NCBI RefSeq assembly: GCF_036785885.1 | Contig: NC_092312.1 | Coordinates: 19,672,001 to 19,736,000, forward strand | DNA from: Coffea arabica | Taxonomy: Eukaryota > Streptophyta > Magnoliopsida > Gentianales > Rubiaceae | Direction of reading: 5' to 3' | Length of the DNA: 64,000 bases | Part shown: positions 1-64,000 of the stretch, one piece after another | How the letters are laid out: each line of letters starts with the position of its first letter | How positions within the stretch are numbered: the first letter of the stretch is position 1 | Notes under the pieces: generated by a model | Seen by the model: only the letters and a program-made list of their open reading frames with translations | The model's database searches: none | What the model was told of the DNA's origin: nothing | Position numbers and translations under genes: made by a program

Positions 1-3000
1 GAACTACAGGAACCGGAACATACTTTATGCACACGAAGATGATCATGGAATGCACAGCAGGAAGTGTGGTGAGGAAATGTCCAAATATTGCTGGTATGCC
101 CTTTGCCAGCTCATTGTAAAGCAAACCAATACCAGGAGCCCGGACAGTTCCAAGGTTAGGACCCAGTTGCCGCAACAAATCCATTGACATCTTCTGCTTG
201 ACCTCAGTTTCATACTTTAGTTTGCTCCCATAATTCCAGATGTACATTATTAAGAAGATGACAATTGCAAACAATAATATGATCCAACTTCCGTCACCCA
301 CACTCCATAAAACTGATGAAAAAAATGTCAATTCCAATCCCAAAAAGATACAAGCAAAGCTCAGCACAATGATGATGTTTATCTGCCATATCAGAAGCAT
401 AACAAGGGTAACTAGAATTGTAGTCATCATCATCACTCCTAGCTCAGCAATGCCTGAAAAGTAGAATCAGCAATAGATAAGATAAAAGCCAGGCTAAAAA
501 CCATTTGGCATAGCAATTTACAGAAAAAATTAAGAGTTTCTACTTCTGTTTCTTCAGTTTTCTCCTCTTGAGCAGGGGGTGAGGTCTCTGCAGAATATGG
601 TGTGCTAAAATGATTTATAATAGGGGATCCATTATTTCAAATTGAAGTACAATTCTCAACAGAAACTCGCACAGAGCAAACCTTATTTGTTTATGCATTA
701 CTGAAAATGAATTTGGGGACAAAACAAGGAATGATCAGATGGAAGTTAATAGTTATAAAACATATAGGACAAGAACCAAATTTAAGAATAAAAGAACCTT
801 CACTATTCTACTACTCCTTCCATCCTGTCCAGCTTTCTTGATGCATTTAGTGATTCCAACTTAGCATGTACACTTTAAGAATTTTAAAGTGGTGGGTTTC
901 GTTTTCAAAGTTTGCCCATGACAATAGCGTATTAAAATGCCTTTAGCATAGAATTTGACTCCATCATATGTGGGATCTATTGATTTGATGTTTGTCATCC
1001 ATACAACTCCAACTGAACACGATGCATAAGACATACAAGTGATCTTGTGGGTGGCATCAGTTGGTATGTGCGTATAGTGGAGATCAGGTCTAGTTAACAA
1101 GAGTTGATGTGTCAACAAATAAATTCTACACAAACTGAAAGACTGAAGGATATAGATCAGAAAGTTGTAGTGAACTTTATTCACATTTTTTTGGTAGCAA
1201 CGAAGTGGACGACCCAAAACAAAAGGCATGACAATATCCATGCAAGGAGGGGAGTATATTAGACATGGCCAGACATTATTCATCAAGAAAATCCTACAGT
1301 TAGACTGCTGAAACCCCTCTTGTACATGGAAGCGAAAGCACATCAGCCAAAAAAATTTTCATTCCTTTATCACTCCTCACATTTTAAGATAGCAACATCA
1401 TATGCACAAAATCTTCATCAGAAAAGATTGGGGGAGGGGGGGATTCAAACACACAAGCACAGAAAATCAATCCTGAAGAAAAAAAAAAAGACAAGCATTA
1501 CCATATGCATTTCCGATCTCATAAATACTTGAGATTGTGCAGACCAGCACCAATGAGAAAAACAGGAGGAACCAGTTCATAACTGGGATATAAATCTGGC
1601 CCATGAATTTTCGAGATGTATGAACAATTTTCAGGCGAGGAAAGCAACCAAGTGCTGTTGATTGCTTGATACAAGAGAAAGTCGCTGTTGTCATTGTCCT
1701 ACTGGCAATCAATGCAGCAATATTAGAAATGAGCAAAACTGGCCAGAAAGCCCCACCTGCAGTTTAAGTGAATATCTTTCAACCATTAAATACTTGCAAT
1801 TGTTTGGCAAAAGGTGGATCTCTGAAACTGAAAGAAACAAATGATGTATTTACTTGGATGACTTAAACAAAAATCAATATTTACTTGGAACAGAAGAGAA
1901 GAAAGCTTGTGTAGTATCATCATGATTCTCCATAAGGTAGGCAGCTTGACCCAGGTAACCCAAAAGAAGGCAAGGCAGTACAACAAACACAAAAGTGAGC
2001 TGCAAACAAATTCCTTCAGGTTTTAGCAACAAAAAGTTTTCAGAGAACTCAAACAAATTGGAAAGAAGACAGTGGATTTTTCAAAGAGAAAAAAAAAATT
2101 GCACATCACGCACACACAAAGTGGGGTACAGCACAAATAATAGCTATTTTTTCACCTGAACTGATCTAACAGAGAAGTAGCACAGATCCGCAAACATTGC
2201 CTCTGAACCTGTTACAGTCATAACCACATGTAGTAAAGGTCAACTTCTTATTCCCCTTTTCAGAGCTATACAACCCACAGAGATAATAAGTTTTACAATC
2301 TTATCAAAGCTAGTAAGTTGCTACAAGAAGCATGGGTCTCATTGAAACTACACGTATCCGACAAGTTTAGAAGACCTACCATTCTGCATCAAAGCTAGTA
2401 AGTTGCTACAAGGATCACAGGTTTCATTTAAACGTATGCATATGCAACAAATTTAGAAGACATACCCGTTTATGAAACAACAAACAAGGCGTACCATGGC
2501 CCACGAATGACAAAGCTAAAGTTGAGAATCTCAATCATTAACTTAATTATCAGGTAATTACCAAAAAACCTACCTGTGACACAAAGAAGACAGCCTCCGA
2601 GAGAATACCATGCCTTAGTCGAGTTACGTTTGAAGAAATAATAGATGTGAATTGGGTTGAATGCCCTCAGAACACCTGTATCATACTTCAAAAGGTTGTA
2701 GATGCCAATACCCGCAAGAGAACAAAACCATACGAACAAGGTAGGACCAACGACAATCCCAACTTTACTTGTACCATACTTCTGAACACTGAACAGAATT
2801 ACAAGAAATGCGACAGAGATCATCACCACTTCATCTGCAGTAATAAAGATAATTAAACTTAAAAAGCTGATTAAAGTGGAAAACTATATATATAGCAAGC
2901 AATTATTTAGTACAAGCAGGAGACGACACTAGGGAAGTGAAATTCTGGAACCATGCATCCACCCAAGCAATATTTTGCTAAGCTTGAAAATGAAATGAAG

Positions 3001-5081
3001 AAACTGTTTGCTTGTGCTAAAACCACTAAATCTAGAAAATCAAGTGCAACCAGATTATTAGTGTTTTTTGTGATAAATCAACAACAATCAGTATTGTTCG
3101 TTAATAGAAAGCCAACCCGCTCAAAGTTTTGGTGATTTTTTGATAAAGATAGATGGATTTCCTTTCCAGTGATCAATGCTTGAAATCCAAATATCCAAGG
3201 GTAAATAGCCTACAAATAGTTATTTCATCAATGTATTGACCATCTTACCTTGCTTTATCCCAGAAACACCGACCTTCAAGCCACCAACAGCAGACGTTAC
3301 TGCAACAACAGAAATTCAGACTGGCACTGCTCCAATACAAATGCAAATAAATTTTCTGGAAGAAAAACTGCAAAACATATTCTTATAGACCACTGAAGCA
3401 CATCCAAAATAAGAATGAAGGACAATTAGTACCTGACATTGCAGGTGTAACAACACCATCAGCTATCACCATAGAAGTACCAGCAAGCACTAACATCAGA
3501 AGCAGCTTTTTCAGAGTCAAAGAAGTTTCAAGCCTCTCCTTTATTTTCAGTGACCTCTCAAGTTCAGCAGATGGCACCTTCAGCCTGAAGCTTGATATAC
3601 GAGCATCTGAAGGAAGCTGATTCGGAAGAAGACTAACCTTAGCATGCCTACATATCAATGAGTACAATGCAAATGTACCACCTGCATAGTTAGACCACGT
3701 AAAACAACTCATCTATGCAATCCAGAGCAAACCATTGACAAGTTTCTGCACAAACTGTTGTGTAATAATTGTTCAACTACCTTCACCATCGTCATTGGCC
3801 CAGAGAACAATAAGGACATACTTGATCAGTGGGACCAGGATCAAGGTGTACAATACCAGAGAAAGTGCACCAAGAACATCTTCATTTCCATTGACAGGGG
3901 CCTTGCTGAACATTACGCTGAAGGTGTATAATGGGCTTGTCCCCACATCACCAAAAACAATACCCAGTGTCTGAAAGGCCAGCAAAAATTTCCTGCCCAC
4001 AGTGATTTCCTGCGATTATAATTTCAAATCAAGACACCAACTTCTTAATGAAATTTAACAAGAAGAAATATCCTCTTCAATCACACCATTCAAGAGCATG
4101 TAATTTTCCTTAATACAGTAAGAAACCAAAATACACCCAGAACTTCTCTGTTATAACTGATTCCACTTTTCTCTCTCTTCCTATGTGGAGGCGTATGAAC
4201 ACAAAACAAGAAGAAAGGGCAAAAAAAGAAAAAAAAAATCATTTCTGTCTATTTAAACTCTCAACATGTGATAAGTTTCATTTCCATAAAAGTCAAAAGA
4301 CTTGTCCATTAGATTATGTGTATGATACCATTTCCATCTCAGTAGAACTAGTTCCTGAGTTATAAGGACAAAGAGCATTGGGGTGATCTTGACTGCAACT
4401 AACCAAAAAACATAAGCCAACTGAAATCAATCTAATTTCTACTGAAGCAAAAGTCCTCATCTCAAGCTCTTTTTTTTATCCAAAAAGGAAAAAAAAAAAC
4501 TCACCAACATGAGGACATCGCCTATTGTTTCATCAACCAACCAAGGTCAATACAACTATCGCTAATAGTTTCCTCACAAAGAAACTTTAATAACCGACCA
4601 TCCTCAATTATTATCTTCCATTTCCACATCGCACATTCAGTGAAAACATTTAAACACTTGATAGCGCATAAAAAACCGAAACAAATAATAATAGTAGTAA
4701 AACCAATCAGCAAACTGAGAAGCATGGAAATGAAAAAAAAAAAGGGCTAAATAATCAAATTTAAAAAAAAAAATTGAAGCGAAATACCTCAAAATCATTT
4801 CTGTGAGCGCCAGGTACTTCAAGAGCTTCAACGTCAAAGGAATCAATCCTCGGCCCCGTCCGAATCAACCGCTGCTCGGCATTATCATTATCATCGTCGT
4901 CGGAGTCCATCGTGCCATTGCGTGGCGACAATAAGCCATCAGCATCGTCATTTTCATCGTCGCCTTCGCCATATCCGATCGCCGATGCCTCCTCGTCGTC
5001 CTCGTCGTCCTGAAACACCCACCGCGACTCCGAATCCATCGACGATAATTGCCCTCCGTTCTCTCTCTCCGATCCCTCCAT
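1..5081 (-). CDS. KUP7: HAK/KT/KUP potassium transporter, KUP7-like (partial)
   Basis: Plasma-membrane K+ uptake carrier of the HAK/KT/KUP family. Nine exons on the minus strand: 5081-4788, 4009-3781, 3681-3433, 3299-3249, 2834-2574, 2208-2156, 1999-1885, 1756-1502 and 453-1. All borders are GT-AG and every phase joins cleanly, giving 653 codons of a protein that is usually about 850 long; the cytosolic C-terminal part lies beyond the left edge. The N-terminus (about residues 1-95) is acidic and Asp-rich and ends in RTGPRIDSFDVEALEVPGA, diagnostic of the KUP7 subgroup. The first membrane segment carries the family motif GIVFGDVGTSPLYTF, and ADGVVTPAMS, GTSKVGIVVGP and YIWNYGSKLKYE follow in the family order. 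I chose the ATG at 5081 because it gives the conserved KUP7 N-terminus. Related KUP7 proteins act in root K+ uptake and xylem loading; that role here is inferred from family membership. Confidence 0.94.
2303..2468. repeat. 85-bp tandem duplication inside a KUP7 intron
   Basis: Two adjacent diverged copies, 2303-2387 and 2388-2468, each start with ATCAAAGCTAGTAAGTTGC and end with a GTTTAGAAGAC or ATTTAGAAGAC stretch. They lie in the intron between the fifth and sixth coding exons and do not touch a splice site. Confidence 0.75.
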
Positions 5082-6206
5082 TGAATTAATCCGATGCCGA
5101 ATTTACCCCAACCTACGCCAATACGATTTTATACACCATTACATCGCAATATACGAAAAGCACACTTACTTGAGGCGCATTCCTAGGTGTATTCAAAACA
5201 AAAGTGTGCTTAAATTAAACAATTAATAGTAGTAGCAGTAGTAAAATGGAGACCTGGGGGAAGAAGCAGGGGATTTTTTTTTCGCGGATTTTATTCGTAA
5301 AATTTTGGTTGTGCTCTGGATCTTGTGTGTGATATACATAGAGAAGCACTAAAAGGAAAGGTGACAGGGCGGGTATTGACAAATCTCCCTCCGGGTGAGG
5401 GATGAAGTTTCATCAACGACTTTGATTAACGGCTGGAGTGGGAGAGTTGGAGGCAGAACCGGGGCGGGGGGAGGTCCGAACCGTATCTGAGGAATTTGGG
5501 GACAGTTCCGGTCTGGTGCGGACCAGCTGGGGGATTAAATCCTCGCCACGTGCCCCATTGGGGGATGGGGATTCTTAATTAGCCCTACCGGTATTTTGAT
5601 TTTTGTTGGCAATTTGGGTGGACCCCGCCTATATATCTTCTTTTCTTTTTTTTTATTTTGATAATATTTTTTTTATATTCTAAACTGTTGTTTAATGATT
5701 AATTAATTAAAGAGTAAATCCCACGTTGTTGAATTTTGCGGGTTATTTTTCTCTTTACTCATGGAAAGCCGTGGCTCCGTAGATGTGGACAGGGGAACAC
5801 AAATGCACAATTTTCACATTTTGTTAAATATTTGTATCTGTTTTATCGATGTGCGGCGGCTAATTCTGTTTGACTCGGATCGAATTTCTTGCGAAAAAAA
5901 CTCTCCTAATATTATCCTTTTCATTTACACTAGTTTGGAATTCAAATGAATGCAAGTCCTTTCAGCTTAAATAACAAACTGATAAACAGAAGTTGTTGCT
6001 CAATTCCGAGTGCAAAATCTCGATCGGTCGCTTATTTGCCATGGATTGTCACCTCTAAGCCACGTGGGTTACGTTACAGTCACTTTGAGGTGGAACTGGA
6101 CTTTCCTGTTGACTGTTGATATCATTATGCGTATGTGTGACTAATTAATTAATTTTGCTTGGCAACTTGAACTTGTATAATTGGGGGCTACTTGGGGATG
6201 GGAGTA
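5082..6206. other. KUP7 5' flank, no gene seen
   Basis: Upstream region of the minus-strand KUP7-like gene. The stretch just before the ATG holds the presumed leader, and a more GC-rich patch around 5400-5580 is the likely proximal promoter. I see no convincing coding exon on either strand. Confidence 0.5.
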
Positions 6207-6214
6207 CATTTGAG

Positions 6215-6921
6215 TAGGGGTGGCAATTTTCGACACGACCCGAAAACACGACACGAACCTAACACGAAATTAATGGGTTTGGGTTGAGGTTTTGGAAATT
6301 CGGGTCAGAATCGGATTGGACCCGATGAACCCGAAAAGAAAACAGGTCGATTTCGGGTTAACCCGTGGTGACCTGATATGACCCGATATGACCCGTTTAC
6401 GAATTAAAAATAATTTAATAAATATAAAAATATTTTTATCTAACTAACCTAAGTTATTCTTTTTTTCAAATGCATTAATTAGTTAATCATAAATGAATTT
6501 ATTTAATTTGTGTGAAGTTGAAATTATTATATTTGGACAAATAATATATTATATTATTTTTTACTTTTATACTGTTTTAATTTATTTTATATTTTGTTTG
6601 AGATAAAACACTTTTACGGTGTTTTATTTATTTTAGATTTGATTTGGAATTACTTATTTAAATTTTTATTACTTGATTATGTAATTAGTTTTGTGAGAAA
6701 TTGATTTTATTAGAAATTACAGTGATAAATTAATAAATTAAAATTAAGTTTCGGGTCATTTCGGGTCGACCCGCCAACCCGTCAACCTGAAATTTTTGGG
6801 TTCGGGTCAGCATACCTGACCCGTCACGGGTTGGCGGGTCGGGTTCGGATCAACAGATTTTCTGGCGGGTTGACCCGAACCCGACCCGCCAACCTGATTT
6901 GGACCCGAATTGCCACCCCTA
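6215..6921. mobile_element. hAT-type MITE with 8-bp target duplication
   Basis: Terminal inverted repeats TAGGGGTGGCAAT and ATTGCCACCCCTA bound a 707-bp element. It is flanked by a perfect 8-bp direct repeat CATTTGAG (6207-6214 and 6922-6929), the target-site size of hAT transposons. It has no transposase ORF, so it is non-autonomous. Both subterminal zones carry many copies of GGGTC/GACCC in both orientations; in hAT elements such short repeats bind transposase. The middle is very AT-rich. Confidence 0.92.
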
Positions 6922-7125
6922 CATTTGAGTTTGATTGTAGACATTTGATTTAAAGAAAATAAATAATAGTACGATAAGATAATTCAATCGAAGTTGCAAC
7001 TCTTCATATCCAATTTCTTTGAATTGATTTGATGTGATGAATGTGATTAACAGTCAGGATGGGAATATTTTTTCAATTTTCTCTCTCTCTCTCTCTCTTT
7101 TTTTTTTTTTGGTAATTTGAGATTA

Positions 7126-7725
7126 AGAATGTAAACAATACTAATTAACTCGAATATCATGGTGTTCGAACTTGTTTAATTATTTTATCCAGTTTAAAAT
7201 TTTGTCCATCATTAGCTTGTTAAATTGCCAAATCAGCTTCCTATTTGACACACAAATTTTTTGCCAAAATTTTCTTCTACATGGTGTTTTAACAGTTTTA
7301 ACTATAAGAATTTCAAAAAAAAAAAATTTTAAAATTTTTAATATACACACCTTAAAATACCCAAAACAAGCACACAAGAAATTTTTCTCCTCTTTCATTT
7401 CTTTTTCTTCCTATCCACGCCTCAACCCACCACCACCTCAATCGTCGACCGCCGCCAGCAGCCTCATTTTTTTCCCTCTTCCTTTTCTCTCCACCTCCCT
7501 CCTTCCTTCCTATCCTCTTCCACTCTTCCCATTCCCTCTCCTCCCACTCCTTTCTCCTGCCACCCTCCCCCTTAAAATTTTTTCTATAAATTTACGGTAA
7601 AAATTTATATTAACACCAAAAAAATAAAACCCGAATTTGAATGAGTTTGACGTTATTCAAATTTGACTTGATTAATTACCGAATCAAACTCGAACGAATA
7701 CTACCAAGTTCATCTCTATAGTTTA
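7126..7725. repeat. Diverged repeat with pyrimidine-rich core
   Basis: The outer parts carry opposed CTCGAAT/ATTCGAG-like words typical of degraded plant MITEs. The inside (about 7380-7570) is a long C/T-rich run on the plus strand. It resembles the element near 48.3-49.2 kb in style: terminal AAATTTTT-rich sequence, then CT-rich filler. No target duplication is visible. The 142-codon ORF across it is low-complexity and I do not regard it as a gene. Confidence 0.4.
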
Positions 7726-7733
7726 GACATAAA

Positions 7734-10700
7734 CTAGGAGGGGATCACCGCGCGAATGCGCGGTGTGAAATTAATAGGTAGTATGCCCAGTGTAAAACCC
7801 ATTGTAATAGTTTTTTTTAAAACAAAATAGATAATCCATAATTAGGAGTAATGACTAAAATAAGTTATTAAACTATATTGGCCGAATATGTTGAGTCAAG
7901 GCCAAGTATATTAATAAAGAATACAGTTAAGAAAAAACTTCTATAAATTATTACAAGTTGTATGCATAATTGGATACTAAGTGTTTACTATGGTTCAAGT
8001 TTGCATTTCTCAATCTCTTTACAATGCCGAATATCGTTCAAGAGTTTATTTGTCTCTCTTCCCAGAGCTTATTCGAATAATCTCCTACTGCCATGTTTTT
8101 ATCCTGCACAAGAGGTAATGCAATTTTATGTTTAAGCCATATGAATTTTATGTATCATTAAGGATATAATCTAGACAGAGTAATAAATGAACTACTCTGA
8201 TGGAACTAAAAGGCATATAATATTACAGTATAAATTGAGTTAGAATCGGCCCAGCAGGAAGCAAATAAAAACTACTTTCTCCTCTATAAAATATGCAATT
8301 TGCTGGTAGCTATGCTTGATATGCATATGCAATGGTGATAACGTTCTTTATTGCCATGGCCTTGTATGTGTCAAAATCAAGTGTAAATTAAGCTCTTGTA
8401 TGTTGAAACCAAAACTTTACATATTAGACAAAATTAAGAATGATACCATGTAAAAATAGGAACGAAATATGTGATAAGTTTTGAAGCCAAAAATATTGAA
8501 ATTTGAGAAATAAAAATGAAAGAACTAACATTTCCATGGGAAACAAATATGAAAAAGAAATTATTGATTAAGTAAAAAGGCCAATCAATCTCACAATTAT
8601 TGATCACTATACCGGGGAAAGATAAATGATAGCAAATAGTAAAATAGTTCATATCCACACTGTTTGTGGTTGGAAAACCATACCTTGCTTCTTGATAAGA
8701 ATTCATGAGAAAAGTCTTGTAGTAGCCAGCCAACTCAAGCAGTTCATCAAATTTCTCACTTTTCCTCCAAAAGTTTGAAAAGCAAATTCAGTAAGCACTA
8801 TATGATTGATAGCAACAAGTGATTATTCAAAAAACAACGGGTGAAGGAAATGCAAAGAGATTTAGAAATTTGAGGGATGAAAGCAAATGATCCTAAGAGG
8901 GTTCAGCACATGCAGTCCTCAACCAAAAGATGTTGAATTTAGGCAAAGACTTGTTGTTCATCAAGAATGACAGTAATACCTATACATTATTTGGAAACAA
9001 GCACAATCAAGTCATCCATGTGGTTTCCATCATTTAATAGAAAGGCAATGAGCGGACAGGATGACTTGGAATTCAAGAAAAAAATCAAGTTAACAGGAAT
9101 ACCTAAAACCAAGAAAAAATGTAAACCACTGACCAACTTGATATGAACTATTTAAACTATCCATGAAATAGCAAGTTGAAGTTCCCATGGATTACATCAT
9201 CTTCATTAAGAAAAGGCATAAGATCATTACATGCAATCTTGGACCAATCAGTAAAGTCAAGATCAACTAAAAGCTTTTAATGCAGAAATTATTAATACAA
9301 TTCCATAAGGCTTCCACAAATATGCCTTTTCGAAAAAGAAACAGGGCTGCAATGTAACAATTCTTAGATATTCGATTAAATTGGGAAATTTGTATTATAG
9401 GTCCAATTAAAAACAAAAGCAAAAATTTTTTTGGTCGAATAAATTGGGGAATTTGTATCAGTTAAGTTTCTTTAGAAAAAGTAACAAGTAACCAAGGATA
9501 GCATAAGATGCATAAGGTAAATAAGTACCTATTTAACTCAAATTCTGAACTACATCAATTCAAAAGAAAACCATGACTTGCGTTCCGAATCTAAAGCCAA
9601 TTCGAGGGTCTTGTAAAGGGTTTGACTGGGCATCTGGACTGCTATATCCTTCAATTTTAGTTTGTAAAGAACCACATTGATCATCTTCCAGTAGCTCAAA
9701 GACAATAATGCCAGGCTAATTGTGATATTTCCATCACCACATACCTCGACTAATTTTTTCACCATAAGGTGTCAGTTTAGATTCTTTATCCACTTCTTCA
9801 CCTTGAAATCCATAAACAGCCTCCAATGACTTACCCAAAATCCATCAATAGTAGTGCAAAGAATAAACTGCTAAATAAATTTGAAAAAAAAAAAGAAAGC
9901 AAAGAGAGAACAAAAACACTGAAACGATAACTCCTGCACATACCTTGAAGGCTGAAATAAGAAAAGTAGCCTCCTTATTTCGTTCTTCCTTTATCTAACA
10001 AAAATTTAGTGTAAACAAGTGTTGGCCAGATGAAGAATATAATTAAAACAACCTCATGGTAATAACATGAGAATGATTCAGAGAAAATTATTGAACTTAT
10101 TCTCCATATTCTTCAACATTATTAACAGTTGCAAATGAAATATAAACCCACCATTTTTTCCTTGCTTTTTTTACATTAAAATAAAATTCTATAGTTACAT
10201 GAAGCAAGATGATATGTAGATTAATATCACAAGTTTTCCTCTCCTTTCTGAGTATGACCCTTTTGATTTCACAGCCCTTTCAAGAATTCAATATTTTCAT
10301 TTAATGGTTCACAAACCTTACATGGTTTGAAATTTAACTACTTCAACCATTAACAGCCTAGAATTTAACCAAGCATTGAATAAATTGCGTAGATAGCATG
10401 CTTAGCAAAGCAAACATGACAATCTAGTCGTTAATCAAATAATTTTGATCCAAATCCAAGGAAAAAAGGCCCCAAGATGGAATTCCACTCACTTGATCTA
10501 TACAAAGTTGTCCAAAAAGTGCATTAGTTGGCTGCAAAAAGAAAAAAAAATGACAAAATCATTACCAACTAACTAAGAGAGTTCAACAGAAACAGTCAAC
10601 CCATACCCTCTTACTTTGACTTTTTTACTTATAAAGAGTTATTGGCAATATCAACTGGAAAACAAAAATTTCTTTGAACATGAAAAAAGAGGAAAGAAAT

Positions 10701-13700
10701 TAAACCATTTCATCTAAGGAAATAATCACAAGTTTCAATGCAAAAAAGTGAAAGCATAAAATATTGGATCTTAAGTAAGGATAATTACTGAATGGAGTTG
10801 CTTAAAAAGACCTGACAATCTCATAATCATGACTTACACTGGAATTTTAGGAAATACTTCAATAAGAGGCAGACTGTCCTCTCCATAGTCCATTTCTTGA
10901 ACGTCTATGAAAAAGGAGTAAAGATAGGAGAAGATTATAGTTGACTTCTGGTAAAAAGATAGAAAAAATAGACAAACAGAGATCCTAAATGTATTTACTT
11001 GAGCAAAGAATTTCCAATCGTTCATACTTGGTAGCAAATCCCTATTCCTCAACCCGTAGCAAACATATAAAACTTATTAGAGAATAAAATAAAATTTAAT
11101 CAAGAGAAAAAAGTACACATAGAACAAGAGTGGAGAAGCTAGCAGTTTTCAGAGAAAAAGAAAGAAAGATAAGAACATAAGGGACTTTTCAAATAGAAGC
11201 TTTGAGTTGGAGGGGATTGAGATATGGAAAATTATCTGATGGGAATTGATTAGTCTTGTCAGCATTGAGCCAAACTCCTCTATTGCAGATACAGGAATTT
11301 GAGGGAAGGCCTCTAGTTTTGTAACTCCCAGAACTTTAACTCACCAGCAAAGAGGAAAACAATAACTTTTTGCACAGAAAGGAGATGGGAGAGATTTTTT
11401 TTTTTTACACAAAAGATAGGAGAGAGATGGCTCTGAGGTCTTTCTATCAATTTTTCTCATAAAAAATCTGAGGTAAGATGACTCCAGAACACCTCTCCAA
11501 AAATAGTTGGATGTGTCAAAGAAGTGATTGTATTCTCAAATTCTAGGAAGAATTGTATGCCATTTATCTCAAAGTAGAGGCATCTTGTCCTCATATTTGA
11601 ACATCTAAATGTGTTATATTTAGTACAAATTATCTATCCAGTTAAAACAAATTAGGAGTTCTACCAAATTTTCTTCAAAAGTAACATGCCCTTCCTTTAA
11701 TTTCTTTCCTGCATAAAAAACTTCAACATAAATTGAAGGTCTGCATCATATTCACCTTTTTGAACCTATCAATTGGAATACCATCTTCATGTTTCTCACA
11801 AAATTTTCTGTTTAGGCTTACCTCAATTAAGTTTATTTTTACAAGTAAAAAAACTATCATAAGGTTCAGTTTTCCAGACTTAATCTTACTGAAATGTTAC
11901 AAATCTAAGAGAACATCATGTTTTGTAAATATAGACTTAAGTCAACCAAAACTGATTTTCCTAATAAGAATTTCCAAGCTATTAAACATCGTAGTCTATG
12001 ATTCAAGAGGCAAAACTACAATTATGTAGCAATTTAATTCTTTTTTTGATCAAGGAATAGAAAATTTAAGGTGTTTTATTAAAACAGTAACTTACTCATT
12101 ATTTCAAGCAGGTGCTTAGAATGTAATATTTGAGAATCCTCGTCTTGGACAAACCTTTAACCACCTACAAATAGGAAAACCATTTAGATTGCCATTGTAA
12201 CAAAAAAATATATTGCTGAAGATACTCAGTTTAATATCCACTTAAGGTTCATAAAACGAATATTCAAGAGGTTTTACCAAGAGACAATTTATGTACTAAA
12301 ACAAAAAATTTCAACACAAAGCAATCAAAAGAATAGCATCACACGATCTTTTGTAACTCATGGCCAATGACCAATCTGACCTGGAAGTTCCTGATTCTCA
12401 GAGAAGAAATTTATTAATTCTTCAAATGTTGAAAACCCAATGAAGAAAAAGGAATCGGAAGAACTGGAGCAAAGAGAACGACATTTTGAAGATGAAGAAA
12501 TCTATTTTAAACAAGTGAATCTTTTTGGTTACCATATGGATTGCTTTTCTGATCAGGAGATCAACAAAACACCTGCATGAAAGACACCAAAAAAATGACT
12601 AAAAAGAAAACTCGAATGAGGTTTGAAAAGAGCAAAGGCAAAGAAAAATATACCATCATTTAAGCTCTGAAAAGAGCAATTTAAAGTAAAAATTAAATTA
12701 GAATGATAAAACAAAGCTTACAATTTTCCCCTCAGCAGTTGTCTTTCACGGGTGGCCATTTTCCTCCCTGTTGCAGAAGAAATCCTAGAAAGGCAAAAAC
12801 GGAAAGAAAAATGGAACAATAAAACACCAAGTAGGTACAAAAAATAAAGTAAATAAATACTCTACAAGCCAGCTAATCATCAATTATTCACCATCTCCGA
12901 CCATATTAAAAGTTTTTTGTTGAAACTAAAAATAAAAATTTAATGATAAAACTAAAATGAAACAAAGACATTAATCATGGAAAGAAAGGGGAAGAAAAAT
13001 ACCATATCTGTATTCTACAAATTCATATAGACAGTGGAGATGAAATATTAACCTTTCACTTCCTTGTTGTTTCAGAAAAGGACCAAAAAAAAGAAGGGGG
13101 AAGAATTGATTGTTTTTAGCCAAGGAAATATCAGGTAAAATGGCAGAAAAATAGAAAAAATCAGCTATAATCACTTGAGGTATGGAGCGAGGGAGATGAA
13201 GGAGAACAGGAGGGAGAAATCGACAAAGGGAGGAGAGGAAGATTACCAGTCCCTTTGCAGTCTTGAGCCCACCGTCCATCAACTCAATCAGAAGGAAAAA
13301 AATCTGGAGCCCCCCAATTGAGATTACAACCTGTTTCAAGTACAATCAAATGCCAGAAATTCAGGAAAAAACTATGGGTCTCGTGAAAATGGAATTTTGT
13401 CTGGAGAATAACAGCAATAGGGATCGGTCTTCAAGAGTTCTTGACACTGACTGATAGATGTGCGTTTGACTGAGAGAGAGAGAGAGAGAAGCGGAAGAAA
13501 AAGGATTGAAGATCCATCAGCATACGATGTCGTTTGATTGATCAAAAGGAAAAAGGGCAAAAAACCCATAAATCCTCAAACCATATGCCAAAAAAAGTTC
13601 CAAAGGTAAAAAATTCTTCAATATAAAAGACTTCCAAAGGTAATAAGTAAGTAGATTAACAATTAATCACAAAAAAGTTGATAAATAATTGGGATTTATT

Positions 13701-14782
13701 TGGCAACCAAAAAAAAGTGTTAATAAGTACAAAAAGCTGGTAATTAAATGTTATTTGCTAGGCAATAAAAAGTGACAATTCACTTCCAAAAAAAAGAGAA
13801 TAATTTTTGGGTAATAACTACATACAACTGGTAATTGAATGCGATTTGCTAGGCAACAAAAACATAATAATAATTATAAAAGTCAGCAATTAAATGCTAT
13901 TTGTCTGGCAATTAAACAGCAAAACCAGAGCTTAATTAATAAAAAATGAATTGAAACAAAGCTGATGAGTAAACCTCATTTGTTGGGCAACCTAAAAAAT
14001 AAAAGAGGACATTTCCTTAAAAAAAAGTTGGGAAAAAGGTAATTAAATGAGATTTTTTGGGCAACAAAAAAAGGTTTTTTTGTTAATAATTGCAAAAAAG
14101 TTATGAATTAAACGTGATTTGTTGGGTAAAAAAAATGACAATAAAAAGCGACATTATTAATTAGCTACTAACAATGAATTAATAATTAATACAATTAAAG
14201 CTATAAGTACAATAAAAGATAATAATTAATAATTGCAATTTATTCGGCAACAAAAAGAAAGCACCGATAATTGTAATAATTGAGATACCAATTTTTTGTT
14301 AACACAATTTATTGTTGGGAAAGGGCAAAAAGAGGCCAAATTTTAGCACAATCCCACATGTAATATGTTAGCTAGCACTTCCAATCCAAAAAAAAAACAA
14401 AAGGATTGTAAATCAGGTTTTATTAGAACACTTCCTGGCAAACAATATTAATGAACAATAAATCAGAACACTTCCTGGCAAACAACAAACAAAGAAAAAC
14501 AAAAGGATTGAAAACGTCTGAACTCTGAACAAAAGAATTCAATTGGAAATTGGCACGGCCCGAACAACCACCAACAATCGGCCAGTAGCAGGCAAACAAC
14601 AAACAAAGAAGCAAAAGATTACTAAACGCCTGAGCAAGCAAACAAAAGAATTCACGCGTGGGAAACGGACGACCATCAATTGGAATTCGCACGGGCGGAC
14701 GACCACCGATCAGCCAATAGCAGCACGCCACGTCAGCAATTAGAACTCAATTGAAAACAACGGCATTCGCGCATAGACTAGA
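7734..14782 (-). mobile_element. Non-autonomous Helitron 1
   Basis: Read on the minus strand, the element ends (left edge here) with the Helitron 3' signature: a perfect 8-bp stem CACCGCGC/GCGCGGTG (7746-7753 and 7758-7765), then about a dozen bases and CTAG at the terminus. The other end reads TCTAGTCTATGCG on the minus strand, the expected 5' TC. The flanking bases are A on the left and T on the right, as for Helitron insertion between A and T. Length is about 7.05 kb. No Rep/helicase ORF is seen. The interior has many short ORFs and stretches that look like intron and leader sequence, possibly captured gene pieces that I cannot identify. It is homologous to the neighbouring element at 14814-21385. 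The 5' end could be off by about 10 bases. Confidence 0.82.
13610..14310. repeat. Degenerate 55-120 bp tandem repeat in Helitron 1
   Basis: A motif of the form ATTTGYTRGGCAAC recurs at about 13692, 13760, 13845, 13902, 13979, 14051, 14116 and 14236. Each copy is usually preceded by AATTAAATG-like sequence and followed by an A-rich run. Spacing is irregular (57-120 bp), so this is an old diverged array close to the 5' end of the Helitron. Confidence 0.7.
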
Positions 14783-14813
14783 TATGTTAATAATGGGATG
14801 GAGTTTACAATGA

Positions 14814-17800
14814 CTAGGAGGGGAACACCGCGCGATGCGCGGTGAAAATTTTCATGTTTGCCCAGTTATGCATGGTACATAATTAAATTTCAAGTTTGTC
14901 CAATTATTTAGGTTTTTCCAGTTATACAAAGTACATAATTGTTGCAAATTATATTAAGCTGAATCATAAATATTGTATTCACCCATTCAAAATTAGATAA
15001 AGCTGTGTCGTATTTATCCATTCAAAAGTTTCTAAAGCAATTAGCAAGAGTAATTTTCGATGATACTGTAACTGTGAAGTGCATCCATGTAAGCAGACTT
15101 GAGAAAATAGACTCTCATCTAGAAAGAAAACGAAAAGTATAATTGTAAGTTACGGACTTACTGGATTTCTTTCTCCACCAGATTTTACCATTAGAAAGCA
15201 GTATCAGTACAATATACTTAATGTTCCAAAAGGTATAAATTATAAAAATACAAAAAGCCTATGAAATGCCCTTTTTCTCTCAACTACTAACACCCATGAA
15301 GACTCCCTTTTTTAATGTAAATACTAAGAGATACAAGACTCAAACACAATCGGGAGTGGAGAGCTGCATATGCTTCCAATCTGTGATAAGATAAACAAGT
15401 CATTATCTCAAGTTTAGAACCTTGTTGATACAGCAAATGAGATACGATAAAGCAAATGAAATAGATATATAATGGAAATATTTTGGGTGCATGATAACAA
15501 CAAAGAAAGGTATCAATACCTTTCAAAATGGCATTTGAGGCCAAAATATTCATCCACTGACCCAACAAATTTTATCACTTTAATCTTGTTTTCCTACAAC
15601 AGTAGAAACTTATTCAAAAATGTTTTTGAATCTTGGAATTAAAATCACCAAAAGACGAAAGAAGTTCAATTTCTTTGGAATTCATAAAACGTAGAGACAT
15701 AAAGAAAAGAATACAGGAACTTGTAGAATAGAAAACTTGCAATATTATTTTTTGAACTAATCTTGACTATTTAAATAACATAAAGTAAGAACTCACCAAG
15801 GAGGCTTCATACTCTTGTTTCATCAAATGTAATAAAACATCTCTACACCACCAAGTAGATACACAACTATTTATTTGGCTGAGTTAGACTAAGTATAAAA
15901 ATTGTGTATCTCATGTTTAAAGGTTTGAAACTGCACACTTGTCAAATGGATTTAAACCAAATTTTGCATTCCCACTTGTGCTCCCAAAAAAGGACAAGAT
16001 ATTAATCAGCCAATATTCTGCACCTTTTTGTCATTACTTATGGGTTGTATATAAGTTCTTACTTGAATTCGAGAAAAGAAGAAAGACAAATTTTTTTTTT
16101 GTATAATACATACTGTATAAAAAAATCAATAAAAAAGAAAATGACAACTTCTTTAGTGCTACAATTTAAACATGTTTCACCTTTTTTTAAAAAGACATTT
16201 TTTAAACCGTTTCAGCCATTTAATTAGTTAAACCACTTCCTAAATTGTCAAGTCCTTGTGCTCCAATGAAACAGCAAAAGTGGCATGCCACTTAAGTTCC
16301 TAATTTATATTAAATCTACCATAGGAATTTTCTCGTCTTGATTTTTGTGCTTATTTTAGTAGCCAAAATTTTAAAGTCAATGATTAAAAAACTTATTTAC
16401 ATAACACGCCAAACATCTTACTAAAGCAAGTAGCACATTGTGGGCATAATCAAACATATTGATACAAAACTAAGAAAACAAGAGACCAAGAATTTAATTT
16501 CACTTACTTGAGTTATAAATTGCTATCCAAAAGTGTGAAATAGCTGGCTACCTATCTCTCATAGTAGACCACGTACGCATAAACAGTTGCACCTTTGCAC
16601 CTTTATCTTGGGCACAATTTTCTTACTTCTATTTTGAAAAGAAAAAAAAAGAAATTTAGAACCAAGTTTTTACCATAGCCACGATGCACAGGTATTCAAA
16701 GATTCAAGAGTCAAAAGAATTAGCTTTCTGGATGATGCCCTTTGTGTCTTGCTTAGGAACCTTATATACGCTTCAATCAAACAAATTAAATTGCAGCAAG
16801 AAGTACAATTACTAACATGCATATCTTAAGTCATAACCATTTTCTTTTTTGTCAGGAAGAAATTACCTTATTTCTATGTGCTTTGGTAGCCATCAACTAT
16901 GAGGAAAAAATGATCAAAAAGGATGTCCCATAATAGCTTAAACAAATAAAAGCTAGAACAAGAACAAAACCAAGAAAATGATTTGAGAAATCACCAAACA
17001 ATAGAATCATTATGGGAACAAGAGGAGGTTCATCAAATAGAGCCGAGAAAGAGTATTCATTGCCAAGATATCATCAATATACATTATATTTAGTCATACT
17101 AACACAAAATCAATAAGATTCCAACATTACTACAATATGTCTTGTTTTTTTACAACTAAACACTTACCAATGGAAAAATTGCAAAGATAATCTGGCCGCA
17201 ACCAATTGTTTTTTATTTTGTATTGCTAGCAAAACAGTCAGATATTCCCCTATATATGAAGTTTCACTTGGAGGTTAATCTTTTTATTCCCACAATCCAT
17301 TTTGCAGTTTCAGGGAATGCTTCAATATGATGCAAAAAATACGAGAAGAGAAAAACATAAAAAATAAAAATGAAATAGGTAATCCACTAACTTTAAATCT
17401 AGAGGAAATAGGATAACCTTCCCAAACAATCATCCTCCACTTTTTTCAAGACCAATAAATAGGGCAAAGTGAGAAAAAATTTACAATAAACTACTACGGA
17501 GGGATGGGGGAAATGAAGAGAACACAAAAACATTAAAACACACCTTCATGGTTGAATGGAGAAAAGCAGCCTCCTTTTTCCTTGTTCCTTTATCTAGCAA
17601 TAATATAGAACAAACAAATGCTGAAAAAAACAAATTAATTAGGAAAAAGAAAAGACAAAATCAAATTAGATAAACTTTTTTCCAGGGAAAGAAACATAGA
17701 GTCTAAATAATGTGCACTTTGAGAAAAGAATTTCTCCAATCCTTTGTTGCATATCTTAATATCTTGTAATAAACATTTGGTACATATTAGAGCATAAAGG

Positions 17801-20800
17801 ATACGAAGCAAAACAATAGCAACAAAGCCTGAGGATTAGCAGGAAGCAAAGAACTTGTGTTTGCCAAACCATAAATAGGCATTAAGCACTAAACATTTGA
17901 ATGCATTTCCAAAGTTTCACATCCAAATTGATTAAGAAACCAAAATTAAAGAAAAAGCCAACTGAAAATCGAAAAAAGGTAAAGAAAAAACAAATCCAGA
18001 TTTTTTCATCAAAGAAAACTATCAAATTCCGCATATGATAAATTTCAACCAGCTAGACCTCTTGTTTCTTTTGGGTGGTTCTGCTTGACCAGCAATGCAA
18101 AACATAAAGGACCGAGATTGGAACCTGAAATATTAAAATCTCAAAAAAAAGTCAACTTATATAATGCAAATACATGTTAAATACAAATACTAAAGCAAAT
18201 CATATGATTTTTTCCCAAACAAAATCTGCTTGTTTGAAGCAAATCATGTCCACATCACGCCTGTGCTACCCTACGTTTTGCTATAGCCATAATAAAAATC
18301 TCTTCTATATGATCATAAAGTAAATGACATCCCAAAAAAATGGTAGAAATAAATCTTGGTGAATAAATCAACATGAGTAAATGTTTTTTACACCTGCAGT
18401 CTTCAAGGCAATAAAAAAACACTGATTCCTAAAGCAAAAATATTTACCCAAGCAACAGCAATATGTCGAGATCTAAAGGCACTAAGCCAAGTATAACTAA
18501 GCTAAACTTCTCTAGCAAAACTGCTGCATTAAGCAAATATGCAGCCATAATTTCCTCTTATACCTGTTAATGGTCTCTAAATACATGCTAGGAATAAACT
18601 CACCACATGTAATAGTCTTTTATACACACACATACACATACTTCACCATTGTTCTATAATAATCTGGACTAAACATTTTAATCTTTAGTCCAAATCAAAA
18701 CATCATATGCAAAAAATAGATAGACACACAGACCAGCCATTTTTGTAATAACTAGTTATCTAGGTGTGATATTTCAAGTAAACCTCTTTTTGTTCCTAAT
18801 ACAAGAAACACACATGGAACAAAATGTTATCCGGTGATTAGCAAATGAAAGATAATGAACAAATTATGCCTTAGCAGCATCTTTCAAGGATTTGTGGTAG
18901 AGTTCACTACTTAAATTCTGCAAAATGAGAATCAAGAACCACCAAAATAAATCAGCAGAATGTAGTGTTTTATCACCAAATTACATATACCTTAGGCAGC
19001 ATCTAGTTAATGTTCATACAGAGTTGCTCTGTCAATTGACAAATCTTTAACATGCCTTTTATGCTTGTTCTTTCCCATGTTAAGACTTCTCTCACTCCAC
19101 TGCCAATTAGTCCCACTCTAACTTATTTTTTGTAACCTGTTAACATATTAATTAGTCAAATAATAATCCTCTAATTGCTAAAAACACATGTCATACACAA
19201 TATAAACCCAGAAGGAAAACCCGTCTAAAATAAGTTGCATGAAAAAAGGTAGGAAGGCTACTATTAACAAACTGTTCACTAATGAATTAAAGGAGTGAAT
19301 TTCAAATTATTAGAGCCGATTTTCACATATCAGTTTCTACCATATATAATTGAGCATAGACATTTCTGATTCATGATATTTGTTCAAAATCTGGTATTTT
19401 AATAAAACAGAAGGCTGAAGGGAAAAAATCATCAGAAGATTGCACCTATATAATATCCAACCTCACACTTTTTCTTTTGTCTAAATAAATAGACCAACCA
19501 AAATATTATGGGTAAAAAACCTGCACCATGACAAAGATTACACATTCGTACTCATGGGGAAAAATCTTAAATAGAAGACCTCTCTAAGAGATTAGCATTT
19601 AAAAACAGATATTTTTCCTTTTGTAAAACTACAATAGAAGAAGAGATTATATAAGCACATAAAGCTTCTCCTTTTTATCAGTAAGTGAAGACCATGAGAA
19701 GAGAGAGGAAATTCATGGATAGAGGAACAAAGTCTTTCGGTTGAAAATCAAGAAAATAGGTTATAGGGGACAACTTTTTTCCAAGTTTAGTTGCTATTTA
19801 ACAAATTAACAGTTTTAACATTTTGTCAAACATTTGATAAATTAAACATGATTATATCATTACATTACTTTAAAACAGAAAAGGGGAAAAGGGAAAAAAG
19901 TAACCCCACGTACAAAAAGACCCAAAAAGTGGAGACCTATGAAATGCACAAATGAATCCAACGTCTAGTGAGGATTGATCAATTTTAAGTTTAAAAGGCT
20001 CAAGGAAACATGATAAATTTAAACTTTCCAAGACACAACTAAGAGGATAAACACTTCATGATAACCAAAATTGAAACTTACATCTAATATGTCATAACAA
20101 GAAATAAATAACAAAAAAATCCAAAGCAATCTCTTTTGCAGAGAAAAAAATAAAGAAAAGCAGAGTATAAACTGTAATCACATATACGCAAATAGAAGAA
20201 GGCTCGCTCAAAACATTCACCAATATTATGCAAAATAGGTTGGGAATATGTTGATCCATACCACCTTATTAGTAGTTTTTGAGAGAATCAAAGAAAATTC
20301 CAATTTTTGGACCTGCAACGTCACCAAAATATACAAATTATATAATCAAACATGGATAAGGAACTTTTTAAATCCACCAGAAATAACTTAATCAAATTTG
20401 TTAACTGCATTTTAATGTTTTTTAGTCACGGACGGAAAAGATGGAAATCAGGCAAAAGTAAGGGGAGGAAACAGCAAAAATAACTCTTCTTTTAGAAAAT
20501 AACCATATAAAACCTACCTTCAAAAAAGGGGGGAAAAGCTCAGAAAATAGCATGAGAATGATGGAGGTAATCTGCAAATTTCGTAACTGCAACATCTAAA
20601 CATTGCAAAAGGAAAAAAAAAAAGAAGGAAAAAATACATAAGGCTAGAGAAGCTCTAGAAAAAGAAGGAAAAATAAATTTTGAAGCGAAGCAAAAAATTC
20701 CCAACCATATATTTGGTATTGTTGTTGTCGATCAGAGAAAATGAAGGATAAGATAGGAAAAGGAGCAGCTTCAAGAGGGAAGATAGACTTACAAAGTAGC

Positions 20801-21385
20801 ATGAGAACGATAGAGAAAATCTCCAAATTTCGTACCTGCAAAATCGCAACATCACAGACAGCAAAAAAATAAGACAATCTAACCCGTAAAAAAGGGGAAA
20901 AACAAAAGGTTAGAGAAGCTCTAGAAAGGAGGAGGAAGAAGAAAATTTTGAAACAAAAAAAAATACCAACCATATCTTGGTTTCGTTGTTGTCGATCGGA
21001 AAAATGAAGGATAAAAGAGGGAAAATGGCACCGTTGGTGATGACGAACAGGAACAAGAAGAGAGGAAGAAGAGCTTTTTGGGGGAAAGAGGCAGACATCG
21101 AAAGAAAGGAGAAGAAAAGGCGTTGGTCTGAGCTCTGATGTTTCTCTTTCTCGAGCCATGTGCACACCTGACACCACGGAAAAGGAATCTTTGGTAAATC
21201 CCAGTCTCTTGTACTATGCTTGGTTGATATAACCAAGTTCGGCGCCTGTCCAATTGTCAAACGGGCTGGACAACCATCAAGAGGAAAGAATCACGGGCCG
21301 GACGACCACCAATCATCCAATGGAAGCCAGCCACATCAGCAATTGAAGCCCAATTGAAAACTTCCCCATTCCCGCATAGACTAGA
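14814..21385 (-). mobile_element. Non-autonomous Helitron 2
   Basis: Same family and orientation as the element on its left. Its 3' terminus (left edge) shows CTAG, then the hairpin CACCGCGC-GAT-GCGCGGTG (14826-14844). Its 5' terminus on the minus strand is TCTAGTCTATGCGGG. Length is about 6.6 kb. Co-linear similarity with Helitron 1 is visible at several places, for example around 9914-10025 against 17520-17625 and around 11000-11090 against 17720-17800. No Rep/helicase ORF is seen. It ends 270 bp before the start codon of the SC35-type gene. Confidence 0.82.
20651..21022. repeat. 268-bp spaced duplication inside Helitron 2
   Basis: The segment 20651-20758 (AGCTCTAGAAAAAGAAGG onward, with TTGTTGTTGTCGATC) recurs diverged at 20919-21022. 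The repeat is direct and lies near the 5' terminus of the Helitron, in a purine-rich setting. Confidence 0.7.
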
Positions 21386-21448
21386 TATGTTAATTAAGGA
21401 GCTCCTGTGATAAACGAAACAAAACACGTCTACTTTTGTCTCGAGATA

Positions 21449-21532
21449 TTGGGCTGAGGAAAGCCCAACCCAAGAACCGATTTTCTTTATATTTTCAAAC
21501 CAATAAAATGGGGGAAAAATTGCCTATAAATA
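21449..21532 (+). promoter_or_regulatory. Core promoter of the SC35-type gene
   Basis: Three elements in sensible order: an inverted pair of site II-type TGGGCT motifs (TTGGGCT...AAGCCCAA, 21449-21468), a CCAAT box near 21500, and a TATA box TATAAATA at 21525-21532. The predicted start of transcription is about 21555-21565, giving a leader of about 95 nt before the ATG at 21655. Site II elements are common in promoters of plant housekeeping and growth-linked genes. Confidence 0.65.
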
Positions 21533-21654
21533 CCGGGGACTGGATGGATCACATTCCAATCCTTCGGGAAAGTTCGTTCCAGGGAGAAGAATTTCCAGTG
21601 GATAGCGTAGGAGAACTTTGAGCCGATCACCGGACGCTGAGGAAGAAAGTCAGT

Positions 21655-24600
21655 ATGTCACACTTCGGAAGGTCAGGTCAGGTCAGGTCCGCCAGACATC
21701 ACTGACACCTATTCTCTTCTCGTCCTCAACATAACGTTCCGTACGTCTCTTCCACAAAGCCCCCCCTTCCCTTTCTCTCTCTATTTGTTACATTTTATTT
21801 TCTATATTTTTTCACTATTGGTTTTCTCTTGTGGTGGAAAATAATCAATAGGCACGAACGCTGATGATCTCTTTCCGCTGTTCGATAGGTATGGAAAGGT
21901 TGTTGATATCTTTATCCCTAGAGACCGAAGGTTTTTTTTTTTTTTTCTCTCTAAAAGTTTTTGTTGAAGAAATGGATGGTGCCATGCCCTAAACAATCAG
22001 ATTCAAGAGTTTATAGTAGGTCTTTCTTGTTTTTGTGGAAATACCGCGGGCATGCTGATCTCTGCTGCTTCATGCTTAACCAATTGCTTAATTTCGATGA
22101 GAAGTTTGTCCTAAACGGCTTCTTTTTTGTAGTTAGAGTTATAAAAGCGGATTATGAAATAGATGGCTGTTGAAAATCGCATTGGAAGCATGTTTTGTTG
22201 AAGTGTTTTTTCAGAAGAAAACAAATTATTTCTTTTTAAAGCATCCAAGTATCTTTGTTGCATAACTGTATTTTGCTGCTTAGATTAAGCTAAAGGAAAT
22301 GCCAGAAGCAAATTGAGACCACTTACAACAGCTTTTAGCTTAATGAAAAGATTTGGTTAGTTGAAAACATGCGCTTAGTCATTAACATTGTTTTATTTTT
22401 AGACACTGTACTATAATGATATTGGATGCAGAAATAGCATCTTCTCCGTATCTTAAACCTATTAGTTAATAGATGATTGATTTTTATTGAAAATTTGTGT
22501 TCTACTTTATCTCCAGTGGTGCATTTAAACTGTGCTCTGAAATTCATAGAGTGAACATTGAACTGATAAAAATGGAGGTCCTTTTCTCCAGAACTCTGCA
22601 TTTGGTTGCATGTTTCTTATTTTAATCTTAATTAATTGCAGGACCGGTGAGTCACGAGGGTTTGCATTTGTCCGCTATAAGTATGCAGATGAAGCCCAAA
22701 AAGCAGTGGATAGACTAGATGGTATGTTTGTCCATTCTATGTGGTTGAAAGGATAAGTTTTAGCTATTCTGTCAGAAGTAAAATCAATCTCAAACTCTGT
22801 GGAAGGAGAATTGTTTGCATGGAATTCGATGCCCAGAATGAATTTTTGTGATGCTTTCCATGGAACATGCCAAGTATTTTTAATCCTCCTACTGGCCTTC
22901 CCTGCTCAACTTTGGTGTTCATTTGACTTAGTGATTAATAAGCCCGTAGGGAAACTGGGGGAGAAGATATATCTGTGGAATTGGAAAAGCCAATTTATTC
23001 ATTCTACCTGAGCTTCCTGGGTACTTAATTATGGCACAAAATAGAAGTTCCAATGCACATGATTACAGGCCTTCTACTTGTTTAGCATACTGGCAGCTTG
23101 TGGCTTATCTTCCATGCTCAAACCAAAGGTTCATTTGCATTTATAAGAGTATTAAGCTGGAGGACGGGAAACTGATTTTGTAATCTGCTGCCACATCATC
23201 ATCTTCTATGTCCTAGACTGGCTTACATGTTGTACTCCAGCAGACTGCTCTACAGTCACACTTGAATTTTCACAATGTTGCAAATGTTCACAATCTCCCT
23301 AAATGGCTTCACAAGTATCATCATGATAGTTGTTTCTGAGATCATTCTTTTGTGTATCAGTAGAAATTTTCTGGTCATCGTGTAGGCAAATGCAATTCCA
23401 GCATTAGCTTCGTGGAATTCATTAAAGTGATCTGCATGCAGATCACTTGTTGGAGACAGTATTAATATAAGAAACTGATGCACATACTTCTTGACTGCTG
23501 TCTCACCCTTTGTTAAGTATGTTTGAGTCTAATTAATTATTGTTCTCTTGATGCCATTTTGGACAGGGAAATTGGTTGATGGAAGAGAAATTGCTGTTCA
23601 GTTTGCAAAATATGGGCCAAATGCAGAGAGGATGTAAGTCTCTCTTGCCTTGACCTCTTTCTTAAGTATTGTTCATCAATTGATTGTCATCCTTCTTTGC
23701 TGTTATTATGTCCAGTTCATATACAACAGCTTTGTTTTACTGGTTGTGAAATGACTTTCACTTGTGCAGCTAATTTTTTCTCCATTTAATGCCAAATTCT
23801 AGTGGGAAAGTTATGCCCCAAGTATTTGCAATTCTAAAATAAATGTTATATGGAGGATAAAGAAAAAAAAAATAAAGTGGTATTGTTCAAAGTTATCATG
23901 AGTTATAGTTATTCTTGGTAAGTTTGTTATGACAAACATTGAATGAGGCCATAACAAAGATTCTAAAGCGACATAAATTATTAACAACAAGCCACCTTGA
24001 TTTTGCTTTTTCTATAGTATTGGACAATTAACAATATTTTGTCTTTGTTTTTGTAATTGTCTAACTTTTTCTCAATGGTAAATATGTATTTCTTGCCTAC
24101 CTTTTGTTTCCAAATCCTTGTTTGGGGTGTTCTATCTTTGTTGTTCTCTTTTTCCGTGTCTAGGTATGTATTGTCTTGAAGCTCTTTTTTTTTTCCAACT
24201 GTTTTTCTGCTAATTCCTTTTCTGGACATGTTGATTTGATCTTTCATGTTTGGATCTCAGCCACAAAGGGAGGATTGTTGAAAAGTTGCCCAGAAGCAGG
24301 TTCAGGTCAAGAAGTCAAAGTCCTCGACGAAGGTGAGGTCTTTGCCTTTATTTGTTTGGGCTCAACTTATGGTAATAGTGTCGAGAAAGTGCCATCCTAA
24401 ACCTTCTACAATTTTCATTGTCATGTGACTTCTGTCACGTGTATGCAGTTTATTACGTATGACTTGATGTTGGTATTCTGTAATCATGAGGTTACATTAT
24501 GTTGCTGGAATTTCATTTTTTTTGTTCTGTTGTATAAGTGTGGCATGGATTGCAATTTGCTGAGAAGTTGGGGTTGGTTTAAGTGTGTTCTGTGGTGTAA

Positions 24601-25624
24601 GGATACAAAGAATCCAATGCTAGCGATGTAGTTTTTCTCTGCTCGACTTATTTTCTGGGGCAGATGAGGTATTGAAGCAGAATATCATATACATGTTGGC
24701 TTGTGGTTTACTTATAATGTTTCTGGCCTTGAATTCTTCAAGATGCCAACATCTTTTTCTTTTTACTGGCATAAATGGGGATGTGACTTTTAGGACTCAA
24801 CTGTTTTCCAGGTATCGGGATGATTATCATAGGGGCAGAGATTACCGGCGGAGAAGTCGGAGCAAAAGTTGGGACAGCTATGAGAGTGATAGGTATTGAG
24901 GCAGGGAACGAGATTACCATTATCGATGCTATGATATCTATATGGACTTTTGGTTCACTTGCTGTGTTAGAATTTTTTGGCTTCTGGCCTTGAATTCTTT
25001 CAGATGCCAACATCTTTTCCATTTTACTGGCATAAAATGGGGATATGACTTTGGGATTGAACTGTTTTCCAGGTATCGGGATGATTATCATAGGGGCAGA
25101 GATTACCGGAGGAGAAGTCGGAGCAGAAGTTGTGACAGTTATGAGAGTGACAAGTATCGAGGCAGGGGACGAGATTACAATTATCGAAGCAGGGGACGAG
25201 ATTACCATTATCGAAGCAGGAGCCGTAGTCCAAGTCCATATGATAGAAGTCATAGGAGGGGTCATTATGATGACGAAAGTCCAGAATATGATAGAATTCG
25301 TGGCAGGGGTCGACATGATAAACGCAGGATGAGTAGTAGTATATCTTCTGAAAGGTACTGTAAATGTCATGTCTGCTTTATTATTAAGACTACTGTTTTC
25401 TCCTAGCTAAATTGTTCTGGAAATGTTGCAGTGCGTCGCCACGCCGGCGTAGCCCCAGCTCTCAGAGTGATATATCATCACGGAGGACATCATCCCCCAG
25501 GAATGGTACTGGTGCTCTAACCCATAATGATCTGTACTCCACTGCTCAAAGCTTGTCTCCACAAGGCCGAGCTGCTGATCCACAAAGCCTCTCTCCCCTC
25601 TATTTAGAGAAGGTCGTATCCTGA
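21655..25624 (+). CDS. SC35: SC35-type serine/arginine-rich splicing factor, exon 1 out of frame
   Basis: SR protein of spliceosome assembly: an RRM binds exonic RNA and an RS tail recruits partners, in nuclear speckles. Exons: 21655-21740, 21852-21930, 22642-22721, 23567-23633, 24261-24332, a possible cassette 24812-24892, 25073-25354 and 25432-25624. The RRM begins DTYSLLVLNITFRTNADDLF and holds VDIFIPRDRR and RGFAFVRYKYADEA (RNP1). The RS tail has YRSRGRDY-type repeats and RRRSRSRS. The start MSHFGRSG matches plant SC35, but exon 1 has two extra GGTCA units (21671-21685), so the frame from that ATG stops at 21703-21705. In the RRM frame a TGA lies upstream with no ATG between. From exon 2 on all phases agree. 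Either this copy is damaged, the allele or assembly carries an error, or translation starts unusually. The family call is sure; functionality is not. Confidence 0.88.
21671..21690 (+). repeat. GGTCA pentanucleotide microsatellite in SC35 exon 1
   Basis: Three GGTCA units followed by GGTCC. Plant SC35 relatives encode GRSGPPD here, which needs only one GGTCA before GGTCC. The two extra units add 10 bp and shift the frame. Confidence 0.9.
24690..25211 (+). repeat. 261-bp tandem duplication covering the start of the RS-domain exon
   Basis: Copy 1 (about 24690-24950) and copy 2 (about 24951-25211) align over the end of the intron, the polypyrimidine tract and acceptor, and the first part of the exon. 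Both contain GGCCTTGAATTCTT and CTGTTTTCCAGGTATCGGG, offset by exactly 261 bp. Copy 1 ends GATAGGTATTGA where copy 2 has GACAAGTATCGA. Copy 1 therefore has an apparent donor (AG before GTATTG) giving an 81-nt in-frame exon, 24812-24892. If that donor is not used, TGA follows immediately. Confidence 0.88.
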
Positions 25625-26428
25625 GTTGTGTTCTGCTTTATGAAATTTTACAGGCAATGACCTAATATCGTGATGTGTTGCCTTTTTTTTTTTTTTTTGC
25701 AGGAGTGATGGTTTTCTGGAAGACACCCTGCTTTAAGTCAACATGTTGATTATGTTGCATGTTCTGCATTGTGGTTTTAGCCCATGCTTTTGGTAGGAGG
25801 ATCCTCTGAATCAGCTAATTTGTAATGGGACTATATGTTCTGTGGGGTAGTTGTTTCTGTTTCTAAAACTTTAATGCCAGTCTGAATCACCTTGTTTTTG
25901 GCGTCCATTTTGTCTCTAGAAAGTTCTGTCTTTGTTCAATGGTGAAGCATCACTGTGTGCTTAATTTATGGTCTAGAATGTTCCTGGTGGTTGCATGCGT
26001 TTATTGTGAATATATTTCAATTCCGAGTTTCTTTGTGTGATCTGCATAAGTATTTTCTCCTGTCTGGGTGGTTAATAAAAATTCTATATGATGATGAAAC
26101 TCGTGTTCTATTTTATAGCATGCTCGAGAAAAGGTGAAATGAGGCTGATGATCAAGTAGCTGTTGATGCCGTCTGTTAGTTAGTAGATGCATATGCACTA
26201 TTTCATAGTGGTTGAACAGCAGAATATGGTGCTCGGTGATTGACGTTCTTTGATAGTTATGTGGTGGGTAAGGCTTCTTTCCTGTATAGAATATGGCATT
26301 GAATACTTATTAAGAGATTTTGATGTGTGATAGGCTCGTTATCGCATCTCTTTCTGGCTTGACCTTGTTATCCTTCATCTTTGGTGCTTAGATTGGACCT
26401 CAAATTGGTCATATAATTGTGCACATGT
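25625..26428. other. SC35 3' UTR and downstream flank
   Basis: Downstream of the stop. A T-rich tract ending in CAG at about 25702 could serve as an acceptor for an alternative last exon starting GAGTGATGG, which would also stop at once. The rest looks like 3' UTR and non-coding flank. Confidence 0.45.
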
Positions 26429-26568
26429 CCACCTATTGCTGATGCTGCTAGACTGTTTACGTGGTAGAGGTGGAGATGTAGAAGCACATATCCATCCACC
26501 ACCTATTGCTGATGCTGCCGGCGGGTAGATCTTTTACATGGTAGTGGCGGCGATATAGAAGCGCGGTA
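26429..26568. repeat. 70-bp tandem duplication
   Basis: Copies at 26429-26498 and 26499-26568 both start CCACCTATTGCTGATGCTGC and continue with TTTACGTGGTAG or TTTACATGGTAG and a GATATAGAAG-like stretch. No gene is recognised here. The 143-codon ORF that follows (26669-27100) has no family signature. Confidence 0.7.
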
Positions 26569-27234
26569 TTGGCCTGAATTTTGCGGTGGGACCCTAAAAA
26601 AAGGGTGTGGTCATCGGTTTTTTCTTTGTTATTGTGTGTTAAATTAGGATCCCCAGGCTTCTGGACTCGTGGTACATCTACTGGGGAGATTAGATGTAGA
26701 CGGCCGTGATAAACATCATCTTTGTTCATCGAGTTGGGTAGGTGTGATAAAAAAAATTAAAAGGAAGCTTCGCATTATTTTTTACGGCAGACGTTGCTGG
26801 GTTGGTGCTGCTTGTGTTTTAGCAGCTTCTTTGTTGGGTTCGATTCCTATGGGGAGATTTGAACTGGAAGATGCTAAGAATTTGTTAGGACAAAATTGCT
26901 CTAAACGAATTGGTCATGCATCTATAAAGTTTTTTAACATTTTTCTTTTCTCGTCTCCATTGGATTGTTTACCACAGTTCTGTTTTCGAGTATTTGGGAC
27001 ACCATATGAGCTTTTACCGAATAATTCAGTAATCTTGAGAACGAATCGAGGTATATCATCTGTTGGTGAAGGAATTTTGAGGCGGCACTTTAAAAAATAA
27101 ATTTCTGGAATTGGTAACTAAACATGACCTCCGCGTCCTCCTCCTTTCGGGAATTATGGGTTCACTCTAATTTTAAGGCTTTAGGATTTGACCCAAGAGT
27201 TGCTCCTGTTCTGTTGGGAAGGAACACACACTGG

Positions 27235-27740
27235 GCTGGGGATGCGTACTCGAGTTCCAATTGATACTACAAAGGCATTACTCGACTCGGGTATTACAAA
27301 GGCGTTATTCGAGCTCGAGTTTGAATAATTGTTTGAATATTAGATATCGATTTGATTATACTTGATTTTCTTGCAAGCACGATCAAGTTCGAGTCAAGTA
27401 CTTGAATTTGAGATCCTTGTTTTATTTTAGAAATACTCAATTTTGCCTTTTTTACCTATCAAATTATTATTTTTTTCATGTGAAATGACTGTATGACCTA
27501 TAAATGTTTTAAAGTCATAGTCCATATTCTCGTAATTTATATAACTATCAAGCCTAAAAGAGTAAAAATGTAATAATTTAATATATAATTTTAATTAATT
27601 ACTTGATGCTCGATAAGATTCGACGAGCCTTCGATCCTAAACAAATAATACTTGAACTCAAATTAAAGTACACAATCAAGCCACTGAGTTGAGTTCTTGA
27701 TCGAGTTACATGCAAGTGGTTCGATTACATCCTTACTCTA
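27235..27740. repeat. Diverged MITE-like repeat, CTCGAG-rich
   Basis: Opposed ends GGGGATGCGTACTCGAG on the left and TTCGATTACATCCTTACTC on the right form an imperfect inverted repeat. Between them are many copies of CTCGAGT, ACTTGAA and related words in both orientations and an AT-rich middle. This is the style of old non-autonomous plant DNA transposons. No target duplication could be fixed. Confidence 0.45.
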
Positions 27741-28159
27741 GACTAGGCGATCATCACAAAAGGAAGGAGCAGAGATTAATGAATATATTATTTTTGGATG
27801 AAGACACCAATGCCTTTTTTCCTGCAATGGATCTTCTATCCAATAATAGTTATTAGATTTTAAGAAAACAAAAAAGAACTAAAACATAATGTTTATGTAT
27901 GAGAAATAACAATATAATAAAAAGTGAAACACAAAGTTACACATAATGTGGTATAGAAGATTCGTTGTGCTTTTTTCCCCTTACAATTAATAATTTCTTA
28001 TTTCCATTGACCCGCAGCATAACAACAGTGCAAAAATATTGGATCTGACGTCTATGATAATTTTTAATGGTATATCTTTATCCACAGCATTAGAAGGGTA
28101 CTTAATGGAGATATGTAACAACGCACGGTGCAGAATTTGGTCCACCAATAACTTTGCAA

Positions 28160-28500
28160 TCCCTTGCAAGTAGGTTGCATGCGAGTTGAACCAATAAAAA
28201 ATATTCAGTTCATCAGTTCGATTATATATATATACATATATATTTATTTTAATAATAAAATTATATATATTTTTTATTATTTATTATGAAAAATTATTAT
28301 TTTATTCATTTTTTAAAAATAAAATAATTAATTTTTATTTTTTTAAACTCAACTCAACTAGAATTGGAAATTGAAATCGCACCCGAACTTTATATTGAAA
28401 ACTCATCGAATTTGAGTTCAAGCTCGAACTTGATAAAATAAAATCAAGATTCAGCTCAGTTAGGCATCAAGATTCAGCTCAGTTAGGCCAAAACTTGTTT
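28160..28500. repeat. AT-rich diverged repeat with 23-bp duplication
   Basis: Contains AACTCAACTCAAC and GAGTTCAAGCTCGAAC words like the element before it, a very AT-rich middle with TATATATATA, and a perfect tandem copy of ATCAAGATTCAGCTCAG (about 28443-28489). Probably part of an old MITE. Confidence 0.4.
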
Positions 28501-29007
28501 CAATTCTATTTGTTTGCTGCCTACTTGCAAGTGAAAAGGTGGATCCGCTCTCCTCGATGCATGGACTGCCTTCTTGTTTTCGATGCCGTTTGCATTATAG
28601 CTACTCATATTCTGATGTTAATGGTGCTTGTCCGGTATGGAATCTAGGCTCAAGACATGATAGTACACGACCACGTTAATTAAACACCATAGGCTGCAAG
28701 ATACAACATTAGCTACACAATGTTGAAAAGTCCAAGCATTTCTAAGTGGTAGCAGATTAACAACCACGCCAGCACATGATCAACGGAATTATATTCAGGT
28801 GGAGAACCAAAACAGGCCAACAGTGAGATATTCACCACAAAAGATACAAAGTTGAGACAGCATTCTAAGATAAACAAGAAGTGCCACCTTTTTTTCAGGA
28901 ATCCTACCGAAAAGTATAAAGGAAATGTCAAACTACATTTACAATCAGCTAGACCATGATCAAATAGGTGTTTCTTGAAAGTCAGAGGCTAACAAGATTT
29001 GAGACTC

Positions 29008-29532
29008 CTACACTGGTCCAAGGAAGTCACCATTCAAGCCAACGACTGCTCGGAAATCCGCCTCAGCCTCAACATACTGCTCACCAATTACCATGAAACG
29101 TACAGTTACATCTTTCTCAATCTTGGATGTTTCACTTATGAAGATTGGGTTTTCTCCAGGCACATATCGATAATCAGGCATTTTTTGATGTGAGAGATAA
29201 ATTTTGTCCATAGGTCCACATCTCAAGAAAACCCCATGCTTCAGAATCTTGTGAACAACACCTTCCAGAACCTCTCCCTTGAAGATTTTGAAAGTAATGC
29301 AGCTGAACTCTACTGGAAAGAGTACATCCCCAGTACGCTCTCTAATTTTTCCTTCCCCAATCTTATCCAAAGTAGTCACAGCAAGAAAGTAACCCAGGTC
29401 CTTTGTTGCCTTTTTGGCAGCAAAATCATCCATAAGGCGAATGATAATGGCCTTTTGAAGTGCCAAACCATTGGAATCAAGGCTCTCAGGAGGGATTATT
29501 ACATTCCATGAGAGTTGTGATTGAAGAAACAT
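29008..29532 (-). CDS. NRPE7: RNA polymerase IV/V subunit 7 (NRPD7/NRPE7-type RPB7 paralogue)
   Basis: 174-residue, single-exon protein of the RPB7 family. It pairs with the RPB4-type subunit to form the stalk of a plant RNA polymerase; the Pol IV/V versions work in RNA-directed DNA methylation. It starts MFLQSQLSWNVIIPPESL, close to the Pol IV/V subunit 7 (MFLKVQLPWNVMIP) and unlike Pol II NRPB7 (MFFHIVLERNM). Other matching blocks are KKATKDLGYFLAVTTLDKIG, FKIFKGEVLEGVVHK, HGVFLRCGP and KMPDYRYVPGENPIF, with the end GDFLGPV. The N-terminal RNP-like half and the C-terminal OB half are both complete. The ATG at 29532 lies 11 nt after a 3' splice site (acceptor at 29544), so the leader is interrupted by an intron. 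Confidence 0.93.
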   Translation of the reverse strand: MFLQSQLSWNVIIPPESLDSNGLALQKAIIIRLMDDFAAKKATKDLGYFLAVTTLDKIGEGKIRERTGDVLFPVEFSCITFKIFKGEVLEGVVHKILKHGVFLRCGPMDKIYLSHQKMPDYRYVPGENPIFISETSKIEKDVTVRFMVIGEQYVEAEADFRAVVGLNGDFLGPV

Positions 29533-29543
29533 TTTGCTGTAAC

Positions 29544-31340
29544 CTGTAGAAACATCAGAACAGAATAGACATTTTAAATGAAATTCAGAAAAATTCAAAT
29601 GATCATTTGACAGTTAGGCTTCCAGGGAAAAGTTTATATGTGGTGTTTCTCAAAGTAAAACATATTAGCAGCATTAAATGTGATGCATGAAAGAGATCAA
29701 CAAGAGTTCCACTATGGCTACTCCTAATCAAATAAGTCTTGAGCAAGAAAGGATAATTCATGGTTCCATATGCATAACTAAAATCGCAATGAAACAACTC
29801 GGACATTTCATATATCATTGCTATGGGTAAGCAGCAACAGAAACTCACTAACTTCTGATATTCGTCCACATTTTGCATTCTTTTTACATGGTCTTTTATG
29901 TGCAGAACAAGGAACACTGGGCAGGCAGATGACCTTTTAGTTTTCATTATTGATTCATCAATTATCTTTTAATAACTTCTCCAACCTCAAACACACAAGG
30001 CTTGGTCTGCCATCTGAATTATCTTGACTGCAACAATATAGCATTAACCTACAAATGTTGGTGTCCAAATAATATAAGCCCATTATGCATGCATCTGATA
30101 CTTTGGCCTAATAAAGATTAATTAGTACGATAACTCCAGAAAGGAAGTTGAGAGCCTCATTTCAAAGAGTTTTAAATTTGCCAAGTTATCAACATATCCC
30201 CCTCTCTCTCTTCCTGCACATCACCAGTCTCAAAAAGTGATGAAGACTTAAAAAGAAGTAGCATATACAATCTATAAATCAACATGCATTTTGACAGACA
30301 AACACACAAATCACCATGTCCAGTGGAAGTGATGAAGACTTAAAAAGAAGTAGCATATACAATCTATAAATCAACATGCATTTTGACAGACAAAACACAT
30401 AAATCACCATGTCCAGTGGACAATTTTCTAGGAGATATCTGATCTCCATGAGTTGACAAATCAGATCTGTTAAACCTCTTTTGCTACCATAACAACCCCC
30501 AGGAAGGGGGAGGGGGTTGGGGGTGGGGGAATATAAGTAAAATTTTTTTAAAAAAATACACGGGAAAGAACTTGATGGCATAATTTATTCAATTCTAAAC
30601 ATACAACTACACAAAAAATACCAGACTTGGGAGGTAGATGTCTACCGGAGGCCATTGCACAAAAAATAAGACGAGACCGTACGAGCTCCGGACTTTAGCT
30701 TAAGAAAGGGAAGGCAATAGCTGCAACAGGCCTTGATTAGACCCATAAGATCCTAAATCAGAACAATGACCCACAATGTGGAGAAAAATCAACTGTCTAG
30801 TACACGGTTTGAACTCAGATAATCCAACCAACAAACTCAACAAACAGAAAGACTTCTACAATACTATTATCTACTATCTTATCAGTTGTTATTTTCTTCC
30901 TTTTATTTTCCCTCTAGAACCAGAAATTTTAAAGAACCATTCGACAACCCTCGAAGAAGGCCTAAAACCCAAAACCCTTCGACCCAAAATGCCAACATGC
31001 TGTAACATTCAACCTTCACGACTTCAGCAGTTCATTTCACACACAGAAGAATCGGAGAATCCCATAACATACGAAAAAATTCCAAAAAGAAAAAGCGAAA
31101 AAAAAAGAAGCAATCTTGAACTTGATTTTCTCCGATTGAATGAATGTCAAGACAAGGTAGAAGCATGCTATAGAGAGCTGCCGGATATAAAAAGGTAGGA
31201 GTGGGCTATACCTGGTGAATCAACTGGACTGACAACCCCTGTCCTCCCAATGGGGAATTCGCTTTCCACCTTCCTCACGCTAACCCAGAAACCAGCGTGA
31301 AAGTTTCGTACCGAAGCTGGAGGTGTAAAGGAACAGAGCA
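29544..31340 (-). other. NRPE7 leader: 5' UTR exon and 1.67-kb leader intron
   Basis: A donor ACCAG|GTATAG sits at 31212/31211 and an acceptor CTACAG at 29544 on the minus strand. They define an intron of about 1.67 kb inside the 5' UTR. The upstream leader exon probably runs from about 31212 to about 31340. I see no coding sequence in the intron; the 140-codon plus-strand ORF at 30776-31198 has no family features. Confidence 0.6.
30236..30419. repeat. 92-bp near-perfect tandem duplication
   Basis: Units 30236-30327 and 30328-30419 both begin AGTGATGAAGACTTAAAAAG and end ATCACCATGTCCAGTGGA, with only a few differences, so the duplication is recent. It lies inside the leader intron of NRPE7. 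Confidence 0.9.
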
Positions 31341-32272
31341 GTACTATTTGCTCTGCTTGGCAAGAGCATTATACTACTACAAAAGTTAAGTGGTTACGGT
31401 CTAATTTGATTAACGTTAAACAATAAACAGATGAAGGAACAGAGAGATACGACGCCGTTGGGCTCCTTAATCGTTGTTTTACTTGGCTTTGGCTTTTTGG
31501 TCCAGCGAAAGGGTTTTGAATTTAGATATATAGAATACTTTTTTTTTAAAAAAAAGATTCCAATTTGAGGTAGACTAATTATGAGAAAATCGTTAAATAA
31601 ATGTTGCACAATTCTAGACATTATTTTTCTCGTTTTTTCCCCTCCTCCATGCCAGCCGGCGAACGCGCAAGACACAGGAAAAGAAGTTGTATCCCTCCCC
31701 CCCCCCCCCCCCCCCCTTCTTTGTTTTCTTAAATTCCCTCATTCGTGTTTGAGTGGTTTTTCTTCTTTCGATATGCTCTGTAAACTCGCAAACTGCAATC
31801 AACGCTGCCATTCTACGCCTCTCTATTGGCCGGTATAAATCTGTTTTACGGGAAAAGAACAAAAAAAAAAAAAAAAAAAGAGTCAACAGCTCGAAGTATG
31901 TCTGTAAACAGATCGCTGATATCCATGATGAAAATCAGACCTTGAACGGTGGTATTTCATTCTATGGTTTAGCGAAGGCAAAGAGAAGTAAAAAAACAAA
32001 TAATTCCCAAGGCTAAGGGAAACGCAGGAAACAAATAACATGCAAGAGCTTCAAGACTACACCGAAACTTTCATCTACAAGACTCCACATAGGAATTGAA
32101 TCTCTACAGCGTGCCAATGTGGGCATAAGCAGACAAGTTAATAAATAGAGCCATAAAGGTAGTAGTGTTAACAGCACAAAGATCAGCGTATACAGCCATC
32201 TGTTTCAAGCCTCAGAACTCCGTAGTATGTACACAACACTCCGCGATGTTTAAACTAACATACATATTGCAA
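31341..32272. other. NRPE7 promoter / CD2BP2-like 3' UTR interval
   Basis: Tail-to-head spacing of about 0.9 kb between two minus-strand genes. It should hold the NRPE7 promoter (including a GACGCCGTT motif at 31447-31458) and the 3' UTR of the CD2BP2-like gene. It also has a run of about 20 C at 31695-31716 and an A run near 31860. No other gene is seen. Confidence 0.5.
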
Positions 32273-35200
32273 TCAGCTCATGGTGTAGGCAGCCTGTTTA
32301 ACCTCATCATAGGTGCCTGATTCCTCATTATAAGAAAACCTACACGTAAAAAGGTTAAATTTCATTGAGTGTGCCTCCCGGTTGAAAACATAATAGTAGA
32401 CAAGAAACATTAAACACAAGTACATTACCATTGTCCCGATGCCGCATAACAATATAGCCCCGAAGACGGATCATAATAGTAACCCAGCCTGCTACTATAG
32501 TAATAACTGAACACAAGAAAGATCGGACATTGTAAGCCAACTTCCAAGGTTTAAACATTCAGAGATATTTGTTAATCTTCGAAGGGCTCAAAATCATAAA
32601 TCCAAGCGGTCCAGCACAAATTGTTGTCCCAAGCACATTACCAAACGGAGGAAGCAAAATTAAGATGGACTGAGCCAACTTTCTGCTTGAATGGTTCACA
32701 TCACATTTGTCTTCAATAACTGAAACGGGCTACTTACCAAACATTCAATTATGTAGAACAATCTTCCTAATACCTAAAACATTAGTAACCAATATTCATG
32801 ATTGATTGCACTGTTACAACACAACATGAGGGCAAGTTCTCAATTTTCGCAAGTGGTTCAAGAACCAATGAAGATGAGAAATAGAATTAACAAAACCCCA
32901 AGTAAAAGAAGGTTAAAGAGGAATGCTCCGTAAGTCTGTCTCCTTGCATGACCAACACAGTTTCTTACTCTATTTTGCAAAACCAGACCAAAAATCATGC
33001 CTGAAATCACCCATCCCTTCCCAATTACCAAACTTTGGAAGCAAGGAACTGCTTGTGCACATCTTACTGAACAAGCATTCCAAAGCAAAGAAACACTCAA
33101 CCTATCCTCAGCCATCCAGATTCATTAATGATTTTGTCTTCCATTTTCGACTTATCCATTCGGCATTGGAGTAAAAAACAAAGAATCCTAACTACTTTCA
33201 CTGCTGAGGCAATGTTGTTATTGAAGCAAATCTACTTCATTTTGCGTCTTAAATTAATAGGTTTAAGATCAAGGCATACCCAGAAGATTCATCGTATACA
33301 TAATCATCCTGCAGATCTCCACCTGCAATGGAATTCACTTGCAAGTTATAACAAAATTCAGGTGGTGGCATATGTACCATTTTAAATAATAAATAAGCAG
33401 ATTTTGGGGTCCAAGCCTTACCTTCTGAATGTTGACTAGATTTACTGAGATCAAGATTACTGCCATCAGAGACTGCATTGAAAGTTGCATTTTCATCATC
33501 TTCACCAAACATATCAAATCCATCACCAATGTTGTCTGCAGCAGCAGAGCTATTCAATGAAGCACCATTGCCCAAGTTGAAAACAGAAGCAGCCTTCCCA
33601 TTGTCCATTCCATTGGGAATGAAGTCCTCATCAAGGACACTACCAGATTTCCCTGGTCCTGAGCTAATGGAAGTGCCTTGCCTCCTTGCCGCAGCTAACT
33701 TTTCATATCCCTCTGAAAATCAAGAAAGAAATGCAAGAAAAAGGGAATTATTACAATAAGGTATGGACACATTTAGGGAAACCCACACAAAACTAAACTT
33801 TCTGGTAGGATAGACAACTCAGCACCAATTATAACTTCGCTTGTCCGACTATTTGTCTTTCAGTGTATAGGCCACAAAAAGCTGTTAGAGAACAAGAAAA
33901 ACACATAATATGCTATTATTCATCAGAAGTTCACACACAACATAATTCAATGTCTTCAAGATTTATCCCCCTGTCACTCTCTGTCTTCTCATATGAACTT
34001 ATATTTCTGATTTCAGGAAAGGCTTAATGAAATACACTCTGCGGCTACCTTCCAATTTCCACAAGTCAGCAATAGCACTTGTACATCAGATTACCAGAAC
34101 AAATATGGTAAAGGCTGTTTAGACATAAACAAGCAACTAACCATACCTGCTTCACGCTGAAAAGTTTCCTGTTTTTCATTATATACATCTGCCATACCAA
34201 AATAACAAAATATGTCAGTTTTCTTCCCTCCAGGATCAAGTCTCTAAACACTGAGAGAGTATACTGAACTGTAATCTCCATTGTCCATCAGCATCATAGC
34301 ATCTTCAGTCAACTGATCAAAAAGCTGTTTAGTTTCTGCTGACATCTTTTCCTTCCTGTTATTTGAGGTTCCTTTCAACCTCCTCAAGGCTTGCAGAACC
34401 TGTATATAGTAGCAAAATGCCACCCACAACAACAAAACAAGAAATTAACTGTAAAAGTCAACAACTGAATCTAGGCATTCGTGACCCTTAAAAGGATTAT
34501 ACCAGGACGGTTCTTGATTAGTTATGATTATGATGAATAAAAACTCCAAAAAAGTAGAGGTTCCACCATGGGTAAAACCCCACAATAAATGCGAACACAG
34601 GGACAAAGAAAGGCTACTTCAACATCCTCTGGCAGATAACATCCAGAAGAAAAGTCTATTTGCAAATAATGACAAGATACGCAAATTTTTTAATAAACTA
34701 AATCTCAAATTACATCAAAGCAATCAACTTGGCTCTCTTAGCAAACTTGCATAAATCCATGTGAAAGCAAATCATGTCAGGTAAAAACATTTATAACACA
34801 ACTATATTTTAATTTGAAGTGGTAATGACATGAAATACCCTCTCAAATGGCAAAATGTTCATGACAGCATACTTTGAAGCCATTTGCATGGTTTCGCCCA
34901 AAAAATAAATACTGCATTTTCCACATTGTAAGACAATACAAAATATTAAGAAAAGACATTCAATCCTTATCTCACATAGAACAGCAATAACTGAAAATGG
35001 GGAAATTAGTCTCACCGTTTCCCCAGGCTCAAGGGAGTCAGCGATGCGCCTGTTGATCTTCCCCAAATCGTCAGATGAAAGATCAGCAACATCATCCTCA
35101 TTTTTCGGGACAGCAAAGGTATTTGCAGCAAAATCTTTATTAGCATCAATGCTATCAAGCCATGCATCCTGCAAGAACACAAATATAAAAATAACGACTA

Positions 35201-37196
35201 CACGCGCCATAAACGTGTAAGTGCCTAATATATGCATCTTAGATTTGCATTCACACCTTGATCTCATTCTCATTTAAAAATTCAACATAATTTCCTTGTG
35301 GATCAAAGTAGCCTCCTTCTCTCTCTTTTTCCAGATTAAAAGGTTCTATCTGGATCCCATCTTCAACAAATGTCTCATCATCCTGCAGAAAAGTAAGGTA
35401 GCATTAATGCCTACCCTTTTTGCCTTTCATATAAATATGCCTCTTATCTATACACTGGACAGAAAGGACCATGCATTTGAACTCATTCTATTTGGATAAG
35501 TTAGTTTTTTTTCCCCTATCAAGAAAAGAGTAGGAAATTCTGGAATTCAGGAAGACAACACGTATATCATAAAATGACATATTAAAAGCCTGCATGATCA
35601 GTCATGCGAACAACACGAGCAGGACTGCAGACAACAGAAAATATAATTAAATATCTGAAAGTGTCAGAAAGGTAGAGAGAGTTGAGGCAAGATACTAGTA
35701 CTCATTCACCAAAGCATGCTTCAATATTGGACAAAGAACTCTAAATCTCAAAAAGTTGGCAACAGTAACTCTAGTAAAAGTTCCAAACACTGTAAAAAAA
35801 GTAGGGGTAATTAATGGGAACATCAAAAAATGTTAGAACAGCATCATCTTTTCACTGTTAGATCATAGACCAATTATTTCTCCTCCGATGAGCCACATCT
35901 CTAAATACAGTTTAAAAGCACAATAGATAAATAGAAACAAAAAAATAATTGTACCAACATGGGAACAAATGCTTTAAAAAAATGCATCAATGCTTGCATA
36001 AGACCACAAGCCAAATGCCACAAAAAACCACACCTCATATTGGACTTCAGCCCTCATTATGTCAGGAAGCATTCCTCTATTTTCTTCATCAAGAAGGTCA
36101 GCTGCCATCTGACTTCGGCGCCTTCGCCGCTCCTTAGCCACAAGCTGAGGATCCTGCGAACGAACGGGGCCATCTTCACCAGGTTGGTCATCCACCACAT
36201 AATCCCCAGTCTTCACCTTTTTACCTTTTGGAAACCTGACCCTCTTCTGACTGCACATGAGACACATCTCAAAATCAATGCAAAATTCAAGAATACTAAA
36301 TAAAAAGCTATATGACCTGTGGAATTATGGTCAAGAACATATAATTTTTTCAAAAGAGTGACAAAAGCATCATTTGGCAGCCATAAGACCTATCCCTTTT
36401 TCAGGCTGTCCTTTACGATTATATATGACTCAAATTTGCAAATAAATGGGAAAAGTGAAAACGTCAGATATGCGTAGCACCATAATTCCTCCTTTGACAT
36501 GGTATAGAGCTACAGAAGCTCTAAACAATAACAAGCTTGACATATGCAAAATAAAGGGAATGAAGTCCCAGACTCTCCTCTCCAATCTCTAGCGGCAGGA
36601 AGGCTTCGAGAAAGGGGCAAAATAAACAAGATACTCGAGAATTAATGAGCCACATACAATTTCTCTCTCACCAATCCCCCACGAATAAGACAACTACTAA
36701 AAAGCCAAGTCAAACAAGATTAAAGATCAACTTCTTGCACTAATGATCATCTCCAAATAAGTTTCTCAATGAAAACACTGAACGAAACAGTGTTTTACTC
36801 AGCCTTTTAACTGCAAGCAACCTTCCCTCAACTCCAGAAGTTCTAAAACACTTTAAAAAACAATCCCTAATCACTCGAAATCAGTAACCTAACCAGACGT
36901 CTAGATTGCTGGGAACACCTATTGACACACAAACCGTATTAATTCAATCTACATGTTAAATTCTTTTCAAGCATATCAAGGAAAGAAGCAACCGTTATCA
37001 AAATACCTCAATCAACTAAGTATATATACCTTATTATCCCAAACCCAAAATTCAATCGGAATGGTGTCACCCAAAATTAGGGCTTCATATTTCTAATTCC
37101 AAACTATACGAGAGAGAGAGAGAGTTACGCGGGAGGCTTGTTGGATTGATCGTCGTCTTCCACAAAAGAGCGCTTGCGCGACGGCCCTTCTTCCAT
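32273..37196 (-). CDS. CD2BP2/LIN1-like U5 snRNP-associated protein
   Basis: Relative of human CD2BP2 (U5-52K) and yeast Lin1, a U5 snRNP assembly factor. Ten exons: 37196-37129, 36250-36034, 35382-35257, 35168-35016, 34399-34270, 34188-34147, 33712-33422, 33322-33280, 32506-32429 and 32339-32273; about 404 residues. The N-terminus is basic (MEEGPSRKRSF, KRVRFPKGKK). Conserved blocks follow: DDETFVEDGIQIEPFNLEKE, GGYFDPQGNYVEF, KDAWLDSID, SLEPGETVLQALRRLKG and LFDQLTEDAMMLMD. The end is a run of aromatic octamers (YVYDESSGYYYSSRLGYYYD, then SSGLYCYAASGQWFSYNEES), which looks like an OCRE motif, not the GYF domain of the human protein. A 33-nt ORF piece at 34871-34839 could be an exon by phase, but skipping it gives the conserved GETVLQALRRL join, so I left it out. 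Confidence 0.88.
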
Positions 37197-37258
37197 GGCT
37201 ACTCAAAAATACTCTGCTTGCTACGCTTCTCCACTTACCACTGGTCGTACCAAAAATT

Positions 37259-37288
37259 TCGAGAGAGAGAGAGAGAGAGAGAGAGAGA
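37259..37288. repeat. (GA)n microsatellite in the CD2BP2-like leader
   Basis: About 14 GA units just upstream of the minus-strand ATG, so a (TC)n tract in the mRNA leader. A shorter (AG)n run lies in the first intron at about 37110-37123. CT-rich leaders are common in plant housekeeping genes. Confidence 0.85.
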
Positions 37289-37512
37289 CGTTAGGAGAAT
37301 ATTACGGAAAGGCGGTGACGAAGCCGCATGAATGCTTAATTGGGCAGGCTCGGGTGCGGCAATTCGTGCTTATCGTAAAGCTTTATTAGATTGATTTTGT
37401 TCTGGACTAACTCCACTTTGCAGTTCACACCCTTAAATTGTACCGCATTTTCACTTTGCACCTTAAAGTTAATTTTAAACACTTTACATTTAAACTCTTA
37501 ATTTTAGACACA

Positions 37513-39440
37513 CTAGCATTTTAACCCATGCTATGCACAGGCTTATATGTCAAATCAAAATAACATTTGTATATATTTATATATTGTGGTACAGAATAAT
37601 TTTTATATATAGACTAAAAATTTTAAAGAAGTATATGCTTAACATGTTGAAAAAATTTTAATTTATAATGATTTATATGATAAAGGAATTGTTAATGCAT
37701 TTAAGGAAAGGGGTTAGGTTGGGTGGTAAGTTGAGAAGCATTTTCTTTAAAAAATCAATTTATCAATATCTGACAAAACATATTATGTTATACCTAACTA
37801 TCAAAACTTATAATATAAAAATTAAATTATAACCAATTTATTTTCTTCAGATTTTAGAAAAAAAAATTCTTTCTCCTATTTTGTGCCCCTAAAATTGTTG
37901 ACTGCATTTAGATTAGAATTTTTCATAAACTTTAACATATATTTTTTAAAAAATCTCTGTAATATGTGTTTTTAGAGTTCTCAAAATTCGACTTTCGTAC
38001 CTTCTATCTTGCTACCACTCTCTTTATTATTTTTTTGTCATCTCTGTCATATTCCTTTCTTCTTCTCCCTTTTCTCCGCCCTTCATTGTAACCCACATTT
38101 CTTCTTTAACCTTTCTCACCACTCTTAAACTGCTCACTATTTCCTTCCCTTCCCCTACCGAACCTCTAGATTCATATTCCTACAACTCAATATATTTAAC
38201 TTTACCTACCCTAATGAAAATATAAAATTAAAAATTGATTACAATGGTTGCAATTATAAATATCTACAAATAGAAATGTAAAACTAATAATATCTATAAT
38301 ACCCTCAAGTACAACAATCAATATATATATGTATATATATTAACATAATACATATTTACATATGAAGACAGCAATAGGAATACATAAAATAATTAGTGAT
38401 ACCAAAAGTTTATCCTTAGTATTTGGATTTTGCACTCTTATTCAAATCTAATCAGGAACAATTTTTGGGTCAAATATATACAAATTAAGTAGTATTTTAG
38501 GGTGGTCGATTGTTTTGTATCTTTCTCTTAAACTGTAATGTTACTTTTAAAAATTTTTTGCTAGAATTGGTGTTGTTGTTATCATTATTTTTTTTTTTAT
38601 CAAAAATGAATATTTCAAATCAAAATTTCCACATTAAAAGGCCAGTAGTACTTTACTTTTTATTTAATGATTTCATACTTTAGATTCCATGAATGGTACC
38701 ATTCTTGACTTTTTAATTCCACGACATTATTTCCTTTTTGTTGAGTATTTAATTTTGCCCTTTTACTTAGGATTATTAAGGTAAAAGATAAATTGTTGTC
38801 ATTTACTGTTTTACTTTTACTAAATTTGGCAATGTTTTTGTCTTTATTTACCCTCCCGCTAATAAACTACAAACCAAATTTCTATGTAAGTGGAGTCACT
38901 TCTTATTTATTTAAATTAAAAAGGCATGAAAGCCACTTCTTACTTAGGAAAATGTTATTTGCACTCTATTTTTTATTATTTGCACTCCCACCATTTGTTT
39001 TATCATATAATCTAATGAATGAAAACTATAATATCAAAATGATTGTGGAAGTGTGAATAACAAAAATGAGAGTGCAAATAACATTTCCCTTTATTAAAAT
39101 TAAGAAGACATGAAAAGAGGTTATATTTGTTATCTCTTCTTAAGAAGACATGAAAGCATGGCCTTCATTGGAGTAGAATCGTAAATAATGCATGGCAATT
39201 GGGAATGTGATGAGTTAAAGTTCAAACAGAATAACATGCACATTAACTAACATTTTGAAATGAAATAATTTTAAAAAATAACCAACAATTTCAAATGTGA
39301 AGAGTAGATGCAAAAGTTGAGAAGAATATATTTTATAAATTAAATTAAATGTGAAATGCTAGAAAAATGGAACTTGGGAGTGGGAAGCTGTGTGGATGCT
39401 TGTTGCGGAAAATCCTTTCTCAAGTTTATATAGATATAGA
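37513..39440 (-). mobile_element. Small non-autonomous Helitron 3
   Basis: The left edge reads CTAGCATTTTAACCCATGC then TATGCACAGG. On the minus strand this is a decayed hairpin followed by CTAG, the Helitron 3' end. The right edge on the minus strand starts TCTATATCTATATAAAC, a typical Helitron 5' end. The flanking bases are A and T. Length 1.93 kb, AT-rich, no Rep/helicase ORF. It differs from the large pair at 7.7-21.4 kb in both termini, so it is another family. Confidence 0.75.
38947..39089. mobile_element. 143-bp foldback MITE nested in Helitron 3
   Basis: Ends GGAAAATGTTATTTGCACTC and GAGTGCAAATAACATTTCC form an inverted repeat extending imperfectly to about 45 bp per arm, so almost the whole element can fold back. 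The left flank is TTA and the right flank TTTA, compatible with a 3-bp TTA target duplication as in PIF/Harbinger MITEs, but not proven. Confidence 0.75.
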
Positions 39441-39899
39441 TTGCACTTTAGTTTTTAGACACTTTGCACCCATTGAACTCAGATAGTTGGACAAGAATTT
39501 GGAAAAATACCTTTTTACTGTTTGCTTAAAATAAATTACAAACAAAAAAAATTTATTGGAGTTTTAAAATTAGAAGAAAAGCTTGTATAACTACCACTGT
39601 TTAAGGACTACCTTGTAGACATGGGTAGATCCTACATTACAGTGCTTTACTTCCATAAAATTTGACCTTCATGTGCTTGTTACTTTTTTTTAGCTATCTT
39701 TTGAATTTAACTAGGCATTATTTGGTCACCGGGCACACCAAATGTCACGATAGTTTAGTTATTTTCTATACTTTATTTATCTTTTTTTTTTATTATATGG
39801 AGAAGAGATGTTGCAATAATTGATTGTGTATAATTGTGCATTGCTGTGTTTATTCTTTCAATTGTCTCCTCCGCCCATAAATATACAAAATGATTTTCT

Positions 39900-40034
39900 C
39901 CTTTAAGGAAAATATTTTTTTTTTCTAAAAAATTGATGAATAGTATTTTTCCACTCGCTCCATGATGACTCAATCCCTTGACCTCTTAGTTTCAACAGAT
40001 GGAGCATCTAACCAATAAGCCTTTAAGGAAAATA
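39900..40034 (-). mobile_element. Short tRNA-headed SINE with 15-bp target duplication
   Basis: A perfect direct repeat CCTTTAAGGAAAATA flanks the insert (39900-39914 and 40020-40034). The 105-bp insert on the minus strand starts GCTTATTGGTTAGATGC (A-box-like), has GGTCAAGGGATTGAGTC (B-box-like, resembling a tRNA T arm) and ends in an A-rich tail next to the target repeat. These are the hallmarks of retroposition by LINE machinery. Confidence 0.85.
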
Positions 40035-40875
40035 ATGTTTTACTTTCTGAATGTAAATCAAATTTCGTTTCCATCTAGTCTTAGTTTGCAGACTTGTAGA
40101 CTTTCCCAAGCTCAAATTGGGAAGTTCATATCATAAAAGCAGTACATTATGGATGTCACTTGCCAGCGTTCCTCAATTGACTCAGACTTATCTTAGTTTT
40201 AGGATGTCTTGACGATATGTTTTTTTTACTTTCAATAGTATACATGTATTAGCATTCAGCCTTGGCGCCCGTCATCAGAAAGACTTTTTCAGCACATGAA
40301 TGGAGTGTTGGAGGGCTGACCCAACACTTTCACAGAAAGATTGTGCAGTATGTAGAAGTTCAACTAGAGGTGCTGCTGCATCATTTCTTTACTTGACATT
40401 TCTCAAAATAGTCAGCTGTAGCATTCTTAACCTCATGTTCAAGACCGTATCTCTTGTTCCTGCTCTAGTGGAACTACCCACCTGCATCACAAATCTCATT
40501 GTAGCACAAAAATTTACTGATAAAGTAGCCAATTCCTCAATTTAGGGGGAGAAAAAGATAAAAAGGGGAGTGCATAACAATCTCCAGACAAGGAGCAACA
40601 ATGAATTATGTTATTGGACCAATAACAATCACGAAAACAATAGCCATCTAGGCACTAGTGGCATACTAGGATCGTGGAAGTCAACCAGGTTAATAAGATG
40701 TTAAGCAGAATAGAGTAGTTTTTGGAAAATGGAGAACGGTTATATTTTCAGAATTACTTCCCCAGAACTCCTTCCAAGAATTTGTAATATACATGAAGAG
40801 ACGTATACAGACATCCTGCTATTCGTTTCCCAGCAAAGAATGAACAACATACTGGAGTGATTAGATGGATCTTAA
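40035..40875. other. Flank and 3' UTR of the coiled-coil gene
   Basis: No gene recognised. The right part is the likely 3' UTR of the minus-strand gene that ends at 40876. The 81-codon ORF at 40300-40545 has no family signature. Confidence 0.45.
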
Positions 40876-43800
40876 TCATTTGAGTGACTCTCTGCCTCCG
40901 AGTGTCTGAATTATAGCTTCTAGGAGCTTAATTTCATTGTCCCGCTTAGAAATTTCTTCTTGCTTTGCTCGCAACTCTTCCATGTGCAATTCAAATACTT
41001 CTGCAAAAGAGAAACATATTAGGGTGAAAGCAACTGTCACAAGCAGATCTTATAACTACAAGATTTAGTATTGCGTGACAAAGAGAAACTTCTCTCAAAT
41101 TTGTTAGCTAATAGTCTTGAAATTAAATAGGAAATAACATGGCCATCACCAAAATTGCAGAAAGACCTAAATAACTCTCTGAAGGCTGGGGCCAGAAGAA
41201 TAGAAAACTGATGCAAGGTATGCACAACAGGAGATGACCAAATCAGCTAAAGCCTGCTCCAGACTGTTATTGGGTCTAAAACAGTAGATGATGCAGTTCA
41301 CCTTCACCTTCCCATGCAGTTATTTCCAAGTATTGCACTCATTACTTTTAACATCAACATACTGAAGCAGCATTGCATGTAGCCCAACGTCAATTAAAAG
41401 GCAGGAACACGCACTAGGCTAGCTCTTTGTGACTTTTGGGAAAGCATTTAGATTTTTAGCCTATTAAAATCCAATTTTAGAAAGAGAGAAAAGTCAGGGT
41501 TCATCTGAGACAGACAAAGGAAGCAACTTATAAAAATATCTAGAATTACTTTAGGATCTCAACAAGAAAGTTCACTGCACAAAGGCTCAAAGCAAAGATA
41601 CTACAAGATGGAGAAGCAATTTAGTTTTCAACTTACTCCATCATTACATGATCTGACCATAAATTCGGGATAGGTTTTGGAAAACCTGATTATGTAGCCA
41701 TTCCCCCAAGCATGAGAATAGTATGGGGTATTTATTTGCTGAGACTGTATAAGACATAAATCAGAAAAACTTAACCAACTTAACCCTAATGAATAATTAC
41801 TACAAAGACCTTTTAATCTGAAGATTGTAGGTGGAAATATTGCAAATGAGACGAAAGTTTTACAATATGAACTTCCATCAGATGCAGATGCCCATGTAAC
41901 ACCAAAAGTTTCCACCGATCAAGATTGCATAATAAGCAGGCTTTTAAAGTACTGTCAAAGTCCCAACAACACAAGCAATCACCCCAACATAACCAGAGTT
42001 CTTCAATAATATAGGACAAATGCACTAGGAAAAGGTAAAGAAATAGATGTAAACTTTTATTAGAACTTATGTTATGACCACAGTTTATTTTGGTCAAGAA
42101 TCTCCTAGAACATGATTGATTCCATTTCTCTTCTTTAATGATGCATAAGGTGCTTATTCCACACTACAGGAGAGAAAAGAAAATGTACTTGTAGTGTTCT
42201 CAAGCTCTCTCGTAACCTCCAAAGCACGTAGTTCGGCAGCTTTCTGTGCTGCCTCAGCCTGTCTTTTTTCATTTCGTGCACGGGCTGCAGCAGATATGGC
42301 AGCATCTAACTCCCGTTCCAAGGTCTCAACTCTTTGTTCAAGAACCTGCCATTTCAAAACAGCCCTTCAATATGCTCACCTCAGTCAGAATTTCAGTCTT
42401 TTAATAGAATTAAAAGCTGATCATTATTTGTAGTTGGAACTTGGAACACAAGGATTTGAAACTAGATTTTTCAGCAATGAACTTCATAGAGATATAAAAC
42501 TCCATGGCCTTTATCCATAATCATAACAAACCAATAATAACACAAGGTAATCAAACAATGAAGTATATGGTTTGGTCTATGAGAAATTTGCAAGAATGTA
42601 CACATTTTCAAACAACCTAGTGTTATTTTGAATCACATGACTTATGGAATAAAAGTGTATACTTAGTATACTTTCCTTTGAAGTATTTGTTCTATCGAGA
42701 ATTCCTTTCATGCTAGTCTGAATGGCCAGTGACCCATACATGTCAGTTGATCAGGGCCAAACTGATCTGTAACCTTCAGTTTTGTGCATTATGATCCACC
42801 TAAAGCATCGTGTCTTTCGGATTCTCTTACATTTATTGAAGATCCTTGCTTCAGAAAATTAAATTACTCTTCAAATAGCAAAGAACAATATCACTTTAAA
42901 GTGTACCCATTGTAATCCTTTTATGATCAAGTTGGCTTCTAAATCAGTATCAACCCCAGTAACAATTGATACATTTTCTTCTTCTTTTTTTCCTCTTATG
43001 CGGCAATAGGTACATGTTGCTCTAACTATAATATATAATAGTGCACAGATTTATGCGCTCTTTGCTGTGCCAAGCACTTGAATTTTACATCTGATTGCAG
43101 CCTGAAGCTGTATAAATCTCACAAGCAACAAAAGCATGCAATCCGACATCTATGTAACAACATTGAATAATATAACTAAAAGATACAGCTTGAACGCAGA
43201 AAACAAACTATACTAAGTCTGGTTTAGAAGCTTATACTGACCAAAATCAACAGCTCTAGTGCAGACAAGTGGAGATCACCTCAATACCATGTCAATAACT
43301 AAATCAATCATCAACGTAAGGAACAAAAAGCCAAAAAAACTCCAATTATAACCATCCCATTTATGAAGCAGAAGAAAAAAAAAACAAATAAATGAAAAGG
43401 AATATCGCAGTAAAATTGCCCGACAACAGTAGGTGAACGTAGTCAATTAAAAAAACAAACATTCAATCTTTCCAGCACTCCAATAAGATATATTCAGTGA
43501 ATTAGAACAAAATCTGAGATACTTTAGCTCAAATATCATATAAATAAATTCTAAACGAAAGCAGTTTTCCAACAAAACATACCAAATCAAGGAGAACCCA
43601 GAATAAAATTAGTCAAATACTGCATGAATATTCAAAGAATCCAATAATATAGAGTAGATAAGATTAATCAAATTGATAATGGTAGCCAAAGAAGTGCCTT
43701 GATAGTTCGAGCTTGCTCAGAGCTGAGAGAGGCTTTGGCGAAAGTCTCTTCGTCAACATATACAGCCTTCTTCATTAGTAGCTTCTGAAGTGAATCGAGA

Positions 43801-43883
43801 TTAGCCGCTATCTCTGATAAATTCGTGATCGCTGCAGTCCATCTCTCGCTTCCTTTCGCCTTTTCCTTGTCTCTTTCTTCCAT
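40876..43883 (-). CDS. Small plant coiled-coil protein of unknown function
   Basis: 155 residues from three exons: 43883-43698, 42345-42189 and 41000-40876. The protein begins MEERDKEKAKGSERWTAAIT, then LDSLQKLLMKKAVYVDEETF and SSEQARTIK. Two long charged helices follow, VLEQRVETLERELDAAIS to ALEVTRELENT, and then VFELHMEELRAKQEEISK to the end TLGGRESLK. Heptad-like spacing of Leu/Val/Ile with Glu/Arg/Lys indicates a coiled coil over about residues 60-145. I recognise no catalytic motif, signal peptide or membrane segment. The first intron appears to use a GC donor (CAAG|GCACTT) with a normal AG acceptor. An in-frame ATG at 43997 would add 38 residues, but the shorter start is more natural. 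It looks like a conserved plant protein, but I cannot name it. Confidence 0.82.
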
Positions 43884-43956
43884 TTTTTCGAAGTCTTCTG
43901 AAGCCTTGGCAACTACCCTGCAAGAACCCGATGAAAATATGAAATCCCTTCCTCTG

Positions 43957-43973
43957 GAGAACGACGCCGTTTC
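43957..43973 (-). promoter_or_regulatory. ACGGCGTCGTT motif upstream of the coiled-coil gene
   Basis: On the minus strand, AAACGGCGTCGTTC lies about 80 bp before the chosen ATG. A near-identical motif (AACGGCGTCGTATC) lies at 31447-31458, about 115 bp upstream of the estimated 5' end of the NRPE7 leader exon and in the same orientation relative to its gene. Probably a core-promoter or leader motif. Confidence 0.5.
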
Positions 43974-44138
43974 CTTTCTAGACCGATTTCCCAACAAGCT
44001 TCAACTACTTATCCTTTTTCTTTTTTTTTTTTTTTTGATAACGTAAAATTTCCTCAGTGACTTATTATGCCGTATTACATTTTCAGAAAATTTTATTCGT
44101 TACTGATGTCCATTTCTCTCGTACATTTCTAAGTTGTA

Positions 44139-44930
44139 ACCATAGTTATTAAACCCGGCCCAGAGGGGAACCCGGCGAAAGAGGTGGGTGAACGGGTTAC
44201 TGGTTCAACCAGTGGGTGAGTGGTTCAACCGGTGGGTCACGAAATATATTTAAATATTATATTTTATAATTTTTGATATGATTAAAACTATAATAAATTA
44301 TGTCATAGTAAATGCTCAATTAGTCTAATTTATTATAGAATCATTAATTCTTATAAGAATTAACAAAATCTAAATTCAATTAGTAATCCATCAAATTTCA
44401 AGAATAAAATTTTATCTAAGTATAATTATCTAGTTTATTTATGAATTTTAAATGCAAAAAATTATTAGGAACGATATTTGCCTTTAGAATGAATTATGTG
44501 ATATGTTATTTTTTAAATTCATTTCATAATTTATAGAGCCAGGAGAGTAATAAAATTTATTAAAAGATTCCAAATAAATTAGGTTTTGGAAAATTAAAAT
44601 AAGAATAAGTCTAATATATAATAAAAAAAGACTAAATGTTAAACTAGTGAGCTGTTGGTGTAGCGGTTGTTGCATTTCTTTAAATACAGAAGGTCGTTGG
44701 TTTCGAAGCGTCACTACAGCATCTTCCAAATATTTTTAACATGCAAACCCGGCGGATTCCTACAAAACCGGACGGTTCTCCGGGTTTGATCGGTTGAACC
44801 GTCGATCCGTTGAAAAGTCAACGGGTCAATTGTCAAAACGATCTAATTAGCGAACCGGTCCGGCTCAATGGCCGGTTCACCAGGTTGACCGGTCGAACCG
44901 CCGGACGGGGCCGGATTTAATAACTATGGT
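44139..44930. mobile_element. MITE with ACCATAGTTATTAAA termini
   Basis: Inverted ends ACCATAGTTATTAAACCCGG and CCGGATTTAATAACTATGGT (one mismatch over this stretch) bound about 790 bp. The subterminal zones are rich in CCGGTTGAACC/GGTTCAACC words in both orientations. No transposase ORF. I could not settle the target duplication, so the superfamily is open. Confidence 0.8.
44650..44725 (+). other. tRNA-like segment inside the MITE
   Basis: TTGGTGTAGCGG (44655-44666) resembles the Pol III A box and GGTTTCGAAGC (44699-44709) the B box, 33 nt apart. This is the spacing found in tRNA genes. It does not fold into a proper cloverleaf by eye, so it is a tRNA-derived relic, not a tRNA gene. Confidence 0.45.
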
Positions 44931-45916
44931 TCTAACCTTAAAGTAAATTGACCCCCTAAAAGAAGAAAGTTCTGGTGACTGCTTTTAAACATTTTAAAAG
45001 TTATTATGAAAGTCACATTTACTTGCACCCAAAAAAATAAAAATAAAAGAAAGTTCGACTTACACATGTTCCCTCTTCTTATGGGGAATTCTTATTATGC
45101 TTATTGGATAATAAGCATTTTCCCTTTTGTTTATGAAGCTGTTGATGGTATGCTATTGGATAGTCATATTGCATGATAACAAAAAAGAAACAAATATTAT
45201 GCTTATTTCTTGTTAGCTAATTATATATAGTCAACATGGAGACTAAAACAAATCTCATATAAAACATCTCCAATTGCACTAGGGCGGATTTACAAACGAC
45301 TAAAATGGAGAGAAATGTGCAAAGTTGTTGCAAGGATCAGCGGATATATCCTCATTGTCAACTTAACCCATATATTGACTAAATCAATAATACATTTGAG
45401 ATTATTTATTTTGCAATTAAATTAAATGCTTGAACTTAATAGATAAAATGAAAATACATGTAGAGTGAAAAATGTTCAAGAATTCTTGAAGATTGAAAAA
45501 GTCGTAAGGTTAAATAAGTAAAATAATAAAATTTTGGCTTAATTTAGTTAACTTCAGTAAATAAAACAAGAAAAAATTTAACACAAAATGGTTAAATGCA
45601 TTAATAATTAAGTAAAAAGACATTTATACCGTTAAATTAGCAATTATTAGAAACAACGCCGAAAAGAAATCTTATTTTTTGTTTTCTAAAAATGCATTTA
45701 AAAATAGGATTCAACCATTTGACAAAAAAAAAACAAGTAGAATAATGCAAATAAGGGTAAAATTAGAACTTTTAATATTTTTCAATAGTGAAAGTTTTTT
45801 TTTTTACCTTCCCTCTCTCCCCTACTATTAGAAAACATAATATTAGAAAAAACTACAAATCAAACCAAACACTAAAGGGCTTAATATATCTAAGCTTAGA
45901 CAAAATGGTTTAAAGC

Positions 45917-47003
45917 AATGTTTTAAAACTTGGATCGGACAGTGACTCGGTCGAACCCAAGGGTCAGGGGTCAATGGATTCAATTCGGGTCGAACCCATC
46001 TAAGAACCAGGTGATGTCATCATGATGCTATAAATATATAATAATTTTATATAACATATATTAAACTTTATTTCCAAACATCCTATAATTCAATACCCTT
46101 TGAACCTAACTCAAATTTAATGTTTAGAAGCTGCAAATAATTGATAAGCTTAGAACTAAATTTGTAAGACCTATTTGAAGAAGTAAAGAAATTAAAGCTA
46201 CAGTTGAAACTCTAGAAAAACTTATAGGAGCAATTGTTTAAAATATTTGGGGGTCAAAACAGAATAATAGAAAATTTTATTAAACATTCACTTCATTAAC
46301 CTAGCAATACCGTCTCTCGGCCTCTTCGTCCTCCGATGAGGAGCAACAAATGCATTATTGAGGAAATGGCATGCCAAATAGTGAAGCCGGCAAAGGTTGG
46401 CTTGGATGAGCCTTAGGGGTGGGTTCATATGATTAGGACCACACTTTGTTCTAAAAACATTAAAGAGTTACTGTTTTTCCGATGAATTCCATCTTTTTCC
46501 GTTTTTTCATTCTTGTTCTGGGTCTCTTTTTTTATCAATCTCTTTTTTTGCTTTTAATCTTTTTCTTTTTTTCTTCCATTACCAGAAGAAAATATCATAT
46601 CATCTTATTATTTACATTCTTTCCTCTCATGTTTTTCAAGTTCTTGATTCAAAACTTAAATCAACATTTTTTTTCCTTTTTATTCTCCCTCTCTCTTTCT
46701 TACTTTTTCTTTTGATTTTCGAATTTTAATGTTAGATCTGTAGTAGATCTTGCTTGATATTCAATTAAGCTTGATTTATATTTTTTTTCTTCAATGTAAT
46801 TTAGCAAAATAAAAAAGTAAAAAATAGAAAGCCAGCCAAAAAAAAAAAAAGTTTACCTCAAAAAAAGAAAAAGGGAAACCCAGTTCCGACTGGTTTAATG
46901 GTTTTCAACTTAAACCTAGGTTTGACCGAGTTTTTGTTAGGCAGGTTTTGGAGAGGCTCGGACCAGATGCCTGGTTGATTCCCCGTTCAACCGGGTTTAA
47001 AGT
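45917..47003. repeat. Probable diverged DNA-transposon repeat
   Basis: The left end TGTTTTAAAACTTGGATCGG with GGTCGAACCC, and the right end GTTCAACCGGGTTTAAAG, are opposed and belong to the same word family as the MITE at 44139-44930. The interior is AT-rich with a T-rich ORF (46482-46715) that is not a gene. Borders are uncertain. Confidence 0.45.
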
Positions 47004-47689
47004 TTATGTATATCAAATCAATCAGTATATACATTTGAAACTAGTGACGAAGGGATGAAGAATGTACGTGTAAGAATTAAATTGATAAACTCTCTCTCTC
47101 TCTCTCTCTCAATAAACCTTTCAACTCCCAACTATTAGATCGACGATTCAAAAGAACTCTAAAAGTCCTCCCATAGTCACTGGACCAACCTTAATGACCG
47201 AGAAGTTGTATCATTTATGTAAACAAGTAATAAAAAAAATGTGGTTTAATTTTATAAAATTCAATACATAAGAAAAAAAAGAATCACATGCTACACTATA
47301 CTTTGTATACAAAATTTAAAACATGTGGTTGATTAAAAAACCTAATACACTTATTGAAAAACTGAATAGTAAAAATATGTTTAAAAAATATCAATACTTC
47401 AAAAAAATTAAACAATAAAAATGCCTTTAACAAATATAAATTTGGAACTCGTAATCCTTACTGGTTCATGTATACATACAATACATACTTTTCCAAAAAA
47501 AGAAAACACTAGATACTTTTCCTACTTAACATGGTCAGATATCTATATTCTTGTCACCAACTTATTTTAACATCACAACTTCATTAGGGACACCAAAAAA
47601 AAAAAAAAACCTATTGAGATATAATGTTCTGAAGAAAGCAAAATATGCATCATGATAAATTTTGGAATTGGAATTGGATGCATGTTACC

Positions 47690-48090
47690 TAGGGTTGCAA
47701 ATGACTTAAATCGATTTCAAAGCTAGCTAATTGGCTCAATCAAAACTCGATTCAATCTTAGTATTGAGTCGAGTTTGACCTCACTTGGTGAGCCAATCAA
47801 GTATTCAACTTGTCAAGCTACATTGAATTCATATATTTGTAATACTTTATATTTTAGTAGTGAAATTACATATGTCGTTCCTATATTTTTATTATTTATT
47901 AAGATGAAATGTCCAATCTATTCATTTTTTTTAAATTAGATATATATTATTTTTATTTGAGCTTGAGTCCAGTTTGACTAGGTTCAAACTACTGTTTGAA
48001 CTTGAACTCAAGTTTTCATATGAAAGTTAATTGAGTTCTAATTTGTGGTGTCATTGAGTCTCAGCTTGAGTTTGAATACATAAAGCCTAT
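47690..48090. repeat. Diverged AGGGTTGCAAATG-type repeat
   Basis: Starts CCTAGGGTTGCAAATGAC, like a decayed hAT-MITE end. It holds GAGTCGAGTTTGACC and related words in both orientations around an AT-rich core. The right border is not clear. Confidence 0.4.
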
Positions 48091-48303
48091 GTTTCGTCGC
48101 GTGGATTGGTCTCATTTATAGTTCTAATACCACCTTATCTTTTAAATTGAATTTAAACTGTATATTTTTAGTGTGAGATATATCTATACTCGAGAGTATA
48201 CAAAATGCCAGTGTAACCTTCACAATACTCATAAATTGACAAAGCTAAACAAGAAAATGTATTTGGATAAGAATTATTTGCTAAAAATTATTTGTTTGTA
48301 TTA

Positions 48304-49169
48304 CAAATATGAGCCTGTTTGGCACCTTAGTTTTTTAGCTACTAATTTTTTAACAACTTTTACTACAGGAACCCCAAAAAATTTTTTAAAGTTTTTTATT
48401 TACACACTTCAAAAATACACAAAAAATTTCCCAAAAACTTTTCTTTCTCCCTCACCCAACCATCACCCCCACCACCTCTCCCGACGCCGGTCACCTATTT
48501 CGGCGCCGGTAACCTCAAAAAAAATTTTTCTGTCCATCACCCTCGCTTCCTCTCCTCCCCTCCCCTCTTCCCCTGTCCTTCCCCCTCCTGCTAGGTGCGA
48601 TTTGGTCGCCGACCAGATCGCAGAGCAGAGAGGGGGAGGGGAGAGAAAAAGCTAAAAAAAAAATGCACAGCTGTTGGCCAAATCGCATGAGAGGGAAGCG
48701 GAAGGGGAGGGGCGGCGGGGGAAGGGGAACGTGAAAGGGAAAGGTCCCGACCAGATCGCGTCGGGGAAGAGGGAGGCTGGCTGGGGAGGGGAGGAAAAGG
48801 GAGGGGAGGGGCGGCAGGGGAAGGAAGGGGAAGGGGAGGGTCCGAATTGCGTCGAGGGAGAGGGGGAGAGGGAGGGGTGGCAGGGGAGAGAGAAGGGAAC
48901 AGGAAAAGAGCAAAAAAAAAAAAAAAAAGGAATCACCTGGAAGTCTCGGCAGAGGGAATAGGGGAGGGAAGGGGGTAGGAGAAGAGGAAGAAAGGGAGGA
49001 AGGAAAAGAAAAAAGAAAGAAAGAAAAAAAAAGAAAAAAGAAAAAGAAAAAGAAAAAAAAAATTATCTTACAAACACCCAAAAAAAAGTTTTTCTACAAC
49101 TTCTACAGTGATTTACAGTAAAATTTTATACAAACACCCAAAAAACTCACCTTCCAAACAGGCCTTATA
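48304..49169. mobile_element. MITE-like element with GCCTGTTTGG termini and purine/pyrimidine core
   Basis: The left end GCCTGTTTGGCACCTTAG and the right end TTCCAAACAGGC form an inverted repeat. Next to the ends are AAAAATTTTTT-rich stretches and ACAAACACCCAAAAAA (twice near the right end). The core is pyrimidine-rich on the plus strand at about 48445-48595, then an almost pure purine run from about 48615 to 49065 made of GGGGAGGGG and GGAAGGGGA units. Long ORFs on both strands here are low-complexity artefacts. Confidence 0.55.
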
Positions 49170-49357
49170 TTTTTTAATAAATTTTTTATATTTAATTATT
49201 TTTTATCTTATATATTATATCCCAAAAAATTATTTTAAATAGTATTTTAAATAATCGCATATCCAAACGTCCGAAACGTACGTGGACGTTGAGAGCAACC
49301 AGCACTCCTTGACTCTTTGATTTGTTCAATAATATTTATTTTCGCTCACTCAATTGC

Positions 49358-49890
49358 TATATATGTTCTCGGGTGTGTGAGACTGTGAGTGAGAGAGGGG
49401 GAGAGAGAGTCTGTTGCTTTTCCCCAGCTTTAATGGCGTGAGACCGTACCAGAAGAGTGCGTGTGTATGTATTCTCTACAGTACATGTATGTAACCGTAT
49501 CCAGTCCATTCATCTTTGCATGCTTCACCAACTCATCCCAATAGAAAACCCAAAACCCAAATGAGCCGATTATTAAACTTATAATCCAACGAGAAAAAAT
49601 GGATTTTGAATAAAATTTTACAATCACCAATTCCCCACCCCACCTCACTCTTTCCATTTTCTTCAATCAAGACTCTTTTTTTGGTCTTTCACTCCATCCC
49701 AGATGATCAAAAGCGGTAATCTTTTCTGGGTTTCTGTTACACTTTTTTTTCTTAGTCTTTCTTAGGTCAGTTTCCAATGTGGGCTTCTTGATTCTTGCCT
49801 TGCCTGCTTTTGCTGTAAATCTTTGGTTATTACTACCTTCTTGTTGTGAATCTTAGTTATTGTTGAAGAAGGGGAAAAAGGAGGAGGAAA
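49358..49890 (+). promoter_or_regulatory. PUF gene core promoter and long leader
   Basis: A TATATAT element at 49358-49364 precedes a GA-rich stretch (GAGAGAGGGGGAGAGAGAG at about 49392), so transcription probably starts around 49390 and the leader is about 500 nt. The leader has a minimal upstream ORF ATGGCGTGA (about 49433) and a 20-residue one at 49703-49765. A leader intron is possible but not determined. Confidence 0.45.
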
Positions 49891-52800
49891 ATGAAAGATG
49901 ATGAGGAGCTTGAATTGCTATTGGGTGAGATCCCTCATGCAATATCCTTCAATCATCATCATCATCTTAGACATGGTCATGGTAGTGATCACCATCATCA
50001 TAATCTTGACGAGTCTTTGTTGGCACAAAAAATGACTGGTATGATGTACCGTATGGGTATGTATGATGATGTGACATTGGATCATAATAATAAACATACG
50101 TGTGCTTCCCCTGTGAGTGGGTTTTCTCTGCATTCAGATAGCTCTTCTTCAAGTTTGTTCTCTGGTGGGCATTCATTTTCAGACAATGGATCCCCTACCA
50201 CACCTCCAGTGGAAGAGCTTCAAACTCACTCAAATGGTGGTACTAGTACACAATCACATTACTCTGACCGGTTGTGGATGGAGAACAAATCTCCCGATTC
50301 GTATTTTGGGCGGAAGGCTGATGATAACGTGTTTGATGAGCTGAGGTTGTTAAGAAATTTGAGTCGAATGTATGTTAGTAAGGAGCCAGAGGATGTCAAA
50401 TTGCTAAATTTAAGTGGTCGTCAGATTTTTGATCGTGTTAGTGGTGGGAATATCGGGATGGATTTGGATCAACATGGCTTGTTTTCACAATATTATGGCA
50501 GAGGCATTTCTGATTATGGGAGAATTCAGTGCCCTGTTCCAGGAAGTCCCTTGAGTTTAGACGCTAATCTATTAGGATCCCGGTATTCCCTGAGTCAATC
50601 AGGTGAACCATATTCTCATTTATATGGTAGAAATGGTTCTGTGAGTGCCCAATTTTGTCTTACGAAGGGACTGGATGCTCATCATTATGTGGGATTTCCA
50701 GTTAACAACTTGTCAGGTACTGTGACTCGCCCTTCTATTACTGAGGCTCAATATTATGCTCAGCGAAATGGGATGGGTATCCTATCCAAAAATGATGTAT
50801 TTCACTCTCTGGATGTGCCTCAGTTGGCTCCAATGAAGACTCAAGCCAATGTGGAAAATGTAAATTATTATCGCCAACAGCGAACAAATGCATGTAAAAT
50901 AGTACCTCCACACGTTAGAGTACCTCATGGAAGTCTTGAGGCTCTTTCTGGTGAACAAAGCTTGATTATTCAAGGTGAAAGTTTGAATTATGCGTTAAAT
51001 CGAGTACAGGAACGATCAAGGCACAACAAGGGTTCCCCATATGAGGCTGATGTAAATGCACATCAAGAAAAGCAGTCACTTATAGATGGTTGCCCCCAGA
51101 TTGCAGGAAATCAAGTACGTGCTCAAAGTCTCAGACTGTGTTGCCCATTTTCTCTGCCATCAAAGTGTAACTCCTTGGGAGAAGCTCAAGGTTACATTTA
51201 CTACATAGCAAAGGATCAACATGGTTGTCGATTCTTGCAAAGGATGTTTGATGAGGGAACTCCTCAAGATGTTCAAGTCATATTCACTGAGATAATTGAC
51301 CACGTAGTTGAACTTATGATGAACCCTTTCGGGAATTACCTTATGCAAAAGCTATTGGAAGCGTGCAATGAAGAGCAGAGAATGCAGATTCTGCTCAGGG
51401 TAACAGCAAAACCTGGAGAGCTCATCAGAATCTCATTAAACACCCATGGGTAAGATTTGCATCTTTCGCTTGGAGTATTATTCAGCACAATACTGATCTA
51501 ACAAAGCTATTACTGTATCAGCACACGAGTGGTTCAAAAATTGATTGAGACGCTTAAATCTAGGCAGCAGACGTCACTAGTTATTTCAGCTCTTGAACCT
51601 GGATTTCTTGCTCTTATCAAGGACCTAAATGGTAATCATGTCGTCCAAAGATGCCTGCAATGCCTTAGCTATGAAGACAGCAAGGTACTCCTCTATTTCA
51701 CTGAAGCTTCTTGGACATTCTTAAGTGATCTTCCTCTTTTTTATGCAATTTCTGTCATCGATTTGAGTTATAGTATAAAAGTTTATGTTTTGGATTTCCT
51801 GATTGTCTGATTACAGTATAGATGTCTGTAGGAAATTGGTTGAGAAGATTGGCTTCGTATGTAGGGATAACCTTGTTGCATCATGAGTTAACATAGATTA
51901 TATCTGACAATGGGCTAAAGTTCATAGCAAATGAATCTTATGCTTTGCTGTGGTTTATTTTTGATGAATTTCAAAGGCCTTCTCGTGAATTTCAAAATGC
52001 ATTCAACACTATTCTTTTGCTGCTTCACTTATCAGAAGAAGTATGTATGCTCCTTATCTTGGTAAGTATACCAAATGCAAGAATTGGGAAACAGTTTTGT
52101 ATAAGAGCTTTCTATTGCTTTGTTGTGTCTCTGAAAGATGAGAAGACATGTACCCAATGTTTCTCTTATTTCTTTCTGTGATTCTCATGATTGAAAGGAG
52201 AGACTGTGGATCTCTTCTCACTATTACATAATCAAAGTTTCCTGCGGTGATATCCTTTCACGACATTGACACGTTAGTCAGACATCTAAATGTTATAGAG
52301 GTTCAGTTCCGATGGTCTAAATGTCGGCCAAAGTCGTCATATTCTCATTTGGTTTTTATGGGACAATTTTTTTAGCTTAGCAAGCCAATAAGCCCTCAAT
52401 AATAAGGCAAAGATATGGGTTTTCTGCTTTGAATGCTGTTATCATTTATGGATGATTTTTTTTCTTTTTTGGGCATTGCACAAGCATTACTGATTGCTGA
52501 ATTGTCTGTTTTCGACTTTGGCTAGTGTTCAGGCTGCTATAAGATGAATCATGCGTCTTTACTTGAGCATGAAAAACTTAGTTAAATGTTGTTCTGTTTT
52601 GGTGTAATACATACTGATGTGTCTTGTTTCTTACCTTGAGAAAGGAGGATGGAGTGGCCTATGACAAATAAAAGGGAGTGGTAGTGCCTTGTTTGGAAAA
52701 GTTGAGAGGATGTAGAAATTGAAGTGGATTGGATAGTAAGAAGGCGTGTGACAGAGGGCTTACTCTTATCCTCTACCAAAATCTCGTTACTAATTCTTAC

Positions 52801-55089
52801 TTGAGTTCACTAAGACAATACCCATATGCCTTACCTTTGCTCTTATGCATCGAATGTGTCATACATGTGGTTTTGACACGGACATGTGAGAGCATAGATA
52901 AAAAATTGCTAGCACTGAGGAAAATTGGCTACAGGGAAATGAAAGTTAATTCACAATTAACTAAAGCTTACTATATTATGGAATGGGGATTCCACGTAAC
53001 AGAAAGTTGGCTTTTCAAGGAGTATAAATCGTGCGCATTGGATAGTGTTTCTGTATAATACAAAAAATTTAGAGTTCCAATTAATGCTAGAAGATGGGGT
53101 TGCAGCATTAAGTTATAGTCAGCCAAGTAAAGCTCCCAGATTTGTGGGCTTTCAGAAAGGAATTATTGCTGTATCTTGAATTCATAAAGTGAATTTGATC
53201 CTTAACTATCAAAAGAGTAGAAACATGAAAAAGTCAGGGCCTTGAGTATCATAAGAGTTTGTTCATAAACTTGTGGGTTGCAAAAGAAATCATGCTGAAA
53301 GAATTCACATTTCGACATGGCTTAATGAGTGCATAGGCCGGCTGAATCTTACTTTGCCAACAAACAAGAACTTCAATTAACTTTATCAAAGCTAGCATCA
53401 CTTTTCTGATGCAACATGAAGTTTGTTATGATCTCAGGATTAGGATTTTCATGGAGACCAATCACTTGTTAAAGCGTTATCAGAGTTGTGATACCATTTG
53501 ATTCAAGTTGGTTGATTCTTTACCTTATCACCTATCTTATATGGATTCTTTATGACATTTTGGCAGTTCATTTTCGTTGCTGCTGCAAAGTATTGTGTTG
53601 ACATTGCAACTCATCAGCATGGCTGCTGTGTTCTACAAAGATGTATTAGCCATGCAAGTGGAGAACATCGGGAAAACTTGATTGCAGAAATTTCTGCAAA
53701 TGGCCTTCTGCTTGCGCAAGATGCATTTGGGTAATTAAGTGCAAGAAGAATATCAATTATTATTTTTGTAACAACTTCTTGTTTGAGCATTTTTGTGGAA
53801 CGTTGTATCATATACTACATAGAAAAGCTAGATGTTCTGTGCCTAACTATAATCACAAGTATTAGAATCCTACTGGAGAGTGGAGTTTGACAGCTTAAGT
53901 TTCAAGTTCTAGAGCTACAAAATTTAACCCTTGCCTTGTTTTTCTTTATAATTTTAATCAGCTAATCGTCATATTTATTGGCTCATTTGACTGAAAATCA
54001 AGATAAGTTAAGTCTTTCTTCTGTTTGTTGGGTCTTGATATGTCCATATCGCATCATCTCTCCCCCATTCTGCAGGTGGCAACTCTTAATGTTGTTAGTC
54101 CATTAGTGTGTTGGTTGTTTACTTGTATTGTTAACTATCTGGTTTTGCAGTTGTTTTCAGTTTGCTTGTGCTTTGAAAAATTCTACTAAAACCATAATAC
54201 TTTAAACAAAATTTGAAGCTCTAATTCTTCCAGCTTAGGTAGATACATATTATCTTCCTCAGTTCTTCCAGTTATTTCTTATTTCAAGATGTGTTTTTAT
54301 TACAGGAATTATGTTGTTCAGTTCATCTTGGAGCTTAAGATCCCATCTGCCACAACCAAGTTGGTTTGCCAGTTTGAGGGAAACTATGTCCATCTCTCGA
54401 CACAAAAGTTCAGCAGCCATGTGGTTGAAAAATGCCTAGCAGTATGTAGTAATGAAGTGCGGTCAACGATAATTCACGAATTACTGTCTGCAACTCATTT
54501 TGAGCAGTTGCTTCAAGATCCACATGCCAATTATGTTGTCCAAACAGCTCTCAAAGTTTCTGAGGTATGAGTTCCCACATTGTACAGATATTTACTCATT
54601 TGAGATACCTTTTAAGCAATTATCTACCATGTTGTGAAATTCTTTTGATGAAAAGCTTTGTTCTTTATTTTGATTCATGTAATATGGGTTTCATTTTGCG
54701 CATTAACTTGAACCAAGAAAATTTTCTTTCTTCAGTTCTCAGAGTCTAACATATGTATATAATACATGGAATAGAAGTGGCTTTGTTGGAATGAATTAGT
54801 TGAACAAGTTTTTTCCTGGGATTTGATCTGTTAAGTTTGTTGAATGCACTCTAGATTTTCCGGACATTTAAGTTACTAGTTGGCTGCTTATTTTGCTTGC
54901 AATCTATTTAAGAGATTTGGAGGCCAATGAATGCTGATAAGCATGTGTGTCCTAATAATTTAACCTTCAATATGAAATCAGGGTCCTCTTCACGATTCGT
55001 TGGTTGAGGCAATTGAGTCCCACAAGGCAATCTCACGTAACAGTCCGTATTCTAAGAGAATTTTTTCCCACAAGCTTTTGAAGAAGTGA
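49891..55089 (+). CDS. Pumilio (PUF) family RNA-binding protein
   Basis: Cytosolic post-transcriptional regulator that binds UGUA-type elements in mRNA 3' UTRs. Five exons: 49891-51449, 51522-51684, 53567-53730, 54306-54564 and 54982-55089; 750 residues, phases all consistent. The N-terminal 420 residues are low-complexity, with His-rich runs near residues 22-37 and a Ser-rich run near 80-90. A complete eight-repeat PUF domain follows: recognition helices DQHGCRFLQ, NPFGNYLMQ, NTHGTRVVQ, DLNGNHVVQ, HQHGCCVLQ, DAFGNYVVQ, QKFSSHVVE and DPHANYVVQ. The order of Asn-Tyr-Gln, Asn-His-Gln and Ser-x-Glu matches the usual UGUANAUA code from repeat 8 to repeat 1, with unusual Cys-Cys in repeat 5 and His in repeat 7. 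The gene resembles the plant PUM9-12 group with a long N-terminal region. The exact orthologue is uncertain. Confidence 0.95.
51685..53566 (+). other. Long PUF intron
   Basis: A 1.88-kb intron between PUF repeats 4 and 5. I see no coding exon or clear transposon in it; its ORFs have no family features. Confidence 0.6.
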
Positions 55090-55683
55090 TACAAATCATC
55101 CCTCTTTGGTAAGGCTCATGTTGTTGTTCTCCCTTCAGGGGTTATTCCATTTTGCACTCCCCACTGAATAGTATCCATGAGGAATGGGTATTTATCTGTA
55201 CGAATATCCTAAGACAGAATCCATTTCTTCAATTTTGCTCTTCAAAGTTTGTTCACTTGGTCCTTAACTGGGATCTGCAGAGTGTAAAGAAGAGGCAACT
55301 ATGCTTTCAGTTACTTGAAAATGGAGCTGTAATGTACTATTTTGTTGTTAATGTACTTTCCAATAGTTTTAATCCCTAAACCTCACATTGTATGAATTTA
55401 AACAGATGTAGGCTCTTTTTTGTTTTGTTTCAAGGCATATATGTAGGCTTTCATCGTTAGACGTACAGTACTCTGAATGCTTCTCAAGTGCGAGTGCTTT
55501 GCCAGTTCTGAGACTTTAATCTTTGGTTGAAGTGCTCGATGAATGAACTTTGATAACTAGTTAATTCTACTGAGTTGACTAGACCTAACTTGGAAATTGA
55601 ACATCTTGTACTTGTCTCTATCATCATTTCTGAGACAGTTTTGCTTGGGTAAGGATCTGTTACGTCTTGTCTGGCCGATCAGT
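55090..55683 (+). other. PUF 3' UTR and downstream flank
   Basis: Non-coding sequence after the stop at 55087-55089. It is T-rich and probably contains the 3' UTR; no further exon is needed because the PUF domain is complete. Confidence 0.5.
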
Positions 55684-55941
55684 CTTTTTTTTTTTTTTTT
55701 CTGAGATCGATTGTCATCATCTAAACCTACTTCTATTTCTATTCTAATCCATTCTAAAGGGGTGACCCAACGGGTCACGGAGACTGAACCACTATCGGAC
55801 TATACGAGTGTATTATACACTCGTATAAATTTAAGAAAAGTCACATCAAACTATAATTTCGATGGGAGATAAAGTTTGAGTTCTTGACCTCCCATCCTAT
55901 AAGACATGCATTTCTTACTCCAACGTCCAACCAGGGAGACC
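55684..55941 (-). mobile_element. tRNA-headed SINE with poly(A) tail
   Basis: On the minus strand the element begins about GGTCTCCCTGGTTGGACG (A-box-like), then GGTCAAGAACTCAAAC (B-box-like), a body of about 150 bp, and ends in an uninterrupted A run of about 18 (plus-strand T run at about 55684-55701). A short CAGTC repeat flanks both sides; no longer target duplication is visible. The body contains two perfect palindromes (about 55764-55780 and 55801-55827). Confidence 0.72.
55801..55827. repeat. Perfect 12-bp-arm palindrome
   Basis: TATACGAGTGTA, a 3-nt loop, then TACACTCGTATA. It lies within the SINE body and could form a hairpin in its RNA. Confidence 0.9.
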
Positions 55942-56719
55942 CAGTCCAGCCTTTGCAATTTTAAGTTGCAAATCCAACGTATCAAGCTAATACGAAGGAT
56001 CTGGAGTCTTAGAGCATTAGCTCGCAATAGTCTCCAATCTCATTTCCCTCGTTAACATATATGCTCCTTCACCCTCACGAATACTGCCTGTTACTCTCTG
56101 ATGAACAAATGAAAGTACAACGCATGGGTAAAGTCTAGGAAGTCAAGGTTCAATCGAGGCCATAACAACCATATGTCATGGCAGGGCCAGAGGGAGAAAA
56201 CAACCAGAACCAGAAGAGGGGTTTGTGTAAGATGCATTAACAACGTACGTATGGTTGTGCTGCTACTTTCAGGCCTAAATATCCTTCCAAGGTTGGCAGT
56301 CGGCAGCCAAGAAACCACTCCTTAAACTCAGTCCAAAACTCAAATTAAAAGAGCCACATTCACGATTTACTTTTAGATATAGACACGCAAATGCACTCAT
56401 CATCTCAAGTTTTTGACATGTGCTTCACATTATTCTTACGTTCATAATTTTTTTTTTGCATGTTACCTGCATCCTAGTTTCCTATCAGAAAACTGTAAGC
56501 TGAAATATAGGCAGATATCGACGCCATGTGCAACCAAGAAAAGATCAAATTTGCACGACAATACAACATGTTCCCTGAGCAAAAGAACGGCTACACATGC
56601 TCGATCAGCTGGAGTCAAATTTCCCCCACCCTTCATGGCTTCTTGGCAAGCCCTACAACAGCTGTATATTAATCAAGTCCTTCACGTCGGCGACAATTGA
56701 ACTATAGGGTTCCATCCCG

Positions 56720-56728
56720 TATAAATAA
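56720..56728 (+). promoter_or_regulatory. TATA box of the SAUR gene
   Basis: TATAAATAA lies 41 bp before the ATG, so transcription should start at about 56750 with a very short leader. Confidence 0.6.
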
Positions 56729-56768
56729 GCAGTATAGGGAAGCCCTCAACTTGGCTAGTAACAAATCA

Positions 56769-57020
56769 ATGTCGTCCAAGGTTGCAGCATACCAAGAAGG
56801 AGGCATGAGCGGAAGAACCCCAAGGGGGCACTTCGTAGTTTACGTAGGTGCTTGTTTGAAAAGATTTGTTCTTCCTGTGTCCTACTTGAAAAAACATTCG
56901 CTCCAGCAACTGCTCCAGATGTCTGCAGAGATGTATGGCTTCGACAACCGAAACGGCATTGTTATACCTTGTGATGAGTCTACCTTCCGAAGCATTGCAG
57001 AGCTGGAAGAGGGCAAGTGA
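56769..57020 (+). CDS. SAUR-like auxin-responsive protein
   Basis: 83-residue, intron-less protein of the Small Auxin-Up RNA family. The SAUR core is intact: GHFVVYVG, then LKRFVLPVSYLKKHSLQQLL, MYGFDNRNGIVIPCDEST and FRSIAELEEGK at the end. SAUR proteins inhibit PP2C-D phosphatases and so activate plasma-membrane H+-ATPase for acid growth; that function is inferred from the family. The ATG at 56769 is chosen because it is the first in-frame ATG (upstream in-frame codons begin only at TTG) and because the TATA box lies just before it. No second SAUR copy is in the window, although these genes often occur in clusters. Confidence 0.88.
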   Translation: MSSKVAAYQEGGMSGRTPRGHFVVYVGACLKRFVLPVSYLKKHSLQQLLQMSAEMYGFDNRNGIVIPCDESTFRSIAELEEGK

Positions 57021-57890
57021 TCTTCTACGCTACACTGCAGCTTGGATCTGCCCTTTTTTTTCATTTGTACCATGAATTATTAATTAGTTGATTGGCTTGT
57101 TTGTCTTGCATGATTATCTACTTTAATTAAATATTAAGCTTAGGAAGCGGGCAGGATCATGCATGAAATAGGCAGTCGGGGCCTTTTCCAGGTATAGCAA
57201 TTGATGATTTGGAAGCATATCACTGGTTGGATTGGATAAAGATGTCTGAAAATATGGCTTATTCTGGATTTGATGATGGTAGAACCCAATCTTAAAGCAA
57301 GTTAAAGCTTAAAAAGAAAAAAAAAAAATATATATATATATATATATGTATATATATTTGAAGTTACTAGTACCAGGTTCCCTGCCAGTTCTCTGGACAA
57401 GTTGCTTTCATGAGTCCCTTCTTTGCTCCCCGTTTGCTTATGGAGGAGACCTGAAAAACTGAAATATGATTACCACATCATTAGCGAAGTTTTGACGATA
57501 TAAAAAGACAGACAACGAAAAACTTGCTGTTCACATCACAGACCTGTGTGGTTTTTCTCAAAAAATGTGGGGTACAAGAAAAGGAATTGCATCATTTTGT
57601 GGTTGATAAAGAAAGTGGATGTTAAAGCTTGCTTGCTCATTCAATTTTCATCGGAAATGATAAAAGTAAAATGTGGGCCTAAGCATAAAGGTCAAGAGTG
57701 GAGAAGGTCCTCTCATATTCATATGTCATGTCAGAGAGTGCAAGAAATTGGTGGACATTAAAAAGGATATCGAAAATGTAAAAACCCTCTTGTTTGGATT
57801 GTTATTTTGATTCTAGATTTTCAATCGTGTCATTTCAAGCATCCCATGTTGTAAAAAGAAGACACCATTGGTCAATAAGGAGTCAATGGT
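57021..57890. other. SAUR downstream flank
   Basis: No gene recognised. Contains an (AT)n tract at about 57329-57357 and, at about 57790, a TCTTGTTTGGATTG word like the end of the MITE that follows. Confidence 0.45.
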
Positions 57891-57897
57891 TATACAC

Positions 57898-58039
57898 CTT
57901 GTTTGGATTGCGGTTTTTCGCCGAAAAATTGTGTTGTTTTCCGTGATCACATTTCCCTATTACATTTTTCCCTCACATACATCAAATCGCTACAGTAATT
58001 TTTCCATGAAAAATGACGGAAAATGCAATCCAAACGAAG
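57898..58039. mobile_element. 142-bp MITE with CTTGTTTGGATTGC ends
   Basis: Left CTTGTTTGGATTGCGG and right GCAATCCAAACGAAG are inverted repeats of about 15 bp. The interior has CGCTACAGTAATTTTT, a word shared in part with the elements near 49.1 and 63.9 kb. No ORF. Target duplication not resolved. Confidence 0.75.
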
Positions 58040-59150
58040 ATTTCTAATGGTTTTAGAAATAAAACTAGAGAATTGGCACACTGGATGCCTGTGCAGATTT
58101 TGTAAAGCATGTTTTGTGTGATTTGAGTTTTCAAGGGAAAATATCCAAACTAGAAACAGGGATTAGAGATCATTCTCGATATTGATACATATTTAATTTT
58201 AGATTATTTTTTTTATTAAGTAACTTTTTAATCTATGCGTGGTCAAGTTGAGGGTCATGAGCAATTTGGTTTCGTTAAGTAATAATTATCCTGAAAATGA
58301 AAAAAAAAAAATACCTGAACTACCTGAACTTTGGATGAAACATGAGCCGAGGATGGGACAGCTCTTTTTGCCCGGAGACAACTTTGCAAGGCCCAGGCTA
58401 GGCCTTCAGTAATGTATTAGGCCCATTTAGGTGTTGCGTGACGATTCAATTTAGTACTTAAATTTAATGGGATCAGATCTTAACGTATTGGGATGATTTG
58501 ATAACAAAAAATTGAACATCTGAATTGAATCAACTAAGTGGCACTACTGAATTTTCTAAACAAAACTTGCTCTCAAAATTAATTAATAAACTATTCACTT
58601 ATCACTGAATGTAATATGCACTCAAATATATTGGATTTAATACTTAACAATTTAATAACTTAACGGACTTACACTTCAGATTTCATATTTCGAATTGAAG
58701 TTTTATCAAAAGCACCACCCTTAATTTTACACTATAAAAGTAAAGATCTTCTTGTAAAAAAATTTTTTTTTGAGGGGGGGGGGGGTTTTTTCAATGCTGC
58801 TATCGTTCATTTTTCTTCATATGTTTGTATACTGCATTTTCAGTCTCCAAATAAAAATCATTACCTATGGAACATTAAAAAAAACCAAAAAATAAAAAAA
58901 AGCAGTTCTCTTTTTTAAAATAAAAAAAAAGAACTGCAAATATTCTCTTAGGGGTTTATTCCATAAACTATCCAAAACTAGCAAAGATACAAATGAGTCA
59001 GCATCACAAAAAAAAAAAAAAAAAAAACCAACAAAATGCAAACGTTATCACTTATCAACTTTCCGCCGCAGTATTACACCCGCCGAAGCAACTAGAACGG
59101 CCGCAAAACAAGTGTCCACCGTTGAAAACCATGTCCGCAATTTTTACCCA
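58040..59150. other. Intergenic, no gene seen
   Basis: AT-rich flank with homopolymer runs (G run at about 58776-58786, A runs near 59010). No supported exon. Confidence 0.5.
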
Positions 59151-59194
59151 CAACCCGTTTCTCCTTTCCGACCGTACAACCACCCCAGGAAATC

Positions 59195-59343
59195 GACACG
59201 TGTCTAACCTCACTAAAACGTAACACGCACCTGGACCAATCACGTCGCAGAAACAGATCGTATCTCCAGCCGCCCTCTCGTCCACGAATTCTGATACCCA
59301 CCCGTCGCTCTACCGCCCTTGTTTTGATCTCCTTCCCACGTGG
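59195..59343 (+). promoter_or_regulatory. G-box-containing promoter of the right-edge gene
   Basis: A palindromic G-box/ABRE GACACGTGTC at 59195-59204, a CCAAT box at 59236-59240 and a second G-box CCACGTGG at 59336-59343. The local composition is GC-richer than its surroundings. It lies before a leader exon ending at a GTGAGT donor (59630/59631), so the gene runs to the right. G-boxes bind bZIP and bHLH factors. Confidence 0.55.
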
Positions 59344-59399
59344 CACCTCATGCACATCACTCATTATTTAAATAATATTAACAATTTCTTTAAAATATT

Positions 59400-60301
59400 C
59401 ATACCCATAAGAAGAGAAAAATTTTTTTTACTTGTATTATTTTTTTTATTTCCTCTCCCCCCCCCCTCCCAGCCCCTGAGCAGTATCCTTCGTCCTTTAT
59501 CTCTCTCCTGTCTTCCCTGGTTTCTAGAACCTCCCAGATTTGTGTCCTTCACCATCAAATTAGGGTTTTGCTACTGCGTTGCTGGATTCAATCGAAAGTT
59601 CTTACTTTCTGCATAGTTCTTGATTTTCCGGTGAGTTTTCCGTCAAGTATCTTTGTTTAAGCTATCAACTTTAGCTGAAAATAGTACTTCTAGTTTTTTT
59701 TTTTTTTTTTTTTAACTGGACTGTTTTACTCTTGTTATTGGCTTTCTTCTTTGTTTGATTTTCATATGTAAGCTTTCAAAAAAAAAAAAAAATCTTCATA
59801 TGAAACTTGTTTTATGCTCTGCCATATGCTTCTTGCGGTTGTTGAGAAATGAAGGAAGATAAAAAGCAAGTTTAATATGATAACAAAGCTATTTCAAGTT
59901 TTCATTTCTTAAAGTAGAACTGAGGTGAATTTACTAAAGCTTGTACCTAGCTGAAGTAAAGATCTTACCTTTTTTTATTTATTTTTATTTTTTTCAAAGA
60001 TCCCTTTAGATCAGAATTCTGTTCTCTATGCTTGTTTTGCTTTTCAGCAAAAATAAAAACTTTTCCTCTTTTTTTTTCTCCTCCTTCTCCTCATTTTTGT
60101 TGTCTTTGAATTGATGGAATAGGAAAGAAATCAATTGGAGATCAGATTCTAATGCTTTTGTCCTTTTCTGTGTTTGAAATTCTACGAACAGAGGTGGGAA
60201 GAGGGTTTGGGTTGTGGACTATGATACCAGATCAGCAAGCTGCATGTGGTTTGAGTGCTGGTTGAGAAATTGTAGGAATGTCAGACTTGTCCATGTATGA
60301 G
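59400..60301 (+). CDS. 5' end of an unidentified gene (leader plus first coding exon)
   Basis: Leader exon 1 ends at 59630 with CCG|GTGAGT; its start is not fixed. Exon 2 runs 60192-60301, from an AACAG acceptor to GAG|GTACTG. Exon 2 holds a 14-residue upstream ORF (60221-60265), then an ATG at 60278 in the same frame that reads MSDLSMYE up to the donor. If this is the start codon, only eight codons are inside the window and the rest of the gene is to the right of the edge or in unrecognised exons. Eight residues do not allow a family call. Confidence 0.45.
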
Positions 60302-63300
60302 GTACTGTAACTTTTCCGATTGGTCAATTTGCATCTATGCTTGCATACCCAAGACTGCTCTTGTGATTGCTTAATGAGGTTAGCATTTTGGTCAGCCTAT
60401 GATGACTTGATCATCATAGGTTGGCATTTTGAACCATGTTGTTAACATGGTTCAAAACTTGGCCTCTCGGTTTATGTATTTTATGGTAGCTAGTACACGG
60501 GAGATATAAAGAATTCTGGTCATTAAGAAGCTTCCAAGTTGTTGAAGGTGTTAAATGTAATGCAACTCTATAATTGGAATATTCTGTCACTGGCAACAGC
60601 AATCTTTTGTTGCTCAGATTTGAATTCAGAAACAACATGGTAGTGCAACAGTAAATGCTTAACTTCCTTGACCTTACTCAGGATAGGTGACGAGGTTAAT
60701 AAATAATTCATGAGAACTTGCTGACGATCAAAGTAACGGTCAGCATAGTTAACTGATATGCAAATGATTACTACATATGCTTTCTTAAATATGACAGCTG
60801 TGGATAGTCTATAATACTTGGAATTTCTGTCTCTTTATGGTGATTTGAGAATGGTCTTGATGCAATTGAATATCGTGCATGATGATATTGATCGAAAAAG
60901 TAGATATTGGGCAATTAAAAGTATCCGACACGTTGAACATATTGAAGTTTGACAACTTCTAGGCTGTTTCCCTTTGTCAGATTGCAGTGTGGGACTTATT
61001 CTTGAATTTAATTTTCTACCAAAGACGTATTGGGCTACACGCTCTTCACATGAGAACCTGTAGATAGGTTGCAAAACTTTTGTCCGTTAGTGTTATTTCC
61101 ACAGTGATATCAATGATGGAGGACTCCTTAAGTGCCATGTATACGTAATATGTCTTACATAAAGAGGCTAAGTTTTCAGAAACCAGATCTGTAGCTTTTA
61201 AGCAGTGGGTGGACATATCAATGTCTGTCAGCTGACCACCAGATACGAGTTAAATCTATATTATCGGAGGACATTTTTTGATATTATAGTTATTTAGTAA
61301 TTTCTCCTTTTAACTAGAGAGAAGTTCAAGAAAGATAGGAAATTTATATTGGAAAATTGTTTATTGTTTTTATTGGTATTTATATTGAATTGAAGAAGAT
61401 CAAATGCTTATAACTTCTTTGCTTCCCTAGTTGATATGATAAGATTTTAGGTCCCACACTATCATGTCCAAAGATGTCATGATTGGTAGTCATAGTTCTT
61501 TTCTCTAATTTAATTTAGTTTATAGACCTTATTTGCTACAAAGGACAACACAACTTGCAAAAGCATTGAATACAAATAGCCAATCTCCTATGCACTTATA
61601 ACAATGGAAAAACTTTATACCTGCTCGAAAAAACAGAATGGAAGATGTGCAAGCCACTGACGGATAAACAAGCATGAAAGAAATAACTGACACATGGTTC
61701 ACGATCTAACCAGCGTCGACTTCATTTTCAACTCCTTTTTTGTCTTTTCAATGGCTTTGTTTGTAAGTACATTCCATCTTGCTCACAAAACTCAATGATG
61801 CATATGTTGAGTTTTGAAGTATCTGTCCTTGGTTTGTATAGTGTTATGGTAACAATCATGTCTATAAATTTTTGGATTGATTATATTTAGGTGAACGGAC
61901 AATTTTGAAACATTATACCGTGACTTTTTTGGGCCACGGGTTGTTGGGGTTTTTCTTTTGCTATTTCTGCATAATGGTTCTTCATATGTTAGATTTTTGC
62001 TGTATTTTTTTTTCTGGCTAACGAAAGTGCTGTTCCTCACTGAAACATTATTGAGTTCGTACACAATAGCAACGTAAAGGCTGAAAAATTTTGCAACACT
62101 ACTTGATACTAAAAGCAAGATGTGAAATTATTCTGCTGTTTATAGGCATTTAAATTGTGCAGATATTCTCTAACTTTAATGCATTTGTTCTCACAAACGT
62201 AGTTTTTAGAAAATGGCTGTAATATAACCACACTCATCTATTATAAACAATATTTTTTTTGGAATAGTCACTATACTTATACTTTCTGCTCTTGAATCTA
62301 TTTATCTTTAGGCCTTCCTTGAAATATCTCATTTCTTTTGTCCTTCAATAAAGTGAATAACATGTTGTCAGTATCAAGTTGGAGACTTTGAGCATAGCTT
62401 AGTTTTCTTGTATGTTTATAATAAGCTTTGGCCAAAAGGTGAAGTTTTTCTATAGGAAGTTATAACTTCGAGGCGGATGAATAATCATTTTGCTTATGTG
62501 AGATAAGGTCATATAAACCTTTCAATAGGAGAAGCCTAGTGCGCTGGCTTCCTCAGTACTGCGAAGCAAAAATGACGAGACAGTTGAGTTGTTGAGCTTC
62601 ATTGAATTCGATATTCTACAAGTGATGGTTGTATTCAAGTGGGAGCTATACAGAATTCAATTTCTAGCGTTTCCTAAATATTTTGCTTTTTTTACTTGGT
62701 ATATAATTCAAATCTGTAAAATCTATAATTGGGAATGCTACTAACAGGGGGCAGAAAAGTATACTGCCTTGAAAAAGATTAGAGTTCCAAACAATCTTTG
62801 TGCTATTCTATTTTGTATTTTTCCCCCTTTTCTTCTCACCCAGTCATTTATTGGCTCGCCATCTGAACAACTTTGCATAGTCTTCACTTAGCTGTGCATG
62901 AAATCTAAAGGTCGTTGGTCACTTCTGTTTGTCGAGATTGAGAACTTATAGTCACATTGGAATGTATTTTAATTGCTAAATTTTGTTTGAAGTAGTCATG
63001 TACTCGTGTTCTTTGATGTCGTCATTGAGGTTTTGGAAAAAAACTCCTTTTAGGGCTATAAAAATAAGTTGTAGATTTTGTCTTTTTCCAACAAAATGCA
63101 TCTTTGGACTAAAGAGCACAAGACCTAAGTTAGATAAGAACTGAATTTTAGCTCATTGAAAATTTGTAAACATCAGTTATGTATTGACTTAATCATGGGA
63201 TTTTGTAGAGAGTGCACCATCCGTACATTGTGGATGTTGTTGACTTTGCAAAAGCAAGAGGGCAACATCTTGCAAAAGACTGGGCATTAGTGACTAGGCA

Positions 63301-63809
63301 CACCATGGAAATAGCCAAACTTATGCAACTATATGTCAAGGGAGTTTTTAAATGAGTTGTTAAGTTATTTATTTTTGTAGGAGAGTGTGTTCTGTGTTAA
63401 GACTTAAGAGTGTACAATATGTTTGAAAGAACAAAGAATTTGACCAAGTTGCAAGGAAGAGGTTTTGGTTGGGATTTTCAGTCCTGAGAAACACAGATAA
63501 CATGATCAACAAGTACTATTGATGCACTTATTAATAGGTTGTAGTTGTATTGACATCCTGTTGATTTTTACTTAGTTCCATCAACTCCATCTTCTTGGAT
63601 AACCTGCTTGACAATTGCTGTGAAAGTCTTTTTTTCCTCTTTTGTTGATTTGTTCATCTTGTTCATTCTTACAGTACCATATGTAATGTGGGCCTGATGT
63701 CATCATAGATAGAACAAGTTTTGTGTGTTTCTGCCCTTGAAAATCTAAAAGGAGGTGGGACTGAAGGTGCTTGGCATAATATATTCTTGCTTTAACAAGC
63801 AAACATATA
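60302..63809 (+). other. Probable long first coding intron, no exon recognised
   Basis: T-rich sequence typical of plant introns on the plus strand. Its short ORFs on both strands have no family features. It may contain small exons I cannot identify without homology search. Confidence 0.4.
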
Positions 63810-63997
63810 GGGTGTGTTTGGACAGGAGATTATTTTGGAAAAATTATTTAGAATAACACTGTAGACTTTTGTGATGTGATGTATGTGAGATAAGAAGATG
63901 GTTGGGATTATAGAAGGGTGGTTGGAAATTGTCTTTATGATGCAAGCAGAATAATATTTGAAATTTTTTTCCTAAATTATTGTATTCCAATGAACCC
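63810..63997. mobile_element. MITE at the right edge
   Basis: Left GGGTGTGTTTGGACAGGAG, then ATTATTTTGGAAAAATT, is matched in inverse by AATTTTTTTCCTAAATTATT and CCAATGAACCC at the right. ATA follows the right end and precedes the left end, so a 3-bp target duplication is possible. About 188 bp, no ORF. Confidence 0.6.
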
Positions 63998-64000
63998 ATA

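Follow-up and report, generated by a model that had tools for sequence, protein, structure and literature searches.

In a window of the Coffea arabica genome (the whole stretch of DNA that was analysed, 64,000 nt), the gene for the conserved splicing factor SC35 carries its start codon in a different frame from its RRM. Translation in the frame of the ATG at 21655-21657 gives MSHFGRSGQVRSARHH, that is 16 codons, and then meets TGA at 21703-21705. The RRM lies in the frame shifted by one base, with codons beginning at 21656, 21659 ... 21689, where the translation is ...SGPPDITDTYSLLVLNITFR. The frame break is real and had been described correctly in a first-pass annotation of the same DNA, and the kind of event is an ordinary one. 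What exon 1 displays directly is the one-base difference in frame together with a perfect array of AGGTC units. We consider it probable that a recent slippage-type duplication of AGGTC in the first coding exon led to the premature stop and that the allele gives rise to no full-length SC35.

The first-pass annotation had put the ATG out of frame with the RRM, located a repeat at the break and regarded all later exons as intact. Our data agree in each respect. The ATG frame ends at TGA 21703 and the RRM frame is open, the coordinates of the repeat are right ((AGGTC)x4 at 21670-21689), and the RRM frame shows zero stops in the 816 nt from PPD (21689) to its stop at 25706. Joining 21740 to 21852 reads F-R-T-N-A-D-D-L and leads onward into TNADDLFPLF... 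in the RRM frame. From the stop at 21638 onward this frame holds no methionine until MSSSISSE in the RS tail. Hence a downstream AUG cannot save the RRM. The RRM frame is free of stops in 8/8 exons, whereby a second frame is also stop-free in exons 2, 4, 5 and 6a. Codon usage, trained on a single Pumilio exon from the window, ranked the RRM frame best in five of the eight exons tested (3, 5, 6a, 6b and 7; not 1, 2 and 4). For exon 1 it yielded 2.0 bits in the RRM frame, 2.8 in the ATG frame and -0.3 in the third, singling out no frame.

The assignment to SC35, likewise proposed in the first pass, is borne out by the domain, by the likeness to human SRSF2 and by the RS tail. The protein of the RRM frame matches PF00076 over profile positions 1-69 of 70 (E 6.2e-19, 68.1 bits); a comparison of the RRM with NCBIfam returned 9 rows and 0 at cut-off. 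Among PDB chains (best 60 of 297 sequences, a collection that leaves out plant SC35 and SCL proteins) the closest RRM is that of SRSF2 (2lea), with 94.1 bits over one RRM from the shared PPD on. The alignment contains 46/91 identical residues, including PPD, IPRDR and SRGFAFVR. PABP 6r5k_D, which ranks first by E-value, owes its 99 bits to a sum over four RRMs, the best single one reaching 27.7 bits. SCL proteins possess a charged N-terminal extension, and the N-terminus of the SC35/SRSF2 subfamily is short. Here the ATG is situated only 34 nt 5' of PPD, which is too near for an SCL-type extension, and the frames are broken in between. As given in PMC9456285, SR proteins have one or two N-terminal RRMs (PF00076), followed by an RS domain that is 50 aa or longer, exceeds 40% in R+S and contains RS/SR repeats. 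The RRM, in its own frame, corresponds to this definition. So does the RS tail, with 56% R+S in the best 50 aa, 48.7% in the best 150 aa, 44.4% over the whole 171-aa tail and 20 RS/SR dipeptides. A continuous frame from AUG to RRM, implied but not spelled out by the definition, is interrupted by the TGA at codon 17. The gene shares with plant SC35 and human SRSF2 one SRSF2-type RRM followed by an RS tail, with PPD before beta-1, and differs from them by a start codon off the RRM frame and a tandemly duplicated start of exon 6. It is SC35 by descent; the allele with the normal splice does not encode SC35.

Coordinates are summarised in Table 1. GT-AG borders are found in 8/8 mapped introns, counting 6a as an exon. 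The TATAAATA box occurs in 6 copies on the plus strand and 2 copies on the minus strand of the 64 kb, the copy at 21525 lying 130 bp before the ATG. A scan of 21400-21760 for bacterial promoters and terminators gave 0 and 0, a result not meaningful for a plant gene.

Table 1. Features of the SC35 gene, in positions of the window; a slash marks the exon/intron border in splice donors.
Feature	Position	Strand	Remarks
TATAAATA box, probable core promoter of the SC35 gene	21525..21532	+	sequence; putative function
First coding exon	21655..21740	+	86 nt; normal donor TCC/GTACGT at 21741
ORF from the conserved ATG	21655..21705	+	16 codons + TGA 21703-21705; translation
Tandem array AGGTC x 4, perfect	21670..21689	+	ATG frame on one side, RRM frame on the other
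Decoy donor CAG/GTCAGG, GT at 21677	21677..21682	+	7/9, -7.4 kcal/mol; in frame from ATG to exon 2
Second decoy donor CAG/GTCAGG, GT at 21682	21682..21687	+	7/9, -7.4 kcal/mol; out of frame
Coding exon 2	21852..21930	+	79 nt; donor AAG/GTTTTT, then T run
Coding exon 3	22642..22721	+	80 nt; carries RNP1 RGFAFVRY
Coding exon 4	23567..23633	+	67 nt; RRM end
Coding exon 5	24261..24332	+	72 nt; RS tail begins
Exon 6a	24812..24892	+	81 nt; tandem copy of 6b start, in-frame inclusion possible
Exon 6b	25073..25354	+	282 nt; RS tail
Exon 7	25432..25612	+	181 nt; RS tail
End of coding frame, GAG TGA	25703..25708	+	last exon

A tandem-repeat scan of 20500-26500 reports the array as AGGTC x 4.0 with 100% match; the GGTCA repeat of the first-pass annotation is this array read in a different phase. 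No other perfect pentamer array of at least 4 copies is present in the 64 kb, and 100 dinucleotide-preserving shuffles of the whole window produced 0; at a threshold of at least 3 copies 2 arrays were observed against a shuffle mean of 0.23 and a maximum of 2; the shuffles do not model slippage and real genomes are richer in microsatellites, so that this loose yardstick overstates the surprise. The array appears to have grown by 10 bp from a conserved state. Both the growth and its extent of exactly 10 bp are derived from the N-terminus of plant SC35, MSHFGRSGPPDI.... The peptide MSHFGRSG and five related strings are absent from searchable paper text, to which sequences in figures are invisible. 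Collections of virus and prokaryote contigs gave 7 + 130 pattern matches with 0 confirmed relatives, which has no bearing on rarity. By its perfect 5-bp unit inside coding sequence the array resembles frameshifting non-triplet coding STRs, but with only four units hypermutability is doubtful. Such STRs are expected, according to PMC9990875, to be removed by selection as frameshifts. Among the titles listed for coding-repeat frameshifts and pseudogenes none names SC35, and the works found are general.

Under the preferred reading, slippage would have added AGGTC units to the first coding exon of SC35. Translation from the ATG at 21655 would then end at codon 17, before every mapped exon junction. 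A premature stop ahead of exon junctions is the standard setting of nonsense-mediated decay (NMD). The normally spliced mRNA should thus be an NMD target and would presumably be degraded. For comparison, a premature stop is present in 53/75 transcripts of 13 Arabidopsis SR genes, and approximately half of these forms are confirmed NMD targets as given in PMC9456285. The function of SC35 may be taken over by paralogues, either SCL proteins or another SC35 copy; the 64-kb window contains no second copy at E <= 0.01. In PMC5362245, Arabidopsis plants with a null mutation in any one of 17 SR genes, SC35 being one of the 17, are described as being without obvious morphological alteration, which suggests that a loss of SC35 may be tolerable. 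According to the same text (PMC5362245) the scl28 scl30 scl30a scl33 quadruple mutant is mildly and the sc35-scl quintuple mutant clearly affected, and sr, rs and rsz-rs2z multiple mutants are not visibly affected. If real, the coffee allele would represent a natural loss of SC35 and put the redundancy of SR proteins to a natural test in a species other than Arabidopsis.

The absence of stops from the 816 nt implies that any loss would be recent. At 95%, drift after the loss would amount to at most 2.2-5.5% substitutions per site, provided that drift is neutral, that indel:substitution ratios are 0.2-0.05 and that two thirds of the indels shift the frame. There is no trace of old decay, consistent with the earlier view that this is not an old pseudogene. 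With its introns kept, one frame-breaking length change and a premature stop, the locus resembles a recent non-processed loss-of-function allele or pseudogene, from which it differs in lacking a second disablement; the change may be fixed or segregating, and the gene may yet be expressed. Clean later exons are, however, equally expected from a working gene with an unrecognised start, and a consensus error would give the identical sequence picture.

Such an error of assembly or consensus, in which the true unit number of the plant is in frame and the record is wrong, we regard as rather unlikely. The change does sit in a tandem repeat, where consensus errors tend to concentrate, and an intact downstream gene is exactly what an error would leave. 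Against this, the twenty bases of the array are well inside any read length, and 10 bases are unlike the usual error, which affects one base in a homopolymer. Moreover the genes of the window that were compared for frame breaks (Pol V subunit 7, the Pumilio frame and the remainder of SC35) are clean. Over 166/166 of the residues given, the Pol V subunit 7 gene can be aligned to 8hyj_G with its frame unbroken and a single gap of one residue, the stop-to-stop frame of Pumilio repeats at 49867 runs through 528 codons uninterrupted, and SC35 has no other stop in its 816 nt. If the record were nevertheless wrong, the finding would be a warning of a conserved splicing factor mis-annotated in the Coffea arabica genome.

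The interpretation offered in the first pass stands as to the identity of SC35, the out-of-frame start and a recent length mutation as the best fit; it overlooked the splice-site potential of the repeat. AGGT recurs at 21670, 21675, 21680 and 21685, with an AG/GT in every unit. The decoy sites CAG/GTCAGG agree with the donor consensus at 7/9 positions and pair with the U1 5' end at -7.4 kcal/mol, compared to 5/9 and -1.2 for the normal donor TCC/GTACGT; these energies represent the best pairing of the 9-nt site with the register not forced and are only one part of donor choice. By energy the decoys are surpassed by just one of the 8 mapped donors, that of intron 5 (-10.1), and in consensus score the donor of intron 4 alone reaches the same 7/9. 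A predicted splice from 21677 to 21852 leaves a frame open from the ATG to the natural stop that lacks 18 residues (beta-1, RNP2). The shortened domain retains 66.0 bits against PF00076 from profile position 9, versus 68.1 for the whole domain; hence the harm of losing beta-1 is not readable from the profile alone.

It is conceivable on these grounds, but in our judgement unlikely, that the donor at 21677 is used and joins MSHFGRSG in frame to TNADDLF.... Its product, to which we give equally low credence, would be a near full-length SC35 without PPDITDTYSLLVLNITFR (beta-1, RNP2) and with RNP1 and the RS tail. This shortened protein might disturb the work of other SR proteins or have an effect via its RS tail alone. 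The better computed U1 match of the decoys compared to the normal intron-1 donor argues for their use, as do the joined exons, which are open to the natural stop with a recognisable RRM. AGGT motifs have been described as both donors and acceptors in PMC10809524, where such introns are enriched in human tandem-repeat genes and the word 'plant' is never used. The dual-specific sites of UBC and VCX3A described there (PMC10809524) share with the SC35 array the tandem AGGT with donor and acceptor cores, but the SC35 units measure 5 bp, far below intron length, the gene is from a plant and its sites are putative.

Several points weaken this possibility. Four AG/GT at a 5-nt pitch would be expected to include one in-frame site anyway, and two of the seven GT dinucleotides from the ATG to 21740, those at 21677 and 21722, keep the frame. 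However many units there are, the distance from the ATG to the in-frame site at 21677 remains 22 nt, so that rescue is not special to four units; the additional units alter only the bases behind this site and the number of competing sites. Furthermore the normal donor adjoins a U-rich intron, on which plant donors also depend, and the loss of beta-1 probably cripples RNA binding. Still, the decoy donors may yield some in-frame mRNA, and 'no protein' is then possibly too strong a wording for the loss that we favour. It is quite improbable that the repeat at once breaks the RRM frame and, by setting strong CAG/GTCAGG donors next to a weak natural one, diverts splicing such that the ATG is rejoined, which would give an isoform without RNP2. 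Similarly doubtful is the idea that a coding microsatellite acts by its unit number as a dial on a splicing regulator, setting the ratio of null to shortened isoform. The dial would have to operate through strength and number of competing donors, the distance of the in-frame site being fixed. If the decoy donors were used, the gene would illustrate on a small scale how a coding repeat can both disrupt a frame and supply the splice site that rejoins it.

A full RRM protein could also arise by unusual translation, either from a non-AUG start (ATC 21698, AAG or AGG) or by a +1 frameshift, yet this is very unlikely. The two frames overlap over 21655-21703 and a +1 shift anywhere therein restores the RRM; a candidate is located in the vicinity of CAC UGA C (21700-21706), where a ribosome passing over one base would continue directly into DTYSLLVLNITFR. 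Initiation at ATC 21698 would keep the RRM from its first beta-strand. From the stop at 21638 to beta-1 the RRM frame offers three near-cognates, of which AAG 21647 precedes the AUG and AGG 21680 and ATC 21698 follow it. With A at -3, the AUG at 21655 is expected to intercept scanning ribosomes, and AAG and AGG count as the poorest near-cognates. Recoding is reported from chloroplasts (PMC8254509). The non-AUG start considered in the first-pass annotation is accordingly weak, given the few near-cognates and the context of AUG 21655.

The same annotation had named an upstream exon with an in-frame ATG as one of the cases that would refute it. That such an exon bypasses the conserved ATG we hold to be extremely improbable. 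The upstream exon considered here is a uORF at 21544-21621 (25 codons), which contains a GT at 21607 (4/9, -5.0) that in theory could be joined to AG 21676 in the RRM frame. The implied intron of 70 nt is not T-rich, however, its last 20 nt ahead of the AG containing 5 T, and ATG 21544 is located 12 bases past the TATA box and probably before the transcription start. The position of TATAAATA at 21525, upstream of the conserved ATG by 130 bp, also speaks against it. In the 20 nt ahead of each repeat AG there are 4-6 T, as opposed to 8-16 in 7/8 mapped acceptors and 6 for exon 2, although total pyrimidines overlap (8-11 for the repeat AGs, 7-19 for the mapped acceptors).

Pfam assigned a family to 5 of the 10 window proteins searched, and the window also carries a SAUR gene (PF02519), a K_trans exon and a Pumilio exon; the proteins starting at 4764, 33252, 34812, 35977 and 43671 had no Pfam family. 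Rfam gave 0 matches at gathering score over the whole window. On the minus strand, 29011-29508 comprises an intact gene that most resembles subunit 7 of plant RNA polymerase V (8hyj_G, E 8e-74). The long uninterrupted exon of the Pumilio family spans 49867-51453, 528 codons from stop to stop.

Just upstream of the SC35 promoter, 20524-20963 contains diverged direct repeats that are 249-268 bases apart and 72-90% alike, and a minus-strand frame of 189 codons from stop to stop covers them. The donor of intron 2 (21925-21946) reads AAG/GTTTTT into 15 T and is off consensus at +3 to +5; the length of this homopolymer may differ between individuals. The start of exon 6 and the preceding intron are tandemly duplicated (24702-24929 and 24963-25190, 261-nt spacing) with 91% identity over 141 nt and 81% over 79 nt. 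Inclusion or skipping of the 81 nt of exon 6a would keep the frame. Compared with 6b, 6a exhibits an AG/GTATTG donor in the right phase with a TGA just past it. The RS tail itself harbours a tandem repeat at 25150-25220 with 2.6 copies of a 27-bp unit, a whole number of codons.
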